64,000 nt of DNA from Orenia metallireducens (GTDB taxonomy: Bacteria > Bacillota > Halanaerobiia > Halobacteroidales > Halobacteroidaceae): positions 186,001 to 250,000 of the forward strand of contig NZ_LWDV01000008.1 in NCBI RefSeq assembly GCF_001693735.1, read 5' to 3'. The position numbers and the translations under genes are program-made. The notes below the pieces were generated by a model. It ran no database searches and was not told the DNA's origin. It was given only the letters and a program-made list of their open reading frames with translations. Positions 1 through 64,000 of the stretch are shown in pieces. How positions within the stretch are numbered: the stretch's first letter is position 1; each line of letters starts with the position of its first letter.

Positions 1-111
1 TTAGGTTGGGGACTTGTTATCGGTCTATTAGTTTTAGCTTATGTGATGAAGAATATCAGCTGGAATGAAGATGTATTATTAAATGTAGATGCTGCAAAGG
101 GGGAGATGTAA
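1..111 (+). CDS. NSS-family Na+-coupled amino-acid transporter, C-terminal end (partial)
   Basis: Only the last 36 codons are in the window; the 5' part lies upstream. The visible peptide has a hydrophobic stretch (LVIGLLVLAYVM) that looks like a last transmembrane helix, followed by a short polar tail ending KGEM. The assignment rests mainly on the next gene, which begins 1 nt after this stop and looks like the MetS small subunit that accompanies some neurotransmitter:sodium-symporter-family importers of methionine or alanine. On its own this fragment could be the tail of another secondary transporter. Confidence 0.55.
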   Translation, partial: LGWGLVIGLLVLAYVMKNISWNEDVLLNVDAAKGEM

Positions 112-112
112 G

Positions 113-208
113 ATGACAGCAGGAGCAATCGGAATGTTGATTTTTGGATCTACAATTTTATTTGGTGGATTAGCAGTTTGCTTAAATATTGCGATGAAAA
201 ATGATTAA
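113..208 (+). CDS. metS: MetS-like small subunit of an NSS transporter
   Basis: This 31-residue ORF (MTAGAIGMLIFGSTILFGGL, then a short tail ending in KND) is a single hydrophobic helix. Its start sits 1 nt after the upstream stop, and GGGGGAGAT just before it serves as ribosome-binding site, so the two genes are translationally coupled. Length, sequence style and position match the MetS small subunit needed by NSS-type methionine/alanine importers. A terminator follows at once, so the pair closes an operon. The family assignment is from recognition of the pattern, not a search. Confidence 0.68.
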   Translation: MTAGAIGMLIFGSTILFGGLAVCLNIAMKND

Positions 209-220
209 TCTTTGATATAT

Positions 221-252
221 AAAATCCTAGCCTTTTGGGGCTAGGATTTTTT
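221..252 (+). terminator. Rho-independent terminator
   Basis: AAAATCCTAGCC and GGCTAGGATTTT form an 11-12 bp stem around TTTTGG, followed by a T-run. It closes the transporter/metS operon. Bases 253-463 hold no further gene that I can see. Confidence 0.87.
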
Positions 253-463
253 CTTGCAGCTGTGTTTACTTTTAAGAGTGAATTTTTATCTTATAAAGAG
301 GTATTATAGAAATAATATTTAATATAAATAAAAGTAATGAATAATTAAAATGCAAAGGTCTTACATAATAGTTAATAGCCTTTATATTTAACTTTTAAAA
401 TTTAAGGATTAATTATCAAGACTTTAGATAAAATTTTAAAATAATATTGAGGGGTTGTAGTCG

Positions 464-1576
464 ATGGATCAGGAAAGAATTATAAAACAGTTTTTAGATT
501 TGGTACAGATAGATAGTATCTCTAAGGAAGAAGGTAAGGTTGCTGACTATTTAGTAAAAATTTTAGAAGAATTAGGATTAGAAGTAACTAGAGATGATGC
601 AGGGGAGAAAGTGGGTGGGGAGACTGGAAATATTATTGCCAAATTGGCTGGTGATGCTACTAAACCGACATTATTATTAAGTGCTCACATGGACACAGTT
701 ACTCCAGGCAGAAGTATTAAGCCAATCATTAAAGAGGGAATAGTTTATAGTGATGGTGAGACTATTTTAGCTTCTGATGATAAAGCTGGAATTACAACTA
801 TCTTAGAGGCTTTAAGGCTAGTTAAAGAGAATGATATTGATCATGGAAATTTAGAAGTTGTCTTTACAATTGGGGAAGAGGTTGGATTGTTAGGTGCTAA
901 AAACTTGGATTATAGTCTAATTGATGCTGACTTTGGGATTGCTTTTGACTCTGGTGGAGAGATTGGAACGATTGTTACTCAAGCTCCTTGCCAGGATAAG
1001 ATCAATGTCAAGGTAATAGGAAAGGCGGCCCATGCAGGGATGAACCCTTCAGCAGGAATCAATGCTATTAAAGTGGCAAGTGTAGCTTTATCTAGTATGA
1101 AGTTAGGTCAGATTGATGAAGATACTACAGCTAATATCGGTGTAATTAAAGGTGGTCAAGCGACAAATATTGTGCCAGATTTAGTAGAATTAGAAGGTGA
1201 GGCTCGTAGCCTTAGAGTAGATAAATTAGATAGACAGACTAAGCATATGGCAGATATCTTTAGAAGAGCTGCTGCTAAATTTAAAGCTAAGGTTGAGATT
1301 GATGTGGAGAGAATGTATCCTGCCTTTGATCTATCTAGAAATAGCCAGATTGTTGATATAGCTGTCAAGGCTGCCCGGGCCATAGAGATTAAACCTTTAT
1401 TACAGTCTACTGGTGGTGGTAGTGATGCTAATATCTTTAATGGTAAAGGAATTCCAACAATAAATGTCAGTGTAGGTATGACAGATGTACATTCTGTAGA
1501 TGAGAATATTAAGATCGATGATTTACTTAATGCTGTTAAGTTCTGCACTTCTATGATTAGAGAAGCAGCTAGATAG
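464..1576 (+). CDS. M20-family metallopeptidase, peptidase T-like
   Basis: A 370-residue zinc-dependent exopeptidase of the M20 clan, probably a cytoplasmic di/tripeptidase of the 'peptidase T-like' subgroup. Metal-binding motifs are in the expected order: SAHMDTV (His75, Asp77), ASDDKAG (about 103-109), the catalytic GEE (138-139), Asp in FDSGG near 162, and a C-terminal His in DVHSVDENI near 350. The dimerisation (lid) domain occupies about residues 175-290, including KAAHAGMNP. Length fits the family. The ATG is preceded by GAGGGG at about 9 nt. The gene stands alone; its substrate cannot be read from the sequence. Confidence 0.9.
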   Translation: MDQERIIKQFLDLVQIDSISKEEGKVADYLVKILEELGLEVTRDDAGEKVGGETGNIIAKLAGDATKPTLLLSAHMDTVTPGRSIKPIIKEGIVYSDGETILASDDKAGITTILEALRLVKENDIDHGNLEVVFTIGEEVGLLGAKNLDYSLIDADFGIAFDSGGEIGTIVTQAPCQDKINVKVIGKAAHAGMNPSAGINAIKVASVALSSMKLGQIDEDTTANIGVIKGGQATNIVPDLVELEGEARSLRVDKLDRQTKHMADIFRRAAAKFKAKVEIDVERMYPAFDLSRNSQIVDIAVKAARAIEIKPLLQSTGGGSDANIFNGKGIPTINVSVGMTDVHSVDENIKIDDLLNAVKFCTSMIREAAR

Positions 1577-1660
1577 AGGTTCTATATAGATGTATGAAGT
1601 TAAAATAAGATCTTATAGGGATATTAAGACAATAAAGGGTGAAGAGTAACAGGTACAAGT

Positions 1661-1719
1661 GTCATTTACTGGTTGCTCTCACTTATCACTAGTTGCTTAT
1701 TATTTCTTATTCATTACTA
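1661..1719. repeat. Degenerate 7-bp-period array (ACTYGTY type)
   Basis: Successive blocks such as TTTACTGG, TCTCACTTATCACTAGTTGC and TTATTCATTACT repeat TnACT at roughly 7-bp steps. They resemble the cleaner arrays at 6270-6308, 41370-41404 and 57636-57671. The copy is eroded, so I rate it low. Apart from this array, 1577-1863 shows no gene. Confidence 0.4.
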
Positions 1720-1863
1720 TTAAATTCTTTCACAGAAAAACCAAAATTAGGTAAGATATTACTTGATTTTTCATTTACTTTTATATATAATCTTTTTAAT
1801 GACAAACTTTAACTTTATCAAATAATTTTATAAGTTCTATAATAAATGATAAGGGGGAGCTTG

Positions 1864-2025
1864 ATGAAGAATTTGGTAGAATCTGATTTATATCAACAGA
1901 TTTCTGTATTGAAAGAGAAGTTATTGGATTATGATTTGAATATAAAGAAGAAGGAATTATTAAAGTTGAGTAAGCAACTTGATGAATTAATTTTAGAATA
2001 CACCAAAAAATATCTTGTTAATTAA
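1864..2025 (+). CDS. Spo0E-family aspartyl-phosphate phosphatase
   Basis: This 53-residue protein starts MKNLVESDLYQQISVLKEKL and carries LSKQLDELILEY at about residues 35-46. That matches the family signature S-x-x-L-D-x-L-I of Spo0E/YnzD/YisI-type phosphatases, which remove phosphate from Spo0A~P and so delay sporulation. The size and the two predicted helices fit the family. GGGGGAG lies 5-6 nt before the ATG, and a terminator follows directly, giving a monocistronic unit. It fits the many sporulation genes elsewhere in the window. Which response regulator it acts on is inference. Confidence 0.83.
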   Translation: MKNLVESDLYQQISVLKEKLLDYDLNIKKKELLKLSKQLDELILEYTKKYLVN

Positions 2026-2036
2026 CTATATCTTTT

Positions 2037-2066
2037 ATCTCAGCATTGGAGTGCTGGGATTTTTTA
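2037..2066 (+). terminator. Rho-independent terminator after the Spo0E-like gene
   Basis: ATCTCAGCA pairs with TGCTGGGAT (one G-T pair) around TTGGAG, followed by TTTTT. Confidence 0.8.
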
Positions 2067-2349
2067 TTTTGACCTTCTAATAATAAAGATGGTTATAATA
2101 TTTAATGAGAGTTAGATGATTATGATAAGTAATTAAGTAACTATTTTATAAATATTCTAATCTATAAAGAGCTTTATCCAGTTTTGCAGTCGATTAAATA
2201 AAGGTAATCTAGTTAAGTAGTTTAATATAATTAGAATTTTTTCTGCATTAGATAGATATACTAATTTCAGTATTGTAACTAAGAATGGTTTTTTGCAGGA
2301 TTTTAATTCTCTATATTGAAATAATTATTTAATCTGTGGAGGTATTATT
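2067..2349. other. AT-rich spacer without a recognisable gene
   Basis: No ORF with a ribosome-binding site and no convincing stem-loop. It probably holds the promoter of the 2350-5833 operon, but I cannot point to a strong -35/-10 pair. Confidence 0.5.
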
Positions 2350-3438
2350 ATGATAGAAATTAGGCAAGGCAAGGTTATTGAAATTTTATCCCAACGAGAT
2401 GGTTTGACCATTGTTAGGCTAGAGATTGAAGGTAAGGAGAAGAAAGGGATAAGTTATGACGATTTAGTAGGAGAGATAAGAGAAGGTGATGATGTAGTAG
2501 TAAATACAACTGCAACATCTTTGAACTTAGGAACTGGAGGATATGACTTTATTATATGTATCTTAAATCATGCTAGAGAACGAGATGAAAAAGGGCATAT
2601 TATGAAGATGAGATATACCCCTTATCAGATTCAAACTTTTAGTACCGAAGAGCAGGATAGTCCCTATCATGAACGTATCAATAACTTTCATTCTTTAAGT
2701 GGGACACCAGTTGTAGTAGGAACTTTACATAGTATGCTAGCTCCTATAACAGTAATGGCTAAAGCAATCTCTCCTAAAGCTAAGATAACTTATATTATGA
2801 CCGATGGTGCAGCCTTACCTATTAGATTCAGTAATATGGTTCATTTTTTAAAGAGTGAAGGGATTATTAATAATACAGTTACTATAGGTCATGCCTTTGG
2901 TGGTGACTTAGAAGCTGTTAATATCTATTCAGGATTGATTAGTGCCTATGAAGTCAGTGAAGCTGATATAATAGTGGTCTGTATGGGTCCTGGGATTGTA
3001 GGAACAGGTACAAAGTATGGCTTTACAGGGGTAGAGCAGGCAAACATTTTAAATGCGGTCTATCAGTTAGGAGGTTCTCCAATTGGTGTACCTAGAATAG
3101 GCTTTGGTGATAGAAGAGAACGACACTATGGACTAAGCCATCATAGTAGGACTACTTTGGGTGAATTAACGATGGTAGAGTCTAAAGTTGGTCTTCCTTA
3201 TCTTGATAGGAAGAGGGCTGGAGTCATCAAGGAACAATTAGTTGAGGCTGGAATTAATAATAAACATCAGATTATATATCGTGAAGGTGATAGAGTATTA
3301 AAGGAGTTAGAAAGATTAGACTTTACCTTTAAAACTATGGGTAGAGGTTTAAAGGAAGAGAAGGAATATTTTATGACAGCAGGTGTAGCTGGAATACTTG
3401 CTAGTGAAGAGATAGGAAAGGATGGATCAGATGGATAG
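2350..3438 (+). CDS. DUF3866 family protein
   Basis: A 362-residue protein that I recognise as the DUF3866 family of Firmicutes; function unknown. The N-terminus (RQGKVIEILSQRDGLTIVRL) looks like a small beta domain. A glycine-rich centre follows (CMGPGIVGTGTKYGFTG near residues 215-230). The late segment GFGDRRERHYGLSHHSRTTL, at about 257-276, is rich in His and Arg. No signal peptide or membrane helix is seen. GGAGG lies 9 nt before the ATG. It overlaps the Nudix gene by 17 nt, and in related genomes DUF3866 often travels with Nudix and SpoIIM genes, as here. Confidence 0.83.
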   Translation: MIEIRQGKVIEILSQRDGLTIVRLEIEGKEKKGISYDDLVGEIREGDDVVVNTTATSLNLGTGGYDFIICILNHARERDEKGHIMKMRYTPYQIQTFSTEEQDSPYHERINNFHSLSGTPVVVGTLHSMLAPITVMAKAISPKAKITYIMTDGAALPIRFSNMVHFLKSEGIINNTVTIGHAFGGDLEAVNIYSGLISAYEVSEADIIVVCMGPGIVGTGTKYGFTGVEQANILNAVYQLGGSPIGVPRIGFGDRRERHYGLSHHSRTTLGELTMVESKVGLPYLDRKRAGVIKEQLVEAGINNKHQIIYREGDRVLKELERLDFTFKTMGRGLKEEKEYFMTAGVAGILASEEIGKDGSDG

Positions 3439-3970
3439 TTTAAAGGAGAAGACTGTTGATAGTAAGATGATTTTTGAAGGGAATATTATAAACTTAAGGG
3501 TTGATGATGTTAAATTGCCAAATGGTAATTTATCTAAGAGAGAGATAGTTGAGCATAGTGGAGGGGTGGCAGTTGTAGCCTATAAGGACTCTAAAGTTAT
3601 TTTGGTTGAACAGTTTCGTAAGCCTGGTGAAGAGATATTATTGGAGCTTCCAGCAGGTAAACTGGAGAAAGGTGAAGATAAAGAGGAGTGTGCTCATAGG
3701 GAGCTAGAGGAGGAGACTGGGTATAGAGCAACTTCTTTAGAATGGTTATGTTCTTTTTATACTAGCCCTGGCTTTACTGATGAGATTATAGAGATTTATT
3801 TGGCTAAAGGGTTAACAGAATATGAGCAGAAGCCTGATGATGATGAGTTTGTCAGAATCAAGGAGATAGAGATTGCAGAGGTTTCCAAGATGTTAGAAGA
3901 AGGGAAGTTTAGGGATGCTAAGACGATTATAGGCTTACAGTATTTAATGGCTCAGTTAGATAAGGAGTAG
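3422..3970 (+). CDS. nudF: Nudix hydrolase, ADP-ribose pyrophosphatase type
   Basis: A 182-residue Nudix enzyme that most likely cleaves ADP-ribose to AMP and ribose 5-phosphate. The Nudix box G-x5-E-x7-RE-x2-EE-x-G runs from AGKLEKGEDKEEC into HRELEEETGY at about residues 77-100, and ELPAGK just before it is typical of ADP-ribose pyrophosphatases. The start overlaps the end of the DUF3866 gene by 17 nt, with GGAAAGG as ribosome-binding site inside that gene. The next gene begins 2 nt downstream. Substrate is inferred from the family. Confidence 0.87.
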   Translation: MDQMDSLKEKTVDSKMIFEGNIINLRVDDVKLPNGNLSKREIVEHSGGVAVVAYKDSKVILVEQFRKPGEEILLELPAGKLEKGEDKEECAHRELEEETGYRATSLEWLCSFYTSPGFTDEIIEIYLAKGLTEYEQKPDDDEFVRIKEIEIAEVSKMLEEGKFRDAKTIIGLQYLMAQLDKE

Positions 3971-3972
3971 TT

Positions 3973-5154
3973 ATGGAAGAGTACTTTATGGATTTGCACT
4001 TACATATAGGTAGGACTAATTCAGGTCAAGGAGTAAAAATTACAGCCTCTGATAGATTAACTATAGAGAATATCATCAGTGAGGGAGCAAGTAGAAAGGG
4101 GATAGATATCTTAGGAATCGTTGATGCCGCATCTTCTGAGGTGATTAAAGATATTGAGAAGCTAGTTGATGAAGGTAAGCTGATTCCTTTAGAGGATGGT
4201 GGATTGAGCTATCAAGAAAAGGTAACAATAATATTGGGTTCTGAGCTTGAAGTGAAATCTGAAGCTGGTAGACAGGCACATCTAATAGGATACTTCCCAT
4301 ATCTAGAGGATATCAAGGCTTTTAGCCAAGAATTATCTAAACATGTTACTAATATTAATCTCAGTACCCAAATGACCTATTTGTCAGCTAAAGAACTTTT
4401 TGGAGTTGTTGATAGCTTCGGTGGAATCTTAATTCCCGCTCACTGCTTTACACCCCATCGAGGTTTATATGGAAATTATGGTGATAGTCTAGTAGATATC
4501 TTTGGCGAAGAAGTTTTTCAGAAGGTTTATGCTATAGAGCTAGGATTGAGTGCAGATAGTGAATTGGCAGATTACCTTAATGAATTAGGAGAAAAGACCT
4601 TCTTAAGTAACTCTGATGCCCATTCTTTGGCTAAAATTGGTAGAGAGTATAATAAAGTTTTGTTAGAGCAGCCTACCTTCAAAGAGGTATTATTGGCGTT
4701 AAAGAGAGAGCAGGGAAGAAGGATAATCGGTAATTATGGATTGGAGCCTAGATTGGGTAAATACTATAGAAGTTATTGTTTAGAATGTGAGAAGACATTG
4801 GTAGATAATTACCCTGCTTTGAGCTGTTTTAAAGATAGTGAACATAAGATTGTAAAAGGGGTTCTAGATAGAGTTTTAGAAATTTCTAGTAGAAAGGATT
4901 CTTTTAGTCCCGATTTTAGACCAGAGTATCACCATCAGGTTCCTTTGGTCGATATCCCAGGTGTAGGTAAGAAGACTTTGGAGAAGTTGTTGAAAGCCTT
5001 TGGTACTGAAATGGAGATTCTACATAAGGCTGATCATAAGCAATTAGCAGAGGTAGTGGGTCAGAAGGTAGCAACAAATATAACTAGAGCACGAGAAGGA
5101 AAATTATCTATTCTGCCTGGAGGAGGTGGCAAATATGGAAAGGTTATCGAATAA
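3973..5154 (+). CDS. Endonuclease Q-like PHP-domain protein
   Basis: A 393-residue protein of the TIGR00375/endonuclease Q family. Known members nick DNA 5' to deaminated bases (uracil, hypoxanthine) and abasic sites. The PHP metal-site motifs are present: DLHLHIG (about 7-13), LGSELEV (about 91-97), AHLIGYFP (103-110), PAHCFTPHRG (about 155-164) and SNSDAHSLAKIG (about 212-223). A zinc-ribbon-like segment with CLEC (about 267-270) and a later SCF follows. A helix-hairpin-helix DNA-binding motif (IPGVGKKTLEKLL, about 329-341) lies near the C-terminus. AAGGAG precedes the ATG. The operon context with a Nudix enzyme suggests nucleotide or DNA damage control, which is inference. Confidence 0.83.
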   Translation: MEEYFMDLHLHIGRTNSGQGVKITASDRLTIENIISEGASRKGIDILGIVDAASSEVIKDIEKLVDEGKLIPLEDGGLSYQEKVTIILGSELEVKSEAGRQAHLIGYFPYLEDIKAFSQELSKHVTNINLSTQMTYLSAKELFGVVDSFGGILIPAHCFTPHRGLYGNYGDSLVDIFGEEVFQKVYAIELGLSADSELADYLNELGEKTFLSNSDAHSLAKIGREYNKVLLEQPTFKEVLLALKREQGRRIIGNYGLEPRLGKYYRSYCLECEKTLVDNYPALSCFKDSEHKIVKGVLDRVLEISSRKDSFSPDFRPEYHHQVPLVDIPGVGKKTLEKLLKAFGTEMEILHKADHKQLAEVVGQKVATNITRAREGKLSILPGGGGKYGKVIE

Positions 5155-5833
5155 TAGAGAGGGTTTGCATACGTTAAATATTACATCAAATGCTTCTGGA
5201 GCTGCTCAGGCTGCTAGAAAGGGTGATGTAATCGTAATTGTTGATATTATTGATATGTCAACTACAGCAGAGGCTGCTTTAGATGCTGGTGCTATAGAGA
5301 TATTTGGGGCTAGTTCTGATAAAGTATCAGTTCCAGTAACGGTCAATCCTGAGAAGATTGGCTATTTTGCAGGAAAGAAGGCTGTAAAGTATAACACAGA
5401 GTTGATTATAGTCACAGAGCCTAGAATGGGAACAGAAGCGGAGCGATTGAACAATATCCAACAGGCTATGGTAGGAGTTAAGCGCTCTGGAGCAAAGGTT
5501 GCTAAGATAATACCAAATATAGGTTCACAGGTGGCTGATTTAGCTAATTTTAAGGATAAGGTCGTTTTGATTATTACTGACTCTGGAGGAGCTGCTTTTG
5601 ATGCTGCATATACCCATGGTGCACCACAAGTTACTACAGGAACTATTGTGAGAACAGGTATTAAGAAGGGGATTAAACCAGCTAAGGATTCAGCTAAACG
5701 AGCAATTGCATTGGCTGAGAAGTATAACACAGGGATTACCTTAGTAGCAGCTAGTTCTAACTCCTATGAAGATATCTTGGCAGCAGAACATATAGCTAAA
5801 TTGATAATAGAAGAGGGCTTTTTGCAGGTTTGA
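5135..5833 (+). CDS. ComB-like (2-phosphosulfolactate phosphatase-like) protein
   Basis: A 232-residue protein of uncertain role. The opening VIVIVDIIDMSTTAEAALDA resembles the D-[VI]-x-R-A-[ST]-T-T motif of ComB, which in archaea and some bacteria dephosphorylates 2-phosphosulfolactate. The Arg of that motif is replaced (DMSTT), so the same chemistry is doubtful. A later stretch LIITDSGGAAFDAAYTHGAP and the end SSNSYEDILAAEHIAKL also fit a Rossmann-like ComB fold. I prefer ATG at 5135, 8 nt after AGGAGG (5121-5126), over the GTG at 5126, which lies inside that ribosome-binding site. It overlaps the endonuclease-Q gene by 20 nt and ends the operon. Confidence 0.6.
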   Translation: MERLSNNREGLHTLNITSNASGAAQAARKGDVIVIVDIIDMSTTAEAALDAGAIEIFGASSDKVSVPVTVNPEKIGYFAGKKAVKYNTELIIVTEPRMGTEAERLNNIQQAMVGVKRSGAKVAKIIPNIGSQVADLANFKDKVVLIITDSGGAAFDAAYTHGAPQVTTGTIVRTGIKKGIKPAKDSAKRAIALAEKYNTGITLVAASSNSYEDILAAEHIAKLIIEEGFLQV

Positions 5834-5918
5834 TGTAATAAAATTGGTTACTTGTAACATAATAATTAACATTAGAAATTGGGTATCTATGATATCCAAT
5901 TTTTAAATTTAGATAAAG

Positions 5919-6225
5919 GTTTCGCCTAATGGCGAGTTACGTTTTCAGCCCAAGACTACTTCCTACGGGGCGTCCTTGATGCACCCCAAGAGTACTTCTT
6001 TAGGCGTAGTGCCTTCAGGGCGAAAAAGTAACCAAACCTACAGGTTCATAGAACCTTCCGTGGCAAAGCCAGCCTAATCAAGAAGGAAATTAAACTTTTC
6101 CGCAATCACTATTCATTGAGATTGAAAAATTTTAGAGTTCTAATTCAAAAATTATTTTAAAGCTATTATTTCTCTAGAATACTTGCTTCGTTCAAACACT
6201 AATTTCCTTCGCTTTTAAAGACAAT
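5919..6225 (+). repeat. Dispersed repeat, copy 1
   Basis: It shares with 39238-39479 (same strand) and 10812-11060 (opposite strand) an ordered set of blocks: a GTTACnTTTT...AAAAnTAAC hairpin, AACCAAACCTAC, CGTGGCAAAGCC, ACGCAATCA-like, TTGCTTCGTTCAAACA and TTCG-TTTTAAAGA. This copy has the longest hairpin loop (about 5942-6018), containing GGGGCGTCC and CACCCCAAGAG. It stops about 45 bp before the heptad array at 6270. No ORF of note crosses it. Confidence 0.8.
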
Positions 6226-6269
6226 AACTAGATGTCTTTCTATAACGATACTTTTGTCTTTTGGTTTTA

Positions 6270-6308
6270 ACTTGTTACTCATTACCCGTCACTCGTCACT
6301 CATTACTG
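6270..6308. repeat. 7-bp-period array (ACTYGTY type)
   Basis: Units read ACTTGTT, ACTCATT, ACCCGTC, ACTCGTC, ACTCATT, ACT: five and a half 7-bp units. The array lies just before the spoIIM ribosome-binding site. Confidence 0.82.
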
Positions 6309-6326
6309 CTTTTCAAGGAGGTTTGA

Positions 6327-6968
6327 ATGGCTAATTTAAGATATATAAAGTTAAAGATTAATAATTTCTTTCGAGATAATATGTTGATTTTAATCTTTAT
6401 ATTGGTCTGTTTTATTGGTGGTAGTATCGCTGGGTCTGTTGCTGCTAATACTTTGACTTATCAGCAGAAGACGGTTTTATTGAATTATTTATCTGGATTT
6501 ATAACAGAGGTCAATGAACTATTAAGTGATAATCAGCAGCTAATAACTCGAAATGTTATTCTTGCTAATCTCAAGTATGCCTTGCTATTTTGGGTATTGG
6601 CAATTACTCTAGTGGGAGTAGTTGCTATCCCATTGCTGATAATCTTGAGAGGATTTATAGTCGGTTTTACTTCGACTTTTCTGATTCGGGAGATGTTCTT
6701 TAAAGGAGCATTGTTGGCATTGACTTCAATTATGCCCCAGAATTTAATTCTTGTTCCTAGCTTAATCTTAGGTGGATTTTTAAGTTGTATCTTTGTATTT
6801 AGATTTGGGGGAGGAATCTTAACAGGAAGAAAGTATAATCTTAAGAGGATGTTAGTGGGGTATTCCTTCTCTATGGTGGGGATTGCCTTGTTACTATTTT
6901 TAGCAGCCCTAGTTGAAATTTATGTAGTCCCATATTTGCTTAGGCTGGTGGAGGGGATAGTTATATAA
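6327..6968 (+). CDS. spoIIM: Stage II sporulation protein M
   Basis: A 213-residue membrane protein of the SpoIIM/DUF95 family. SpoIIM is part of the SpoIIDMP complex that drives peptidoglycan remodelling during engulfment of the forespore. I see about five hydrophobic helices: about 19-40, 88-112, 119-141, 143-160 and 175-205. The segment PLLIILRGFIVGFTSTFLI (about 103-121) and NLILVPSLILGG (about 139-150) are typical. AAGGAGG lies 6 nt before the ATG. It stands alone, downstream of a repeat region, and is not joined to spoIID or spoIIP here. Confidence 0.87.
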   Translation: MANLRYIKLKINNFFRDNMLILIFILVCFIGGSIAGSVAANTLTYQQKTVLLNYLSGFITEVNELLSDNQQLITRNVILANLKYALLFWVLAITLVGVVAIPLLIILRGFIVGFTSTFLIREMFFKGALLALTSIMPQNLILVPSLILGGFLSCIFVFRFGGGILTGRKYNLKRMLVGYSFSMVGIALLLFLAALVEIYVVPYLLRLVEGIVI

Positions 6969-7050
6969 AGGTAGCTGATAATTAAAAGGATAAAAGGCTA
7001 TTTTTGTTAAATTTATATTATAATTTTGATATTGTAAATTGATGTAATAG

Positions 7051-7073
7051 TTGAGTCATGTGTCATGAGTCAA
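7051..7073. repeat. Short 7-bp-period repeat
   Basis: Three units TTGAGTCA, TGTGTCA, TGAGTCA run at 7-bp steps, and a partial inverted echo (ATGACTCAAG) lies at about 7100-7109. Confidence 0.5.
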
Positions 7074-7160
7074 GATAGTAAAGGTCTTGCCAAAGACATA
7101 TGACTCAAGATTTATAATTACTAATATTTATTCAATATATATATGTGGTGAAAAATATAG

Positions 7161-7670
7161 CTAAATATATCTACCACCGTATTTTGCTGCAAAAATATAG
7201 TCATTTGTAGATAAATATACTAATCCTTCAATTAAGCCTATCATTGTTGGAATACCAGTCCAACAAAGTAAGAGGTATACTATTCCTTGCCCAGTTTTAT
7301 CTAAGTAAAATTTATGTATTCCAAAAGTACCAAGGAAAATTGCTAATAGTGCAGCAATAACCTTACTCTTTAAAGGAATAAGAGTTTTATGAGGAGATGG
7401 AACACTAGCTGTGCCAGTTGATGAAGAACTTGATGAAGAACTTGATGAAGAACCACCACCACCTCCTGCATTCATAAATACCATAGGTTGCTGTTGTTTG
7501 TTATCTTCTAACTTATCCATTTTTTTCTTACTTTCTTCGAATATCTCACTAACACATTGTTTACAATGATTTTTTCCAGATAATTCAGTATTGCAATCAT
7601 TACAAATAAATTTGCCACAGGTAACACATGTTCCAATCGACTCTTTTTTAGGGTGAATATAACAATTCAT
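7161..7670 (-). CDS. Zinc-ribbon/B-box plus TM2-domain membrane protein
   Basis: A ~169-residue protein of unknown function. The N-terminus (about 1-45) is a B-box-like zinc module: CYIHPKKESIGTCVTCGKFIC, then C-x2-C pairs and HCKQC. A glycine/serine linker follows (GGGGG, then 11 serines, about 80-95) and ends in a TM2 domain with two helices (AALLAIFLGTFGIHKFYLDK and IVYLLLCWTGIPTMIGLIEG). The serine run is encoded by a ~12-bp unit repeated almost three times, so linker length may vary. There are two adjacent ATGs. I chose the second (7670) because AGGAGG then sits 7 nt away. A promoter with an overlapping palindrome lies upstream. Confidence 0.8.
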   Translation of the reverse strand: MNCYIHPKKESIGTCVTCGKFICNDCNTELSGKNHCKQCVSEIFEESKKKMDKLEDNKQQQPMVFMNAGGGGGSSSSSSSSSSSTGTASVPSPHKTLIPLKSKVIAALLAIFLGTFGIHKFYLDKTGQGIVYLLLCWTGIPTMIGLIEGLVYLSTNDYIFAAKYGGRYI

Positions 7671-7694
7671 CATTTTACCTCCTAATTTTATAAA

Positions 7695-7736
7695 AATATC
7701 TAATATATATTATAATATATATTAGATATTTGTCAA
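7695..7736 (-). promoter_or_regulatory. Sigma-A-type promoter overlapped by a 36-bp perfect palindrome
   Basis: Read on the minus strand: TTGACA (7736-7731), 16 nt, TATAAT (7714-7709). A perfect palindrome of 36 bp (7695-7730; arms AATATCTAATATATATTA and complement) covers the spacer, the -10 box and the start-site region. That layout suits a dimeric repressor of the TM2-domain gene; the regulator is not identifiable. Confidence 0.72.
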
Positions 7737-7995
7737 CTTGAGACTATGATTAGGTAAAAAGGTTCAACTTAAAAATTTTCTTTAAAGGAATTCTATTTCT
7801 CAGGTTATCTCAATGATAGAGTATGTGTTTTCCGTAAGATTACTTCTTTGTGGTGATTAACAAAGGTAAAAGACTGATATAAGATTAAAGATTTAATTTA
7901 AAAACTTTTGAAGTAATCGGTGTATATCTGTTACAAAAGATATTTTTAAGGTAGTTATTATATTGTGATTATAAAAGAATGGGTGATAGTTTATT
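7737..7995. other. Spacer between the TM2 gene promoter and the lipase gene 3' end
   Basis: I see no ORF, clear terminator or repeat here. Confidence 0.5.
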
Positions 7996-8646
7996 TTATC
8001 TTTTAAATTGACCAATTCTCAAGAAAGAATCAACTAATTCTGCTGTTCTAAATTGATGATGAATCTCTTTATGACCATAGGGAAGGATAATAAAATCTTT
8101 TAAGCCATAATAGTTTACAGAGCTGATTTGAACTCTACCATCATTCTCTTCTGCTAATAGCTTACCTAGTAGTAGATTGCTCTTATTGCCAGCAATTGCT
8201 CCTACTTCAACAGTGCTTATATCTTTTAAATTTAGTTTCTTTATGTTATTAGGGTGTAATGAGTCTAATGTTTTAAAAACCTTAGTGAAGGTAGTTGATA
8301 ATTTTGCAGCTATAGTAGCCAATTGGCTTCCCTGATTTGGAGTAGCAATCAGAACAGATCTATCTATTTTAGCTGTATGCTTTGTCTTAGATAAGAAGTG
8401 TCTGATGATCAGTCCACCTGTGCTATGACCTACAAGGCTAATCTTTTCATTCTTATCTAGAGTTGGTATTATTTCTTCTACTCTTTCTTCAAAAAGAGAA
8501 GTACAATATTCGATTCTTTTAAAGGTTAAAGGGAGGCTAACTAATAGCCCATTATAGCCTAATTTAGTCAAGTTTTCCTTTAAGGTAATCATATCTTTCT
8601 GATTTTTATTATATCCATGTATTAAGATTACTTTCTTTGCTATCAA
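7996..8646 (-). CDS. Alpha/beta-hydrolase, lipase/esterase-like
   Basis: A 216-residue alpha/beta-hydrolase. The oxyanion-hole segment VILIHGYNKN is near residues 5-14, and the nucleophile elbow GHSTGG (Ser near 75) follows at family spacing. ATPNQGSQLA (about 103-112) resembles the lid-side segment of triacylglycerol lipases/PGAP1-like esterases. The C-terminal YGHKEIHHQF probably supplies the catalytic His. No signal peptide is seen, so it is probably cytoplasmic. I prefer TTG at 8646, 5 nt after AGGAGG, to GTG at 8652, which overlaps that ribosome-binding site. Substrate unknown. Confidence 0.78.
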   Translation of the reverse strand: MIAKKVILIHGYNKNQKDMITLKENLTKLGYNGLLVSLPLTFKRIEYCTSLFEERVEEIIPTLDKNEKISLVGHSTGGLIIRHFLSKTKHTAKIDRSVLIATPNQGSQLATIAAKLSTTFTKVFKTLDSLHPNNIKKLNLKDISTVEVGAIAGNKSNLLLGKLLAEENDGRVQISSVNYYGLKDFIILPYGHKEIHHQFRTAELVDSFLRIGQFKR

Positions 8647-8712
8647 AATCACCTCCTGTAAAATAGCGTCCCTATTTATTTTATAACCTTACTTATTGAA
8701 GAGATTATCTCC

Positions 8713-9315
8713 TTAGTTATAAAATGATTTGTTTTGATCTTTTAATGTTTCTCTAGGTATTAAAAAATTGTTCTTTAATTCTTCATATTCGTGATTATCA
8801 ATAATCTCCACTTCCATTAACCACCTAATTCTTCTTAAGAATAAATCTCTATCTATTGTTTCATCTAATTTTAAATACTTATTTTTTAAAAATTCATTTC
8901 GCTCATCTATCATGTTTTCTATAAAAATATGTACTGATTTTTTATTACGATTATTATAAAAAACTGGATTATAGAATCTTGACATTGAATATATTTATAT
9001 GGTATATTACTTTTAAAATAAGTAACTAAAAATATTACTGCAAATGTAAATGACATAGAAAAAACCACGAGAAGAGAAGAACTAAACTTTCCTTTTTCAC
9101 CTATAATGAATCCTATACTCATAACCAAAAACAGAAGTCCCAAAAACAGATGTACAAGCTGAGTTGACTTTATTTTTATTACTTTAGTACTAATTTCTTC
9201 AAAAGGTATAAATCTTTCTAAATCATTTTGAATAGATTTAACCTTAAGTCTAATGCTATTTTTTCACTTCAAAAATCCTATTTTCAAATAAATATTTTTG
9301 TTCTAATATTTTCAT
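8713..9315 (-). pseudogene. Decayed membrane protein gene (two frameshifts)
   Basis: Reading the minus strand from ATG at 9315 (AGGAG about 8 nt upstream) gives a start MKILEQKYLFENRIFEVKK, then a stop. Moving one frame at the A6 run (9264-9259) opens a segment containing two hydrophobic helices: LVHLFLGLLFLVMSIGFIIG and FSMSFTFAVIFLVTYF. This frame stays open to 8919. Another shift near 8985 leads into a soluble tail (FYNNRNKKSVHIFIENMIDE...) that ends at 8713. The two visible ORFs (90 and 74 codons) are thus pieces of one ~200-residue protein of unknown family. Sequencing error or slippage at A6 could explain the first break but not both. Confidence 0.68.
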
Positions 9316-9327
9316 TTTAACATCTCC

Positions 9328-9635
9328 TATATAATAATTATAAATTTACTTTTCTACATAATTAAATGAGTTACCTTCCACAATATAAGTATAATGTAAA
9401 TAGTAGAATAAAACCGTAAAAGTCCTTATAATAGAAATTAATAAAAAAAATTAATTTTTTTTATCAATTGAGCAGGGATTTTTAATCTTACCCAGAAATA
9501 ATATACATAGAATTGGTCTGACGTCTAACAAGATGAGGATAAAAGTAATATTTGTGCAAAGATAGGTTAAACTAAATTATAGTTTACAGTGTACAATTTA
9601 CAATTAGTAAAAACTAAGAATAGAGGTGAAATTTT
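9328..9635. other. AT-rich spacer before deoB, with a short heptad array
   Basis: No gene seen. At 9581-9607 lies AGTTTAC AGTGTAC AATTTAC AATTAG, a 7-bp-period array that is the reverse complement of the AACTGTM type. Around 9436-9470 long A and T runs could form a weak A/T hairpin. Confidence 0.55.
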
Positions 9636-10811
9636 ATGAACATTAAAAGAGTAAATATAATTGTATTAGATAGTGTTGGGATTGGAGCTTTACCTGATGC
9701 TGCTGATTTTGGTGATCAGGGGGCAGCTACTTTACAGAATACTGCAAAGGCAGTTGGAGGATTGAAGCTTCCTAATTTAGAGAGTTTTGGCTTAGGTAAT
9801 ATTGCAGATATTGAAGGAGTAGCAAAAGTTGATAGTCCAAAGGCTGCCTGTGGCAAGATGGCAGAAGAGTCCAATGGGAAGGATACAACCACTGGGCATT
9901 GGGAGATAGCAGGACTTATCTCTAAAGACCCTTTTAGAACATATCCCGATGGCTTTCCTGATGAAGTGATGGATCAATTTCATCAAGCAATTGGTAGAGA
10001 GAGCCTAGCCAATAAGCCTGCTTCAGGAACTGAAATTATCAAAGAGTTAGGCGAAGAACATATGCGGACTGGTAAGCCTATCGTTTATACTTCTGCTGAT
10101 AGTGTCTTCCAGATTGCAGCCCATGAGGATATTATCTCAGTTGATGAACTATATGAGATGTGTGAAAAGGCTCGTAAGATATTGCAAGGGGAGCATGCAG
10201 TAGCAAGGGTTATTGCTAGACCCTTTATAGGTGAACCTGGTAACTTTGAACGTACTGCTAATAGGAAGGACTACTCTCTAACACCACCTGAGAAGACTGT
10301 CTTAAATCATCTTAAAGATGGAGGTTATAAGGTGATGGCAGTAGGTAAGATTGAGAATATCTATGCAGGTGAAGGAATTACTGATGCAGTCCATACCAAA
10401 AGTAATATGGATGGAGTAGATAAGACTTTAGATTACTTAAAGGCTGAAAAGGAAGGTTTAATCTTTACAAATTTAGTAGACTTCGATTCTAAATATGGGC
10501 ATCGTAGAAACCCAGAGGCCTATGCTAAGGCACTAGAGAACTTTGATAAGAGAATGCCAGAGATTCTAGAGCAACTAAATGAAGAAGACCTACTGATTAT
10601 TATCGCTGATCATGGCTGTGACCCAACTTATAAAGGAACAGATCATACTAGAGAATATGTACCATTATTGGTTTATGGCGAGCAAGTAAAAGCAGGAGCT
10701 GAATTGGGAGTTAGAGAGACTTTTAGTGATATTGCAGCTACTCTAGCAGAAATCTTTGGAGTTAAAGGAACAGGGAATGGAACAAGCTTTTTGAAAGAGA
10801 TAAGAAAATAG
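9636..10811 (+). CDS. deoB: Phosphopentomutase
   Basis: A 391-residue enzyme that interconverts (deoxy)ribose 1-phosphate and 5-phosphate. It links the nucleoside phosphorylases encoded next to it with the pentose phosphate pathway. It has the alkaline-phosphatase-superfamily metal site: [16 protein letters not shown] at the start (Asp near 12), the catalytic Thr in KDTTTGHWE (about 83-91), [14 protein letters not shown] (about 281-294) and [22 protein letters not shown] (about 323-344) supplying further Asp and His ligands. Length is normal. GAGGTGA precedes the ATG. Repeat copy 2 separates it from punA, so they may not be strictly co-transcribed. Confidence 0.95.
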
Positions 10812-11060
10812 TTGACAGTTAATATTCTTAGAATCGAAAAAAATTATTGTTTGAACGAAGCAAAAATTGAACAAGGATTTAGAATTAAATTAAATTTAAA
10901 CTAAATATTCTAATTAATGATAATGGTTAGTATTTAGGTTGCGTAGTGAGTTTAATTTCTTCTAGACTGGGCTGGGTTTGCCACGGAGAGTTTTTTGTTC
11001 TATAAAAACTCGTAGGTTTGGTTACTTTTGCGGCAATGGCAAAAGTAACTGGGGAAAAAG
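10812..11060 (-). repeat. Dispersed repeat, copy 2 (inverted)
   Basis: Reverse complement of the blocks in copies 1 and 3: it begins with GTTGACAGTTAATATT (the heptad-type end), then TTTGAACGAAGCAAAAATTGAAC, TAATGATAATGGTTAGTAT, GCGTAGTGAG, TTTGCCACGGAGAG, CTCGTAGGTTTGGTTAC. Its hairpin is the tightest: GTTACTTTTGC (11021-11031) pairs perfectly with GCAAAAGTAAC (11039-11049) around a 7-nt loop. A further GGGGAAA...TTTCCCC hairpin follows at about 11051-11076. Confidence 0.8.
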
Positions 11061-11118
11061 CTGATAAGCTTTCCCCAAAGAATATTTTAAATAATTTTAG
11101 TTAGATTGTGAGTAAGTT

Positions 11119-11157
11119 AATATAAAGTTAATAGTTAAACACTATTAACTTTATATT
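11119..11157 (+). promoter_or_regulatory. 17-bp perfect stem-loop in the punA leader
   Basis: AATATAAAGTTAATAGT (11119-11135) pairs perfectly with 11141-11157 around TAAAC. There is no T-run; it ends 20 nt before the punA ATG. It may be an operator or an mRNA-stabilising hairpin. Confidence 0.55.
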
Positions 11158-11177
11158 GGAAAAAGGGGGAAAAAACA

Positions 11178-12008
11178 ATGCCAAGTGAGACTATGAAGAA
11201 GATTCAAGAGAGTGTAAACTATATTAAAGATCAAGCAGGTATTACTCCAGAGATTGCATTGATTTTAGGTTCAGGATTGGGAGTATTAGCTGATGAGATA
11301 GAGAATAAGACTGAAATACCTTATGGAGACATTCCTAACTTTCCAGTGTCGACAGTAGAGGGGCATGCGGGACAGTTAGTCTTAGGAGAGCTAGAGGGTA
11401 AGCAGGTTGTAGCGATGCAAGGGAGATTCCACTATTATGAAGGCTATGATATATCCTTTATTGCCTTCCCAGTAAGGGTAATGAAGATGTTAGGTGCAGA
11501 GAAGTTACTTGTAACCAACTCAGCTGGTGGAGCCAATCGCCATTTCAATGTAGGTGACTTTATGCTGATCTCTGACCATATCAATTTTACAGGGACTAAT
11601 CCATTGATTGGAGCTAATGAGGATGAGTTAGGACCACGCTTTCCTGATATGTCAGAAGCTTATAACAAAGAGTTAATTAAATTAGCTGAAGAGGTAGCAG
11701 AGAAGAAAGGGATTACTGTTAAAAAAGGTATCTATGTTGGATTCTCTGGACCTACCTATGAGACTCCAGCAGAGATTAGAATGGTACAGAGATTAGGTGG
11801 AGATGCAGTAGGGATGTCGACTGTACCAGAGGTGATTGTAGCAAACCATATGGGAATGGGGATTTTAGGAATATCTTGTATTACCAATATGGCAGCAGGA
11901 ATTCTACCAGAACCTTTAGGGCATGAAGAGGTTATTGAGACAGCTAATCGAGTTAAGCCTAAGTTTATCGAGTTGGTCAGAGGAATAATAAAATCAGTTA
12001 AGAGTTAA
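11178..12008 (+). CDS. punA: Purine-nucleoside phosphorylase
   Basis: A 276-residue trimeric-type purine nucleoside phosphorylase that cleaves (deoxy)inosine and (deoxy)guanosine with phosphate to base and pentose 1-phosphate. Motifs: LILGSGLGVLADE (phosphate site, about 24-36), EGHAGQLVLG (about 61-70), MQGRFHYYEGYD (about 80-91), TNSAGGANRHF (about 112-122), SGPTYETPAEIR (about 189-200) and the base-binding VGMSTVPEVIVANHMG (about 210-225). GGGGGA lies about 8 nt before the ATG. It works with deoB and pdp in nucleoside salvage. Confidence 0.94.
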   Translation: MPSETMKKIQESVNYIKDQAGITPEIALILGSGLGVLADEIENKTEIPYGDIPNFPVSTVEGHAGQLVLGELEGKQVVAMQGRFHYYEGYDISFIAFPVRVMKMLGAEKLLVTNSAGGANRHFNVGDFMLISDHINFTGTNPLIGANEDELGPRFPDMSEAYNKELIKLAEEVAEKKGITVKKGIYVGFSGPTYETPAEIRMVQRLGGDAVGMSTVPEVIVANHMGMGILGISCITNMAAGILPEPLGHEEVIETANRVKPKFIELVRGIIKSVKS

Positions 12009-12085
12009 CGATTGACAGTGTACAGTTAAGGTCTTAAAGGAAATTAATCTTTTGAATGGCAACTGTACATTGTACACTGTAAACT
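12009..12085. repeat. Paired 7-bp-period arrays forming an inverted repeat
   Basis: ATTGACAGTGTACAGTT (12011-12027) and AACTGTACATTGTACACTGT (12061-12080) are 7-bp-period heptad strings in opposite orientation. They could fold on each other in the punA-pdp spacer. The unit is of the AACTGTM type. Confidence 0.75.
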
Positions 12086-12104
12086 AAAAAGTGGGGGGGA
12101 ACTA

Positions 12105-13409
12105 ATGAGAGCCTATGATATTATTCATAAAAAACGTGATGGTAAGAAATTAAGTAATCAAGAGATAGAATTTTTAATTAAAGGGTATACCAAAGGTGAG
12201 ATTCCAGACTATCAGATGTCAGCTTGGGCAATGGCTGTCTTCTTCCAAGGAATGGATAAAGAAGAGACTGCTAAGTTGACAGAGGCTATGGCTAAGTCTG
12301 GTGACAATATAGATTTGAGTTCAATCAAGGGCATTAAGGTTGATAAACATAGTACTGGTGGTGTAGGTGATACTACAACTTTAGTCTTAGCACCTTTAGT
12401 AGCTGCTTGTGGTGCACCAGTGGCTAAGATGTCTGGGCGTGGCTTGGGTCATACTGGGGGAACTATTGATAAGTTAGAATCTATTGCAGGCTTTAGTACA
12501 GCCTTAAGTATGGATAAATTTATCGACAGTGTTAATCAGAATAAAGTAGCTATAGCAGGACAGACTGGTAACCTAGCTCCTGCTGATAAGAAGCTATATG
12601 CTTTACGTGATGTAACTGCTACTGTTGATTCTATTCCTTTGATTGCAAGTAGTATTATGAGTAAGAAGATTGCCTCTGGAGCAGATGCTATAGTATTGGA
12701 TGTGAAGACTGGTAATGGTGCCTTTATGAAGAGCTATGAAGGGGCAGTGAAACTGGCTAAGACTATGGTGGAAATCGGCCAAGAGGTAGGGCGTAATACT
12801 ATTGCTATTGTCTCTGATATGGACCAACCTTTAGGATGGGCTGTAGGTAATGCTTTAGAGGTCAAGGAGGCTATTGATACCCTTCAAGGAGAAGGTCCCC
12901 ATGACTTGACAGAGCTATGCCTGACCTTAGGAACACAGATGCTATTATTAGCAGAGGTTGCTAACAGCACTGAAGAAGCTAGAGAGATGCTAGAAAGAGC
13001 AATCAGTGACGGAAGTGGCTTAGATAAGTTAAAGGAACTAATTACTAACCAAGGTGGAAATCCTGAAGTAGTAGATAATCCTAATTTATTGCCACAGGCT
13101 AAATACAGCTTAGAGGTTAAAGCTCCAAGAGGTGGCTATGTACAGAGAATAGAGGCAGAAGAGGTTGGTATTAGTGCAATGATTTTAGGAGCAGGTCGAG
13201 AGACTAAAGAATCGGAAATAGATTTGGCGGTAGGCTTGACTTTGGCTAAGAAGGTAGGGGATCAGCTAACAGAGGGAGAGACTATCGCTACCTTATATTA
13301 TAATGATAAGACTAAAGTAAAAGAAGCTAAAGAAATCTTATTAAAGGCTTATCAGATTGGTAATACAAAGCCTGAATTGAATCCATTGATTTATGAGATT
13401 ATAGATTAA
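12105..13409 (+). CDS. pdp: Pyrimidine-nucleoside phosphorylase
   Basis: A 434-residue phosphorylase for thymidine/uridine, completing the nucleoside-degradation set with deoB and punA. Motifs: [20 protein letters not shown] (phosphate loop, about 79-98), [18 protein letters not shown] (about 107-124), the base-site [21 protein letters not shown] (about 169-189) and [10 protein letters not shown] (about 201-210). The C-terminal [20 protein letters not shown] is the usual alpha/beta lobe. Length matches Bacillus Pdp rather than the longer archaeal enzymes. GGGGGGAACTA precedes the ATG. Confidence 0.93.
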
Positions 13410-13416
13410 AAGTAAA

Positions 13417-13455
13417 AGAAGTGGTTCACTTAATTAAGTGAACCACTTCTTTTTA
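13417..13455. terminator. Bidirectional terminator between pdp and cheX
   Basis: Arms AGAAGTGGTTCACTTAA and complement make a 34-bp perfect palindrome (13417-13450) followed on the plus strand by TTTTTATTT; the minus strand also ends in T-rich sequence. It serves the two convergent genes. Confidence 0.9.
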
Positions 13456-13917
13456 TTTCTTCTCCTCTAAAGAGACATTAATTTCAAAATCACCGATTTC
13501 AGTATGCAAAGGAATTACTAAGAATTGCCTTTGATTTGTCGTAATCTGTACATTATCCCCATATGTAATTGATGGAGGAGTGATATCACATTGATAATCT
13601 AACTCAGATAACTTAGTAAGTGAATTTCCTGTAACTATATTAGCTAATTCTCCAATAGCGGAGCTTACTAATTCGTCGAATCCATCCATTGACATCCCTG
13701 ACATTTTGGCAAATACCTCTAAGGCTGTCTGTTCAGACATACTATAATAGATAAATCCTTTTAAATCTCCAGTAACTCCGATAGAAGCATTGACTTTTTG
13801 AGCTGAAAAAGGGCTTTTGCGAAGAGTTAACTCCCCTCTGTTAACATCTATTTGCATCATATTTTTCAGTACACTCTTAGCAGCTTCAAATATTGGATTA
13901 ATATATTTCTGATTCAT
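13453..13917 (-). CDS. cheX: CheX-family chemotaxis phosphatase
   Basis: A 154-residue CheC/CheX-fold protein that would dephosphorylate CheY~P. The catalytic signature E-x2-N is present in SSAIGELANIVTGN (about 85-98), and only one such motif is seen, as in CheX. The N-terminus NPIFEAAKSVLKNMMQID and the core TGDLKGFIYYSMSEQTALEV fit the fold. The start is preceded by AAGGGGGT about 9 nt upstream. It is monocistronic; no other che genes are in the window except the ruined receptor at 60164. Confidence 0.85.
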   Translation of the reverse strand: MNQKYINPIFEAAKSVLKNMMQIDVNRGELTLRKSPFSAQKVNASIGVTGDLKGFIYYSMSEQTALEVFAKMSGMSMDGFDELVSSAIGELANIVTGNSLTKLSELDYQCDITPPSITYGDNVQITTNQRQFLVIPLHTEIGDFEINVSLEEKK

Positions 13918-14248
13918 ATCTATTACCCCCTTTATTAAAATATAATTATATACGAAGCCTTTAAAACTTTCTATATAGTTAATTCTAGAAAAAAGCCGAT
14001 TATCCTTTTACATTGTAAAAAATATATTATTATTCAAAATTCTTTGAATAATAATCAAATAGTTCTTAACTTAGGTTTAGTAATGTTGTAGAATTAATTT
14101 TATAAATTTGGAAAGAGGAAAAAGGAGTTAACCTAAGAATTTAAATAGTAAAAGAATAGATTTATTATTATGGTTATTAATATCTTATATATTAAAATAG
14201 TTTCTATCAGTAGAGCAATTAATTTTTAATAGGAGGTAAATATAGTTT
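13918..14248. other. Divergent intergenic region with a 13-bp stem-loop
   Basis: It separates cheX (minus) and the AsmA-like gene (plus). At 14026-14055 ATTATTATTCAAA pairs with TTTGAATAATAAT around ATTC, a possible operator. No ORF seen. A clear sigma-A pair was not found for either side. Confidence 0.5.
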
Positions 14249-17200
14249 ATGAAACCAGGGTTAAAGAAGAATAATGGTCTAAATATTAAAAGGATATCTG
14301 TATATTTATTATTAACAATTTTAGTTATTTTAATTGGAGGGATTCTATATTTAAAGAGTTATTTCAATTCTGATAAATTAGAAAAGATGATAATCCCTAA
14401 GCTAGAGGAAAATTTGCATAGAGAGGTTATAATTGAAGATATCTCTCTTAAATTCTTAAGTGGTTTTGGTTTAAGAATTGATGGTTTTAAGATTCTTAAT
14501 GGTGATGGCTTTAAAGAGAGATACTTTACTGAATTTGATACTTTTAATTTGAATGTAGCTCTATTACCTTTGTTACATAAAGAGATAAAGATTAAAGAGG
14601 TCAATTTAATTAAACCTATTGTCTCTTTGGAGGTTAATGAATCTGGAGAGGTAAATTATCAATTTGTAGCTAAACAAGAGAATAGTGATGATAAGAACAA
14701 GGAGTCAAGCCAGATTGGTCTAAACTTTAATTTAGATAAATTAGAGATAATTGATGGTAGAGTAAGATATTTAGACCAGAGCTCTAATTTGGACATTAAG
14801 CTAGAGAATATTAACTCTAGGATTACTCTTTTATTAGATGGAAAAGAAGATAAGCTGATAACAGCAGGAGAATCCAAGATTGGGAATATAGTTATTTTAG
14901 GCTTAGCAAATAATCTGCATTTTAAAGATTTAGGTTTTAATCTAGAACATCAGTTAAATTTTGACTTAGTAGAGCAGAGGTTAAATTTTGAGAAATTGAA
15001 TCTAGGTATAGGAGAGCTTGATTTAAGTAGTAAGTTGCAATTAATTTTAGGAGAAGATACTCTGCAAGTGGACAATTTTGCTGGAAAGGTAGAAAGCTCA
15101 ACTTTTGGATTAAAAGCTGAGCTAATTGACTTTTCTAATCCTAAATTAGATTTAGAGTTAAAGACCGATGTAAAGCTTAAAGAGTTATTAGCTAAGTTAC
15201 CAATAGAATTAAATTTGGACTTAACAGGTCAGGTAAGCTCAGATATATCTGCTAAGAATATTAGTTTAAAAGATATTAAGAAAAATATAAAAAATATCAA
15301 TTTAAATGGTCAGATTGGATTAGTTGATTTAAAGTTGAATAATAATCAGTTACCTGTTGATCTAAAAGAGGTAGATGCTCAGCTGAAAGTAAATAATAAA
15401 GAACTTAGAATTGATAATTTTGTAATTGGAGTAGCTGATGATAAGGTTAAGAGTACTTTATTAGTAGTTGATTGGAAGGAACTAGTAACTGATATAATTA
15501 ATAAAGAAGATAATTTAGGAGGTAATATAGACTTATCTTTAGAGGCAGATACTCTAAATTTAGATAAGTTAATCATGACTAATAGCTCAGTAAAATCAAT
15601 AGAGGAGAAGAATAAAACAGAAGATAATAGCAAAGAAATTTATCTGCCAGACTTTAATTTAGTAGCTAATCTTCATATAGGTTCTTTAGCTTATCAAGAT
15701 AGTCAGTATCAGAATATTGATGGAAAGTTTAAGATAGCAGATTCTATAATTAATATAGATAAGATTGAGGTTAATAAAGATGATTCTAAGGTAAGGATTA
15801 ATGGTATGATAGATTATCGACCTTTTGCTCAAAGTGGTAATATTGATCAGATAGATATCGATTTAAATCTAGATAGTGATTTGAATTTAGCTATGGTTAA
15901 AGAAGAGATTGATAAAATAAGCCCTGAATTTAAAGAGTATAATTTTGCTGGAAGGATAAAATCAGATCTTAAAGCAGAATTTGCAGTCAAAAATCTAATT
16001 GTAGAACCGATGAATAATTTAGATAAAATTAAAGTCTTAGGAGATATAACCTTGATAGGAGAGCAGATAAGAGTTCGCCAATTAACTCAAGAGATAAAAA
16101 CTTTAGAAGGAAGGGTCAGAGTTGATAATAAGAGTTTAGAGCTATTATATGGAAGGTTGGATTTAGCAGAGAGTGACCTAGCTACAAAGGTTTCGGTATC
16201 AGATTGGCGGAAGCTCTTAACTGCATTAAAGGAGCAGAAGAAGAGTGATGTGGTAATAGAGATAGAGTTAGATTCTAATTCATTATCTATAGATGAGCTA
16301 CTGGCCTTGTTACCTACTACCAAAAAAGAAACAACAGATGAAGAGGTACAAGAGAAAGAGTTAGCTGAACTACTACCTAATTTTAAAGTAAGGTCCAAAG
16401 TAAATATTAATCAGCTAAAATACCAAAGGTTAAAGATAAAAGACTTGAATTTAGAGGCAGATTTTGAGAATAAGACTATCTCTATAGATAATTTTAAAAC
16501 AAATATCAAAGATGGTAAAATTAAAAGTAGAGGAAAGATTGATTTAGCTAAAGAAAGCCCTACCTATCGAGGGAAGTTAAAGGTTGATAACATTGAGGTC
16601 AATCAGATATTAAGTTTATTTACTGACTTTGATAATAAGCTATATGGTAAGATTAATTTAGATACTAAGCTTGGTGGTACTGGATTGGAGTTAGATAAAA
16701 TTTTAGAATCAGCTACCTTACAAGGGGAAGCTTTAATTGCTCAAGGAGAATTAAAGAATTTTATATTAATCGATAAGCTAAATAGTTGGTTTGATATATT
16801 TGATGATAATAAATTAGATTTTAAAGACCTCGATGGGAATATCAATTTAAAGGATGGTAAGTTATATTTAAATGGCTTTAAATCTAAGACTAAATTTGGA
16901 GAGTTAGAGTTTGCGGGCTATTCAACCTTAAATGGTGATTTAAATTATAAGTTGACCTATTTGATTTCTGAAGAGGAGTCCAGTAAGTTAAGCTTGAAAG
17001 AGAAAGAACTATTCTATACTCCTCAAACTAAGCAGGTGCAACTTGACTTTAAATTAAAGGGAACTGTAACTAATCCAGAGCTTAGTTGGGATAAATCAAT
17101 AATAGAAGAACGGGCAAAACAGAAAGTAGAAGAGAAGGTTGATAAGAAGTTAGAGGAAGGTAAGGATAAGCTTGAAGAAGAGAAAGAGAAGGCAAAGGAT

Positions 17201-17266
17201 AAGATTAAGGAAGAATTAGAGGAGAAGAAAGAAGAGATTAAGGATATCTTTAAAGGGTTATTTTAA
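14249..17266 (+). CDS. AsmA-family envelope protein
   Basis: A 1005-residue protein with one N-terminal membrane anchor (about 16-34, VYLLLTILVILIGGILYL) followed by the AsmA N-terminal pattern (YFNSDKLEKMIIPKLEENLH, VIIEDISLKFLSGFGLRIDG). Many beta-strand repeats rich in N-L-D-L-x-L follow up to about residue 940. The AsmA C-terminal region is about 790-930 (YRGKLKVDNIEVNQILSLF). The last ~60 residues are a highly charged coiled coil (EERAKQKVEEKVDKKLEEGK...). AsmA-clade proteins bridge the two membranes and move lipids or affect outer-membrane assembly in diderms. AGGAGG lies 11 nt before the ATG. It may pair functionally with the other outer-membrane genes; this is inference. Confidence 0.82.
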   Translation: MKPGLKKNNGLNIKRISVYLLLTILVILIGGILYLKSYFNSDKLEKMIIPKLEENLHREVIIEDISLKFLSGFGLRIDGFKILNGDGFKERYFTEFDTFNLNVALLPLLHKEIKIKEVNLIKPIVSLEVNESGEVNYQFVAKQENSDDKNKESSQIGLNFNLDKLEIIDGRVRYLDQSSNLDIKLENINSRITLLLDGKEDKLITAGESKIGNIVILGLANNLHFKDLGFNLEHQLNFDLVEQRLNFEKLNLGIGELDLSSKLQLILGEDTLQVDNFAGKVESSTFGLKAELIDFSNPKLDLELKTDVKLKELLAKLPIELNLDLTGQVSSDISAKNISLKDIKKNIKNINLNGQIGLVDLKLNNNQLPVDLKEVDAQLKVNNKELRIDNFVIGVADDKVKSTLLVVDWKELVTDIINKEDNLGGNIDLSLEADTLNLDKLIMTNSSVKSIEEKNKTEDNSKEIYLPDFNLVANLHIGSLAYQDSQYQNIDGKFKIADSIINIDKIEVNKDDSKVRINGMIDYRPFAQSGNIDQIDIDLNLDSDLNLAMVKEEIDKISPEFKEYNFAGRIKSDLKAEFAVKNLIVEPMNNLDKIKVLGDITLIGEQIRVRQLTQEIKTLEGRVRVDNKSLELLYGRLDLAESDLATKVSVSDWRKLLTALKEQKKSDVVIEIELDSNSLSIDELLALLPTTKKETTDEEVQEKELAELLPNFKVRSKVNINQLKYQRLKIKDLNLEADFENKTISIDNFKTNIKDGKIKSRGKIDLAKESPTYRGKLKVDNIEVNQILSLFTDFDNKLYGKINLDTKLGGTGLELDKILESATLQGEALIAQGELKNFILIDKLNSWFDIFDDNKLDFKDLDGNINLKDGKLYLNGFKSKTKFGELEFAGYSTLNGDLNYKLTYLISEEESSKLSLKEKELFYTPQTKQVQLDFKLKGTVTNPELSWDKSIIEERAKQKVEEKVDKKLEEGKDKLEEEKEKAKDKIKEELEEKKEEIKDIFKGLF

Positions 17267-17340
17267 TTTTATCCTTATTTTTACAATCATACTTAGCCCC
17301 AAAGATTAATAAATATTATTAAAGAATGTGGGGTGAGTTT

Positions 17341-18519
17341 ATGAGAAGAGTGAAAATTATTATAGGGATCACTTTGATCTTACTATGTCTTATTTCTCAA
17401 ACTGTTCTAGCTATAGATAAGCCTGAATTTGACCTTCAAACTAAGTCAGCGATTTTGATGGATGCTAAGACTGGGAGGATACTTTATGAGAAGAATGCCC
17501 ACGAGAAGTTGCCACCAGCCAGTATAACAAAGGTTATGACTATGTTATTAGCAATGGAGGCTGTTGATGATGGGCGAGTAAAGTGGGATGATAAGATTAC
17601 CACTACTGAATTGGCAGCAGAGATGGGGGGATCGCAGATTTGGCTAGAGCCTGGAGAGGAGATGACTTTTGAGCATCTACTTAAGGCAGTAGCTGTTGTT
17701 TCTGCTAATGATGCCTGTGTAGCTATTGCTGAACACCTTTATGGTACAGAGGAGAACTTTGTCAAGGCAATGAATGATAAGGCAAAGGAATTGGGGTTAG
17801 AGAATACTTATTTCTATAATACCAATGGATTACCACCAACAGACCCTGATGTCCAAGGAAATTATACTACAGCAGCTGATGTGGCGAAGATGTCTTTAGA
17901 GCTATTGAAGCATCCTAAGATATTGGAGTTTACATCGATCTGGATAGATCATATTAGAGATGGGGAGAGCTTTTTAAGAAATACTAATAATCTAGTCCGC
18001 TTCTTTAAAGGGGCTGATGGATTAAAGACAGGATATACACAAGAGGCAGGTTTTTGTGTATCAGCTACAGCTAAGAAGGATGGTATGAGATTTATTGCAG
18101 TAGTTATGAACGCACCAAATTCTAAGGTTAGATTTAATGAAGCAAGGAGTCTATTAAATTATGCCTTCAGTATCCACCGTTCTGTTGATATTGTAAATAA
18201 AGGGGACATAGTCAGTAAGGTTAAGGTCTTTAAAGGTGAGATACCAGAGATAGATGCAGTTGCTAAGGAAGATTTGAAGATATCAGTGATGAAAGGTGAA
18301 GAGAAAGAGGCTGTTAAGCAGACAAGACTTAATAAAGAGGTAGTTGCTCCTGTTAAGGTAGGAGATAAGGTAGGAGAGATAGTTGTATTGAAGGGAGAAG
18401 AGGTCTTAGGGCGTGTTGATTTAGTAGCAAAAGAGGAAGTAGCTAAGGCTAACTTCTTTAAGTTAATCTTACAATTATTTAAGAAGTTTATCAGTAATAT
18501 TATGAATATCTTTGAATAG
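17341..18519 (+). CDS. dacF: D-alanyl-D-alanine carboxypeptidase (DacF/PBP5 type)
   Basis: A ~392-residue low-molecular-weight penicillin-binding protein that trims the terminal D-Ala of peptidoglycan stem peptides. A signal peptide (IIIGITLILLCLISQTVLA) ends near residue 24. Catalytic motifs: SITK (Ser-x-x-Lys, about 61-64), SAN (about 121-123) and KTG in GADGLKTGYT (about 222-231). A C-terminal beta domain and a final amphipathic helix (ANFFKLILQLFKKFISNI) for membrane attachment follow. I chose ATG 17341; the upstream in-frame ATG at 17326 would place the GGGGTGAG ribosome-binding site inside the gene. dacF next to spoIIA is the order known from Bacillus. Confidence 0.92.
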   Translation: MRRVKIIIGITLILLCLISQTVLAIDKPEFDLQTKSAILMDAKTGRILYEKNAHEKLPPASITKVMTMLLAMEAVDDGRVKWDDKITTTELAAEMGGSQIWLEPGEEMTFEHLLKAVAVVSANDACVAIAEHLYGTEENFVKAMNDKAKELGLENTYFYNTNGLPPTDPDVQGNYTTAADVAKMSLELLKHPKILEFTSIWIDHIRDGESFLRNTNNLVRFFKGADGLKTGYTQEAGFCVSATAKKDGMRFIAVVMNAPNSKVRFNEARSLLNYAFSIHRSVDIVNKGDIVSKVKVFKGEIPEIDAVAKEDLKISVMKGEEKEAVKQTRLNKEVVAPVKVGDKVGEIVVLKGEEVLGRVDLVAKEEVAKANFFKLILQLFKKFISNIMNIFE

Positions 18520-18534
18520 AAGCTGATTGTTATC

Positions 18535-18559
18535 AGACATCCTAAGGAATGTCTTTTTT
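18535..18559 (+). terminator. Rho-independent terminator after dacF
   Basis: AGACAT pairs with ATGTCT around an 8-nt loop, followed by TTTTT. So dacF and the spoIIA operon are separate transcripts here. Confidence 0.72.
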
Positions 18560-18834
18560 GTAGAGGGGGATATTTCATTTTACTATTTGAATTTCAATAT
18601 TTGTTATCGGACTATGGATATATTGTATAATGATTTCTACTAGTCTAAACTATAAATATAACTAAGTGGTGATTAGACTATAACAGTAATCTAAACTATT
18701 AGTAATTAATTTATTGTATAGATTAGTATAAAATAGTAGCTTTAATCTTTTATAGACATCTATAGTAAATTTGAGATTTACAATCATTCTTCCACTTAGA
18801 TAAATAAAGTAAAAATTTCGGTGTTGGGAAATAA

Positions 18835-19058
18835 ATCAGAGAGCAGAAGAAATTAAGGTGGGCTGTAGATGGGATTGCAGAGAGTGATGGTGAGTATAGA
18901 GTTGATATAGAAGTAGCTGGAGAATTAAGAAGTAAAAGCTTTGGCTATTTTACAAATGGATATCATATAGATATCATATAGATAGGAAGTATCAAATAGT
19001 TGTAAGAGATAAAGAGATAGAAATGAAGACCATTGGTAATTTAAAGAAGAAAAAATAA
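18835..19058 (+). pseudogene. Remnant of an unknown gene, frameshifted by an 11-bp tandem duplication
   Basis: An open frame without a start runs from 18835: peptide pieces QKKLRWAVDGIAESDGEYRV and ELRSKSFGYFTNGY. It hits a stop at 18979. Bases 18959-18969 are repeated exactly at 18970-18980 (GATATCATATA). Removing one copy restores the frame to a tail DRKYQIVVRDKEIEMKTIGN followed by KKKK and TAA at 19056. No start codon, ribosome-binding site or family is recognisable, so the 5' part is probably lost. A terminator follows, as for a genuine gene end. Confidence 0.6.
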
Positions 19059-19070
19059 AGTTCAATTCAA

Positions 19071-19104
19071 AAGGCAGATAAAATTTATTTGTCTTTTTTT
19101 TTTA
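19071..19104 (+). terminator. Terminator-like hairpin with a long T-run
   Basis: GGCAGATAAA and TTTATTTGTC pair (two G-T pairs) followed by ten T. It marks the 3' end of the remnant and isolates the spoIIA promoter. Confidence 0.65.
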
Positions 19105-19110
19105 TTTGTT

Positions 19111-19137
19111 GCAGGAAAAAAATGGTTAACATTGAAT
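19111..19137 (+). promoter_or_regulatory. Sigma-H-type promoter of the spoIIA operon
   Basis: GCAGGAAAA (19111-19119) matches the Bacillus sigma-H -35 consensus RNAGGAWWW. After 11 nt, ATTGAAT (19131-19137) matches the -10 consensus RNNGAAT. It lies 25 nt before the spoIIAA start. In Bacillus the spoIIA operon is transcribed by sigma-H RNA polymerase, so both sequence and position agree. Confidence 0.78.
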
Positions 19138-19162
19138 TAATAATTAGAAAGGAGTGAGAAGA

Positions 19163-19504
19163 ATGAAATTATCTTTTAAGAGTAGTAATAATAATTTAGT
19201 TGTTAGACCCTATGGAGAGTTTGATTTACATACTGTAGATATCTTTAAAGAGAAGCTAGAGCAGAAACTAACAGAAGATACCAAAGGGATAATTCTAAAC
19301 TTAGATGGGATAAAATTCATTGATAGTTCTGGATTAGGGGCTATCATTGGTACATATAAGAGAATTACCAAAAAAGGGGGAGTTTTAGCAATAGCAGAAG
19401 TAACTCCTCAAGTAGAGAGAATATTTGAATTATCAGGAATTTTAAAGATTATTAAAGTATATCCTTCGGAAGCAGAAGCCTTAGATAATATTGTAGGGAG
19501 GTAA
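19163..19504 (+). CDS. spoIIAA: Anti-sigma-F factor antagonist SpoIIAA
   Basis: A 113-residue STAS-domain protein. Unphosphorylated SpoIIAA binds SpoIIAB and frees sigma-F in the forespore. The phosphorylatable serine sits in IKFIDSSGLGAIIGTYK (about 50-66), and the start KLSFKSSNNNLVVRPYGEFDL is typical. I chose ATG 19163, 8 nt after GGAG; the in-frame GTG at 19154 lies within that ribosome-binding region. First gene of a three-gene operon, 4 nt ahead of spoIIAB. Confidence 0.93.
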   Translation: MKLSFKSSNNNLVVRPYGEFDLHTVDIFKEKLEQKLTEDTKGIILNLDGIKFIDSSGLGAIIGTYKRITKKGGVLAIAEVTPQVERIFELSGILKIIKVYPSEAEALDNIVGR

Positions 19505-19508
19505 GATA

Positions 19509-19937
19509 ATGGAGAATAAGGCTAGATTAGTAATTGACAGTTTATCAGATAATATTGGATTAGCTAGAGTAACGGTGGCATCTTTTGCCTCACAGTTGAA
19601 TTTTACTTTGGCAGAGTTAGAGGAGATAAAGGTAGCAATTTCAGAAGCTGTATCAAACTCCATTATTCATGGATATAAAGGTGGAGTAGGTGAGATAGAT
19701 ATTTCGATGAGAGTTAAGGAGCATCAATTAGAGATAATAATAGAGGACCAAGGCTGTGGAATTGAAGATATTAAGACTGCTTGTGAGCCAGCATATACAA
19801 CAGCTGATAGAATGGGCTTAGGTCTTGTCTTTATCGATTCCTTCATGGATAAGTTTGAGATAGAATCAAAAGTCAACCAAGGAACAACATTAAAGATGGT
19901 CAAGGTTCCAGCCCAGGAGCAAAAACAGGTTAATTAG
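19509..19937 (+). CDS. spoIIAB: Anti-sigma-F factor / serine kinase SpoIIAB
   Basis: A 142-residue GHKL-fold kinase that holds sigma-F inactive and phosphorylates SpoIIAA. ATP-site motifs: N box EAVSNSIIHGY (about 46-56), G1 box EDQGCGIED (about 78-86) and G2 box DRMGLGLVFIDSFMDKFEIE (about 98-117). Length fits the family. It begins 4 nt after spoIIAA (GGGAGG as ribosome-binding site) and ends 11 nt before sigF. Confidence 0.94.
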   Translation: MENKARLVIDSLSDNIGLARVTVASFASQLNFTLAELEEIKVAISEAVSNSIIHGYKGGVGEIDISMRVKEHQLEIIIEDQGCGIEDIKTACEPAYTTADRMGLGLVFIDSFMDKFEIESKVNQGTTLKMVKVPAQEQKQVN

Positions 19938-19948
19938 GAGCTGACAAG

Positions 19949-20710
19949 ATGAATAGCTTATCGAAGATAAATATTGATAATCATAAATTATTAGCCGAAA
20001 GTGATACTAAAAGGTTAATAGCTTTAAGTCAGCAAGGTGATAGGACTGCTAAGGATGAGCTGATTAAACATAATTTAAGGTTGGTTATGAAGATAGCTCA
20101 TCGTTTTAAAAACAGTGGTTACTCTATAGAGGATATATTTCAAATTGGAAGTATTGGTTTGATTAAGGCGATAGATGGTTTTGACCTTAGTAAAGGAGTA
20201 AAGTTTTCTACCTATGCTGTTCCTTTGATTATTGGTGAGATTAAGGTATTCTTGCGTGATGATAATATTGTCAAAGTCAGTCGAAAGGTTAAAGAGACGG
20301 CTTATAAGGTTAATAAGATAAAAGAAGGATTGGAGCAAAAGTTAAATAGAGAACCTACTATTCATGAATTGAGTAAAGAGGTAGGGTTATCAGCTGAAGA
20401 GATAGTTTCAGCTTTAGAGGCTATACAGGCTCCTAAATCAATTCATGAACAGGTTTATGAAAAAGAAGGAAGTAGTTTAGAGTTAGCTGATCAGCTAGTT
20501 GATGATGAAGATTATTATAATGAAAAGTTGAATTTGTTGGCTTTAAATCATGTTTTAAAAAAATTGGACAAGCGTTCACAACTAATAATTAAATTAAGAT
20601 ATTTTGAAGAAAAGTCCCAAAGTGAAATTGCTAAAGTACTTGATTTGTCCCAAGCTCAGGTTTCAAGGCTAGAGAAGAAGATTTTAAAGTTAATAAGAAG
20701 AGAGTTATAA
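19949..20710 (+). CDS. sigF: RNA polymerase forespore sigma factor sigma-F
   Basis: A 253-residue sigma-70-family factor, the first forespore-specific sigma. Region 2 (IEDIFQIGSIGLIKAIDGFD, then KGVKFSTYAVPLIIGEIKVF) spans about 67-110. Region 3 (KVSRKVKETAYKVNKIKEGL) follows, and region 4 (SQSEIAKVLDLSQAQVSRLE) is at about 226-245. The order spoIIAA-spoIIAB-sigF is diagnostic and separates it from sigma-G. A terminator closes the operon at 20742. Confidence 0.95.
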   Translation: MNSLSKINIDNHKLLAESDTKRLIALSQQGDRTAKDELIKHNLRLVMKIAHRFKNSGYSIEDIFQIGSIGLIKAIDGFDLSKGVKFSTYAVPLIIGEIKVFLRDDNIVKVSRKVKETAYKVNKIKEGLEQKLNREPTIHELSKEVGLSAEEIVSALEAIQAPKSIHEQVYEKEGSSLELADQLVDDEDYYNEKLNLLALNHVLKKLDKRSQLIIKLRYFEEKSQSEIAKVLDLSQAQVSRLEKKILKLIRREL

Positions 20711-20711
20711 G

Positions 20712-20742
20712 AAAAGCACAGGTGCTAAACCTGTGCTTTTTG
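20712..20742 (+). terminator. Rho-independent terminator of the spoIIA operon
   Basis: AAAAGCACAGGT pairs perfectly with ACCTGTGCTTTT around GCTAA, then TT. Confidence 0.9.
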
Positions 20743-20771
20743 TATTAAATTTAAGTTACTTACACATAATA
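20742..20771 (+). promoter_or_regulatory. Candidate sigma-G-type promoter for the spoVA operon
   Basis: GTATT (20742-20746), 18 nt, CATAATA (20765-20771). The -10 matches the Bacillus sigma-G pattern CATNNTA; the -35 (GHATR) is off at its last base. spoVA is sigma-G-dependent in Bacillus. It would leave a ~90-nt leader. Confidence 0.45.
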
Positions 20772-20869
20772 GATTTAGAAAATCAGAAGATAGAATGATT
20801 AATAATATAAATAGTAACAGTTAATAGGTATATTATATCGCTTTCTTTTCAGCAAAGGAGAGGATGTGT

Positions 20870-21046
20870 ATGATGTTTGAAATCAATTTAAAAAGAGTAA
20901 TTTACTTGATTATATTTTTAGCTCTTGTTTTAGTTAATTGGTTCCTATGGGATGATTTCTTTATGGAAAAAGAGCTCTCCCCTAGAGCTAAAAAGGTCTT
21001 TAATTATCAAAGTAAGTCTAAGATAAGAAGTGTTTATAATGAGTGA
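20870..21046 (+). CDS. Small single-pass membrane protein coupled to spoVAA
   Basis: A 58-residue protein with one hydrophobic helix (VIYLIIFLALVLVNWFLW, about 10-27) and a charged C-terminal tail. I do not recognise a family. I chose ATG 20870, 9 nt after AAAGGAG; ATG 20864 would be only 3 nt away. Its last codons overlap the spoVAA start by 8 nt, so translation is coupled and the protein is probably part of the SpoVA unit. Being first in the operon, it may assist SpoVA membrane proteins; that is inference only. Confidence 0.65.
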   Translation: MMFEINLKRVIYLIIFLALVLVNWFLWDDFFMEKELSPRAKKVFNYQSKSKIRSVYNE

Positions 21047-21695
21047 ACAGTTGGAATGTATAAAAGAAGAGATATTTTTAAGGGTTAAAAGAGTGGTAAA
21101 GGCTCAACCTAACCAGACCTTAGTAATCAGTGATTTAGCAGAAGTCATTACCAATAAGGAGCTACAAGATAAGCTAGAGAAGGTTAAGGTCAAAGAGGTA
21201 ACTGAAAAAGCTGGTCAGTCGATGATTGTTACAGCATTAGAGATTATAAGGGCTATCAAAAGGGAATTTCCACAATCTGGAATAAAGCATTTAGGAGAAG
21301 CTGATGTAATTGTAGATATTGAAGAGAATTTTCAGAATAATTTGAGAGATAATCAGCCTTCAAGGTTATATATATTTGCAATTGGAATTATACTCTTCTT
21401 TGGAGCAGCTATGGCTATTATGAACTTTCATGCCGATGTCAGTATGGTTAAGGTACATCAACAGATTTACAAGTTGATTATGGGTGAGTCTAAAGAAAAC
21501 CCCCTCTTACTTAATATTCCTTACTCTATAGGTTTGGGTTTTGGAATGATTGTCTTCTTCAACCAAATCTATAAGTATAAATTCAACAAGAAAGACCCTA
21601 GCCCTTTGGAAATAGAGATGTATCTATATAAGAACAAGGTCAATCAATTCTCTTTACATCAAAAGACTGAGTTAGCTAAAAAGAGTGATCAATAA
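21039..21695 (+). CDS. spoVAA: Stage V sporulation protein AA
   Basis: A 218-residue protein with a soluble N-terminal half (IFLRVKRVVKAQPNQTLVIS...) and two C-terminal membrane helices (LYIFAIGIILFFGAAMAIM, about 110-128, and IPYSIGLGFGMIVFFNQIY, about 160-178). HADVSMVKVHQQIYKLIMG between them is characteristic of SpoVAA. SpoVA proteins form the inner-membrane channel that loads dipicolinic acid into spores and releases it on germination. The start at 21039 overlaps the preceding small gene. It is followed by spoVAB, AC, AD and AE in the usual order. Confidence 0.88.
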   Translation: MSEQLECIKEEIFLRVKRVVKAQPNQTLVISDLAEVITNKELQDKLEKVKVKEVTEKAGQSMIVTALEIIRAIKREFPQSGIKHLGEADVIVDIEENFQNNLRDNQPSRLYIFAIGIILFFGAAMAIMNFHADVSMVKVHQQIYKLIMGESKENPLLLNIPYSIGLGFGMIVFFNQIYKYKFNKKDPSPLEIEMYLYKNKVNQFSLHQKTELAKKSDQ

Positions 21696-21720
21696 TTAAG
21701 AAGTATTAGGTGGGGGTTAA

Positions 21721-22158
21721 ATGAAAGGAGTTCTCTTAGTTGTAATTGGTTTTTCTGAAGGGGTTATAGTTGGTGTAGCTTTAGTTGCTTTTTTAATGGT
21801 TTTAGATGTAATTCCTCGTTTAATAGATTTAAGTAACTCTAATGAATCTATCTGGCTATATCAAAAATTAATAATATCAGGGTCATTATTTGGAGTGATA
21901 GTAGACTTTTTCAACCTAACACTCCCTAGTATTTTCTTTATCAATAATTTATTGGTTATCTTGGTAGGGTTTGTTTTTGGTACATTTATTGGATTAATAG
22001 CTGCTGCGTTAACTGAGACTTTAAAAGTACTACCATTATTGAGTAAACGTTTAGGTTTAAAGGATTATATGAATGAATTATTATTTATTCTTATCTTAGG
22101 GAAGGTAATTGGTTCTTTGATTTATTGGTTATTTCCAAGGTTATGGTTTTCAGGATGA
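21721..22158 (+). CDS. spoVAB: Stage V sporulation protein AB
   Basis: A 145-residue protein with four hydrophobic segments (about 3-28, 48-64, 72-97 and 118-140). The opening VIGFSEGVIVGVALVAFL and the middle ISGSLFGVIVDFF fit SpoVAB, a component of the dipicolinic-acid channel complex. Position directly after spoVAA (25 nt) supports it. AGGTGGGGG precedes the ATG. Confidence 0.88.
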   Translation: MKGVLLVVIGFSEGVIVGVALVAFLMVLDVIPRLIDLSNSNESIWLYQKLIISGSLFGVIVDFFNLTLPSIFFINNLLVILVGFVFGTFIGLIAAALTETLKVLPLLSKRLGLKDYMNELLFILILGKVIGSLIYWLFPRLWFSG

Positions 22159-22231
22159 GCTTAGGATCAGGAGTTGGCAGTTAAGTAATAATGCTACTTA
22201 TTATTTATTACTAATTCATAGGAGGTTTTAA

Positions 22232-22675
22232 ATGGGAACAATAGATAAAACACCACAAGAGTATCAAAAATTAATAAAAAAGCATCAGCCTACAGATTCT
22301 AAAGTAAAGAACTTTTTTTATGCTTATCTAGTAGGAGGTTTAATATGTTTTTTGGGACAGTTTATAATCAATGTACTAGTTAATAATGGTATGCCTAAAG
22401 ATGATGCTGGTTCGTATGCAACAATAGCTTTAATCTTTATTGGAGCATTATTAACAGGTTTAGGGGTATATGACGAGATTGCCCAATTTGCTGGGGCAGG
22501 AACTATTGTACCAGTCACAGGATTTTCTAATGCAGTTGTTGCTCCAGCAATGGAGTATAGACAAGATGGATATATTTTGGGGTTAGGTGCAAATATATAC
22601 TCTGTAGCTGGTCCAGTATTGACTTATGGGATGTTATCTGCATTTCTTATTGGATTACTAAAATTAATATTTTGA
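22232..22675 (+). CDS. spoVAC: Stage V sporulation protein AC
   Basis: A 147-residue membrane protein of the SpoVAC family, the mechanosensitive-channel-like part of the dipicolinic-acid pathway. After a polar N-terminus come helices at about 30-50, 62-82 and 120-145. The conserved GVYDEIAQFAGAGTIVPVTGF (about 78-98) is unmistakable. It resembles SpoVAE downstream, which carries a parallel GVYDYLIDVAGAGVTVPVMNF. AGGAGG lies 7 nt before the ATG. Confidence 0.93.
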   Translation: MGTIDKTPQEYQKLIKKHQPTDSKVKNFFYAYLVGGLICFLGQFIINVLVNNGMPKDDAGSYATIALIFIGALLTGLGVYDEIAQFAGAGTIVPVTGFSNAVVAPAMEYRQDGYILGLGANIYSVAGPVLTYGMLSAFLIGLLKLIF

Positions 22676-22691
22676 TTTGGAGGAATAAATA

Positions 22692-23780
22692 ATGAAGAAA
22701 TTAGGTAAACAGACAGTTCAATTCGATAATCCTCCTCAAATTATATCATCAGCATCAGTTGTTGGTAATAAGGAGAGTCAAGGACCTTTAGCTGATTACT
22801 TTGATCAAGTAATCAGTGATGGATATAACAATCAACAGACTTGGGAGAAAGCCCAGATGAAGATGACTGAAGATGTTGTAAATAATGCCTTGGATAAGGT
22901 TAATCTAACTAAGGATGATATAGATTGTTTGTTAGCTGGAGATTTATTAAATCAGATTGTAGCATCTAATTTTGCTGCCCGCAAATTCCCTATTCCTTTC
23001 CTTGGACTATTTGGTGCTTGCTCGACTATGATAGAGGCTATGGCTATTGGATCTATGATGATAGATGGAGGAGCAGCTAACCAAGTAGTTACTTTTACTT
23101 CTAGCCACTATCAGGCTACTGAAAGGCAGTATAGAACCCCTAATGAATATGGAGACAAATATCCACCATATAAGCAATGGACTGTAACAGGATCTGGAGC
23201 AATGATTTTAAGTAATCAAGTTGGTGGAGTAGCAGTTACAATGGCTACTTTGGGTAAGGTAGTAGACTTAGGGGTCAAAGATCCAAAGGATATGGGGTCA
23301 GCTATGGCGCCAGCAGCAGCCGATACTATCTTAAATCATTTAGAGGACAGTGATCGCAGTCCTAGTGATTATGATTTAATTGTTACTGGAGATTTGGGTC
23401 AGGTTGGCAAGGAAATTACAATAGATTTATTAGCAGAACAAGGTTGTGATGTTAGTAAGAATTTTGATGATTGTGGAGTAATGATTTATAGCTCTAATCA
23501 AAATTGTGGAGCAGGAGGGAGTGGTTGTGGTTGTTCAGCCGTCGTAGCATCCTCCTATTTATTACCACAGCTAATGTATGGTAATTTTAATAGAATATTA
23601 TTACTTGGAACTGGTGCCTTATTAAATCCTGTCACTTCATTACAGGGAGAGAGTATTCCTTGTATTGCTCATGCAGTAGTCTTAGAAAGAACAGGACATT
23701 TAACTGAGGGAATTGGTCGTCCAAGTATTCAAGATAATCTATCAACAAAAATTGAAGATTTGACTAAAAGCGAGGGATAA
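22692..23780 (+). CDS. spoVAD: Stage V sporulation protein AD
   Basis: A 362-residue thiolase-fold protein that binds dipicolinic acid at the inner spore membrane. Typical segments are LLAGDLLNQIVASNFAARKF (about 82-101), GLFGACSTMIEAMAIGSMMI (about 106-125, keeping the thiolase-type Cys) and SSYLLPQLMYGNFNRILLLG near the C-terminus. The segment SSNQNCGAGGSGCGCSAVVA is Cys/Gly-rich as in other SpoVADs. It is somewhat longer than the ~338 residues of Bacillus SpoVAD, with a polar C-terminal extension. Lies 16 nt after spoVAC and 3 nt before spoVAE. Confidence 0.93.
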   Translation: MKKLGKQTVQFDNPPQIISSASVVGNKESQGPLADYFDQVISDGYNNQQTWEKAQMKMTEDVVNNALDKVNLTKDDIDCLLAGDLLNQIVASNFAARKFPIPFLGLFGACSTMIEAMAIGSMMIDGGAANQVVTFTSSHYQATERQYRTPNEYGDKYPPYKQWTVTGSGAMILSNQVGGVAVTMATLGKVVDLGVKDPKDMGSAMAPAAADTILNHLEDSDRSPSDYDLIVTGDLGQVGKEITIDLLAEQGCDVSKNFDDCGVMIYSSNQNCGAGGSGCGCSAVVASSYLLPQLMYGNFNRILLLGTGALLNPVTSLQGESIPCIAHAVVLERTGHLTEGIGRPSIQDNLSTKIEDLTKSEG

Positions 23781-23783
23781 AGA

Positions 23784-24137
23784 ATGAATTTGTATTTGAT
23801 GGCATTTTTAGTTGGAGGATTAATTTGTGCACTAGGTCAGTTGTTTTTAGATTTTACCAATTATACTCCTGCCCATTTATTGGTTACCATGGTGGTGATT
23901 GGAGCAATCTTAACAGGAATAGGAGTTTATGATTATTTAATTGATGTAGCTGGAGCTGGAGTCACTGTTCCTGTAATGAATTTTGGGTACATTCTTACTC
24001 AGGGGGTAATGAAGGAAGCTGAAAATGATGGATTTTTAGGGTTGTTTGCTGGTATCTTAGAGATGGGAAGTATAGGAGTTAGTGCTTCAATAATTATTGG
24101 TTTCTTAATGGCAGCAATCTTTAGACCTAAAGATTAG
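23784..24137 (+). CDS. spoVAE: Stage V sporulation protein AE (SpoVAEB type)
   Basis: A 117-residue membrane protein with three or four helices (about 3-22, 32-50, 58-80 and 90-112). Its GVYDYLIDVAGAGVTVPVMN parallels SpoVAC, to which it is related. It follows spoVAD after 3 nt and is the last gene of this tightly packed stretch. A 312-nt spacer separates it from spoVAEA. Confidence 0.9.
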   Translation: MNLYLMAFLVGGLICALGQLFLDFTNYTPAHLLVTMVVIGAILTGIGVYDYLIDVAGAGVTVPVMNFGYILTQGVMKEAENDGFLGLFAGILEMGSIGVSASIIIGFLMAAIFRPKD

Positions 24138-24145
24138 TAAAGGTA

Positions 24146-24306
24146 TTCTATTAGGATTTAATTTATATTTTGATGATACGGTGGATAGATATTGTGACAA
24201 TTTAGTGTGAGTGTAAAGAATGAGTGACTTGTTACTAAGGGTTTCTCACCCAGGGGGTTTTACCTTAGTCAAAAATCAATTCCTAATAGAAACATTCACT
24301 CACACT
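24146..24306. repeat. Inverted-repeat-rich segment between spoVAE and spoVAEA
   Basis: Three inverted pairs interlock. TTCTATTAGGA (24146-24156) pairs with TCCTAATAGAA (24281-24291). ACTAAGG (24234-24240) pairs with CCTTAGT (24263-24269). AGTGTGAGTG (24204-24213) pairs with CACTCACACT (24297-24306). The first and third pairs cannot form together in a simple nested fold. Inside is GGTTTCTCACCCAGGGGGTT. No ORF is seen in 24138-24449. It may be a small mobile element remnant or a structured leader. Confidence 0.6.
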
Positions 24307-24449
24307 TATATAAAAATTGTTGGAATATACTCATATAGTAACATATTAATTTTTAGAATTATTCATTTATAACAGGTACAATCTATCGCCTATTTAGGAA
24401 AATTTGAATATTAATTCTTTTAAATCCGAATAATAAGGGGAGAAAATTA

Positions 24450-25040
24450 TTGGATAAAAAAAGAGTAATAGTAGTGACCGATGGTGATTCTACTGCGCAA
24501 AAAGCTGTAGAAGAAGCAAGCAGAAAATTAAATTTACGGGTAATTTCCAAATCTGGTGGAAATCCTACACCCTGCTCAGGTAAAAAATTACTCTCTTTAA
24601 TTCAAGATTGTCCTACAGACCCTGTTGTAGTAATGTTTGATGATGAAGGTAACTTCAATTGTGGTAAAGGTGAACATGCTATGGAGAAGGTTATGGACTC
24701 TGATGATATAGAGATATTGGGAGTAGTTGCAGTGGCATCTAATGCTAAAGATGTAAAAGGAATACATCCAGACTGTTCTATAACTTGTGAGGGCAAACTC
24801 GTAAGTAGACCAGTTGATAAGGAAGGAGAAGCTGAGAAAGAAGGGCATTTTGTCTTAGAAGGTGATACTGTTGATGTACTTAATAGGTTTGATGATGACC
24901 TAATAATTGTTGGTATAGGAGATGTAGGTAAGATGTCTGGCAAGGATAATTGTGAGATTGGCGCTCCTATTACTACTAAAGCTTTAGAGGAAATTTTAAA
25001 GAGGAGTGGAGTGAATGGCAGAAAAAAAGACCAAGATTAG
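24450..25040 (+). CDS. spoVAEA: SpoVAEA-like stage V sporulation protein
   Basis: A 196-residue soluble protein of the SpoVAE/SpoVAEA family (large hydrophilic partner found with SpoVAF). The start DKKRVIVVTDGDSTAQKAVE, the CSGKKLLSLIQ and DPVVVMFDDEGN segments and VVAVASNAKDVKGIHPDCSI are characteristic. It starts at TTG 24450, about 7 nt after AGGGGAG; no ATG is available in frame. Its 3' end overlaps the SpoVAF-like gene by 26 nt, so the two are coupled. It is thought to act with SpoVAF in germination efficiency, which is family knowledge. Confidence 0.87.
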   Translation: MDKKRVIVVTDGDSTAQKAVEEASRKLNLRVISKSGGNPTPCSGKKLLSLIQDCPTDPVVVMFDDEGNFNCGKGEHAMEKVMDSDDIEILGVVAVASNAKDVKGIHPDCSITCEGKLVSRPVDKEGEAEKEGHFVLEGDTVDVLNRFDDDLIIVGIGDVGKMSGKDNCEIGAPITTKALEEILKRSGVNGRKKDQD

Positions 25041-26490
25041 TAAGAAACTCAGTGAAAATTTACTGATTATTAAGGATAGAGTTGATGGACCAAAGACCTT
25101 TGACTTTATCAATCGAGATTTCAAGATTGGTCATAAAGATGTTAGTTTAATCTTTATTGATGGTCTAACAAATGGTGACTTAATAAATCGGATAATGGAA
25201 CATTTGATGGAAACCCAATCAGATGAGTTAAGTGTTGATGCGATTAAGAAATTGCTAGAAAGTCGCCTTACTATCCATGAGGTAGCCATTGTAGATAATA
25301 TAGATGATTTAATGAATGAAGTTTTAGCTGGCCCCCAAGCCTTATTAATTGAAGGTGAAGATAAGGCGATTATCATAGATGCTAGAACTTGGATGTCTAG
25401 AGGACCTGAAGAACCTGAATTAGAGAAGGTAACTAGAGGGCCTGGAGATGGCTTTATTGAGACTATGTTATTTAACTTACAGATGATTAGAAGAAGGATT
25501 CGTGATCCAAAGTTAAGAGCAGAAGCTTTGCGAGCAGGCAAGAGATCTCAAAATGATATAGCGGTAGTTTACATTGAGGATATAGCTGACCCAGAGTTGG
25601 TAGAGGAGGTCAAAAGTAAAATTGAAGATATTGATGTGGATGGATTGCCTTTAGCTGATAGAACTGTGCAAGATTTCTTAACAGGGGATACTATAAATCC
25701 TTTACCTAAAATAAGGTATAGTAGTAGACCTGATATTGTCAGTGCTCATCTTTTTGAAGGTAAGATATGTATTTTAGTAGACAATTCACCAACGGCTTTA
25801 ATCTTACCAGCTACCTTTTTTGACCATACTCAAACCTTAGAAGATTATCGCCAATCTACTGTAACTGGAACATACTTGTCTTTGCTTAGATTTTTTGCAA
25901 TATTTCTATCTTTAGTATTACCACCATTATGGTTGACTTTAGCATATGGTCCTGACTGGTTACCTAAAGGCTTAGAGTTTATTGGGGCAGAGGAATTAGG
26001 TAAAGTTCCAATAGGAATACAGTTTATCTTAGCAACCTTAGGTATTGATTTAGTCCGTATGGCATCAATACAGACCCCTAGTTCTTTAGCTACCTCTCTA
26101 GGTTTAATTGGGGCATTAATGTTAGGAGAATTTGCCGTAAAAGTAGGAGTATTTAGCCCAGAGACGATCCTTTATATGGCTATTGGAGGGATAAGCAACT
26201 TTGTCATACCAGGATATGAGTTAGCTTTAACAATAAAGTTATTACGATTATTTTTGATTATATCGGTAATTTACTTTAGGGTACCTGGATTAATTATTGG
26301 ATTGATGTTGATCTTCTTATTATTTGCTTTCAGTAACTCTTTTGGTATCCCTTATTTATGGCCATTGATTCCGTTTAATTGGCAAGCCCTAAAGACCTAT
26401 ATCTTCAGGCAATCAATCCTAACATTAAGAAAGAGAAGACCTAATATTAGACATGTCAAGGATAAGACTAAAAAAGAGAGTAACAAGTAG
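25015..26490 (+). CDS. spoVAF: GerA-family germination protein, SpoVAF-like
   Basis: A 491-residue protein of the GerAA/SpoVAF family. The hydrophilic N-terminal domain (about 1-285) carries ARTWMSRGPEEPELEKVTRG and ETMLFNLQMIRRRI, with AVVYIEDIADPELVEEVKSK. A membrane domain follows with helices near 285-310, 330-350, 361-380, 388-405 and 410-440. QTPSSLATSLGLIGALMLGE is diagnostic. SpoVAF associates with SpoVAEA and nutrient-receptor clusters in the spore membrane. It overlaps spoVAEA by 26 nt. No GerAB or GerAC partner follows, supporting SpoVAF rather than a GerA receptor. Confidence 0.88.
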   Translation: MAEKKTKISKKLSENLLIIKDRVDGPKTFDFINRDFKIGHKDVSLIFIDGLTNGDLINRIMEHLMETQSDELSVDAIKKLLESRLTIHEVAIVDNIDDLMNEVLAGPQALLIEGEDKAIIIDARTWMSRGPEEPELEKVTRGPGDGFIETMLFNLQMIRRRIRDPKLRAEALRAGKRSQNDIAVVYIEDIADPELVEEVKSKIEDIDVDGLPLADRTVQDFLTGDTINPLPKIRYSSRPDIVSAHLFEGKICILVDNSPTALILPATFFDHTQTLEDYRQSTVTGTYLSLLRFFAIFLSLVLPPLWLTLAYGPDWLPKGLEFIGAEELGKVPIGIQFILATLGIDLVRMASIQTPSSLATSLGLIGALMLGEFAVKVGVFSPETILYMAIGGISNFVIPGYELALTIKLLRLFLIISVIYFRVPGLIIGLMLIFLLFAFSNSFGIPYLWPLIPFNWQALKTYIFRQSILTLRKRRPNIRHVKDKTKKESNK

Positions 26491-26513
26491 ATTAATATTG
26501 AGGAGTTGGTTCT

Positions 26514-27434
26514 GTGAAACCTAGAATAGGTATACCACAAGCTTTGCTATACCATAGATATTATCCAGCTTGGAATAAGTTCTTTGAAGAGTTAGATTGT
26601 GAGGTAGTAGACTCTAAGGCATCTACTAAAGAGACAGTAAATGCTGGGGTTAGATTAGCAGTAGATGAAGCCTGTCTACCTGTCAAACTATTTTTAGGTC
26701 ATGTCCAATACCTAAAAGATAGGGTTGACTATTTATTTATTCCTAGAGTTATCAGTATAGGGTCTAAGGAGTACTTATGCCCTAAGTTTATGGGACTACC
26801 TGATATGGTAAGATATAATATTGATGATCTGCCACCTATCATTGACACCACTCTAAATTTAAGAGATAGTAAACTAAATTTATTTAAAGCAGCATTAGAG
26901 GTAGGAGAGGTATTGGGTAAAGGGTCTTGGCAGGTTAATAAGGCATTATGGAAGGCCCTAATAGAGTTAAGAAAGCATAGAAAAGAGATGAAAGATAAGG
27001 TTAATTCTGAAGCTAAATATAAGGTTGGAGTTTTGGGCCATGAGTATATTATTTATGACCCCCATATCAGTATGAATCTAATAGGTAAATTAAAGAAGAT
27101 GGGGGTAGAGGTGATAACAGCTGAGATGCTCTCCAAATCATCTTTAAAGAAGGGGGTCTCACATCTATCAAAAAATATGTTCTGGACATTAAGTAAGCAG
27201 ATGTTAGGAGCAGGCCATCACTTTTTTGATCGCAATGACATAGACGGGATTATTCAATTAACAGCTTTTGGCTGTGGACCAGATTCTTTAATAGGAGAGA
27301 TGATAGAAAGGGAGGCTAAGCGGAGAAGAAGTCAACCCTTTATGACCTTAAATCTAGATGAACATACTGGTGAAGCAGGATTGCTAACCCGTTTAGAAGC
27401 CTTTATAGACATGATCAAATGGGAGGGGATATAG
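26514..27434 (+). CDS. CoA-dehydratase-activase-related protein (DUF2229-like)
   Basis: A 306-residue protein of the superfamily related to 2-hydroxyglutaryl-CoA dehydratase D-component and DUF2229 proteins. It opens with RIGIPQALLYHRYYPAWNKF, has Cys motifs in VDEACLPVKLFLGHV (about 60-74), KEYLCPKF (about 87-94) and LTAFGCGPDSL (about 245-255), and ends with the conserved LNLDEHTGEAGLLTRLEAFID. The Cys residues could hold an iron-sulfur cluster. It starts at GTG 26514 after TTGAGGAG and abuts the next gene. Substrate unknown: no acyl-CoA genes are nearby. Confidence 0.75.
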   Translation: MKPRIGIPQALLYHRYYPAWNKFFEELDCEVVDSKASTKETVNAGVRLAVDEACLPVKLFLGHVQYLKDRVDYLFIPRVISIGSKEYLCPKFMGLPDMVRYNIDDLPPIIDTTLNLRDSKLNLFKAALEVGEVLGKGSWQVNKALWKALIELRKHRKEMKDKVNSEAKYKVGVLGHEYIIYDPHISMNLIGKLKKMGVEVITAEMLSKSSLKKGVSHLSKNMFWTLSKQMLGAGHHFFDRNDIDGIIQLTAFGCGPDSLIGEMIEREAKRRRSQPFMTLNLDEHTGEAGLLTRLEAFIDMIKWEGI

Positions 27435-28532
27435 ATGAAGGTTACATTTCCCCATATGGGAACTATGTCGATTGCTGTTAAAACTCTATTGATAGAATTA
27501 GGTTTAGAGGTTGTACCACCACCTCCTATTACTCAAAAGACTTTAGATTTAGGGGTTAAAAATTCTCCTGAATTTGCTTGTTTACCTCTTAAATTAAATA
27601 TAGGTAATTATATTGAAGCTTTAGAAGCTGGTGCTGATACTATTATTATGGGTGGGGGAATAGGTCCTTGCCGTTTTGGATATTATGGCGAGGTACAGAA
27701 GGATATCTTAAGGGACTTGGGTTATAACTTTAATATGGTTATCTTTGAGCCACCACAAGGCCATTGGAGAGAGTTTTATCAGAGTTTGAAGTTATTATTA
27801 GGTAATATTTCTTGGACTAAAATTTATATTGCTTGGAAGAAGGCGTGGGCAAAAGCACAGGCCTTAGATCAGATTAGCAAGTTAACAAATCAGACTAGAC
27901 CCTATCTAGTAAAACGAAAAGAGGCAACTAAAATATACAAAAAAGGGTTAGATTTGATTGATAAGGCTCAAAGTATTTCAGAAACTGAAGCTGCTGTAAA
28001 AAAAATAAGAACAGACTTTGATTCTTTAGAAAGAATTGAAGGGTTTCAACCTTTGAAAGTAGGGTTAGTTGGAGAGATTTATGTTATCTTAGAGCCTTTC
28101 ACAAATCTACATATAGAAGAGAAGCTAGGTGAGTTAGGGGTATTGGTAGATAGATCTATCTACTTATCTGAATGGATAGAAGAACATCTTTATTTTGGTA
28201 TTTTTAGAGATAATAAACATCGACAGCATATACAACAATTAGCAAAACCTTATTTGAATCATTTTGTAGGTGGTCATGGATTAGAATCAGTAGGTGAGAC
28301 TGTAATGTATGCTGAAGAAGATTTTGATGGTGTAATACATTTAGGTCCTTTTACTTGCATGCCAGAGATTATAGCCCAGAGTATATTACCAACAGTAAGT
28401 AAAGATTTAAATATACCAGTCTTATCGTTAAGCTTAGATGAGCATACTGGTGATGCAGGTTATATTACTCGTTTAGAAGCCTTTGTAGATTTATTAGCTC
28501 GTAAAGAAGAGAAAGAGGAGTTGATAATATGA
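27435..28532 (+). CDS. HgdB-like protein, second CoA-activase-related subunit
   Basis: A 365-residue homologue of the previous gene's product, with the same plan. Cys motifs are SPEFACLPLKLNIGNY (about 51-66), GGGIGPCRFGYYGEV (about 75-89) and HLGPFTCMPEII (about 300-311). The same end motif (LSLDEHTGDAGYITRLEAFV) is present. Spacing is 0 nt from the upstream stop, and it overlaps the next gene by 4 nt (ATGA). The three genes behave as one unit. Proteins of this type are usually annotated '2-hydroxyglutaryl-CoA dehydratase'; whether they dehydrate anything is doubtful. Confidence 0.75.
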   Translation: MKVTFPHMGTMSIAVKTLLIELGLEVVPPPPITQKTLDLGVKNSPEFACLPLKLNIGNYIEALEAGADTIIMGGGIGPCRFGYYGEVQKDILRDLGYNFNMVIFEPPQGHWREFYQSLKLLLGNISWTKIYIAWKKAWAKAQALDQISKLTNQTRPYLVKRKEATKIYKKGLDLIDKAQSISETEAAVKKIRTDFDSLERIEGFQPLKVGLVGEIYVILEPFTNLHIEEKLGELGVLVDRSIYLSEWIEEHLYFGIFRDNKHRQHIQQLAKPYLNHFVGGHGLESVGETVMYAEEDFDGVIHLGPFTCMPEIIAQSILPTVSKDLNIPVLSLSLDEHTGDAGYITRLEAFVDLLARKEEKEELII

Positions 28533-29479
28533 AAGCAGGTTATATGGGGATAGATGTAGGGTCAGTTAGTACCAATATTGCTATTATTGATGAAGATAGA
28601 AATGTATTAGAGAGTCTATATATTAGAACAAATGGCCAACCTATCCGTGCTATCCAAGAAGGGTTGATGAGAATTAAAGAACTAATAGATATTGAGATTT
28701 TGGGGGTAGGTACTACTGGTAGTGCTAGAAATTTGGCAGGAGTGATTGTGGGAGCTGATGTGATTAAGAATGAGATTACAGCCCATGCAGTAGCAGCTTC
28801 TACTGTAGTTGAAGGGGTTCAGACGGTTTTAGAGATAGGAGGTCAAGATTCAAAGATTATCATCTTACGTGATGGTATTGTTATTGATTTTGCTATGAAT
28901 ACAGTTTGTGCAGCAGGTACTGGATCATTTCTAGACCAACAAGCCAGTCGCTTAGATATTCCAATTGAGGAGTTTGGGGGACTTGCATTAGGAGCTGATA
29001 ATCCTGTGAGAATAGCGGGGCGTTGCTCGGTCTTTGCAGAGTCTGATATGATACATAAACAGCAATTAGGTCACAACTTAGAGGATATCATTGCAGGGCT
29101 GTGTCAAGCATTAGTTAGAAATTATCTAAATAATGTAGGAAAAGGAAAAGAGATTTTAGGACCAATTGTATTTCAAGGTGGGGTGGCTGCTAACCAGGGA
29201 ATTAAAGCAGCCTTTGAAGAGGAACTTGGAGTAGAGGTTATAGTACCAGAGTATCATAATGTTATGGGAGCTATTGGTTCTGCAGTCTTAGCCCAAGATG
29301 CTGTTAAGAAGAAGGAAACTACTGAATTTAAGGGCTTTGATACTTCTAACTTCAATTATCATGTCTCTAGTTTTGAGTGTAAATCTTGCCCTAATCACTG
29401 TGAGATTATTAATATTCACCAAGAGGATGAGATTATTGCCCGTTGGGGTTCTAAATGTCCTAAGTGGGAGGCAGTTTAA
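28529..29479 (+). CDS. Acyl-CoA dehydratase activase (BadF/BadG/HgdC ATPase)
   Basis: A 316-residue ASKHA-fold ATPase. In the known systems it uses ATP to inject one electron from a [4Fe-4S] cluster shared by the dimer into a partner. Motifs: MGIDVGSVSTNIAIID (phosphate 1), GVGTTGSARNLAG, GGQDSKIIIL, the cluster loop NTVCAAGTGSFLDQQASRL (Cys near 128), and AGRCSVFAESDMIHKQQLG (Cys near 167). An added C-terminal tail has a four-Cys cluster (CKSCPNHC, then KCPKWE), which usual HgdC proteins lack. Overlaps the upstream gene by 4 nt. Confidence 0.85.
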   Translation: MKAGYMGIDVGSVSTNIAIIDEDRNVLESLYIRTNGQPIRAIQEGLMRIKELIDIEILGVGTTGSARNLAGVIVGADVIKNEITAHAVAASTVVEGVQTVLEIGGQDSKIIILRDGIVIDFAMNTVCAAGTGSFLDQQASRLDIPIEEFGGLALGADNPVRIAGRCSVFAESDMIHKQQLGHNLEDIIAGLCQALVRNYLNNVGKGKEILGPIVFQGGVAANQGIKAAFEEELGVEVIVPEYHNVMGAIGSAVLAQDAVKKKETTEFKGFDTSNFNYHVSSFECKSCPNHCEIINIHQEDEIIARWGSKCPKWEAV

Positions 29480-29514
29480 TACTATTGTTAAAGTTCTTAT
29501 AATTAAATAAATTC

Positions 29515-29562
29515 TATAGTATAAATAATCTTGACAATATTGTCAAGATTATTTATACTATA
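29515..29562. promoter_or_regulatory. 48-bp perfect palindrome carrying two mirror-image sigma-A promoters
   Basis: The two 24-bp halves are exact complements. On the plus strand TTGACA (29531-29536), 17 nt, TATACT (29554-29559) is a near-consensus promoter aimed at the efflux operon. By symmetry the minus strand has TTGACA (29546-29541), 17 nt, TATACT (29523-29518), aimed back across the activase genes. There is no T-run, so a terminator role is less likely, although the transcript could form a long hairpin. Confidence 0.75.
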
Positions 29563-29567
29563 AATTA

Positions 29568-29591
29568 ACAGTACTGACCAGTCAGTACTGT
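29568..29591. promoter_or_regulatory. Candidate TetR-family operator upstream of the efflux operon
   Basis: ACAGTACTGA and TCAGTACTGT are exact inverted arms around CCAG, giving a GACCAGTC core like that of several TetR-family operators (for example LmrA/YxaF and FadR types in Bacillus). It sits at the expected start site of the plus-strand promoter. A TetR gene (38494) ends the cluster. GTGGTTTTTATTTTT follows, so a terminator is the alternative reading. Confidence 0.62.
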
Positions 29592-29741
29592 GGTTTTTAT
29601 TTTTAATTTGATACCAACTTTTAATACTCTATAACTTTTATAAGTAATATAAGGGGTGATAAAAGGATGAATTAAATTAATTCACATAAGACTAGTGAAA
29701 TTATAATTGGTTGATTTAGAAAAGATGGAGGTGTTCTTTTG

Positions 29742-32024
29742 ATGAAGAGAAATGTATTATTTTGTTTGATCTTTCTTATATTAGCTACTTCATTTATGTC
29801 TAATATAAGTTATGCTAAGGAGAATTACCAAGTGAAATTACCTAAAGTCAATATAGGTATAATTTATGAAGGTGATGATAATTTCAATTTAAAGTTGAAA
29901 AATAGTGTAGAAGAAGAGATATTACAGATATTATCTGAAGAATATCAAGTTGAATTTAGTGAATTTAAAGCCGATAACCTGGCAGTTCAGAATATAGTAA
30001 TAGATAAATTACTAAGTAATCAGGAGATAGATATTATTATTCCAGCTGGAATTTTAAGCTCTTATACTGTTATTAATAGGGATAATTTAACGAAGCCAGT
30101 TCTAGCTCCTTTTCTAATTGATAGTCAGATTCTTTCAATTAAAGAGAATAAGAGTGGAATAAAAAATCTAAACTTTATAACTTCAAGTTCCATTGTAGAA
30201 AGGGATATTAAAGTCTTTAAAGAGTTGATTGATTTTAATAAAGTGACTTTTATAATTTCAAGGAATTTTACTCAAGGAGTTATAAATCTACCTAAATTAT
30301 TGAAAGTAGATGGAGAAAAGAATAATGTAGAAGTAGACTATATATACGCTGATAACTCTAAGGAAGATATTATTAGGGAGTTAGATAAAGTAGAGGTAGC
30401 TTATCTGTCACCATTAGTAACAGCCAGTAAAAGGTCTATTCTATTAGATGAACTTAATAAAAGAAAGATTCCTACCTTTACATTAGCAGATATGATAAAT
30501 GATGAAGGAATTTTAGCAGGATATTCCCATAACAAAGCGATTAATGTTAGAGCTAGAGCTACGGCTCTTAATCTAGAATTGATTTTAGCTGGGAAAGAAG
30601 CAGGTAACCTACCTGTTTATATCGATAAAAGTGATGAAGAATTGGTCATAAATATGAAAGTAGCAAAGGAAATAGGGGTTTTACCTAATTGGAATTTATT
30701 AAAGAGTGCTAAATTAATTAATCAGGATGATTTAGGTAGAGAACGGTTAACTTTAAAAGAGTCATTAAATATTGCAATTAATAATAATTTAGATTTAGAA
30801 GCAAAAATCAAAGATTTAGATATAGCAGAAGATAACTTAAAGCAAGCTCAAAATAAGAAGAGACCCAACCTTGATTTAAATACTACTTATACTCAAGTAG
30901 ATGAGACTAGAGCAGCAAAGGGAATGGCATCAGAGCAGAAATTAACTGGTGGAATAAAGCTTCAACAAGTCTTATTCAGTGAAGACGCAAATGCCAATAT
31001 AGAGATTAAAGAGAAATTGTATAAACAACAAAAGTTACAATTAAAACAAGAGAAGCTAGATTTGGTTTTAGAAACTATTAAATCTTATATTAATACATTA
31101 AAGGCAAGAGCAGATATTAGATTACAAGAAGAGAATGTCAAGTTGACTAAGGATAATCTAAATATAGCAAGAACCAAGCATGAGATTGGTGCTACAGGAC
31201 CTGCTGATATATATAGATGGGAGAGCCAACAATCAGTAGAGTTAAGTAGATTGTCAGAGACAGAGAGTCAACTAAAGATGGTGAAAGATAATCTGAAAAG
31301 AATTTTAAACCTTCCTTTAACAGCAGATATTAGATTAGAAGAGGTAAGCACTGCTGATATATCTCAAAAATTGGTGGATAAATTTGATGTGAAAAACCCT
31401 TGGGAACTAGAAGATATTAGCAGTAGGTTGATTAAAGAGAGTATTAAAAATTCTCCAGAGATAGCAGGCTTAGACTATCTAATTGAAGTTAAAGAACGAG
31501 AATATTTAATGAAGAAGAGAAAGTTCTATCTACCACAAGTAGGTTTATCTGCCCAATACGATACTTATTTAGAAGAATGGGGTATAGATGGTCCAGCAGG
31601 TGTAGATGCACATGGTGAAGATGAATGGAGTATAGGAATTCAAGCTTCTTTTCCACTATATGATGGTGGGGATAAGCAGGTTGAGCTTGCAAAGGTTGAA
31701 AAAGAGATTGAGCAGTTAAAGAAGAAAAAAGAGTCTTTATTAAAGAAGGTAGAGCAGAATCTTAGAAATAAAGTAATTGCAGCTAATACGGAATACAGAA
31801 AGAATATGTATTCTCAAGAAGCAGTAAATACAGCATATAAGAGTTTAGAGTTGGTTAGAGATGCTTACTCTAAAGGGCTTGTCTCTATTTCAGAACTGTT
31901 AGATGCTCAATCAGCAGTAATCACTGCTAAAAGACAGGAGTTTCTTACAAATTATAATTACTTAATTGCAGTAGCAGAGGTGCAAAGAGCATTAGGGAAC
32001 TTTGATATTATAAATATTAAATAG
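29742..32024 (+). CDS. Fusion of ABC-type substrate-binding-like domain and TolC-type outer-membrane channel
   Basis: A 760-residue exported protein. The signal peptide (VLFCLIFLILATSFMSNISYA) ends near residue 24. Residues about 30-315 look like a type-I periplasmic-binding fold of the ABC_sub_bind kind: VNIGIIYEGDDNFNLKLKNS at the start, then IDIIIPAGILSSYTVI and EVAYLSPLVTASKRSILLDE. The repeated helical TolC/OEP domain follows (about 335-760: ERLTLKESLNIAINNNLDLE, then KLTGGIKLQQVLFS, KHEIGATGPADIYRWESQ, and AYSKGLVSISELLDAQSAVI). I chose ATG 29742, 8 nt after GGAGGTG. First gene of an RND efflux operon. Confidence 0.85.
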   Translation: MKRNVLFCLIFLILATSFMSNISYAKENYQVKLPKVNIGIIYEGDDNFNLKLKNSVEEEILQILSEEYQVEFSEFKADNLAVQNIVIDKLLSNQEIDIIIPAGILSSYTVINRDNLTKPVLAPFLIDSQILSIKENKSGIKNLNFITSSSIVERDIKVFKELIDFNKVTFIISRNFTQGVINLPKLLKVDGEKNNVEVDYIYADNSKEDIIRELDKVEVAYLSPLVTASKRSILLDELNKRKIPTFTLADMINDEGILAGYSHNKAINVRARATALNLELILAGKEAGNLPVYIDKSDEELVINMKVAKEIGVLPNWNLLKSAKLINQDDLGRERLTLKESLNIAINNNLDLEAKIKDLDIAEDNLKQAQNKKRPNLDLNTTYTQVDETRAAKGMASEQKLTGGIKLQQVLFSEDANANIEIKEKLYKQQKLQLKQEKLDLVLETIKSYINTLKARADIRLQEENVKLTKDNLNIARTKHEIGATGPADIYRWESQQSVELSRLSETESQLKMVKDNLKRILNLPLTADIRLEEVSTADISQKLVDKFDVKNPWELEDISSRLIKESIKNSPEIAGLDYLIEVKEREYLMKKRKFYLPQVGLSAQYDTYLEEWGIDGPAGVDAHGEDEWSIGIQASFPLYDGGDKQVELAKVEKEIEQLKKKKESLLKKVEQNLRNKVIAANTEYRKNMYSQEAVNTAYKSLELVRDAYSKGLVSISELLDAQSAVITAKRQEFLTNYNYLIAVAEVQRALGNFDIINIK

Positions 32025-32042
32025 TTTTAAAGGAGGAAGAAG

Positions 32043-33269
32043 ATGAAGAGATTAAGAGGTTTATTCATATTATTAACATTAGCAACTCTATCTTTAATAA
32101 TATCAGGATGCGGTAGCTCATCAGCAGAGCAAGAAGTTGTTGAAGATACTATCAGACCTGTAGAATATCAGCAAGTAGAGCTCAGAAGAGTTGACTCTAC
32201 TTACTCTTATTCGGGAACATTAGAAACTAATGTGAGTACAAATGTTAGTTTTAGAGTTCCAGGAAAGATAAAGGATATATCCGTAGAAGTAGGTAATAAG
32301 GTTAGTAAAGGTCAACTATTAGCTCAATTAGATGATAGTGATTATAAATTACAAGTAAAATCTGTAGAAGCTGGCTTAATGCAAGTCAAAGGTGGAGTAA
32401 GTAGTGCTTTAGCTAAAGTATCCCAAATAGAATCTGCTATAGTTAGTGTAGAAGCCCAACTTACTGAAGCAACTAATAACTTTGATAGAGTTAGAAGATT
32501 ATATGAGAATAATAATGTAGCTAAAGCTGATTATGATAAGGCTAAGGCAGCTAAGGAGTCAGTTGAAGCAAAATTAAAGCAGGTTATAGCACAATTGGCT
32601 GAAGCCAAAGAAGGTGTAGAGGTTGCTAAAGCAAGGGTAGTTTCATATCAAAGCCAGTTAGAATTGGCTAAATTAAAGTTAGAGTATACTAAATTAAAGG
32701 CACCAATCTCTGGAACTATAGTTAGTAAACATTATGAAGCAAATGAGAATATCAATGCAGGTATGCCTGTCTTTACCCTTGATGGAGATAAGGGATTTGA
32801 AGTAAAGGTATTTATTGATGAAGATTTAATCTCAAAGGTAAAAGAAGGTCAGCAGGTATCTGTGGATATTGCAGCTATTAATAAAGCTAATCTTACTGGA
32901 GTAGTAGATAAGATTGGAAGACAGGTTAGAGGGTATAAAGGAAACTATCCAGTAACTATAAGAATAACTGAAGGTTTAGAAAGTTTAAAGGCGGGGATGA
33001 CTGCAAAGGTTCATTTTAACTTCTTAGAAGATAAGAAGAGGTTAATCTTACCAGTGTCGGCAGTAGCAGCTGATGAAGGAGGAAACTTTGTATATACAGT
33101 AAGTAGATTAGCTGATGGGCGTGCTAGAGTAAATAAAGTTAGGGTAAAAGTAGGAACTCTTAACTCTAAAGGAATAGAAGTATTAAAAGGTTTAAATACA
33201 GGAGAACTTGTGGTAACTAAAGGTGTAACCCAAATAGTAGATAATCAAGAGGTACGGTTATTAAAATAG
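32043..33269 (+). CDS. RND efflux periplasmic adaptor lipoprotein (MFP)
   Basis: A 408-residue membrane-fusion protein joining the RND pump to the TolC-type channel. A lipobox (LTLATLSLIISGCGSS, Cys near 23) indicates lipid anchoring. The lipoyl halves (SFRVPGKIKDISVEVGNKVS, about 70-89, and KLKAPISGTIVSKHYEANEN, about 218-237) flank a long alpha-hairpin (about 110-210, ending LAEAKEGVEVAKARVVSYQS). A beta-barrel and membrane-proximal domain follow. AAAGGAGGAAG precedes the ATG; 18 nt after the channel gene, 16 nt before the pump. Confidence 0.93.
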   Translation: MKRLRGLFILLTLATLSLIISGCGSSSAEQEVVEDTIRPVEYQQVELRRVDSTYSYSGTLETNVSTNVSFRVPGKIKDISVEVGNKVSKGQLLAQLDDSDYKLQVKSVEAGLMQVKGGVSSALAKVSQIESAIVSVEAQLTEATNNFDRVRRLYENNNVAKADYDKAKAAKESVEAKLKQVIAQLAEAKEGVEVAKARVVSYQSQLELAKLKLEYTKLKAPISGTIVSKHYEANENINAGMPVFTLDGDKGFEVKVFIDEDLISKVKEGQQVSVDIAAINKANLTGVVDKIGRQVRGYKGNYPVTIRITEGLESLKAGMTAKVHFNFLEDKKRLILPVSAVAADEGGNFVYTVSRLADGRARVNKVRVKVGTLNSKGIEVLKGLNTGELVVTKGVTQIVDNQEVRLLK

Positions 33270-33285
33270 TGGGGAGGGCTAATAT

Positions 33286-36200
33286 ATGGGATTTACTGAA
33301 TTAGCAATTAAGAAGAAATATGTTACATTTACTCTAATTGCTTTATTAATTATAGGTGGAGTCAGAGCTTATTTTAACTTACCTAAATCTGAGAATCCAG
33401 GTTTTATTATCAAAACTGCAACAATAATAACTTACATGCCAGGAGCTAGTCCTGACAAGATTGAGAATCTGATTTCTGATAAGATTGAAGAGGCCGTCAA
33501 AGAGATCCCAGAATTAGATTATGTAGATAGTACAAATAAGACAGGTTTTTCATTGGTAAAGGTCAATATAGAGTCAAAATATAAAGATCTTAGACCGATT
33601 TGGGACAGTATGAGAAGGAAGGTCAATGCTATTAAAAGTCAATTGCCTTCAAATAGTATAGGGCCTATTATCAATGATGAATATGGTGATGTATTTGGAA
33701 CTATAATTGGAGTTACCGGAGAAGATTATAGTTATGCTGAACTAGAAGATATGGTTAAAGATATGCGTGATGAGCTATTAACTATAGATGAGGTTGCCAA
33801 GGTTGATATAGTAGGAAAGCAAGAGAAGAGAATCTTTATAGAATATGATAATTCAAAATTAGCTGAACTAGGAATCTCTCCATACCAATTACAACAAATT
33901 TTAACAAGCAGGAATATCATCCTATCAGGTGGAAATATAGAGTTAGGATCAGAAAGAATACCTCTTGAACCAACAGGAGATTATAAAGATTTAAATGATA
34001 TTAGGAAAACTTCAATCACACTCCCTGATGGTACTGGAATATATTTAGATGATATAGCAGATGTTAGAGAAGGTTATATAGACCCTGCTAATGCTAAAAT
34101 GAGAGTAGATGGTAAACAGGCTTTAGGATTAGCTATTTCTATGAAAGATGGAGGACAGATTACTAAATTAGGAGCAAAGGTAAAGGATAAGGTAGAATAC
34201 TTTAAGAGTCAATATCCTATTGGAGTAAATTTTGATTTTATTTCACAACAATCTGACTTAGTTGAGAAGAAAGTAAGTAGCTTTACTGCCAACTTAATCC
34301 AGAGTACTTTAACAGTTATAGCTGTTTTACTAGTATTTTTGGGTTTGAAGGAAGGTTTACTGGTATCTACCTTAGTTCCTGTAGTAATCGCTATTACCTT
34401 CTTGTTGATGTCTGTTTTTGGGATAGGAATAGATACTGTTTCTTTAGCAGCTTTGATTATATCCTTAGGAATGTTGGTTGATAATTCTGTTGTTATGGCA
34501 GAGTCAATCATATCTAAGTTAGAAGAGGGAATGGGTAAATTAGATGCGGCTATCTCTTCAGCTAAAGAGCTTAAGGTACCTTTATTAGTAGCTTCTTTAG
34601 TAACTTGTGCGGCTTTCTCTCCAATAGGCTTTGCTAAATCTGATGTAGGAGAGTTTGCTGGAGGTATTTTTAAGGTTGTTGCATTAGCTTTGATGACATC
34701 CTGGGTCTTATCCTTAACGATGGTACCTCTATTTGCTGTCTTATTCTTAAAGATTGATAAGAAGGAAGAGGCGTATAATGGTAAGGTCTATCGAGTTCAT
34801 AATAGAATATTGTTAACTCTAATGAAGCATAAAATAGTATTTGTAATTTTAGTGCTGTTAATAATCTTCTCAGGAGTAAAAGGGATGGGATTTGTTCCCA
34901 AAATATTCATGCCTAAAGATAAGAAAACAGTGATGACCTTTGAAGTCCAATTACCTAAAGGGACCTCGATTGAAAGAACAGAAGATGTTGCCAAAGATAT
35001 AGATGAGTATATTGAAAATAAATTAAAAGTAAAGCCTGAACAAGAAGAGGTTAATTTCTTTAAACAATTATTGGCTGGTGGAAGTATAGAAAAGTATAAA
35101 GATGAAGGGATATTAAATTGGGGAACCTTTATTGGAGAAGGAGCTCCTAGGTTTACTTTAGCTTATAGTGCTGAATTAAATAGCCCTGAATATATCTACT
35201 TCTTAATTAATACCACTTCTGTTGAGGTTATTGAAGAATTAATTCTTAAACTAGAAGGTTATACTATCAATCAATTTCCAGATGCTGAGGTTAAAGCTGC
35301 TAGATTGGAGATTATGCCAGTTGGTAAACCGATTCAGATTAGGGTATCAGGTAAGGAAATGGATAAGCTTTATGATATAGTTCACTCAGTCAAAGATAAG
35401 TTAAGAACTATTAATGGAGTAGAGGATATCAGTGATGATTGGGGTCTAAGAACTAAGAAGTTAAGAATTAAGATAGATCAGGATAGATTAGAGAAGGCAG
35501 GTTTGAGTAATAGAGATGTAGCCATCTCATTACTAAGTGTCTTAGATGGTGTGCAATTAACAGAGTATAGAAAAGATGATGATATCATACCAGTGGTCTT
35601 AAGGGATAAAAATAGTAAAAATGTAGATATATCTACATTAGAAACAACTAAAGTTTACTCTCTTAGAACAGGTAGGTCAGTTCCTTTAAAGCAGATAGCT
35701 GAGATCAAGGCTTTATGGGAGCCATCTATAATATATAGGAGGGATGGTATTAGAACTATTACCGTTAAAGCTGATACTGTTAATGGTATTACTGCTACAG
35801 AGGTAAATAATCAATTAAAACCATGGCTTGATAAAGAGCAGGCAAATTGGGGTGCAGGATATAGTTATGCTTTTGGTGGAGAGTATGAGAGTTCAACAGA
35901 AGCCAATGAATCTATTGAAGCCCAATTGCCTATCACTGCATTGGTTATATTATTGTTACTTGTAATTCAGTTCAACTCCTATAAGAAGCCTTTGACTATT
36001 ATCTTAATAGTTCCTCTTACAATAGTAGGAGTAGCAATTGGCTTATTGCTTACCGGAAAGGCCTTTGGCTTTATGGAGATATTGGGGCTAATATCTTTGG
36101 TTGGAATAATAGTCAACAACTCGATTGTGTTAATTGATAGAATTGGTATAGAGCTAGATGAATTTAATAGGACTCCACAGGATGCAATTTTAGAGGCTGC

Positions 36201-36447
36201 TAAAAGAAGATTGCGACCAATCTTTTTGACCAGTGCAACAACGATCTGTGGTCTATTACCCCTTTGGTTTAGTGGTGATGCTTTATTTGGGGGGATGGCA
36301 GTATCCTTAATCTTTGGGTTGTCCTTTGGATTATTAATAACTCTTATCGCAGTTCCTGTAGTTTATTCGATAGTCTTCAATATCAATTATAAAGAGTACA
36401 ACTATAATAATATTGATATTGATAAAAATATGCCTGTTGATAGTTAA
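33286..36447 (+). CDS. RND family efflux transporter permease
   Basis: A 1053-residue AcrB-superfamily proton-driven pump (HAE-like). One N-terminal helix (FTLIALLIIGGVRAYFNL) and two large periplasmic loops (about 30-330 and 555-860) are present. The TM block of about 335-480 holds SLGMLVDNSVVMAESIISKL with the helix-4 acidic residue used in proton relay. A second block of about 870-1030 holds ITALVILLLLVIQFNSYKKP and GIIVNNSIVLIDRIGIEL. Length is normal. Substrates cannot be told. GGGGAGGG precedes the ATG; a terminator follows. Confidence 0.94.
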   Translation: MGFTELAIKKKYVTFTLIALLIIGGVRAYFNLPKSENPGFIIKTATIITYMPGASPDKIENLISDKIEEAVKEIPELDYVDSTNKTGFSLVKVNIESKYKDLRPIWDSMRRKVNAIKSQLPSNSIGPIINDEYGDVFGTIIGVTGEDYSYAELEDMVKDMRDELLTIDEVAKVDIVGKQEKRIFIEYDNSKLAELGISPYQLQQILTSRNIILSGGNIELGSERIPLEPTGDYKDLNDIRKTSITLPDGTGIYLDDIADVREGYIDPANAKMRVDGKQALGLAISMKDGGQITKLGAKVKDKVEYFKSQYPIGVNFDFISQQSDLVEKKVSSFTANLIQSTLTVIAVLLVFLGLKEGLLVSTLVPVVIAITFLLMSVFGIGIDTVSLAALIISLGMLVDNSVVMAESIISKLEEGMGKLDAAISSAKELKVPLLVASLVTCAAFSPIGFAKSDVGEFAGGIFKVVALALMTSWVLSLTMVPLFAVLFLKIDKKEEAYNGKVYRVHNRILLTLMKHKIVFVILVLLIIFSGVKGMGFVPKIFMPKDKKTVMTFEVQLPKGTSIERTEDVAKDIDEYIENKLKVKPEQEEVNFFKQLLAGGSIEKYKDEGILNWGTFIGEGAPRFTLAYSAELNSPEYIYFLINTTSVEVIEELILKLEGYTINQFPDAEVKAARLEIMPVGKPIQIRVSGKEMDKLYDIVHSVKDKLRTINGVEDISDDWGLRTKKLRIKIDQDRLEKAGLSNRDVAISLLSVLDGVQLTEYRKDDDIIPVVLRDKNSKNVDISTLETTKVYSLRTGRSVPLKQIAEIKALWEPSIIYRRDGIRTITVKADTVNGITATEVNNQLKPWLDKEQANWGAGYSYAFGGEYESSTEANESIEAQLPITALVILLLLVIQFNSYKKPLTIILIVPLTIVGVAIGLLLTGKAFGFMEILGLISLVGIIVNNSIVLIDRIGIELDEFNRTPQDAILEAAKRRLRPIFLTSATTICGLLPLWFSGDALFGGMAVSLIFGLSFGLLITLIAVPVVYSIVFNINYKEYNYNNIDIDKNMPVDS

Positions 36448-36457
36448 GTAAATTATA

Positions 36458-36486
36458 AAAAGACCCTTAAATTTAAGGGTCTTTTC
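36458..36486 (+). terminator. Rho-independent terminator of the RND operon
   Basis: AAAAGACCCTTAAA and its exact complement make a 28-bp palindrome ending in CTTTTC. The short T-run may allow read-through into the patatin gene 26 nt on. Confidence 0.82.
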
Positions 36487-36511
36487 ATAACTTGGGGGGG
36501 TGAATGCTACT

Positions 36512-38353
36512 GTGTTAAGAGAAAAACATTTAATCTTAGTGTTTTTATTGCTTATACTCTTTAACTCAAATAGTGGTTATGCAGCTTTTAAGCAAGATAA
36601 AGGTTTAACTAAAGTGATTAAAGATGATGAGATATATTTAATAGAGGATTATCAGAGGTTTGAATCACTTTCAAAGCAAACTGTTGCAGTAGCACTGACA
36701 GGTGGAGGGGCTAAGGCATTCTTTAATATAGGGGTGATTAAAGCTTTAGAAGAAGAGGATATTCCAATTGATTTGATTGTAGGAACAAGTATGGGGTCAA
36801 TTGTGGGGACTATGTATGGGAGTGGAATATCTATTGAGCAGATTGAGGAGATCATTATTAATGTCCCCTTTGCCAAATTATTAGATATTAACTTTATGAA
36901 TGATGATTATATTTTAGGAACTAGTAAGGTGAATAAATTTCTTGAGGATATAGCACCTTATAAGAGGTTAGAAGATTTTCCTATACCTACAGCCTTATTA
37001 ACTTTAGAATTAGATAGTGGTAATAAATACCTGATCACTACTAATAGAATCTCTAAAGTAATACAAGCCTCTTATGCTATTCCTTATTTCTTCCCACTTT
37101 ATCAGATGGAGGGGAAGTATTTTGCAGACCCTGGCATTTTAGAGAATTCTCCTGCTAAAGCAGCTAAGGCATTAGGAGCAGACTTTGTAATTGCTACTAC
37201 TGTTAAGTCTGAACTAAGCCATGGTAGCTATGAAAATCCAGATAAGATAGTTAACAGATATGTAGATATAGTATCAGAAAATAATAATAGAAGAATAATT
37301 GAAAATTATTCAGATATAATAATTGAAGCTAGAGTTGGAGAATATTCTTTTTTTGACTTTAGTAGTGCAGCTGAGTTAATTGAGATTGGGTATCAAGCTA
37401 CTAAGAAGAAGATGAGTAAGATAAAAGAAGGCTTAAATTCCAAAAAGATTCCTTTAAAGAGGCATCCAGCTAGAAAGAGATTAAATGTAGCACAAGAATT
37501 TAATGATATAAAGTATGATAGGATGTTAGTTCCTTCTTTTCACTTTAACTCAATTATCCATTTTGGACAAGATTATTCTCTTTTTAAGCAAGATTTATTA
37601 AGAAGTTATATAAATATCCCCCAATATGGTTTTGAATTTGATAAAGATAGTGTTGATTTTAAATTTTTAGCAACTAATAATGCTTCTCAAGATTTAGAAG
37701 CAGAGTTTAGGTGGAAAAAGTTGACTAAAAATACTGATATGATAGCCAAGACTAGAATTGAATCTGAGAAAAGAGATGATGGTGAGCTAGGGATTAGATA
37801 CTATAAAGATAATTATTTTTGGGGAACTGGATTAGGGGTTATAGATAATAATAATTATGTCTTTGCAGATGCTAGATATAAGCTAGAACTCAATAGATGT
37901 AATTTAAATGGTGAAGTAGATGTTTTCTTTGATGAGGCAGGGGAAGAACCTAAAATCTTAATCTCTAAAAAGACGTCCTTTAAATTAAGTGATAAGTGGA
38001 ATTTAAGACCTAAAGTAGTCTTTAATAATAGTAATTTAATAGAGTCTCCTATTATTTATCGAGGAGACGAACCAGATAAATTTGCTAAATTTCAACTCTC
38101 TTTAGATTATGCCTATACCTATGAATTTGTAAAAGCGATTAAATTAACGAAGATGCTATATATTAAAGATATTGGAGCATATTTATTTACTGATTATTTA
38201 AACGATGAAGTATCATCTATGGCCTATGGGATAGGTCTTAATGGTGATTTTTATCTGTTAGGACTTAAACCTGTTAGGTTAGATGGTTATTTATCCTATG
38301 ATCAAAATGCGAATGATCCTATTATTAAGATTAATTTAAATTATAATTTTTAA
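36512..38353 (+). CDS. Patatin-like phospholipase with a C-terminal beta-strand-rich (outer-membrane-like) domain
   Basis: A ~613-residue exported protein. The signal peptide is about 1-25 (LILVFLLLILFNSNSGYA). The patatin domain (about 45-330) has the oxyanion loop TGGGAKAFFNIGVIKAL, the nucleophile elbow VGTSMGSIVGT (Ser near 96), and the catalytic Asp in FADPGILENSPA, where DPG replaces the usual DG[GA]. The last ~270 residues alternate polar and hydrophobic and end INLNYNF, as outer-membrane barrels do. This resembles type Vd (PlpD/FplA) autotransporters. I prefer GTG 36512; GTG 36500 lies within the GGGGGGGTGA ribosome-binding site. Confidence 0.82.
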   Translation: MLREKHLILVFLLLILFNSNSGYAAFKQDKGLTKVIKDDEIYLIEDYQRFESLSKQTVAVALTGGGAKAFFNIGVIKALEEEDIPIDLIVGTSMGSIVGTMYGSGISIEQIEEIIINVPFAKLLDINFMNDDYILGTSKVNKFLEDIAPYKRLEDFPIPTALLTLELDSGNKYLITTNRISKVIQASYAIPYFFPLYQMEGKYFADPGILENSPAKAAKALGADFVIATTVKSELSHGSYENPDKIVNRYVDIVSENNNRRIIENYSDIIIEARVGEYSFFDFSSAAELIEIGYQATKKKMSKIKEGLNSKKIPLKRHPARKRLNVAQEFNDIKYDRMLVPSFHFNSIIHFGQDYSLFKQDLLRSYINIPQYGFEFDKDSVDFKFLATNNASQDLEAEFRWKKLTKNTDMIAKTRIESEKRDDGELGIRYYKDNYFWGTGLGVIDNNNYVFADARYKLELNRCNLNGEVDVFFDEAGEEPKILISKKTSFKLSDKWNLRPKVVFNNSNLIESPIIYRGDEPDKFAKFQLSLDYAYTYEFVKAIKLTKMLYIKDIGAYLFTDYLNDEVSSMAYGIGLNGDFYLLGLKPVRLDGYLSYDQNANDPIIKINLNYNF

Positions 38354-38493
38354 ATTTTATTAATTTTTTCTTTAATTTGATTATTTATTATTAGATATGA
38401 TTGACTATTTGATTTTGATATGATATTTTCAAAAAAAATAAGTGCCTAATAGTCTCTTAATAATTATAATTTTAAAGTTGAGGAGCTGATAGA

Positions 38494-39075
38494 ATGAATC
38501 CTAAAAAAGAGAAGATATTTGCAGCGGCTATACAGAAGTTTGCTAAAAAGGGGACATCTGCTACAACTATGCAAGAGATTGCAGAAGAAGCTGGGATAGG
38601 GAAGGGAACTTTATACCGTTATTTTAAGAATAAAGAGGATTTGATCTCTTCTTTAATTAAATTTGGTTTAAATGATGTATTAGAGAAAGTAAAAAAAGAG
38701 ATAAATAAATTAGATGATCCAATTAAGAAGATAGAACAGATAATAATTGTCCAATTAAATTTTTATAAAAATCATGGGGAATTCCATAAATTTCTTACCA
38801 GAGAAGTTTGGGGGCATAAACTCAAATTTAAGGATGAGATTAAAGAGATAATGGATAAATATACAGAAATAATTGAAGATATAATTATAGAAGGTATCGA
38901 GCAGAAGAAGCTTAAAGAGATGAATCCACTTAATGTTACTATCTCTTTGTTTGGTATGATTTATATAACTTCTGCTCATAGGATTATGTTTGGAAAAGAT
39001 TTTTCAGCTGATGAGGTTGAAGAGATTAAAGGTGATATTATGGAGATCTATTTTAATGGGATTATTAAAGAGTAA
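38494..39075 (+). CDS. TetR/AcrR-family transcriptional regulator
   Basis: A 193-residue repressor. The N-terminal DNA-binding domain runs from about 5 to 52, with the helix-turn-helix ATTMQEIAEEAGIGKGTLYR followed by YFKNKEDL. The C-terminal ligand domain has no recognisable ligand motif. TGAGGAGC precedes the ATG. It lies at the end of the efflux/patatin cluster, and the palindrome at 29568 is a sensible target, so it probably controls the pump. A terminator follows. Confidence 0.9.
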   Translation: MNPKKEKIFAAAIQKFAKKGTSATTMQEIAEEAGIGKGTLYRYFKNKEDLISSLIKFGLNDVLEKVKKEINKLDDPIKKIEQIIIVQLNFYKNHGEFHKFLTREVWGHKLKFKDEIKEIMDKYTEIIEDIIIEGIEQKKLKEMNPLNVTISLFGMIYITSAHRIMFGKDFSADEVEEIKGDIMEIYFNGIIKE

Positions 39076-39112
39076 CTTTTTGATATCTAAGTTAAGATTC
39101 TATTAATTTAGC

Positions 39113-39141
39113 AGAAAGCATATTAATATGCTTTCTTTTTA
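39113..39141 (+). terminator. Rho-independent terminator after tetR
   Basis: AGAAAGCATATT and its exact complement (39113-39136) are followed by TTTTT. Confidence 0.88.
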
Positions 39142-39237
39142 TCTTTAAGGAGGGTATCTATAGGTATGTGAATTGAAAATGAAACTTAATGGGGATATTG
39201 CGACGCTTTTACTTTTTAAAAAGTAGACAAATTATTA

Positions 39238-39479
39238 GGTTCCGCCTAAGGGCGGGTTACGTTTTTCCTTGATGAAAAAATAACCAAAAAATCAAGAAGA
39301 AAATATACCTACGAGTCTATAGACCAAGACTCTTCGTGGCAGAGCCCACTCACTACGCAATCAAAATACTAATTATTATCATTAATCATATTCTTTATTT
39401 AAAATTTGATTAAACTCTAAATTCCAGCTCAATTTTTGCTTCGTTCAAACAGGAATTTTCTTCGGTTTTAAAGATTTTA
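39238..39479 (+). repeat. Dispersed repeat, copy 3
   Basis: Same strand and block order as copy 1: GGTTCCGCCTAAGGGCGGGT, GTTACGTTTTT...AAAAAATAAC, CCTACGAGTC, TTCGTGGCAGAGCC, CACTACGCAATCA, TTATTATCATTAAT, CAATTTTTGCTTCGTTCAAA, TTTTAAAGATTTT. It runs directly into the AACTGTC array, as copy 2 does. Confidence 0.82.
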
Positions 39480-39518
39480 ACTGTCAACTGTCAACCGTCA
39501 ACTGTACACTGTAAACTG
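39479..39518. repeat. 7-bp-period array (AACTGTM type)
   Basis: Units: AACTGTC, AACTGTC, AACCGTC, AACTGTA, CACTGTA, AACTG. This is the cleanest array of this family in the window. Confidence 0.88.
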
Positions 39519-39724
39519 AAATAAAAGTGCCGCAATATCTCTATATAGCGTCATGGTTGAATTTTATTCTAGATTCACGAACCTATAATTAACTTACTAA
39601 ATAAAATTAAACTAAAAAAGAGAATCGATATTTTAGTCATGATATTATGTTTAATTATGATAAATTAGTAGAAAATTATTAATGAGAAGCAGCTTAATCA
39701 ATTGTCACAACAGGAGGTATTCTA

Positions 39725-40927
39725 ATGGTGAGGTTAGAAGATATTAAAGATGCTCAAAATAGATTGAAAGGGGTAATCAAGAGAAGCAATTTAGATAGTT
39801 CAAGAACTTTTAGTCAGCTAAGTGGTAATCAGGTCTATTTGAAGCTAGAAAATTTACAGAAGACTGGCTCTTTTAAGTTAAGGGGGGCTTATAATAAGAT
39901 AAGCAACTTAACTGCTAAAGAGAAAGAAAAGGGAGTGGTAGCAGCTTCAGCAGGCAATCATGCTCAGGGTGTAGCACTAGCAGCTACCCAAATAGGAATT
40001 AAATCAACTATTATTATGCCTAAAGGTGCTCCTATTGCTAAAATCAAGGCTACTAGAGGTTATGGAGCGGAGGTTATTTTAAGTGGTGAGACCTATGATG
40101 AAGCCCATCAAAAAGAATTGGAGTATGCTCAAAAGACAGGTGCAACTATTATACCAGCCTTTGATGATCTAGATGTAATTGCTGGTCAAGGAACTATTGG
40201 ATTAGAGATCTTAGAAGACTTACCTAAAGTAGATGCAGTTATTGCTCCTGTTGGTGGAGGAGGATTGATAGCTGGTATAGCCATAGCTATTAAGGAGATA
40301 AATCCTAGGATAAAGGTAATAGGAGTAGAGGCAGATAAGGCAGCCTCTATGAAAGCTTCTTTAAAAGCAGGTAAGCCAATAGATTTAACAGAAGTAAATA
40401 CAATTGCTGATGGTATTGCTGTCAAAAGACCAGGTAAGTTAACTTATGAAATTATATCTAAGTATGTAGATGAGATTGTAACAGTAGATGATGAAGAGAT
40501 AGCATATGCTATTTCTATCTTATTAGAAAGGGCAAAATTAATAGTCGAAGGTGCAGGAGCAACAGCATTGGCTGCAGTATTAAATAATAAAGCTTCTTTA
40601 CAGGGAAAGAAGATTGCTGTTATTTTAAGTGGTGGTAATATTGACTTAGATATGATTTCTGCTATTATTAGTAGGGGAATGATGAAAGCAGGAAGAAGAT
40701 TGACCTTTACAACTTTATTACCTGATATTCCAGGAGCTTTAGAGAGGCTAGCAGGTATTATTGGTAGAAGTGGAGCCAATATCATTTCAGTTCATCATGA
40801 TCGTATGAATCCAGATATCTCTCTAAAACAGGCAGAAGTAAAGTTAGTATTGGAGACTAGAGATTCAGCACATATTTCTGAAGTAATATCTATTTTAAAG
40901 AATCAAGGTTATAGTATAAAATTATAA
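39725..40927 (+). CDS. ilvA: Threonine ammonia-lyase (threonine dehydratase)
   Basis: A 400-residue PLP enzyme converting threonine to 2-oxobutanoate and ammonia. The PLP lysine is in KTGSFKLRGAYNKI (about 50-63), the substrate loop is SAGNHAQGVA (about 79-88), and the phosphate loop is VGGGGLIAG (about 177-185). A single ACT domain ends the protein (FTTLLPDIPGALERLAGIIG onward, about 326-400), as in the short TdcB/IlvA-type enzyme. AGGAGG lies 8 nt before the ATG. RidA, which clears its reactive enamine product, is 29 nt downstream. It could serve isoleucine synthesis or catabolism. Confidence 0.92.
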   Translation: MVRLEDIKDAQNRLKGVIKRSNLDSSRTFSQLSGNQVYLKLENLQKTGSFKLRGAYNKISNLTAKEKEKGVVAASAGNHAQGVALAATQIGIKSTIIMPKGAPIAKIKATRGYGAEVILSGETYDEAHQKELEYAQKTGATIIPAFDDLDVIAGQGTIGLEILEDLPKVDAVIAPVGGGGLIAGIAIAIKEINPRIKVIGVEADKAASMKASLKAGKPIDLTEVNTIADGIAVKRPGKLTYEIISKYVDEIVTVDDEEIAYAISILLERAKLIVEGAGATALAAVLNNKASLQGKKIAVILSGGNIDLDMISAIISRGMMKAGRRLTFTTLLPDIPGALERLAGIIGRSGANIISVHHDRMNPDISLKQAEVKLVLETRDSAHISEVISILKNQGYSIKL

Positions 40928-40956
40928 TATAATTACATATCAAGGAGGAGTTAATA

Positions 40957-41340
40957 ATGGGTAAAAGAATTATTCATACTGACCAAGCACCACAGGCTAT
41001 AGGACCATATTCTCAAGCAACTGAGTTGAAGGGAACACTCTTTGTCTCAGGGCAAATACCTATTAATCCAGCAACAGGTGAGTTGATTGAGGGTGATGTA
41101 GAAGCTCAAACAAAACAGGTATTGGAGAACTTAAAAGCTATCTTATCAGAAGCAGGTTATGACTTTAAGGATGTAATGAAAGCAGAGGTCTTTATCTCTG
41201 ATATGAATGATTTTAGTCAAATTAATGAAGTTTATGCAGAGTACTTTGCCAAAGAGCCACCTGCTAGAGCCTGCGTAGAAGTAAGTAGATTGCCTAAAGA
41301 TGTTAAGGTGGAAATAGCTTTAATTGCCATGAAGGGCTAG
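40957..41340 (+). CDS. ridA: RidA-family enamine/imine deaminase
   Basis: A 127-residue RidA/YjgF protein that hydrolyses 2-aminoacrylate and 2-aminocrotonate released by PLP dehydratases. Signature segments are [32 protein letters not shown], the catalytic Arg in [20 protein letters not shown] (about 100-119) and the C-terminal EIALIA. AAGGAGG lies 8 nt before the ATG. Co-transcription with threonine dehydratase makes functional sense. Confidence 0.95.
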
Positions 41341-41369
41341 GAGCAGCAATGAGTGATGAGAAGAGGTTT

Positions 41370-41404
41370 TTACTCGTTACCTGTCACTTGTCACCGATTA
41401 CTGA
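41370..41404. repeat. 7-bp-period array (ACTYGTY type)
   Basis: Units: TTACTCG, TTACCTG, TCACTTG, TCACCGA, TTACTGA. It lies between ridA and the DMT gene. Confidence 0.8.
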
Positions 41405-41503
41405 AGTTTGGAATTGTACTAATTAATAGATATTTAGCTATACTAAAAAGTAATTGAAAATAATAATTTAAATCATAATCTATAGAAAGCAAGGTGGTAG
41501 TAG

Positions 41504-42442
41504 TTGTTACAGAAAGAAAATTATCTGCCGATTTTGGCAGGGGTTATAACCTCATTGATCTTTGGCTTCTCTTTTTTATTTACTAAGCGGGCTTTAGATT
41601 ATTTAGATACCTTTCATTTATTGGCTTTGAGATTTACTTTTGCTGCACTGTTATTGATGGTATTAAAGGCTTTGGGGGTTATCAAGATAGATTTTAAGGG
41701 TAAGAGGCTGGGTCTGTTAATTTTATTAGGAGTCTGCCAACCTATAGTTTACTTTATTTGTGAAACTATCGGTTTAGAGTTAACAACCTCTTCAGAAGCA
41801 GGGATGATGATTGCTTTAATTCCTGTGTTAGTAACTATTTTGGGAGCAATATTTCTGCAAGAGGTTCCTGATAAGAAGCAATTATTATTTATTATTATTT
41901 CCGTAATTGGGGTAATTTTTATAGTTGTGATGAAAGGCAATAGAGAGGTTGATGGGAATTTATTGGGAATATTTACCCTGCTAGGGGCTGTATTTTCTGC
42001 AGCATTTTACAATATAATTTCTAGAAAGTCTTCATTACAGTTTAAGCCTATAGAGATAACCTATTTAATGATGATAATGGGAGCAGGTGTATTCAACTCT
42101 ATCTTTATCTTTAATCATTTTAGAGAAAGGACTATAGCAAATTATTTAACACCTTTAACCTATGGAGATGTACTTTTTGCTATATTCTATCTAGGAGTGT
42201 TATCCTCAGTATTGGCATTCTTTTTGGTCAACTTTACATTATCTAAGTTAGAGGCTTCCCGTTCAGCAGTATTTGCTAATTTGACCACAATAATCTCTGT
42301 TATTGCAGGGGTATTCTTTAGAGATGAGCCTTTTTATTGGTTCCATCTTGTAGGCGGGATGATGATATTAGTAGGTGTTTGGGGTACTAATTATTATGGT
42401 GAGAGAAGGGTTATAATAGAAGAGAGTAATTTGGACCATTAG
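41504..42442 (+). CDS. DMT-family (EamA) transporter
   Basis: A 312-residue membrane protein with about ten helices in two EamA halves, the second beginning near residue 150 (GIFTLLGAVFSAAFYNIISR). FSFLFTKRALDYLDTFHLLA, ETIGLELTTSSEAGMMIALI (about 86-105) and VNFTLSKLEASRSAVFANLT are typical of metabolite/amino-acid exporters. It starts at TTG 41504 behind AAGGTGG. Substrate unknown; its neighbours (threonine dehydratase, lysA) hint at amino-acid metabolism only weakly. Confidence 0.87.
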   Translation: MLQKENYLPILAGVITSLIFGFSFLFTKRALDYLDTFHLLALRFTFAALLLMVLKALGVIKIDFKGKRLGLLILLGVCQPIVYFICETIGLELTTSSEAGMMIALIPVLVTILGAIFLQEVPDKKQLLFIIISVIGVIFIVVMKGNREVDGNLLGIFTLLGAVFSAAFYNIISRKSSLQFKPIEITYLMMIMGAGVFNSIFIFNHFRERTIANYLTPLTYGDVLFAIFYLGVLSSVLAFFLVNFTLSKLEASRSAVFANLTTIISVIAGVFFRDEPFYWFHLVGGMMILVGVWGTNYYGERRVIIEESNLDH

Positions 42443-42481
42443 TGAATATAGAGTGTTTTTGATATTAATTCTCAAAACAAA

Positions 42482-42510
42482 TTGACAGGAATTGATAAAT
42501 ATGTTATTCT
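42482..42510 (+). promoter_or_regulatory. Sigma-A-type promoter of the lysine riboswitch/lysA unit
   Basis: TTGACA (42482-42487), 17 nt, TATTCT (42505-42510). Transcription would begin about 12-14 nt before the riboswitch P1 stem. Confidence 0.78.
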
Positions 42511-42529
42511 ATTTTAAAATGAATATTTG

Positions 42530-42696
42530 AAGATAGAGGAGCAATAATTAAGAGTAATTCTAAGGAGCTAGTGTAGGCTAAGAATTAGAATAAAAGGGAT
42601 TATTGCCGAAATTTTAAAGTCAGCACAGGCTTTAAAGTTGGGACTATGATTAATAGTCATAGTACTGTCATTAAGAAATTAGTGAAGGGCTATCTT
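42530..42696 (+). promoter_or_regulatory. Lysine riboswitch (L box)
   Basis: The P1 stem AAGATAG (42530-42536) pairs with CTATCTT (42690-42696). Between them, in order, are the conserved L-box blocks AGATAGAGGAGCAA, AAGAGTAATT, TTGCCGAA, GTTGGGACTATGA and TACTGTCATTAAG. A terminator follows, and then lysA. High lysine should stabilise the aptamer and favour termination, shutting off diaminopimelate decarboxylase. Confidence 0.88.
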
Positions 42697-42723
42697 ATAT
42701 CCGATAAATTTGAGAATAGACTG

Positions 42724-42754
42724 ACGGTTATGAGATAATTCATAACCGTTTTTT
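42724..42754 (+). terminator. Riboswitch-controlled terminator
   Basis: ACGGTTATGA and TCATAACCGT pair around GATAAT, followed by TTTTT. It lies 28 nt past the aptamer, the usual place for the expression platform. Confidence 0.85.
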
Positions 42755-42764
42755 AAATTTTTAA

Positions 42765-42821
42765 GGGTGAGTGTGAGTTATATTTATTTGATTATTAAAT
42801 TAATCAAATTTACTGACACCC
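42765..42821 (+). promoter_or_regulatory. Second stem-loop between the riboswitch and lysA
   Basis: GGGTG (42765-42769) pairs with CACCC (42817-42821), enclosing TTTGATTA (42787-42794) with TAATCAAA (42801-42808). No T-run. Role unknown; it could be a fragment of an inserted repeat. Confidence 0.42.
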
Positions 42822-42877
42822 ACTTCTTATACTAATAAATATAATAAAATAAGAGTAGTGAGAGAGGAGCGATTAAG

Positions 42878-44191
42878 ATGAAATTACAAGGAACAATGAG
42901 TATCAATCAACAAGGTCAGTTAGAGATTGCAGGTCATAGCTTAATTAAGATAGCCAAAGAGTATGGTAGTCCTTTATATATTTTAGATGAAGCAGAGATT
43001 AGAAATAACTGTCGAGCTTACCGAGAAGCTTTTGAGAAGTGGTATCCTAATTCAATGACACTTTATGCTAGTAAAGCCTTCTTAAGCTTAGCAATGGCAA
43101 GAATTATCGACCAAGAAGGGTTAGGGTTAGATGTAGTATCTGGTGGAGAGTTATATACAGCCTTGAAGGCTGATTTCCCAGCAGATAAGATTTACTTCCA
43201 TGGAAATAATAAGACTAAAGCAGAGATTGAAATGGCTTTAGATGCTAAGATTAATGCTTTTGTAGTAGATAATAGATATGAATTGGATATGTTAAATAGA
43301 ATGGCAGGAGAGAAAGGTATAGTTGCTGATATCTTACTTAGAGTTACCCCAGGAATTGAGGCACATACTCACAGTTATATCCAAACTGGTCAAACCGACT
43401 CTAAATTCGGCTTAGGTATCCAAAATGGATTGGCTTTAGCTGCAATTAAAGAGGCAGTCAATTTAGAGAATGTCAATTTAAAGGGAATCCACTGCCATAT
43501 CGGTTCTCAAATTTTTAAATTAGAGTCCTTTGCTAAAGCAGTAGATGTAATGTTAGAGTTTGTAGAAGAGGTTAAGGAAGAAGCAGGGGTTATTTTAGAA
43601 GAGTTAAATTTAGGTGGAGGAATTGGAATTCCTTATACTGAAGCTGAAGAGAAGCCTGATATTGAAGAGTATGCTAAGATTGTAGCAGGGTCTATCAAGG
43701 CTAAATGTAAAGAACTAGAGATTCCATTACCTAAGGTGATTAATGAGCCAGGTCGTTCAATCATTGCTACAGCAGGTTCTACTCTATATACTGTAGGTTC
43801 TATCAAAGAGATTCCAGGAATCCGTAAGTATGTAGCAGTTAATGGTGGAATGACCGATAATATTAGACCTGCTCTATATGAAGCAAAGTATGAAGCTATC
43901 TTAGTCAATAAAGCAGACCAAGCAGGAGAAGAGGTAGTAACAATCACTGGTAAGTGCTGTGAGTCTGGAGATATCTTAATCAGAGACATTAAGTTACCTA
44001 AAGCAGAGTCTGGTGATTTATTATTAATCTCTTGTACAGGTGCTTATGGTTACTCAATGAGCAGTAATTATAATGCTTTAACTAGACCGGGAGTATTATT
44101 GGTCAGTGAAGATAGTATCGATTGGGTAGTTAAGCCACAAAGCTATGATGACTTAATTGCTAATGATGTAATCCCAGAAAGATTAAAATAA
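42878..44191 (+). CDS. lysA: Diaminopimelate decarboxylase
   Basis: A 437-residue PLP enzyme of the alanine-racemase-like fold that makes L-lysine from meso-diaminopimelate. The PLP lysine is in TLYASKAFLSLA (about 64-66). Further motifs are HCHIGSQIFKLE, LNLGGGIGIPYT (about 244-255), EPGRSIIATAG (about 287-297), GKCCESGDILI (active-site Cys and Glu, about 360-370) and GAYGYSMSSNYN (about 388-399). GAGAGGAGC precedes the ATG. Controlled by the lysine riboswitch upstream. A terminator follows. Confidence 0.96.
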   Translation: MKLQGTMSINQQGQLEIAGHSLIKIAKEYGSPLYILDEAEIRNNCRAYREAFEKWYPNSMTLYASKAFLSLAMARIIDQEGLGLDVVSGGELYTALKADFPADKIYFHGNNKTKAEIEMALDAKINAFVVDNRYELDMLNRMAGEKGIVADILLRVTPGIEAHTHSYIQTGQTDSKFGLGIQNGLALAAIKEAVNLENVNLKGIHCHIGSQIFKLESFAKAVDVMLEFVEEVKEEAGVILEELNLGGGIGIPYTEAEEKPDIEEYAKIVAGSIKAKCKELEIPLPKVINEPGRSIIATAGSTLYTVGSIKEIPGIRKYVAVNGGMTDNIRPALYEAKYEAILVNKADQAGEEVVTITGKCCESGDILIRDIKLPKAESGDLLLISCTGAYGYSMSSNYNALTRPGVLLVSEDSIDWVVKPQSYDDLIANDVIPERLK

Positions 44192-44196
44192 TCTCA

Positions 44197-44238
44197 AATA
44201 AATAAGGGAATAGCCTATAGGCTATTCCCTTATTTATT
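44197..44238. terminator. 42-bp perfect palindromic terminator after lysA
   Basis: Each 21-bp arm reads AATAAATAAGGGAATAGCCTA or its complement; the 3' arm ends TTATTTATTACT. The A/T-rich outer part gives a T-rich end in both directions. Confidence 0.85.
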
Positions 44239-44498
44239 ACTGACAACTCAAAAAAGTGTCGCAATATACCCATTAACCATTATTAAAGTTTAATTAACAT
44301 GATGATTTTATTTGATAAAATACTATTAATAATTCCATAAGTTACTCCTTAATATAGAAGTTTTAAAGGAGGAATAATCAGTATTTTTAGAGAATATAAC
44401 TAATATTAAAACCTATTTTTCGGAAATTTTCTACACAAATATGATAATTTCATTCAAAAAATCACATTACACTCCTAAATTAAAGGAGGAAATAATAG
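44239..44498. other. Spacer before pilB with a solo copy of the 22-bp end motif
   Basis: 44252-44273 (AAAAGTGTCGCAATATACCC, then AT) is the same motif that bounds the composite repeat at 39189-39544. A well-formed ribosome-binding site (AAAGGAGGAATAA, about 44367) has no ORF behind it, perhaps a lost small gene. Confidence 0.5.
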
Positions 44499-46187
44499 AT
44501 GGGATTGAATAAAAAGCGTTTAGGCGATATATTAATAGATGAAAATCTGATAAATGAAGATGATTTACAAGAGGCATTAAAGGAGCAAAAGAGGTCAAAT
44601 AAGAGATTAGGGCAGATATTAGTAGAGTTAGGTTTAGTTACTGAAGAGGAGATCGCACTATCCTTAAATCATCAGTTAGGTATCCTTTTACTAACAGAGA
44701 GTGATAAAGAGAGTATCAAAGATGAGATAATTAGTATCTTAGATGAAGAGTATATTAGAGAGAATAGAGTCTTTCCAATTAGAAGAGAAGGGAAGATGTT
44801 GATCTTGGCTATGGAGAACCCTCAAAATATTGTAGCCATAGATGAGATAGAGGAGAAGACGAATTTAGAGGTAATGCCTCGGATCACTACTCCTAGTAAT
44901 ATAGATAGCTTAATTGAGAATTATTTAGGAGAGAGGAAGCTAGAAGATTTTATTGATAGTATCGATGAGATTGCCTTTGAACAGGTGGTTGAAGATGAGG
45001 ATATAGATCAGAGTCTCTTGCAGGAGCAGTTAGAGGAAACACCTATTATCAAGACCGTTAATCAAATAATCGTTACAGGGATTCGTCATAAAGCCAGTGA
45101 TATCCATATCGAACCCATGGAGACAGGAACAAGGGTTAGGTATAGAATTGATGGTGTCTTACACACAGAAATGATCTTCCGCCAGAATATCCATATGGCT
45201 TTGGTATCTAGAATCAAGGTTATGAGTGGGCTTGATATAGCTGAGAGGAGAAAGGCTCAAGATGGAAGGATAAATATTGAGTTTGCAAATATAAAAGCAG
45301 ATTTAAGAATCTCGATCTTACCTTCTGTCTTAGGTGAAAAGGTTGTAATTAGAATCTTTGATAAGACCAATCTAAAATTAAACTTCAATTCAATCGGTTT
45401 CTCTACAGAGAATTTGAAAAAGTTCAAAGAGCTAATCAAAAAGCCCAATGGGATGATATTATTGACAGGGCCTACTGGCAGTGGAAAGACAACTACTTTA
45501 TATACAGCTTTAAATTATCTAAATGAAGATACTAAGAACATCCTGACCATTGAAGATCCTGTTGAGTATCAGATTCAAGGGATTACCCAGACCCCTGTTA
45601 ATCCTAAAAAGGATATGACCTTTGCTAGAGTATTACGAATTTTCTTAAGACAAGACCCAGATATCATCATGGTAGGGGAGATAAGGGATAAAGAGACTGC
45701 TGAAACTGCAATTCAGGCTGCCCTAACAGGGCATTTAGTATTGAGTACTCTCCATACCAATAGTGCTGCAGGAGCAATTAACCGTTTAATCAATATGGGA
45801 GTAGAGCCCTTTTTGATTGCTGATGCTGTAATAGGGGTTGTTGCCCAGAGATTAGTTAGAAAGCTATGCCCTCAATGTAGTAGTAATACTGATATTACAG
45901 AATATCAGCTTGTTAAAGATTATTTAAGCGATAATTTCACAGCAATGGCAGCTGAGGGTTGTGATTTCTGTAATAATATTGGCTATAAAGGGAGGACTGC
46001 TGTCCATGAACTACTAGAGGTTACTCCCAAAATCAAGGAAGCTATCGTCGATAAGAGCCCTTCAGCTAAGATTGAGGAGATTGCAATTGAAGAAGGAATG
46101 GTTAGTTTATTTAAAGATGGACTGGATAAGGTGAATCAAGGGATAACTAGTATTGAAGAGGTATTGAGAGTAGCTGATATCAGTTAG
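44499..46187 (+). CDS. pilB: Type IV pilus assembly ATPase PilB (GspE family)
   Basis: A 562-residue secretion ATPase that powers pilus extension. The N-terminal MshEN/GspE-N module is about 1-150 (RLGDILIDENLINEDDLQEA, LGQILVELGLVTEEEI). The ATPase core has Walker A GPTGSGKTTTLY (about 324-335), an Asp box NILTIEDPVEYQIQGI, and the Walker B/His region DPDIIMVGEIRDKETAE and GHLVLSTLHTNSAAGAI. A zinc site follows (LCPQCSS, about 459-465, and CDFCNN). Lys-Glu-rich end GITSIEEVLRVADIS is typical. AAAGGAGG precedes the ATG. First gene of an 11-gene pilus cluster. Confidence 0.94.
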   Translation: MGLNKKRLGDILIDENLINEDDLQEALKEQKRSNKRLGQILVELGLVTEEEIALSLNHQLGILLLTESDKESIKDEIISILDEEYIRENRVFPIRREGKMLILAMENPQNIVAIDEIEEKTNLEVMPRITTPSNIDSLIENYLGERKLEDFIDSIDEIAFEQVVEDEDIDQSLLQEQLEETPIIKTVNQIIVTGIRHKASDIHIEPMETGTRVRYRIDGVLHTEMIFRQNIHMALVSRIKVMSGLDIAERRKAQDGRINIEFANIKADLRISILPSVLGEKVVIRIFDKTNLKLNFNSIGFSTENLKKFKELIKKPNGMILLTGPTGSGKTTTLYTALNYLNEDTKNILTIEDPVEYQIQGITQTPVNPKKDMTFARVLRIFLRQDPDIIMVGEIRDKETAETAIQAALTGHLVLSTLHTNSAAGAINRLINMGVEPFLIADAVIGVVAQRLVRKLCPQCSSNTDITEYQLVKDYLSDNFTAMAAEGCDFCNNIGYKGRTAVHELLEVTPKIKEAIVDKSPSAKIEEIAIEEGMVSLFKDGLDKVNQGITSIEEVLRVADIS

Positions 46188-46189
46188 TG

Positions 46190-46231
46190 ATAGTGTACAA
46201 TTTACAGTGTACTGTACAATTGACAATTGAA
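46190..46231. repeat. 7-bp-period array (AACTGTM type)
   Basis: GATAGTGTACAATTTACAGT, GTACTGTACAATTGACAATT: 7-bp steps of the reverse AACTGTM unit, with an internal orientation switch near 46209. Confidence 0.72.
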
Positions 46232-46330
46232 ATTATAAAAATCTATAACTGATTATTATTTAACTAACCTTTCAAGATTTTTGTATCCAATTTTAATTGT
46301 TAAATTGTTTTAAGAGAGGGGTAACATAAA

Positions 46331-47563
46331 GTGGATAAAAAGTTTCAATATCAAGCCCGGGACTCATCTGGTAGGAAGAAGTCAGGGCAGATTGGAGCCC
46401 AATCGAAGCAGGAGGCGGTCACCAAATTGAAGGCTATGGGGTTATTAGTGCTGAGTTTGGATGAGGAAAAGAAAGGGTTTAGCTTGAGAGGGTATCTAGA
46501 TAAATTGAACTCTATTGAGATTTTACCAGCTAAAGTAGGTTTGAAGGATAAGTATATCTTCTGCCGTCAGCTCTCATCTATGCTCAGTTCAGGAATACCA
46601 ATAGTCAATGGTTTGCAGTCACTAGCAAAGCAGGTGGAGAACAAGACTCTAAAAGGTGCTGTTAAGGATATTGCAATAGAGATTGAGAAGGGGAGGAGCT
46701 TCTCGGCTGCTTTAAAGCAGTCTCCTAATATATTCTCTAATTATTTTATTAAGCTGGTAGAAGTTGGAGAGACAGGGGGCTTCTTAGATGAAACCTTGAT
46801 GAACTTGGCAAATTATTTTAAGGATCAAAATGAGAAGAGAAAAGAGATTATCTCAAATATCAGCTACCCTATGATTACTATGGGTTCTTCTGTAATCGTA
46901 TTAATTTTGATGATGGTTAAAGTCTTGCCTAACTTTATGAAGACCTTTGAGAAGTTGAATGTAGAGCTACCTTTGCCCACTAAGATTTTATTGAGAGTTA
47001 GTAATTTTATGAGTAGTTATTGGTGGCTATTACTAATAGGTCTAATTGCTATATTATTATCACTCTATTATTATTATCAGACCGATAAAGGAAGGTACTA
47101 TATCGATAATCTATTACTAAAAGTACCAGTTTTAAAGGACTTTATCTTAGAGAATTCATTGATTATCTTTGCTAAAAATCTAAGTCTTCTCGAAAGAAGT
47201 GGGATTCCCTTCCTACAGGGGATGGAGATAGTCAACCAGAATATAACTAATAGAGCTATCCAACAGAAACTAGATAAGGCTAGGTTGAAGATAAAGGATG
47301 GCTTCAATATCACTACAGCTCTCAAGCAACAGGATATCTTCCCAGATATTGCTTTACAGATGATACAGACTGCTGAGAATACAGGGAGTTTAGAGGAGAA
47401 GCTTAAGGATATTGTAGATTTCTATCAAGAGGAGGTAGAAGAGAAGTTTGCTAGAATAGTTGCTTTATTAGAGCCTAGTTTAATTATCTTCCTAACCTTT
47501 GGGATTGGAGGAATTGTAGCTTCAGTCATCTTGCCAATCTTTAAGATGTCACAAGGGTACTAA
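46331..47563 (+). CDS. pilC: Type IV pilus inner-membrane platform protein PilC (GspF family)
   Basis: A 410-residue polytopic protein with two T2SSF domains (about 75-197 and 278-400). Each ends in membrane helices: SYPMITMGSSVIVLILMMVK, YWWLLLIGLIAILLSLYYYY and LLEPSLIIFLTFGIGGIVAS. The repeats show FCRQLSSMLSSGIPIVNGLQ and FAKNLSLLERSGIPFLQGME. It starts at GTG 46331 behind AGAGGGGTAAC. It works with PilB to assemble pilin subunits. Confidence 0.93.
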   Translation: MDKKFQYQARDSSGRKKSGQIGAQSKQEAVTKLKAMGLLVLSLDEEKKGFSLRGYLDKLNSIEILPAKVGLKDKYIFCRQLSSMLSSGIPIVNGLQSLAKQVENKTLKGAVKDIAIEIEKGRSFSAALKQSPNIFSNYFIKLVEVGETGGFLDETLMNLANYFKDQNEKRKEIISNISYPMITMGSSVIVLILMMVKVLPNFMKTFEKLNVELPLPTKILLRVSNFMSSYWWLLLIGLIAILLSLYYYYQTDKGRYYIDNLLLKVPVLKDFILENSLIIFAKNLSLLERSGIPFLQGMEIVNQNITNRAIQQKLDKARLKIKDGFNITTALKQQDIFPDIALQMIQTAENTGSLEEKLKDIVDFYQEEVEEKFARIVALLEPSLIIFLTFGIGGIVASVILPIFKMSQGY

Positions 47564-47600
47564 TTCAGTGTACAGTGTATAGTTGACAGTGAACAGTTAA
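47564..47600. repeat. 7-bp-period array (AACTGTM type)
   Basis: TTCAGTGTACAGTGTATAGT, TGACAGTGAACAGTTAAAG: reverse-orientation units at 7-bp steps between pilC and the pilin gene. Confidence 0.75.
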
Positions 47601-47691
47601 AGTCAAGTGATATTAAATAATAAATTAATATGAGTGTAGACTGTTATTACAGTTTATCATATAAATTAATATAAAATTAGGAGGAATAAGT

Positions 47692-48135
47692 ATGTTTAAG
47701 AAATTAATCAGAAATCAAGAAGGGTTTACTCTACTAGAGTTAATCGTAGTAGTAGCAGTAATTGGTATCTTAGCTGCAATTATCGTACCACAGGTTAGTG
47801 AGATTCAAGATGATGCGCATGAAAAGAGTGTGAGAGCAAGTTTAGCAAATATTCAGACTAGACTAGAACAGTATAAATTAAGTGAAGATGAAGGTGATGG
47901 AAGTTATCCTGCTGCAGGTACATGGACTAGTGATTTAGGTATTGATGGAACAGATTATACTTATGTAGATGATGATGAAGATAATACTAATAAGCAATCC
48001 AAATATACAGTTCATTATGCTATTAATTTAGATGATGATAGTGACGATGAATATCTTTATGTTGATAGTTCTCAATCTGGAGTACAGGACACTTTAGGTG
48101 AAACCGACGAAACTACAGCACCTTCATTACCATAA
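47692..48135 (+). CDS. Type IV major pilin-like protein
   Basis: A 147-residue prepilin. The leader ends in Gly before a class III signal: NQEGFTLLELIVVVAVIGIL (cleavage between Gly13 and Phe14; Glu at mature position 5). The mature protein is ~134 residues and very acidic in its second half (TYVDDDEDNTNKQ, NLDDDSDDEYLYVD), fitting a halophile or a calcium-binding GspG-like pseudopilin. AGGAGG lies 8-9 nt before the ATG. A strong stem-loop follows, which would protect this mRNA. I call it the major pilin because of that and its position. Confidence 0.87.
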   Translation: MFKKLIRNQEGFTLLELIVVVAVIGILAAIIVPQVSEIQDDAHEKSVRASLANIQTRLEQYKLSEDEGDGSYPAAGTWTSDLGIDGTDYTYVDDDEDNTNKQSKYTVHYAINLDDDSDDEYLYVDSSQSGVQDTLGETDETTAPSLP

Positions 48136-48146
48136 CCGTTGCTTTA

Positions 48147-48180
48147 TAGAACAATGGGCAATATATTGCCCATTGTTCTA
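48147..48180. promoter_or_regulatory. 34-bp perfect palindromic stem-loop without T-run
   Basis: Arms TAGAACAATGGGCAATA and complement. The absence of a T-run suggests a 3' mRNA-stabilising or partial-termination structure that could raise pilin yield over the downstream genes. Confidence 0.68.
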
Positions 48181-48232
48181 CCTAAATCAAGTACAGTCTA
48201 TAATGTAAAGTTTATAGTTATAAGTTAATCTC

Positions 48233-48263
48233 ATAACTGTAAACTGTACATTGTAAATTGTAA
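48233..48263. repeat. 7-bp-period array (AACTGTM type)
   Basis: ATAACTGT AAACTGT ACATTGT AAATTGT AAATTAA, between the pilin stem-loop and the first minor pilin gene. Confidence 0.78.
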
Positions 48264-48285
48264 ATTAAATAAGTGTGGTGATTTG

Positions 48286-48699
48286 ATGAAGCTACAGCAA
48301 GAGGAAGCAGCCTTTACCTTAATTGAAGTGGTTTTAGCTACGGCTCTTTTAGGAATCGTAGCAGTAGCCTTCAGTAGCTATTGGACTACCAGTAGCCAAG
48401 CCTTAGAGGATATCCATCTCAGGACTGTAGCTCGGGAGCTTGCTAAGAACTCCTTAGAGGTCTTAAGGGCAGAGGGTGATTCTTTAGAGGAAGGTGATGA
48501 TTTTACTACTTCCTTGAATAATATGGCTAGTCAACAGAGTGAAGATATAAGAATAGATAATATAGACTTTAGTAGAGAAATAACTATAGAGGACGTGGAA
48601 GAGGGATTGAAGAAGGTAATGATAGAGGTTAGCTGGTATGAGGGTGAGCAGAGCTTTAAGCTGACTACCTTGCTGGCAGATAGGAGAAGGTTAGATTGA
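48286..48699 (+). CDS. Minor prepilin (PilV/GspI-like)
   Basis: A 137-residue protein whose N-terminus EEAAFTLIEVVLATALLGIV is a class III prepilin signal, with Ala instead of Gly at -1. Glu sits at mature position 5. The rest (ARELAKNSLEVLRAEGDS, VSWYEGEQSFKLTTLLADRR) fits a GspI/PilV-type minor pilin. I chose ATG 48286; the in-frame TTG at 48283 is adjacent and less likely. GTGGTG is the only ribosome-binding site. Confidence 0.77.
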   Translation: MKLQQEEAAFTLIEVVLATALLGIVAVAFSSYWTTSSQALEDIHLRTVARELAKNSLEVLRAEGDSLEEGDDFTTSLNNMASQQSEDIRIDNIDFSREITIEDVEEGLKKVMIEVSWYEGEQSFKLTTLLADRRRLD

Positions 48700-48722
48700 T
48701 ATAGAGCTTTGAGGTGAGAAGA

Positions 48723-49244
48723 TTGTTAAAGATAGAGGATATTAGGGTTAGCTATGAGTCAGGATTTACCTTATTAGAAGTGGTAGTTGTGATTGGCTTA
48801 ATTGCTTTAATCTCTACTTCTTTGGGAAGTTTGATAGTTAGCCAGTTTGAGATGTTCAATTTTAATACTAAGCAGAGTGAGTTGAATGAGCAGATGGGAT
48901 TAATCATTAGCAATTTTGAAAAGGATATAGATCGAGCTACAGTAGTATCTATTGAAGATTCTAAAATACTAACTTTGAAGCTAGATATAGACTTAGATGA
49001 AGATATAGATAAAATAGTTAAATATGAACAAGAAGGTACTAAACTAAATAAAACTGTTTATGATGACAATCAGATTGATACTATAAATGAGAATTATACA
49101 ATTACTGATATGCTTCAAGATATAAATTTCACTAAAAATCAGAACAAATTGACTATTGATATTGAATTAAAGAATGAACATATGATTAGAAAATTAAATA
49201 AGGAATATTATTTATCTGAATACTCTTATATTAAATATGAATAA
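48723..49244 (+). CDS. Minor prepilin (PilW/GspJ-like)
   Basis: A 173-residue prepilin-like protein. YESGFTLLEVVVVIGLIALI (about 10-29) gives a Gly/Phe cleavage site and Glu at mature position 5. The soluble part resembles GspJ/PilW in size (QFEMFNFNTKQSELNEQMGL, NFEKDIDRATVVSIEDSKIL). I chose TTG 48723 because GAGGTGA (48711-48717) then sits upstream; the GTG at 48714 lies inside that site. Confidence 0.75.
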   Translation: MLKIEDIRVSYESGFTLLEVVVVIGLIALISTSLGSLIVSQFEMFNFNTKQSELNEQMGLIISNFEKDIDRATVVSIEDSKILTLKLDIDLDEDIDKIVKYEQEGTKLNKTVYDDNQIDTINENYTITDMLQDINFTKNQNKLTIDIELKNEHMIRKLNKEYYLSEYSYIKYE

Positions 49245-49286
49245 TGCTTAATTAAAAGATTTAGAAGAATAGTGGTGATTTTATAA

Positions 49287-50177
49287 ATGATTTATAATCA
49301 ATTTAAGCAAGAAGAAGGTTCAACTTTATTGTTGGTCTTGATACTTATGACTGTAGCTATCACTCTAATTACCACTATGAATAATATTATTTATAGCAGT
49401 GTTAATCAAATTAAAAGAGAAGAAAAGATAGAAAAAGCAAAATTATTAGCGGAAGGTGGTTTAGAAGTAGCTCTAATTAACTATAAGAATAGTATTATTA
49501 TAGATGAGCCACAGAGTTTAGGTGAAGGAAAATATAGAATAGATGAAGCTAGGATGATTGATGGTTATTTGGTAATTAAGAGCACTGGAATAATAGATAA
49601 TATTACTCGAAGTGTGCGAATTAAGAAAAAATTAAATATATATTTTGACGGACAAAATGATTATAAAACAATACCTTATCGCAGTGATTTTGATATAAGT
49701 GATAGTATTACTATTGAAGCATGGATTAAAATTGACGAAAATGCTAATTTACCGATTACTATAGTAAGTAGAAAAGATATCTTTAAAGTTTATATAGACA
49801 AAAATTCTAAACTTGCTATAGACATATATACTAAGAATAATGGTGGAGTTCAGACAGTAAGAACCTCCAAACTTGATTTATCTGAGTGGACTCATATTGC
49901 CTTTGTATATGATAGTCAAGCAGAGAGCAGAAATGGAAAATACCAAATTTATATAAATACTATTAAAGAAAAGAGTGCAAGTAATCTTCATAACTTTCTA
50001 CCTACTCCAGAAAATGAATTAGTAATTGGAGCGGACTCTAATTATAATGAAAAATGGCATGGTTATATTAAAGATTTAAGAATTTGGAATAAAGCTAGAA
50101 CTCAAGGGGAGATAGCCGATAATAAAGATAAACATTTGACAACATCTGAACCATGGTTAGTATTTATTTATCCATAA
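49287..50177 (+). CDS. Minor pilin fused to a LamG-like domain
   Basis: A 296-residue protein. The N-terminus (EEGSTLLLVLILMTVAITLI) resembles the PilX/GspK-type minor pilin start; the Glu at mature position 5 is absent, as in GspK-type subunits. Residues about 115-285 form a concanavalin A-like/LamG domain: YFDGQNDYKTIPYRSDFDIS, then SITIEAWIKID, LDLSEWTHIAFVYDS and WHGYIKDLRIWNKARTQGEI. LamG domains bind sugars or proteins, so this subunit could place an adhesin at the pilus tip; that role is inference. It ends the pilin genes 42 nt before pilM. Confidence 0.8.
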   Translation: MIYNQFKQEEGSTLLLVLILMTVAITLITTMNNIIYSSVNQIKREEKIEKAKLLAEGGLEVALINYKNSIIIDEPQSLGEGKYRIDEARMIDGYLVIKSTGIIDNITRSVRIKKKLNIYFDGQNDYKTIPYRSDFDISDSITIEAWIKIDENANLPITIVSRKDIFKVYIDKNSKLAIDIYTKNNGGVQTVRTSKLDLSEWTHIAFVYDSQAESRNGKYQIYINTIKEKSASNLHNFLPTPENELVIGADSNYNEKWHGYIKDLRIWNKARTQGEIADNKDKHLTTSEPWLVFIYP

Positions 50178-50219
50178 ATTGATAAATGAAATAAATAGTA
50201 TAAATTTGGAGGTGATAGT

Positions 50220-51083
50220 TTGTTCAACATCTTTAAAAGTAAAGGAAGATTAGGGATAGAAATCAGTAACTTTATTAAGATAGCTGAATTTAAAGAAAGA
50301 GAATTTAAGACTGGAGAATATAATCAATTGACTATAGAAGAGTTAAGAGAATTTAGCTCTAAAGATGTCATCACTTCCCTAAGTACTAATAATATTAGGT
50401 TAAAATTTATCAAAATACCTGATGACTTATCAATCAAAGAGACTGCACAGCTGGTAGAGCTTGAGTTTGCTGATGAAAATTTAGTTATCCAGCATGAGGT
50501 GGTAGACTCTTTACAAGAGAAGTATGTGATAGGATATGGGGTTGAGAAGTCTTTAATTAAAGAACGTTTTGAGCAGCTAAAAGCTCTAAAGCTAAAGCCT
50601 AAAGTTATTGAAACAGAATTTCATGCCAATATCAGATTCTTATATAGCCAATACCCTAATTTGAGTGAGACAGTTTCTTTGATAGATATTGGAGATCAAA
50701 ATACTGATTTGATTATTGCTCAGGAAGGAAGATTAATCTTTTTGAGGAATTTTGAGTTTGCAGGAAGGCATATTACTGAAAAGTTGGCTACTATTAATAA
50801 GATCTCCTTTGAGCAAGCAGAACTCTATAAGAAACAAGGGGTTAGCAAGGAAGAGTTGAGGATAATCTTAGAGGAATTAAGGAGTCAAATCTATCAATCA
50901 ATAGATTATTTTCAATCAGAGTATAAAGTAAGGGTGGCTAAGATATTCTTGACTGGAGGTAGTAGTGATTTTAAAGGATTACAGAATTATTTAGAGGATC
51001 AAATTGGAATAGAGACTATCAAATTAGAGGATAATCTATATTCTGTAGCAAAGGGGCTGGCTTTAAGAGAAGAGGTTAGATAA
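50220..51083 (+). CDS. pilM: Type IV pilus assembly protein PilM
   Basis: A 287-residue actin-like (ASKHA/FtsA-fold) cytoplasmic protein that links the PilN-PilO pair to the motor. The ATP-site segments ETVSLIDIGDQNTDLIIAQE (about 149-168) and KIFLTGGSSDFKGLQNYLED (about 240-259) are clear. It is shorter than many PilM proteins (~350). It starts at TTG 50220, 6-7 nt after GGAGGTG. Confidence 0.83.
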   Translation: MFNIFKSKGRLGIEISNFIKIAEFKEREFKTGEYNQLTIEELREFSSKDVITSLSTNNIRLKFIKIPDDLSIKETAQLVELEFADENLVIQHEVVDSLQEKYVIGYGVEKSLIKERFEQLKALKLKPKVIETEFHANIRFLYSQYPNLSETVSLIDIGDQNTDLIIAQEGRLIFLRNFEFAGRHITEKLATINKISFEQAELYKKQGVSKEELRIILEELRSQIYQSIDYFQSEYKVRVAKIFLTGGSSDFKGLQNYLEDQIGIETIKLEDNLYSVAKGLALREEVR

Positions 51084-51114
51084 AAGTAGTTTACTTCATT
51101 AAGGGGTGTTTTCT

Positions 51115-51639
51115 ATGGTTAATTTCTTAACTGATGAATTTTTTATGAAGGAGAGGTTTTATAATCTGTTATTTGTAGTTGTTTTATTAGTTATAAGTTT
51201 AATTGCTTTTACAAGTCATATATATTTAAATCTATATTTAGAGAATAAAGAGTTAGAATTGAAGCAAGAAGTTATAAGAGCAGAGCTATCAAAATTAGGC
51301 ACTAATCTGCTTAAAGTAGAAGATTTAAAGGATAAAAGAAGGAATATAAAAGATAAATTAAATGAAAATAATAGATTTTTGGCAAAGATGGTCTCTACTA
51401 CTACTATCTTTGAAGAACTTAATTTGTTATACTCTGAACAATTATATCTACAGAACTTTCAGTTAAATAATAATGATTTCCAACTCTTAGGGGTTACTAC
51501 TGAGATGAGATACTTAAAGCAATTAAACCAGAGCTTAAAATCTTCTGATTTTTTCGATGAGTTCTATTTAGAAGAGGTTGATAAATTAGATAATAGAATT
51601 GAATTTAAGATAAGGGGTATCTTCCAGAAAGGAGCTTAG
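51115..51639 (+). CDS. pilN: PilN-like pilus assembly protein
   Basis: A 174-residue bitopic protein: a short N-terminal cytoplasmic stretch (VNFLTDEFFMKERFY), one helix (NLLFVVVLLVISLIAFTSHI, about 17-36), then a coiled coil and a small periplasmic domain. This is the PilN plan; the conserved N-terminal NLLP-type PilM-binding motif is only partly recognisable. I chose ATG 51115, after AAGGGGTG; the GTG at 51106 overlaps that site. Assignment rests largely on position between pilM and pilO. Confidence 0.75.
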   Translation: MVNFLTDEFFMKERFYNLLFVVVLLVISLIAFTSHIYLNLYLENKELELKQEVIRAELSKLGTNLLKVEDLKDKRRNIKDKLNENNRFLAKMVSTTTIFEELNLLYSEQLYLQNFQLNNNDFQLLGVTTEMRYLKQLNQSLKSSDFFDEFYLEEVDKLDNRIEFKIRGIFQKGA

Positions 51640-51641
51640 AA

Positions 51642-52130
51642 ATGTGGAAAAAGTTACTTATAATTTTGCTAATATTAGCACTGATAGGATTTGGATTCTA
51701 TAAATTTATCTATTACCCCTTATATGCTAAGTATCAACAGAATATAATTCAACTTAGCCATCTTAAGACAGAATTGGACAATAAGAGTGTAGAAGTCTTA
51801 TCTTTAAAGAGTTTGGAAGATGATTATAAAAGTTTATTAGCAGAATTGGAGAGTGGAAGTGATAATAACCTTTTAAATAAAGCTCAAATAAATAGCTTTA
51901 TTATTAAATTAAATAGTTCGGAAATTATTAAAAATGTAGATTTTACTATACCTTCTAAGGAGAAAGTATTGATTTCTCTAGAATTGGATGGAGAGTTTGA
52001 AGCTATATATTATTTTTTAGATAGTATTGAGTACCTTTATAATACTGAAGCTATAAATATCAATAAGAGTGAAGATAAAATAGCAGTCAACTTATCCCTC
52101 CTATTTCCCATAGAGAGGAGTGGGCTATAA
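51642..52130 (+). CDS. pilO: PilO-like pilus assembly protein
   Basis: A 162-residue bitopic protein with an N-terminal helix (LLIILLILALIGFGFYKFIY), a coiled coil (about 28-70) and a ferredoxin-like periplasmic part (VLISLELDGEFEAIYYFLDS near 110-129), as in PilO. Starts 2 nt after pilN and abuts the next gene. It would pair with PilN to align PilM and PilQ. Confidence 0.75.
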   Translation: MWKKLLIILLILALIGFGFYKFIYYPLYAKYQQNIIQLSHLKTELDNKSVEVLSLKSLEDDYKSLLAELESGSDNNLLNKAQINSFIIKLNSSEIIKNVDFTIPSKEKVLISLELDGEFEAIYYFLDSIEYLYNTEAININKSEDKIAVNLSLLFPIERSGL

Positions 52131-52655
52131 TTGAGAAGGCTGATAATTTTAATATTGATGATAGGATTGATTTGTGGGTTATACTTTCACCACAAAGGTA
52201 ATTGGAAGCAAAGAGTAGAAAAGATAAATGAATTTAAAGCAAAATTAAATAATGCTAATTTTGAAGAAAGTAAAAAAGAAGATATAGACCCAGAAGATAA
52301 AAATCAAATCATAGATAATAACTTTGAGATTAAATCACCTTTTAATTCTAAGCTAGCGACAATTATGGGAGCTAAAAGAAAAGAAAGTAAGGCTAAAGAG
52401 GTTGAAGTTCAAGATATAATTAAAGAGGAAGAGAAGATAGAGATTCAAAGACCTGACTTTAAATTAAAGGGAATAGTGAGAATTGGTGAATATCAGCGGG
52501 TTAATGTAGAGTTTGCAGGAGAGTATAAACACCTTAGTAAAGGTGAAGTAATAGATGGATTTACTTTAGTAGATATCTCTAAAAATAGTGTTATCTTCAA
52601 AAAGGGTGAAAACTATTTTGAATTTAAAATCAATGGTTCAAATTATACGATATGA
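52131..52655 (+). CDS. PilP/GspC-like pilus assembly protein
   Basis: A 174-residue protein with one N-terminal helix (LIILILMIGLICGLYFHHKG), a long charged linker and a small C-terminal beta domain (PDFKLKGIVRIGEYQRVNVE, LSKGEVIDGFTLVDISKNSV). The C-terminal domain resembles the homology region of PilP/GspC, which contacts the secretin N domains. It starts at TTG 52131, directly after the pilO stop, with GAGAGGAG inside pilO. Assignment is by position and fold pattern. Confidence 0.65.
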   Translation: MRRLIILILMIGLICGLYFHHKGNWKQRVEKINEFKAKLNNANFEESKKEDIDPEDKNQIIDNNFEIKSPFNSKLATIMGAKRKESKAKEVEVQDIIKEEEKIEIQRPDFKLKGIVRIGEYQRVNVEFAGEYKHLSKGEVIDGFTLVDISKNSVIFKKGENYFEFKINGSNYTI

Positions 52656-53997
52656 AAACTTTCCTAAAAAGGAGGAGAGAGTAATTAAAAGAAAGAGGAT
52701 TAATCAACTTATACTAATATTACTGCTATTATTCTTATTTAATTTTACTGGACAAGCATCCTATCAGCAAGAGAAGATTAATCTTAACTTTAAGGAGATG
52801 GACTTAATAGAGGCCTTTAGAATCCTGGCAGAGACAGCAGAGATGAATATAGCCACTGATAGCTCGATAGAGGGCAAGATTACCCTTTATTTAGACAATG
52901 TGTCCTTCTTAGAAGCGATGGATATTCTAACTAAGACCAATGGTTTAAGCTATAGAATTATTCATAATACCATCTTTGTTGCTCCTACTGAGAAGATAAA
53001 GAAGAATTATGAAGCTAAGCTAACTAGAGTCTTTAAACTCAAAAACTCTGACCCAGAAAAGATCAAAGAGAATCTAGACCATTTAATCGATGATGGAGCA
53101 ATCAAGATTAATCAACGCACTAATAGTCTGATTATTACAACTTATGAAAGTAACTTTGACCAAATTGAAGAGACTATTGCTGCCTTAGATTATTCTAGAA
53201 GGCAGATTGCTTTACAGGTTCGATTTGAGGAGATATCCCATACAGGGTTAAAGGAGTTAGGTGTAAACTGGGAACTTTCAGGTGAAGGTAAGACTGGTGA
53301 TAGTGGGTCATCTACTACACCGAATTTGAAGATTGGTAACTTAAACTTTGATTATAGTATCTCTTTAGAGGCTTTAGAGACTTCAGGGGTAGCCAATGTT
53401 TTGGCAAATCCTAAGATTACAACTATCGAAGGTGAAGAGGCTAATATCAATATTGGTGATGAAATTCCTATTTTAACCAATAAGAGAACAAGTGAAGATG
53501 GTGATGAGGTTTCTCAAGAGATAGAGTTTAAGAATATCGGGATTGATTTGAAGATAACCCCTAAAATAACTGATGAGGATAGTATCTTTATCGATTTACA
53601 GCCAGAGATAACTACTTTTTTAGAGTGGGTTGAGATTAATGGAAGCCGTTATCCCACAGTAAGTATAAAGAAGGTTGGAACCAAAGTCAAAGTGAATAAT
53701 GGAGAAACTCTTGCTATTGGTGGGTTGATTCAAGAGAAGGAGTATGAAACTATGTCTAAGGTTCCTCTTTTGGGTGATCTGCCTATTTTAGGCAAGTTAT
53801 TTAGTCAAAAGAATTTTGAAAATGAAAAGAGAGAGTTGATTATCTTTATTACTCCTAAAATCATTAATGATAATGAACTAGAGAGTTCAACGGAAAAGCA
53901 AAGAGAGAAGGAGTCTATAGAAAATAATAAGAAAGAAAATATAAGTTTAAAGAAAGAGCTAGATGATAAGGAAGAGCTATTATTAGTTTCAAGTTAA
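52633..53997 (+). CDS. pilQ: Type IV pilus secretin PilQ (GspD family)
   Basis: Outer-membrane secretin through which the pilus emerges. A signal-like helix (INQLILILLLLFLFNFTGQA) precedes an STN/N0 domain (INLNFKEMDLIEAFRILAET), an N1 domain (RVFKLKNSDPEKIKENLDHL) and the C-terminal secretin core (GVANVLANPKITTIEGEEAN, then KVPLLGDLPILGKLFSQ, GFE-type end FITPKI). The start is uncertain. ATG 52633 lies inside the previous gene without a ribosome-binding site, whereas GGAGGAGAG (52671-52679) points to a non-AUG start, ATT at 52684. It lacks pilT or pilD nearby. The 3' end may be truncated (see 53987). Confidence 0.88.
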   Translation: MVQIIRYENFPKKEERVIKRKRINQLILILLLLFLFNFTGQASYQQEKINLNFKEMDLIEAFRILAETAEMNIATDSSIEGKITLYLDNVSFLEAMDILTKTNGLSYRIIHNTIFVAPTEKIKKNYEAKLTRVFKLKNSDPEKIKENLDHLIDDGAIKINQRTNSLIITTYESNFDQIEETIAALDYSRRQIALQVRFEEISHTGLKELGVNWELSGEGKTGDSGSSTTPNLKIGNLNFDYSISLEALETSGVANVLANPKITTIEGEEANINIGDEIPILTNKRTSEDGDEVSQEIEFKNIGIDLKITPKITDEDSIFIDLQPEITTFLEWVEINGSRYPTVSIKKVGTKVKVNNGETLAIGGLIQEKEYETMSKVPLLGDLPILGKLFSQKNFENEKRELIIFITPKIINDNELESSTEKQREKESIENNKKENISLKKELDDKEELLLVSS

Positions 53998-54085
53998 AAA
54001 CAAAGCTTTGGCTCAAAATCTTAAAAAGCAGGGCTTTAAATTTTATACTAAGGAATTTAAATATCACAAGGGATATGAATTATAG
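53987..54085 (+). pseudogene. Out-of-frame SPOR-like remnant behind pilQ
   Basis: In a frame shifted from pilQ, an uninterrupted stretch reads FQVKNKALAQNLKKQGFKFY and continues TKEFKYHKGYEL to TAG at 54083. The pattern (aromatic-Q-V, A-x2-LA-x-NL-K-x2-GF) is that of a SPOR peptidoglycan-binding domain. It has no start or ribosome-binding site of its own and overlaps the last codons of pilQ, whose tail ELLLVSS would read well as the front of such a domain. A small deletion near 53990-54000 could have split it from pilQ. Confidence 0.5.
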
Positions 54086-54337
54086 TAATGATCAAATTAA
54101 TGAATTGGGCTTAAATATAGGCAAGTGATGATATTAAGAGATTAATAGTTAATAAGTAATATTAATAGTTTAAGCCTCTATATTTTAATTAAATTTAGTT
54201 TTAAGGAAGGAGTCTCTCAACTATCCCTAGCTAAGCTAAATATAGCAATTACTTTTTTTTATTGATTAGATATGTTATAATAAAATTTAATGTAATCATT
54301 TCTAAATTATAAAAAGTCAGTCTAAAGGGAGGCGTTT
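54086..54337. other. Spacer between the pilus cluster and the DHH-CBS gene
   Basis: No gene seen. TATAAT at about 54277-54282 sits in an AT-rich run that may hold the promoter for 54338, but no good -35 accompanies it. I see no terminator for the pilus operon. Confidence 0.45.
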
Positions 54338-56971
54338 ATGGAGATAATTATTAGTCATCAAAGAACTGATTTTGATGGACTAGCTTCTATGGTAGCAGCA
54401 CAGAGGTTACATCCTCAAGCTACTATGGTCTTTTCAGGTAAGTTAACTAATAATGTAAAGAAATTTACAACTCTATATAAAGGTAGAATTCCTATTAAGT
54501 ATGCTAAAGAGATAGATAAATCTAAAGTTACTAAAGTAATTATGGTAGATACTAGAGTAGCATCTAGAGTAGGTGCTTTTTCTAAGTTAGTAGGAAGTGA
54601 TGGGGTGGATGTATTGATTTATGATCATCACCTTGAGCGACAGAGAAGTTTAGAGAATGCCAAGGAGGTTATCGAAGAGGTTGGAGCAACAACTACTATG
54701 TTGGTCAGTAGATTGAAGAAGAAAAATATTGAGATAACCTCATTTGAAGCTACTTTATTTGCTTTAGGAATTTATGAAGATACTGGTTGCTTAGTCTATA
54801 AAAGTACTACTGCTAAAGATGCTCAGGCAGTAGCTTATTTATTGGAGAAAGGGGCTAACCTAGAAGTTGTAGAAGAGTATATAGAGTACTCTTTGAATCG
54901 AAAGCAGCATCAGTTATTCAATAAATTATTGGACTCTATTCATCCAATCAATATTAAAGGCTTTAAAGTCGATATCTTTCAAGCAGAGGTTGATGAGTAT
55001 ATCCCAGACATTTCACTATTAGCACATAAATTAAATGAGTTACATAACTCTGATGCTTTATTTGTATTAGTCAAATATGATGGTAAGGTTCTGATTATTG
55101 GTCGTAGCAACAATGACAGCATCAATGTAGCAGAGATATTGAAATATTATGGTGGTGGTGGTCATACTAGGGCAGCTTCAGCTACTTTGAAAGCTGATGA
55201 GAATAAAGATTTACTTGATTATCAAGAGGATCTATTATGTATTGTTAAAGAAAGGGTAAATCCGGCAGTCTTGGTCAAGGATATTATGTCAAGTCCTGTT
55301 AAGACCATAACACCTGATACAGCTATGGGAAGAGCCGATGAAATTATGTTTGAGGAAGGTTATTCTGGATTGATAGTTGCAGATGATAACGATATTGTGG
55401 GGATTATATCTCGCAATGATATAGATAAGGTTAGAAAGCATGGTTTATTACATGCTCCAGTTAAGGGCTATATGTCTAATGAAGTGGTTACCATTAATGA
55501 AGAGGCATCTTTAAAGGAGGTACAAGATGCTATTGTCGATAATAATGTTGGTCGCCTGCCGGTACTTGATTCTGAAGGTAATTTGGCAGGGATTATTACT
55601 AGAAATGATTTATTAAGAATATTTTATGGTAGGGATGATTATCTGAAAAATAGGCAGAATCTCTATGGTAGAAGTCTAGTAAAGGTACAAGAGAAGAGAT
55701 ATGATATTAGTAATAGATTAAATTTGATTGATCAAAAGACTCTTGACTTATTCAAAAGAGCAGGAGCTTTAGCAGAGAGTTTAGGGTATAATTTATATAT
55801 TGTTGGTGGGTTTGTCCGTGATTTATTGTTAAGTCAGACCAATCTAGACTTAGATTTAGTGGTAGAAGGTGATGGAATCGAATTTGCTCGTAGGCTCAAT
55901 AAGGAGTTGAGAGGAGAACTTGATATCTATCATGAATTTGGTACAGCAGTTTTAACCTTAGAGGATGGACTCAAATTGGATATTGCTACTACTAGAGTCG
56001 AGTATTACTCTGGAATTGCTAGTCTCCCTGAGGTGGAGCTTGGTTGTATTCAGCAGGACCTCTTTAGAAGAGATTTCTCTATTAATGCTTTGGCTATTCA
56101 GTTAAATGGTCATTCTTTTGGTCAACTTGTCGACTATTTTAATGGGAGAGAAGATTTAGAAAGAGGAATTATTAGATTATTACATAATTTCAGTCTATAT
56201 GATGATCCCACTAGAATCTTTAGAGGTTTGCGCTTTGCTAGCCGTTATGGATTTAAATTTGAGCCGCGTACTAAAGAGCTAATCAAGCAAGCTGTTAATT
56301 TAGATGTTATAGAGAAGTTAAGTAGTAATAGACTATTTACAAAACTACAACTTGGATTACAGGATAAGTATCCAATTAAGTTTATTAATCTATTGAAAGA
56401 GGAGAATATTTTAATCTATATATCTAAAGATATAATTTGGGATGAAGATAAAGAAGAGTTGGCTACTAAAGTAGCAGAGGTATTAGAATGGTTGAAGACT
56501 TTGAACCTCTCCTTTAAATTCGATGAATGGGTTCTTTATTTAATGGTTCTAATCTGGGGAATGAATCATAAGCAGGTTAAAGAGTTTAATCAGAAATTTA
56601 ATTTAAATAAGAATCTATCTTATCGACTCTTCTTTACTCTAGAGCTTGATAATCTTATTAGTAATTTGAAAGGTACACAGGATAATAGTGAGATCTACTA
56701 TCTATTAGAAGGATGTGCTATTGAAGATTTACTGTTGTTGTTAATTAAAGACTTTACTTTAAAGGATAAGGTTAAGTTATATTTAGAAGAGTTACGATGG
56801 ATAGATATCAAAGTCTCTGGAGAGGATATTATTGAGTTTGGTTATAAGCCAGGGCCTTTCTTCCAAGATGCTTTGAAAGCAGTGAAGAAGGCTAAATTGG
56901 ATGGTAAGATTGAAAATCATAAAGAAGAGCAGGATTATCTGCGAAATTATATAGAAAAGAGGGGTGAATAA
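54338..56971 (+). CDS. DHH phosphoesterase-CBS pair-tRNA nucleotidyltransferase fusion
   Basis: An 877-residue three-part protein. Residues about 1-300 are a DHH/DHHA1 phosphoesterase: ISHQRTDFDGLASMVAAQRL, VIMVDTRVASR, DVLIYDHHLER and GGGGHTRAASATLK. Two CBS domains follow (about 312-435: IMSSPVKTITPDTAMGRADE, VKGYMSNEVVTINEEASLKE). From about 470 comes a class II poly(A) polymerase/tRNA nucleotidyltransferase head: LYIVGGFVRDLLLSQTNLDL with DLDLVVEG carrying the metal Asp pair, then RRDFSINALAIQL and YDDPTRIFRGLRFASRYGF. Similar fusions are known as A-adding or CCA-adding enzymes. The DHH part may act on oligonucleotides. AGGGAGGCG precedes the ATG. Confidence 0.9.
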   Translation: MEIIISHQRTDFDGLASMVAAQRLHPQATMVFSGKLTNNVKKFTTLYKGRIPIKYAKEIDKSKVTKVIMVDTRVASRVGAFSKLVGSDGVDVLIYDHHLERQRSLENAKEVIEEVGATTTMLVSRLKKKNIEITSFEATLFALGIYEDTGCLVYKSTTAKDAQAVAYLLEKGANLEVVEEYIEYSLNRKQHQLFNKLLDSIHPINIKGFKVDIFQAEVDEYIPDISLLAHKLNELHNSDALFVLVKYDGKVLIIGRSNNDSINVAEILKYYGGGGHTRAASATLKADENKDLLDYQEDLLCIVKERVNPAVLVKDIMSSPVKTITPDTAMGRADEIMFEEGYSGLIVADDNDIVGIISRNDIDKVRKHGLLHAPVKGYMSNEVVTINEEASLKEVQDAIVDNNVGRLPVLDSEGNLAGIITRNDLLRIFYGRDDYLKNRQNLYGRSLVKVQEKRYDISNRLNLIDQKTLDLFKRAGALAESLGYNLYIVGGFVRDLLLSQTNLDLDLVVEGDGIEFARRLNKELRGELDIYHEFGTAVLTLEDGLKLDIATTRVEYYSGIASLPEVELGCIQQDLFRRDFSINALAIQLNGHSFGQLVDYFNGREDLERGIIRLLHNFSLYDDPTRIFRGLRFASRYGFKFEPRTKELIKQAVNLDVIEKLSSNRLFTKLQLGLQDKYPIKFINLLKEENILIYISKDIIWDEDKEELATKVAEVLEWLKTLNLSFKFDEWVLYLMVLIWGMNHKQVKEFNQKFNLNKNLSYRLFFTLELDNLISNLKGTQDNSEIYYLLEGCAIEDLLLLLIKDFTLKDKVKLYLEELRWIDIKVSGEDIIEFGYKPGPFFQDALKAVKKAKLDGKIENHKEEQDYLRNYIEKRGE

Positions 56972-56972
56972 A

Positions 56973-57599
56973 GTGAATACAATTGCAGAGTTCGCCTTAT
57001 TAATACCTATTTTATTATTATCCTTATCCTTTCATGAGTATGCTCATGGTAAGGCTGCAGATTTGTTAGGTGATCCAACACCTAAGATGACTGGTCGTTT
57101 AACCTTAAATCCTTTGGCACATTTAGATCCGATAGGGACATTGTTTTTACTTATTACCCGTAGATTTGGTTGGGCTAAGCCAGTACAGGTCAATCCTCGT
57201 TACTTTAAAGATCGTAAAAAAGGAATGATGTTAGTAGGATTGGCTGGTCCTTTATCAAATATAACACTAGCTATAATCTTTGCTTTCTTATATAGATTTG
57301 TTGGTGACTTTTTTTACAGTCTGCTAGATCCAAGGATCGTTAATACTCTATTTATAACAGGAATTTATCTGAATTTAGGATTGGCTGTCTTTAATTTATT
57401 GCCAGTACCACCTTTAGATGGTTCTAAGATATTGGCTGGATTGTTGCCAGCTAGTATGAATAATGTTATCTATAATTTAGAAGCTTATGGGCCTTTTATT
57501 TTATTATTCTTACTCTTTACCGATGGAATTGGAGTAATATTAGGTCCTGCTATAAATGTTTTACGCATAGGAATCTTTAAATTGGTAGGATTGATGTGA
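56973..57599 (+). CDS. Site-2-type M50 metalloprotease
   Basis: A ~208-residue membrane protease. The zinc site HEYAHGKAADLLGDPTPKMT (HExxH, about 21-25) lies in the first helix region, and the Asp ligand is in FNLLPVPPLDGSKILAGLLP (about 148-167). GPLSNITLAIIFAFLYRF is the usual helix between. The family is of the small YwhC/SpoIVFB-like type without PDZ. I prefer GTG 56973, after GAGGGGTGA; GTG 56964 lies inside that site and the upstream gene. Substrate unknown. In related firmicutes it also lies beside trpS and scpAB. Confidence 0.88.
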   Translation: MNTIAEFALLIPILLLSLSFHEYAHGKAADLLGDPTPKMTGRLTLNPLAHLDPIGTLFLLITRRFGWAKPVQVNPRYFKDRKKGMMLVGLAGPLSNITLAIIFAFLYRFVGDFFYSLLDPRIVNTLFITGIYLNLGLAVFNLLPVPPLDGSKILAGLLPASMNNVIYNLEAYGPFILLFLLFTDGIGVILGPAINVLRIGIFKLVGLM

Positions 57600-57635
57600 T
57601 AGAGTGAAGAGATTTGATAATGATTATTATTAGTC

Positions 57636-57671
57636 TCTTACTTGTTACTTGTCACTAGTTACTCATTACTG
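57636..57671. repeat. 7-bp-period array (ACTYGTY type)
   Basis: Units: TCTTACT, TGTTACT, TGTCACT, AGTTACT, CATTACT. It lies just before the trpS ribosome-binding site. Confidence 0.82.
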
Positions 57672-57695
57672 AATTTAAAAAAGGGAGGATTTGTT

Positions 57696-58682
57696 ATGTC
57701 GAAGAAAGGAACAATATTAAGTGGGATGCGTTCCACTGGAAAGTTACATTTGGGTCATTTAGTTGGAGTGCTTGATAACTGGAAGCAGCTCCAAGATGAA
57801 TATAACTGTATCTTTGAGGTTGCTGACTGGCATGCATTAACAACTAAATATGAAGATACTTCCGAGCTACAAGAGAATATCAGAGATCAGGTAATTAATT
57901 GGATTGCTGCAGGAATTGACCCTGAAAGAAGCATTATCTTTGTGCAATCCCATGTTCCAGAGATTGCTGAACTGAACTTATTATTGTCAATGATTGTATC
58001 AGTGTCACGTTTAGAGAGAAATCCAACTTATAAAGAGCAGGTTCAAGAGTTGGGAGTAAAGGACTCTATACCTTTTGGTCTTTTAGAGTATCCAGTACTA
58101 CAGGCTGCTGATATCTTAGTCTTTAAAGGTACTACAGTACCAGTTGGTGAAGATCAATTACCACATATTGAGATTACAAGGGAGCTTGCTCGAAGATTTA
58201 ATCACTTATATGGTGAGACCTTCCCAGAGCCTGAGGCTAAATTAGGTGAGGTTACTAAATTATTAGGTTTAGATGGTCGTAAGATGAGTAAGAGTTATGG
58301 TAACTCTATTTATTTGGCTGATAGCCCTGAAGAGATTGAAAGAAAGGTTAAGAGTATGGTGACAGACCCACAAAGAATCAGGTTAAAAGACCCTGGTAAT
58401 CCTGAGGTTTGTTCAGTTTATTCTTATCATAAGTTATTTAGCAAAGATAGAGTTGAAGAGGTAGCAGGGGGGTGCCGTAATGCTACTTTAGGCTGTATGG
58501 ACTGTAAGAAGATACTATCAAATTCAATTATAGACTACTTATCTGAAATCCATCAGAAGAGAAGAGAGTTAGAGGAGAATCCTGAAATCATTGATGAGAT
58601 TTTAGCTGAAGGTGCTAAAAAAGCTAGAGCTATAGCTAAAAAGACATTAAATGAAGTTAGAGGTGCTATGAATCTAAGATAG
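57696..58682 (+). CDS. trpS: Tryptophanyl-tRNA synthetase
   Basis: A 328-residue class I aminoacyl-tRNA synthetase. The HIGH-like motif is STGKLHLGHLVGVL (about 12-25) and the KMSKS motif is GLDGRKMSKSYGNSIYLADS (about 189-208). VADWHALTT and PVGEDQLPHIEITRELARRF form the substrate pocket. A Cys-rich stretch (GGCRNATLGCMDCKK, about 260-274) is seen in a subset of TrpS enzymes. The start is ATG 57696 with GGGAGG upstream; the longer in-frame TTG at 57642 falls in the heptad array. No T-box leader is visible. Confidence 0.95.
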   Translation: MSKKGTILSGMRSTGKLHLGHLVGVLDNWKQLQDEYNCIFEVADWHALTTKYEDTSELQENIRDQVINWIAAGIDPERSIIFVQSHVPEIAELNLLLSMIVSVSRLERNPTYKEQVQELGVKDSIPFGLLEYPVLQAADILVFKGTTVPVGEDQLPHIEITRELARRFNHLYGETFPEPEAKLGEVTKLLGLDGRKMSKSYGNSIYLADSPEEIERKVKSMVTDPQRIRLKDPGNPEVCSVYSYHKLFSKDRVEEVAGGCRNATLGCMDCKKILSNSIIDYLSEIHQKRRELEENPEIIDEILAEGAKKARAIAKKTLNEVRGAMNLR

Positions 58683-58698
58683 AGTTAGAGGTGAAAGT

Positions 58699-59460
58699 AT
58701 GGGCTATGAAGTAAAGATTGATGCTTTTCAAGGTCCTATCGATCTATTGATGCATTTATTGAAGAAGAATAAAGTAGAAATTTATGATATTCCTATTGCA
58801 GAAGTTACCCGCCAGTATTTAGATTACATTGCTAATATGCAGAAGCTAGATTTAGATGTGGCCAGTGAATTTCTAATTATGGCAGCACAACTAATGGAGA
58901 TAAAAGCCCAGACCTTATTACCTAAAGAGAAGAATGATAATGAGGAAGAAGTAGACCCTCGCCAAGAGTTGGTAGAGAAGCTATTAGAGTATAAGAAGTA
59001 TAAACAGTTAGCCTTACAGCTACAAGAATTTGAACAGGAACAGAGAAAGTCATATACTCGTAATGTAGCCCCTTTGTTAAGTGGCTTAGAGTTTGAAAAG
59101 TCCAATCCCTTAGAGGGGGTTACTATAGATCAATTCATTTCTGCTTTTCATAAAGCATTGAAGAAGAAGACTAAAAAGAGTGATAAGAAAGAAGAAGAGC
59201 AGGTAGATACTTTAGATAAATTAAAAGCAGAAGAGATTACCATTAAAGAGCAGCAAGGCTATATTATGCAAAGATTAGTTGCAGTTGGTGATGAAATCAG
59301 CTTTATGGACTTGTTCTCTCAGTTTAGCTCTAGATTAGAGATAGTTGTTACTTTTATGGCATTGCTAGAGTTGATTAAAATTAATGAGGTTAAGATTAAA
59401 CAGGATAATAATTTTGATGAGATTAAGATTTACCGTTTGGGGAGTGGTGGTCGGTGCTAA
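58699..59460 (+). CDS. scpA: Segregation and condensation protein A
   Basis: A 253-residue kleisin subunit that joins SMC heads and works with ScpB in chromosome compaction. The N-terminal EVKIDAFQGPIDLLMHLLKK and VTRQYLDYIANMQKLDLDVA segments and the C-terminal winged helix (SFMDLFSQFSSRLEIVVTFM, ALLELIKINEVKI) are characteristic. AGAGGTGA lies upstream of the ATG. Overlaps scpB by 7 nt. Confidence 0.95.
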   Translation: MGYEVKIDAFQGPIDLLMHLLKKNKVEIYDIPIAEVTRQYLDYIANMQKLDLDVASEFLIMAAQLMEIKAQTLLPKEKNDNEEEVDPRQELVEKLLEYKKYKQLALQLQEFEQEQRKSYTRNVAPLLSGLEFEKSNPLEGVTIDQFISAFHKALKKKTKKSDKKEEEQVDTLDKLKAEEITIKEQQGYIMQRLVAVGDEISFMDLFSQFSSRLEIVVTFMALLELIKINEVKIKQDNNFDEIKIYRLGSGGRC

Positions 59461-59987
59461 GTAAAGTTGAAGTAAAGGCTGCGATAGAAGCATTATTATT
59501 TATGGCAACAGATCCTTTGCCCATAAAGGTTATTAAAGAGGTCCTAGATATTGGGGTTAAAGATATCAAAGATGCTTTAGAACTTCTTGAAGCAGAATAT
59601 ACTCGGGGAGATAAAGGGATTGAGTTGGTACAGGTTAGTAATGGTTATCAGCTACAGACCAAAGCAGAGTTTCTTCCCTTTATCAAGGAATTACATAAAC
59701 CAGAGATGAATAATACTTTAAGCCAAGCTGCTTTAGAGACTTTAGCAATTATAGCTTATAAACAACCTGCAACTAGAGCAGAGATTGAAGATATTAGAGG
59801 GGTTAATGTTGAGAAGGCTTTAAAGACTTTACAGAAGCGAGGTTTAATAGAAGAGCAAGGGAGAAAGGACACTATAGGAAACCCAATTCTTTATGGAACT
59901 ACAGATGAATTCTTACAGTATATGGGTATGAATAGCCTAGATGAGCTACCACCAGCTCAAGAATTTACAGAGCTATATGATGAATAG
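59454..59987 (+). CDS. scpB: Segregation and condensation protein B
   Basis: A 177-residue protein made of two winged helices: EVKAAIEALLFMATDPLPIK at the start and SQAALETLAIIAYKQPATRA (about 89-108), followed by RKDTIGNPILYGTTDEFLQY. ScpB dimers bind ScpA within the SMC complex. It starts at GTG 59454 within the end of scpA. A terminator follows. Confidence 0.95.
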   Translation: MLSKVEVKAAIEALLFMATDPLPIKVIKEVLDIGVKDIKDALELLEAEYTRGDKGIELVQVSNGYQLQTKAEFLPFIKELHKPEMNNTLSQAALETLAIIAYKQPATRAEIEDIRGVNVEKALKTLQKRGLIEEQGRKDTIGNPILYGTTDEFLQYMGMNSLDELPPAQEFTELYDE

Positions 59988-60027
59988 ATAGATAAAGAAA
60001 TTTAAAATCTAATTAAAGTATAATTGT

Positions 60028-60061
60028 AAAAACCAGGTACTTTAAAGTACCTGGTTTTTTG
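60028..60061 (+). terminator. Rho-independent terminator after scpB
   Basis: AAAACCAGGTACTTT and its exact complement, ending in TTTTTT. Confidence 0.92.
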
Positions 60062-60163
60062 TTATAAGATGGTGAAAAATTATAGAAGAGGGTTTTCTAA
60101 ATAAATAGCTAATATAATATTTATTTGATTATGGATATTGCTAAGAATAAATAAAAAGGAGTT

Positions 60164-61952
60164 GTGCTAATGAAATTCAACACTATTAGAAGTAAACTTA
60201 CTATTATGATTATATTATCTTCGATTCTTTTAATAGCTATAGTTGGGACAGTAAATATAATTGAAAGTAAAAAAGCTATAGAGCAAAAGGCTAGACAGAG
60301 CTTATATTTGATGGGTAAAAGTTATGGAAATCAGTTTTCAAAAACTATGGAAACAGTAAAGAGCTCTGTAGAGAATTTAGCGATTACATCATTAGCACTA
60401 TTTAAGTTAGATGAGATGAGAGCTGATTCTAGTTATTTAGAAAGATATCAAAGTACTATAGAGCCGATAGTAAAGAAGATTGGATAAGAGAATGGAGCAA
60501 TAATCTCCTCCTATCTTTACTTAAATCCAGAATTGACTGGTGGAATGTATAGTGCTTGGTATGCTGAGGAAGGAGGAGAGTTTAAGAAGTAGTTTTTGGG
60601 GAGGATTGATGAGTTTACAAGGGATAATGAAGAGATGGGTTGGTATTATGAACCTATAGATGCAAATAAGGAGATTTGGCTTGAGCTTTATGTAAACCAG
60701 ATTTGGCTCAAAAGATGATATCTTATGTAAAGCCAATCTATCAAGATGAGACTTTAATTGGGGTGGTAGGAATAGATATAGACTTTAAATATTTTGAAGA
60801 AGTGATAAATGGGATTAAGGTTTATGAAAATGGATATTCTTTCTTATTAGATGATAAATATAATTTTTTAATCCATCCTGAATTGACAAATGAGGATAAC
60901 TTGTCTACTTTAAATGATGGTGAATATAAGTACATAATTGATAAAATAGCTAAAAAGAGTGAAGAGACTGTTAAGATTAAATTTGAAGGGGTAGATAAGT
61001 TACTAACATTCTCGTATCTCTCTAATGGTTGGACTTTAGTAGTTTTAGCACCTAACTTCGAAATTTATTAAAGTATTAAAGATTTAAGAGAAGTGATAAT
61101 CTGGGTTATAATTATAGGTATTATTATGTCTAATATATTAGCTTATTTTATGGCAGCTAAAATTTAAAATCCGATAACAGATTCATTCAATTTTGCTAAG
61201 GAAGTTGCCAAGGGGAGTTTGAATCTAAATAATTTGGAAGTTAAGAGTGGTGATGAGATTGGAGAACTTTCAGATGCTCTTAATGAGATGGCTACTAGTA
61301 TTAGGAATATGGTTAATAAACTGCTAATCTCAATTGAAAGGTTATCTGCTTATAGTCAAGAGTTAGCAACTTCAGCAGAAGAAGGGAATACAACTATAGA
61401 AGCTAGTAATCGATTTATAGAAGAGATATCAACAGGTATTGCTCTATTGGTAGTCAGAAGCTAAGTAATCTTGCAGATAATGTTGATTCTAAGGTAAAAA
61501 CAGGTAATGAGAACATAGAAGAGACTATCAATAATATTGAAGATATTAATAGAGTGGTGATAGAAGCGGTAAGAGAGATTAATAATTTAGAGAATAATTC
61601 TAGAGAAATTAGTCAGATTGTTGAGATGATTAATAATGTAGCAGGGTAGACAAATTTATTGGCTTTAAATGCAGCTATTGGAGCTGCTAGGGCAGGTGAG
61701 ATTAGACAGCTTGCTAAAGCTACAGAGAAGATAAGGTATTTAGTTAAAGAGACAGGAGAAGTCTTTAAAGGAATTGATTATTCTATAGAGAGTACTTCAG
61801 AGCAGATATTACAAACTTTTGCCATAGCTCAAAATTTGGATATAAATAGTAATAAATTAATGAAGACATCTCAGGATATAACGCAAATGTCTAAAGATAT
61901 AATCTACTCCTTTCAGGAATTACAAGAACTAATCGAAATTTTTAAGATATAA
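60164..61952 (+). pseudogene. Methyl-accepting chemotaxis receptor, heavily degraded
   Basis: Joined across frames this is an MCP. It has an N-terminal helix (LTIMIILSSILLIAIVGTVN), a dCache-like sensor (MISYVKPIYQDETLIGVVGI, GYSFLLDDKYNFLIHPEL), a second helix (IIWVIIIGIIMSNILAYFMA) and HAMP-like and signalling regions. In-frame stops occur at 60485, 60590, 61069, 61165 and 61647. Frameshifts lie near 60695 (a C is missing before the DLAQKM reading) and near 61450. The signalling tip reads NNVAG-stop-TNLLALNAAIGAARAGEI: the Gln codon CAG has become TAG, Glu has become Gly, and the usual GRGFAVVADEV segment is deleted. It cannot work as a receptor. Confidence 0.9.
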
Positions 61953-61970
61953 CTTAATATAGGTTTAAAT

Positions 61971-62003
61971 AAAAGCGACTGAGATATCTCAGTCGCTTTT
62001 ACT
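61971..62003 (+). terminator. Rho-independent terminator after the receptor pseudogene
   Basis: A 30-bp perfect palindrome with arms AAAAGCGACTGAGAT, ending in CTTTTAC. Confidence 0.87.
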
Positions 62004-62189
62004 ATTTAAAGATAAAATTATAAATTTTGGTCAGTCTGTATTTTATATTATTCTAACAGGAATAATGAAAATGTAGATTTATTGTTTAGATAATAGATAG
62101 GAGCTTAGAAATATTAGCAAATTAATAAAGTTAGTATACTATTAGAAGCTATGGATAAGATAATTATTATAGGTTGAAAGGGGGTTATT

Positions 62190-62846
62190 ATGTTAACGTT
62201 AATTTCAATCCTCTTATTTTTGATTTTTTTAAAAATCTTTAAGATAGACTTTATAGTTAGATTTGAATGTAGAAAAGAGGGTGATGATTTAGTAATTAAA
62301 TTACAGTTATCATTTTCAAGATATAGATTTAAATTTAAATATTTAGAGATTGAACAGAGATTCTCTTTTTCTACTCTACAATTTGAGGGTAAGGTAAGTG
62401 ATAAGCTAAAGAAGGATATTAGGGTAATAGAGAGGTTAGAAAAAGGAGAAAGTAATAAAGGTGATATAAAACATATAGTTAAATTTTTCAAAACAGTCAA
62501 GAATGTAGGAAGTAATGCAGAGGATGTCTTTTCAATAATCGATAGTTGTGATCTCTTTTCATGGAAGACTAATTTTGCATTAAGTAATCAAGCTTATACT
62601 GGGGGATTAACAGGCTTATTTTGGAGTATTAAGAGTTTGGCTATGAGTTTTTTGCAATATTACATAAAATTTAATGATACCCCAATAGTTGAAGTCAACC
62701 CTATCTTCAATTCACCACTAAACTTTAAGATGGAGTTTGAGGGTATATTTAAATTTAAATTAGGAGATATTATACGTATAGGACTAAAAATACTTTTCTC
62801 TCAACTTAAAAGGAGGGGTCAAAAAAATGGGCGACCATCCAATTGA
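62190..62846 (+). CDS. DUF2953 family protein (YtfI-like)
   Basis: A 218-residue protein of unknown function that I recognise as DUF2953. A hydrophobic N-terminus (LTLISILLFLIFLKIF) is followed by alternating beta-type sequence and KTNFALSNQAYTGGLTGLFW, PIVEVNPIFNSPLNFKMEFE near the C-terminus. It overlaps the gerW gene by 20 nt. The pair DUF2953-gerW is conserved next to scpAB and spore carboxypeptidase genes in firmicutes, so a sporulation role is likely but unproven. AAAGGGGG precedes the ATG. A weak sigma-F-like element may lie near 62130-62160. Confidence 0.85.
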   Translation: MLTLISILLFLIFLKIFKIDFIVRFECRKEGDDLVIKLQLSFSRYRFKFKYLEIEQRFSFSTLQFEGKVSDKLKKDIRVIERLEKGESNKGDIKHIVKFFKTVKNVGSNAEDVFSIIDSCDLFSWKTNFALSNQAYTGGLTGLFWSIKSLAMSFLQYYIKFNDTPIVEVNPIFNSPLNFKMEFEGIFKFKLGDIIRIGLKILFSQLKRRGQKNGRPSN

Positions 62847-63264
62847 AAATATAATGTCAACCGCAATGGAAAATATAAAAGGTATGGTTGATGTAAATAC
62901 TATTGTAGGAGATCCAGTAGAGACCAAGGATGGAAGTGTAATAATCCCTGTTTCAAAGGTCAATTTTGGCTTTGCAGCTGGTGGTGCTGAGTACCTATTA
63001 AAAGAGAATGATGGTGAAGAGAAAAAAGAATCTTCTAAAGGTACAAATTTTGGTGGAGGTAGTGGGGCTGGAGTAATGTTACAGCCTATAGCATTTTTAG
63101 TAGTTAGTGAAGGGCAAGTTAGATTATTACCAGTAAACAATAATGCCGTTGTTGAAAGATTAGTGAATTTAGCACCAGAATTATTAGATCACCTTAAAGG
63201 TCTTAGTAAGCAGAATGATAAGAACAAGAAGGAAGATAAGACAAATGTGGAGATTAGTGTATAA
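62827..63264 (+). CDS. gerW: GerW family sporulation protein (YtfJ)
   Basis: A 145-residue forespore protein. The start HPIENIMSTAMENIKGMVDV, then VNTIVGDPVETKDGSVIIPV, a glycine-rich KGTNFGGGSGAGVMLQPIAF and VSEGQVRLLPV are the family pattern. In Bacillus GerW (YtfJ) is made in the forespore and is needed for efficient germination. The start overlaps DUF2953 by 20 nt with AAAGGAGGGG upstream. A terminator follows. Confidence 0.92.
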   Translation: MGDHPIENIMSTAMENIKGMVDVNTIVGDPVETKDGSVIIPVSKVNFGFAAGGAEYLLKENDGEEKKESSKGTNFGGGSGAGVMLQPIAFLVVSEGQVRLLPVNNNAVVERLVNLAPELLDHLKGLSKQNDKNKKEDKTNVEISV

Positions 63265-63267
63265 AAG

Positions 63268-63312
63268 ATTCAAAGTGAAGGGTAACCTTCACTTTTCCTT
63301 TGAATTTTTTGG
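63268..63312 (+). terminator. Rho-independent terminator after gerW
   Basis: AGTGAAGG pairs with CCTTCACT around GTAA, with an outer TTCAAA/TTTGAA pair, followed by TTTTTT. Confidence 0.85.
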
Positions 63313-63322
63313 AGGTGTAATC

Positions 63323-64000
63323 ATGATTAAAAAATATTTAATAGCATTAACAATTATATGTAGTTTGATATTGACAATAAATGCAACTGTTTTGGCATAT
63401 CCTCAAGTTTCAGCACAAGCAGCTATCTTAATTGATGTAGAGACTGGTCAGATACTTTATAAGAAGAACATCCATGAACGACGTGCTCCTGCAAGTACGA
63501 CTAAGATCATGACTGGGATCTTGGCAATAGAGAATGGTAATCTATCTGATAAAGTAACTGCTAGTAAAAGAGCAGCTTATGAAGGTGGATCTTCTATCTA
63601 TTTAGTTCCTGATGAGACACTAACTTTAGAAGAGATGGTCTATGGTCTCTTATTAAAATCAGGTAATGATGCAGCTGTAGCAATTGCTGAGCATATTGGT
63701 GGTTCTGTAGAAAATTTTGCAAATTTAATGAATCTTAAAGCAAGAGAAGTAGGAGCATTACATACAACCTTTAAGAATCCTAATGGTTTACCACAAGAAG
63801 GTCATTTAACAACAGCCTATGATTTAGCACAAATAGCCCGTTATGCATTACAAAATCCTCTATTTGCTAAGATTGTTTCAACACAAAAAAAGAGAATTGA
63901 GTGGCCTGGTCATAGCTGGGATAGAATCTTAACAAATACTAATAAATTACTAACTCGTTCTGATATAGTTAATGGTGTTAAAACTGGTTATACTAGAGCT
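63323..64000 (+). CDS. D-alanyl-D-alanine carboxypeptidase (DacF/PBP5 type), 5' part
   Basis: The first 226 codons, cut by the window end. A signal peptide (IALTIICSLILTINATVLA-like) ends near residue 25. The Ser-x-x-Lys motif is STTK in RRAPASTTKIMTGILAIENG, the second motif is SGN in LLKSGNDAAVAIAEHIGGSV, and KTG is in NGVKTGYTRA just before the edge. It is a paralogue of the dacF at 17341. Its place after gerW suits a spore-cortex or mother-cell enzyme. GGAGGTG lies 5-6 nt before the ATG. Confidence 0.92.
   Translation, partial: MIKKYLIALTIICSLILTINATVLAYPQVSAQAAILIDVETGQILYKKNIHERRAPASTTKIMTGILAIENGNLSDKVTASKRAAYEGGSSIYLVPDETLTLEEMVYGLLLKSGNDAAVAIAEHIGGSVENFANLMNLKAREVGALHTTFKNPNGLPQEGHLTTAYDLAQIARYALQNPLFAKIVSTQKKRIEWPGHSWDRILTNTNKLLTRSDIVNGVKTGYTRA

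Follow-up and report, generated by a model that had tools for sequence, protein, structure and literature searches.

The window analysed here is a stretch of 64,000 nucleotides from the genome of Orenia metallireducens (contig NZ_LWDV01000008.1, positions 186,001 to 250,000), and all features of the window named below are read on the plus strand. At 29742-32024 a single unbroken frame encodes a protein of 760 residues plus stop (ATG at 29742, alternative TTG start at 29739), in which a binding-protein fold and a full TolC-type channel are joined directly. The predicted Sec signal peptide (29742-29816; residues 1-25), recognised by eye, ends in SYA and possesses no lipobox, and a lipobox-like motif was found in just 2 of the 43 members of the fusion family. 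Then a type I periplasmic-binding-protein domain of the PF04392 fold (29844-30719; residues about 35-326), a linker of about 7 residues (30720-30740; residues 327-333), and a complete TolC/OEP channel domain (30741-32021; residues 334-760) follow one another, both domains being delimited by profile and model. The linker was read from the secondary structure of the full-length AlphaFold2 model, where the last binding-protein strand occupies residues 324-326 and the first OEP strand residues 334-336; the channel beta-hairpins lie at residues 376-412 and 599-636 and the long helical hairpins at 414-522 and 644-751 of the same model.

The fusion gene is directly followed by the gene of an RND periplasmic adaptor, or membrane fusion protein (32043-33269; HlyD_3 E 1.6e-20, TIGR01730 223.8 bits against a cut-off of 94.9), and by that of the partner pump, an RND permease (33286-36447; ACR_tran E 1.7e-157) which belongs to the fusion-linked RND clade described below. 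The consecutive duct, adaptor, and permease genes at 29742-36447 make up a tripartite RND gene set, as an earlier note on this DNA, made from the sequence alone, had supposed when it paired the channel with an RND pump and its adaptor. Neither a permease nor an ATPase of an ABC importer is found beside the fusion, the neighbours being the efflux adaptor and the RND pump. Further downstream are located a 617-aa patatin-like phospholipase (36500-38353), whose catalytic domain is followed by a long C-terminal region, and a TetR-family regulator (38494-39075), a possible controller of the operon, for which the nearest NCBIfam model is FadR of Bacillus type, scored below its cut-off. The patatin-like gene beside the pump is retained within Orenia metallireducens and not across the rest of the fusion family; a patatin-like gene also lies near a Sulfuricurvum fusion (L010:1784-2539). 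Beyond the adaptor, the pump, and a TetR gene in some lineages the neighbours vary among the loci, and no conserved neighbour was found that would serve as a clue to the substrate.

Upstream, 150 bases 5' of the fusion start, a perfect 11-bp inverted repeat of TetR-operator-like appearance, ACAGTACTGAC-CA-GTCAGTACTGT, occupies 29568-29591. Chance alone would make such a repeat rare in the window (0.31 expected as shuffle mean), and the two matches obtained are one site read on both strands. In a congeneric genome (L006) the repeat has the form ACAGAACTGAC-TA-GTCAGTTCTGT, where the change in one arm is mirrored in the other arm, and it may be linked to the TetR protein encoded at 38494-39075. 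The interval that separates the fusion gene from the activase gene upstream also contains a perfect spacerless palindrome of 48 bases with 24-nt arms (29515-29562), which is just partly retained in the congeneric genome and may be either a terminator or an operator. The same Orenia genome harbours two other RND operons, each composed of a TetR gene, an OEP of 425-436 residues, an adaptor, and a pump; since these ordinary OEPs provide an internal control, the extra N-terminal domain (N-domain) can be considered a feature of one pump type. Elsewhere in this genome two ORFs of 941 and 862 aa contain PF04392 matches below the cut-off (G000:C8:267953-268504 and G000:C8:665030-665548) and are possibly sensors.

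The composition of the protein was established by profiles and by structural models. In Pfam the ABC_sub_bind family (PF04392) matches residues 87-325 with E 1.5e-12 and 47.8 bits against a curated cut-off of 25.9, and the OEP family is matched twice along the same chain (E 1.5e-44), both stretches together spanning the channel. The NCBIfam model TIGR01844 (type_I_sec_TolC) gave 144.5 bits, below its cut-off of 225.15, and the fusion is thus not assigned to that subfamily. Two AlphaFold2 models, of the N-domain alone and of the full chain as a monomer, were built on alignments of relatives and reached a mean pLDDT of 93.6 and of 86.9 (pTM 0.73), respectively. The N-domain model was aligned over 283-285 residues with the solved PF04392 proteins 3lkv (VC_1101; Z 26.8), 3lft (TrpX, SP1069; Z 25.7), and 6hni (CD0873; Z 24.9), while the best full-length structural match beyond the PF04392 family, with Z 17.7, was well below this trio. 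In the full-length model the channel half corresponds to TolC 7ng8 (TM by target 0.82, Foldseek E about 1e-18) and the N-terminal half to the three solved PF04392 proteins (TM 0.80 for 3lft), and no solved single chain spanning both halves is among the structural matches listed. The earlier note had proposed an ABC_sub_bind domain and a full OEP channel on one chain, and both the Pfam profiles and the two models agree with it; the finding that would have spoken against it, N-terminal 300 residues of some other fold, did not appear at this pLDDT and these Z scores. The domain itself was recognised correctly in that note, while its limits of about 30-315 were set slightly short at the end, which reaches about residue 326.

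The fusion recurs far beyond this locus, as about 50 further full-length examples from at least eight phyla were collected by a genome scan and profile surveys. Within the order, two more genomes from the genus and a member of a second family also have it, with N-domain identities of 77, 65, and 46%, the last value belonging to the second family; an Orenia metallireducens record (L027) that looks the same as the congeneric genome G012 contains the fusion with 78% identity. The scan covered 84,980 species genomes and used patterns drawn solely from the channel part of the alignment; with a single sequence as query it gave no matches, while the alignment-derived scan resulted in 50 relatives, 44 of which (L027-L070) match the query in N-domain residues too. 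These 44 originate from KSB1, Acidobacteriota, Gammaproteobacteria, Bacteroidota, Desulfobacterota, Campylobacterota, Gemmatimonadota, and Calditrichota, and include Neolewinella, Aquimarina, and Roseivirga isolates among the Bacteroidota. An extra fusion copy is carried by plasmid pSULKU01 of Sulfuricurvum kujiense. Mis-binning may affect some of the single MAGs: three of the relatives (L045, L046, and L056) have near-identical starts under three phylum or class labels within one sample series. The number of phyla rests on more than these three.

Surveys with the N-domain profile, in which part of the first-look candidates was scored so that the counts are lower bounds and the centre genome is excluded, found the fusion in at least 13 of 295 genomes of the phylum of Neolewinella, at least 6 of 197 of the phylum of Desulfobacteraceae, and at least 2 of 199 Campylobacterota, and in none of 397 Pseudomonadota among the candidates scored; a search of Orenia's own phylum with the full-length profile found it in at least 1 of 397 others. 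All N-domain profile matches of about 160 bits or more fall in ORFs of at least 777 residues, and every strong-match locus that was opened, including four unusually long ORFs, proved to be a channel fusion, while free PF04392 proteins reach at most 107 bits. In one genome (G1294:C4) a second fusion copy (L107:4797-6146) contains stop codons in the N-domain, its channel, adaptor, and pump being intact. Thus the recurrence in other lineages suggested by the earlier note is real, while its "few lineages" was too modest, and a one-off event in Orenia is ruled out by the fusions in other genomes and phyla. An origin by frameshift, mis-assembly, or chance similarity, for which no evidence was found, can be dismissed with near certainty: dozens of independent genomes contain the fusion in one frame, among them the finished sequence of a Sulfuricurvum kujiense plasmid and a complete Sulfidibacter corallicola chromosome, and an assembly or sequencing artefact is excluded because orthologous same-frame fusions exist in three other genomes of the order.

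The N-domain was compared with its free relatives in an alignment of 39 fused domains, 13 free PF04392 proteins, and the three solved sequences. When a tree was built from the 39 fused domains and the 16 free ones, the latter grouped in one branch with support of 1.0, and the Pfam profile itself recognised 22 of the 39 fusion family members at E <=0.01. For the PF04392 proteins that bind aromatic amino acids two side-chain-selecting positions have been named (PMC6816091). The fused domains lack the D-N pair that, according to the alignment, follows a lobe-2 strand in all three solved proteins and probably contacts the ligand there; they have also largely lost two further features, the T-P in cleft loop 1 and the D in cleft loop 3. 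The fused domains possess instead an acid straight after strand 1 (E43 in Orenia; 29868-29870), which is D or E in 43 of 43 fusions and in 0 of 16 free proteins, and we take this position to sit at the cleft, as in type I binding proteins generally. Another candidate, R272 (30555-30557), is R in 42 of 43 fusions and K in one, and was dropped as a fusion-specific residue, R or K being found also in 6 of the 16 free proteins.

A rough conservation test was applied to the four residues after each core strand, on the cleft side, and the four before it, on the outer side. In the fusions the cleft-side loops had 1.69 bits versus 2.18 for the outer ones (p for the reverse 0.99; stable in subsamples), while in nine free proteins of amino-acid type the cleft side was the more conserved (3.23 versus 2.88 bits, p 0.026). 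Since the cleft loops vary among the fusions, the cleft offers no one common ligand site, and as far as such comparisons reach, either the ligand would differ by lineage or the conserved surface would be the outer face. Within close lineages the cleft and outer loops were mostly about equal in conservation, and this would also fit lineage-specific ligands. A typical amino-acid binder, a candidate role of the N-domain, is unsupported, the D-N motif being absent and the cleft conservation reversed.

These data bear directly on the sensor or capture role raised by the earlier note. In the form considered here, the N-domain would be a working ligand module for capturing or sensing a compound in the periplasm, probably the pump cargo, and closure of its lobes would open the duct or pass the ligand on, the ligand being a different one in each lineage. 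We regard this reading as a serious possibility that falls short of an even chance. The complete PF04392 fold with Z of about 25-27 to aromatic-amino-acid binders, the two lobes retained in nearly all fusions of eight phyla, and the family-specific invariant acid at the cleft mouth argue for it, as do PF04392 proteins elsewhere that are joined to, or lie next to, other transporters and a sensor kinase (L105, L103, and L111), since a coupling of the domain to transport or sensing recurs there. It is opposed by the loss of the D-N motif and by the cleft loops being the less conserved side, with no clear conservation of the cleft within lineages; the proposed role is therefore supported in part, by the two-lobed fold being kept.

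In the first of these loci (L105:3359-5371, minus strand) a PF04392 domain is fused to a Mem_trans (PF03547) transporter and adjoins a Cache/SpoIIE sensor protein. Two free PF04392 proteins, counted among the nearest unfused relatives of the fused domain (L103:9763-13287 and L112:3043-6600), adjoin a protein of 800 aa, which at L103 includes an MFS domain in its C-terminal half, and at L111 a PF04392 protein adjoins a histidine kinase.

In about 40 of the loci examined, the fusion, adaptor, and pump genes are consecutive on the same strand, and wherever the flanking sequence suffices, the order is almost always fusion, adaptor, RND. In the RND tree, from which L119 and L130 were disregarded as wrong-frame ORFs, 42 of the 44 linked pumps together with the linked copies L123 and L131 formed one clade with support of 0.999; the fusions of L028 (KSB1) and L051 (Gemmatimonadota) are accompanied by an RND of a different clade, and the fusion-linked RND pumps are thus not wholly monophyletic. 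The nearest outsider to the linked clade is a Sulfidibacter locus (L142) that consists of TetR, adaptor, and pump genes and has no adjacent duct gene. The Campylobacterota fusions L010, L040, L108, and L109 are found with an HlyD-type adaptor, an RbbA-type ABC ATPase/permease, and a YhhJ-type permease, and one Campylobacterales MAG (L067) contains an RND-type partner. Because RND clades and an ABC exporter alternate as partners, it can be considered that the binding-protein domain follows the duct and not one engine. A different joining was observed in the Acidobacteria MAG DOLJORAL78_46_51 (G407), where an ORF of 1438 aa (L149:1016-5332, minus strand), preceded by TetR and adaptor genes, combines an RND permease (ACR_tran, residues 8-995) with an OEP channel in two stretches to residue 1431.

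In the Poseidonibacter/Arcobacter group (L072, L074, L075, and L076) pumps of the same RND clade are accompanied by an OEP with an N-terminal extension of about 150 aa that has no Pfam match. It may be a reduced binding-protein domain, but its interpretation as a single leftover lobe was a by-eye likeness and is unsupported, the profile comparison giving a probability of 0.8% (P 0.068) and the structural search no PDB match. That these relatives run the same pump clade with a short N-terminal extension only counts against a ligand-binding module.

The N-domain and the channel evolved together, as the Mantel correlation between their distances is 0.89 in 43 proteins, compared with 0.70 for channel and RND pump and 0.55 for N-domain and RND pump, and in 0 of 2,000 permutations were the observed correlations reached. 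The mean identity is 27% in the N-domain versus 32% in the channel, and the N-domain evolves almost as slowly. It may be asked whether the N-domain is just an inert relic of the fusion event, at best structural and without influence on efflux, as its low mean identity, the loss of the ancestral amino-acid-binding motif, and the single decayed copy in G1294:C4, whose N-domain is interrupted by stops, might indicate. Such a relic is improbable, since a whole fold, invariant residues, and channel-congruent evolution over eight phyla show continued selection.

TolC-type ducts are usually regarded as passive exits that the adaptor opens, and in the lipidated relatives OprM and CusC the lipid-anchored N-termini lie at the equatorial region below the outer membrane. 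In a tripartite efflux pump the fusion would serve as the exit duct through the outer membrane, every TolC protomer bearing a complete two-lobed domain at its N-terminus; by TolC topology the trimer is expected to hold its three N-domains on the periplasmic side, around the equatorial region and close below the outer membrane. There the N-domain may pack on or between the protomers and help to position, stabilise, or gate the channel during docking of the adaptor and pump; a ligand may still shift the lobes, and given the unconserved cleft, any such ligand would have to vary from lineage to lineage. It is tentatively preferred, at somewhat under an even chance, that the N-domain acts mainly on the duct itself, through docking, stabilising, or gating. 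This action on the duct is rated slightly above ligand sensing on two grounds, the attachment of the domain to the duct across changing engines and the variability of the cleft; the outer-side loops, more conserved than the cleft-side ones, are counted in its favour, and the YbjP partner of E. coli TolC provides a precedent. A purely structural role leaves unexplained why the clamshell is kept in nearly all members and why the E/D43 acid does not change, which counts against it. It seems rather unlikely that the N-domain is a ligand-operated gate of the outer membrane, closing on a lineage-specific periplasmic compound and so opening or assembling the TolC channel, in which case the duct itself, and not the pump or a regulator alone, would decide the timing of export.

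The fusion shares with the TolC/OMF family (TC 1.B.17; Pfam OEP) the complete OEP fold and the operon with adaptor and RND permease, and differs from it by about 300 additional N-terminal residues of binding-protein fold. The OMFs measure 472+/-30 residues, and fusions of outer-membrane proteins are described as rare, with no such fusion among the examples (PMC4827864). Over the whole domain length the N-domain has the two-lobed type I fold in common with the PF04392 proteins; it differs from them in the missing link to an ABC importer, the missing D-N motif, the invariant acid after strand 1, and its separate branch. In E. coli the separate lipoprotein YbjP wraps the equatorial domain of TolC in a 3:3 arrangement (PMC13095208, PMC13082787). 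YbjP serves as a working analogy only: it too adds a globular domain to the TolC collar on the periplasmic side, in three copies to each trimer; it differs as a separate lipoprotein of DUF3828 fold, whereas the Orenia domain is covalently attached, has a binding-protein fold, and may contact the channel. In diderm Firmicutes the OmpM protein includes an SLH domain fused to a porin (PMC5007114). Like the fusion, OmpM is an outer-membrane protein with an additional N-terminal periplasmic domain; the domain, the barrel, and the role, which is peptidoglycan anchoring, are all different.

No description of a binding-protein/TolC fusion was found in the literature searched, in agreement with the earlier note, whose author knew of no characterised example; this result is provisional, the coverage being partial, with preprints, most subscription papers, and InterPro architectures outside its scope. 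In the portion of a Chemical Reviews article of 2021 that was available (PMC8277102), fusion terms gave one unrelated use only, and in PMC8809574 and PMC13082787 the fusion architecture was unmentioned under the terms searched. Provisionally, then, a conserved pump family over many phyla appears to be undescribed, although its components themselves are ordinary.

In summary, a conserved family of ducts keeps a built-in second domain while the inner-membrane engine is exchanged, and the fusion is known from cultured Orenia, Neolewinella, Aquimarina, Roseivirga, Sulfidibacter, and Sulfuricurvum as well as from many uncultured genomes. Under either reading the annotation of the family is poor, the Sulfuricurvum copy being recorded solely as "ABC transporter substrate binding protein". 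If the N-domain senses or captures a ligand, substrate gating at the outer membrane would become directly testable; if it is a collar acting on the duct itself, the duct would carry within its own chain an equivalent of YbjP, the TolC partner discovered recently.
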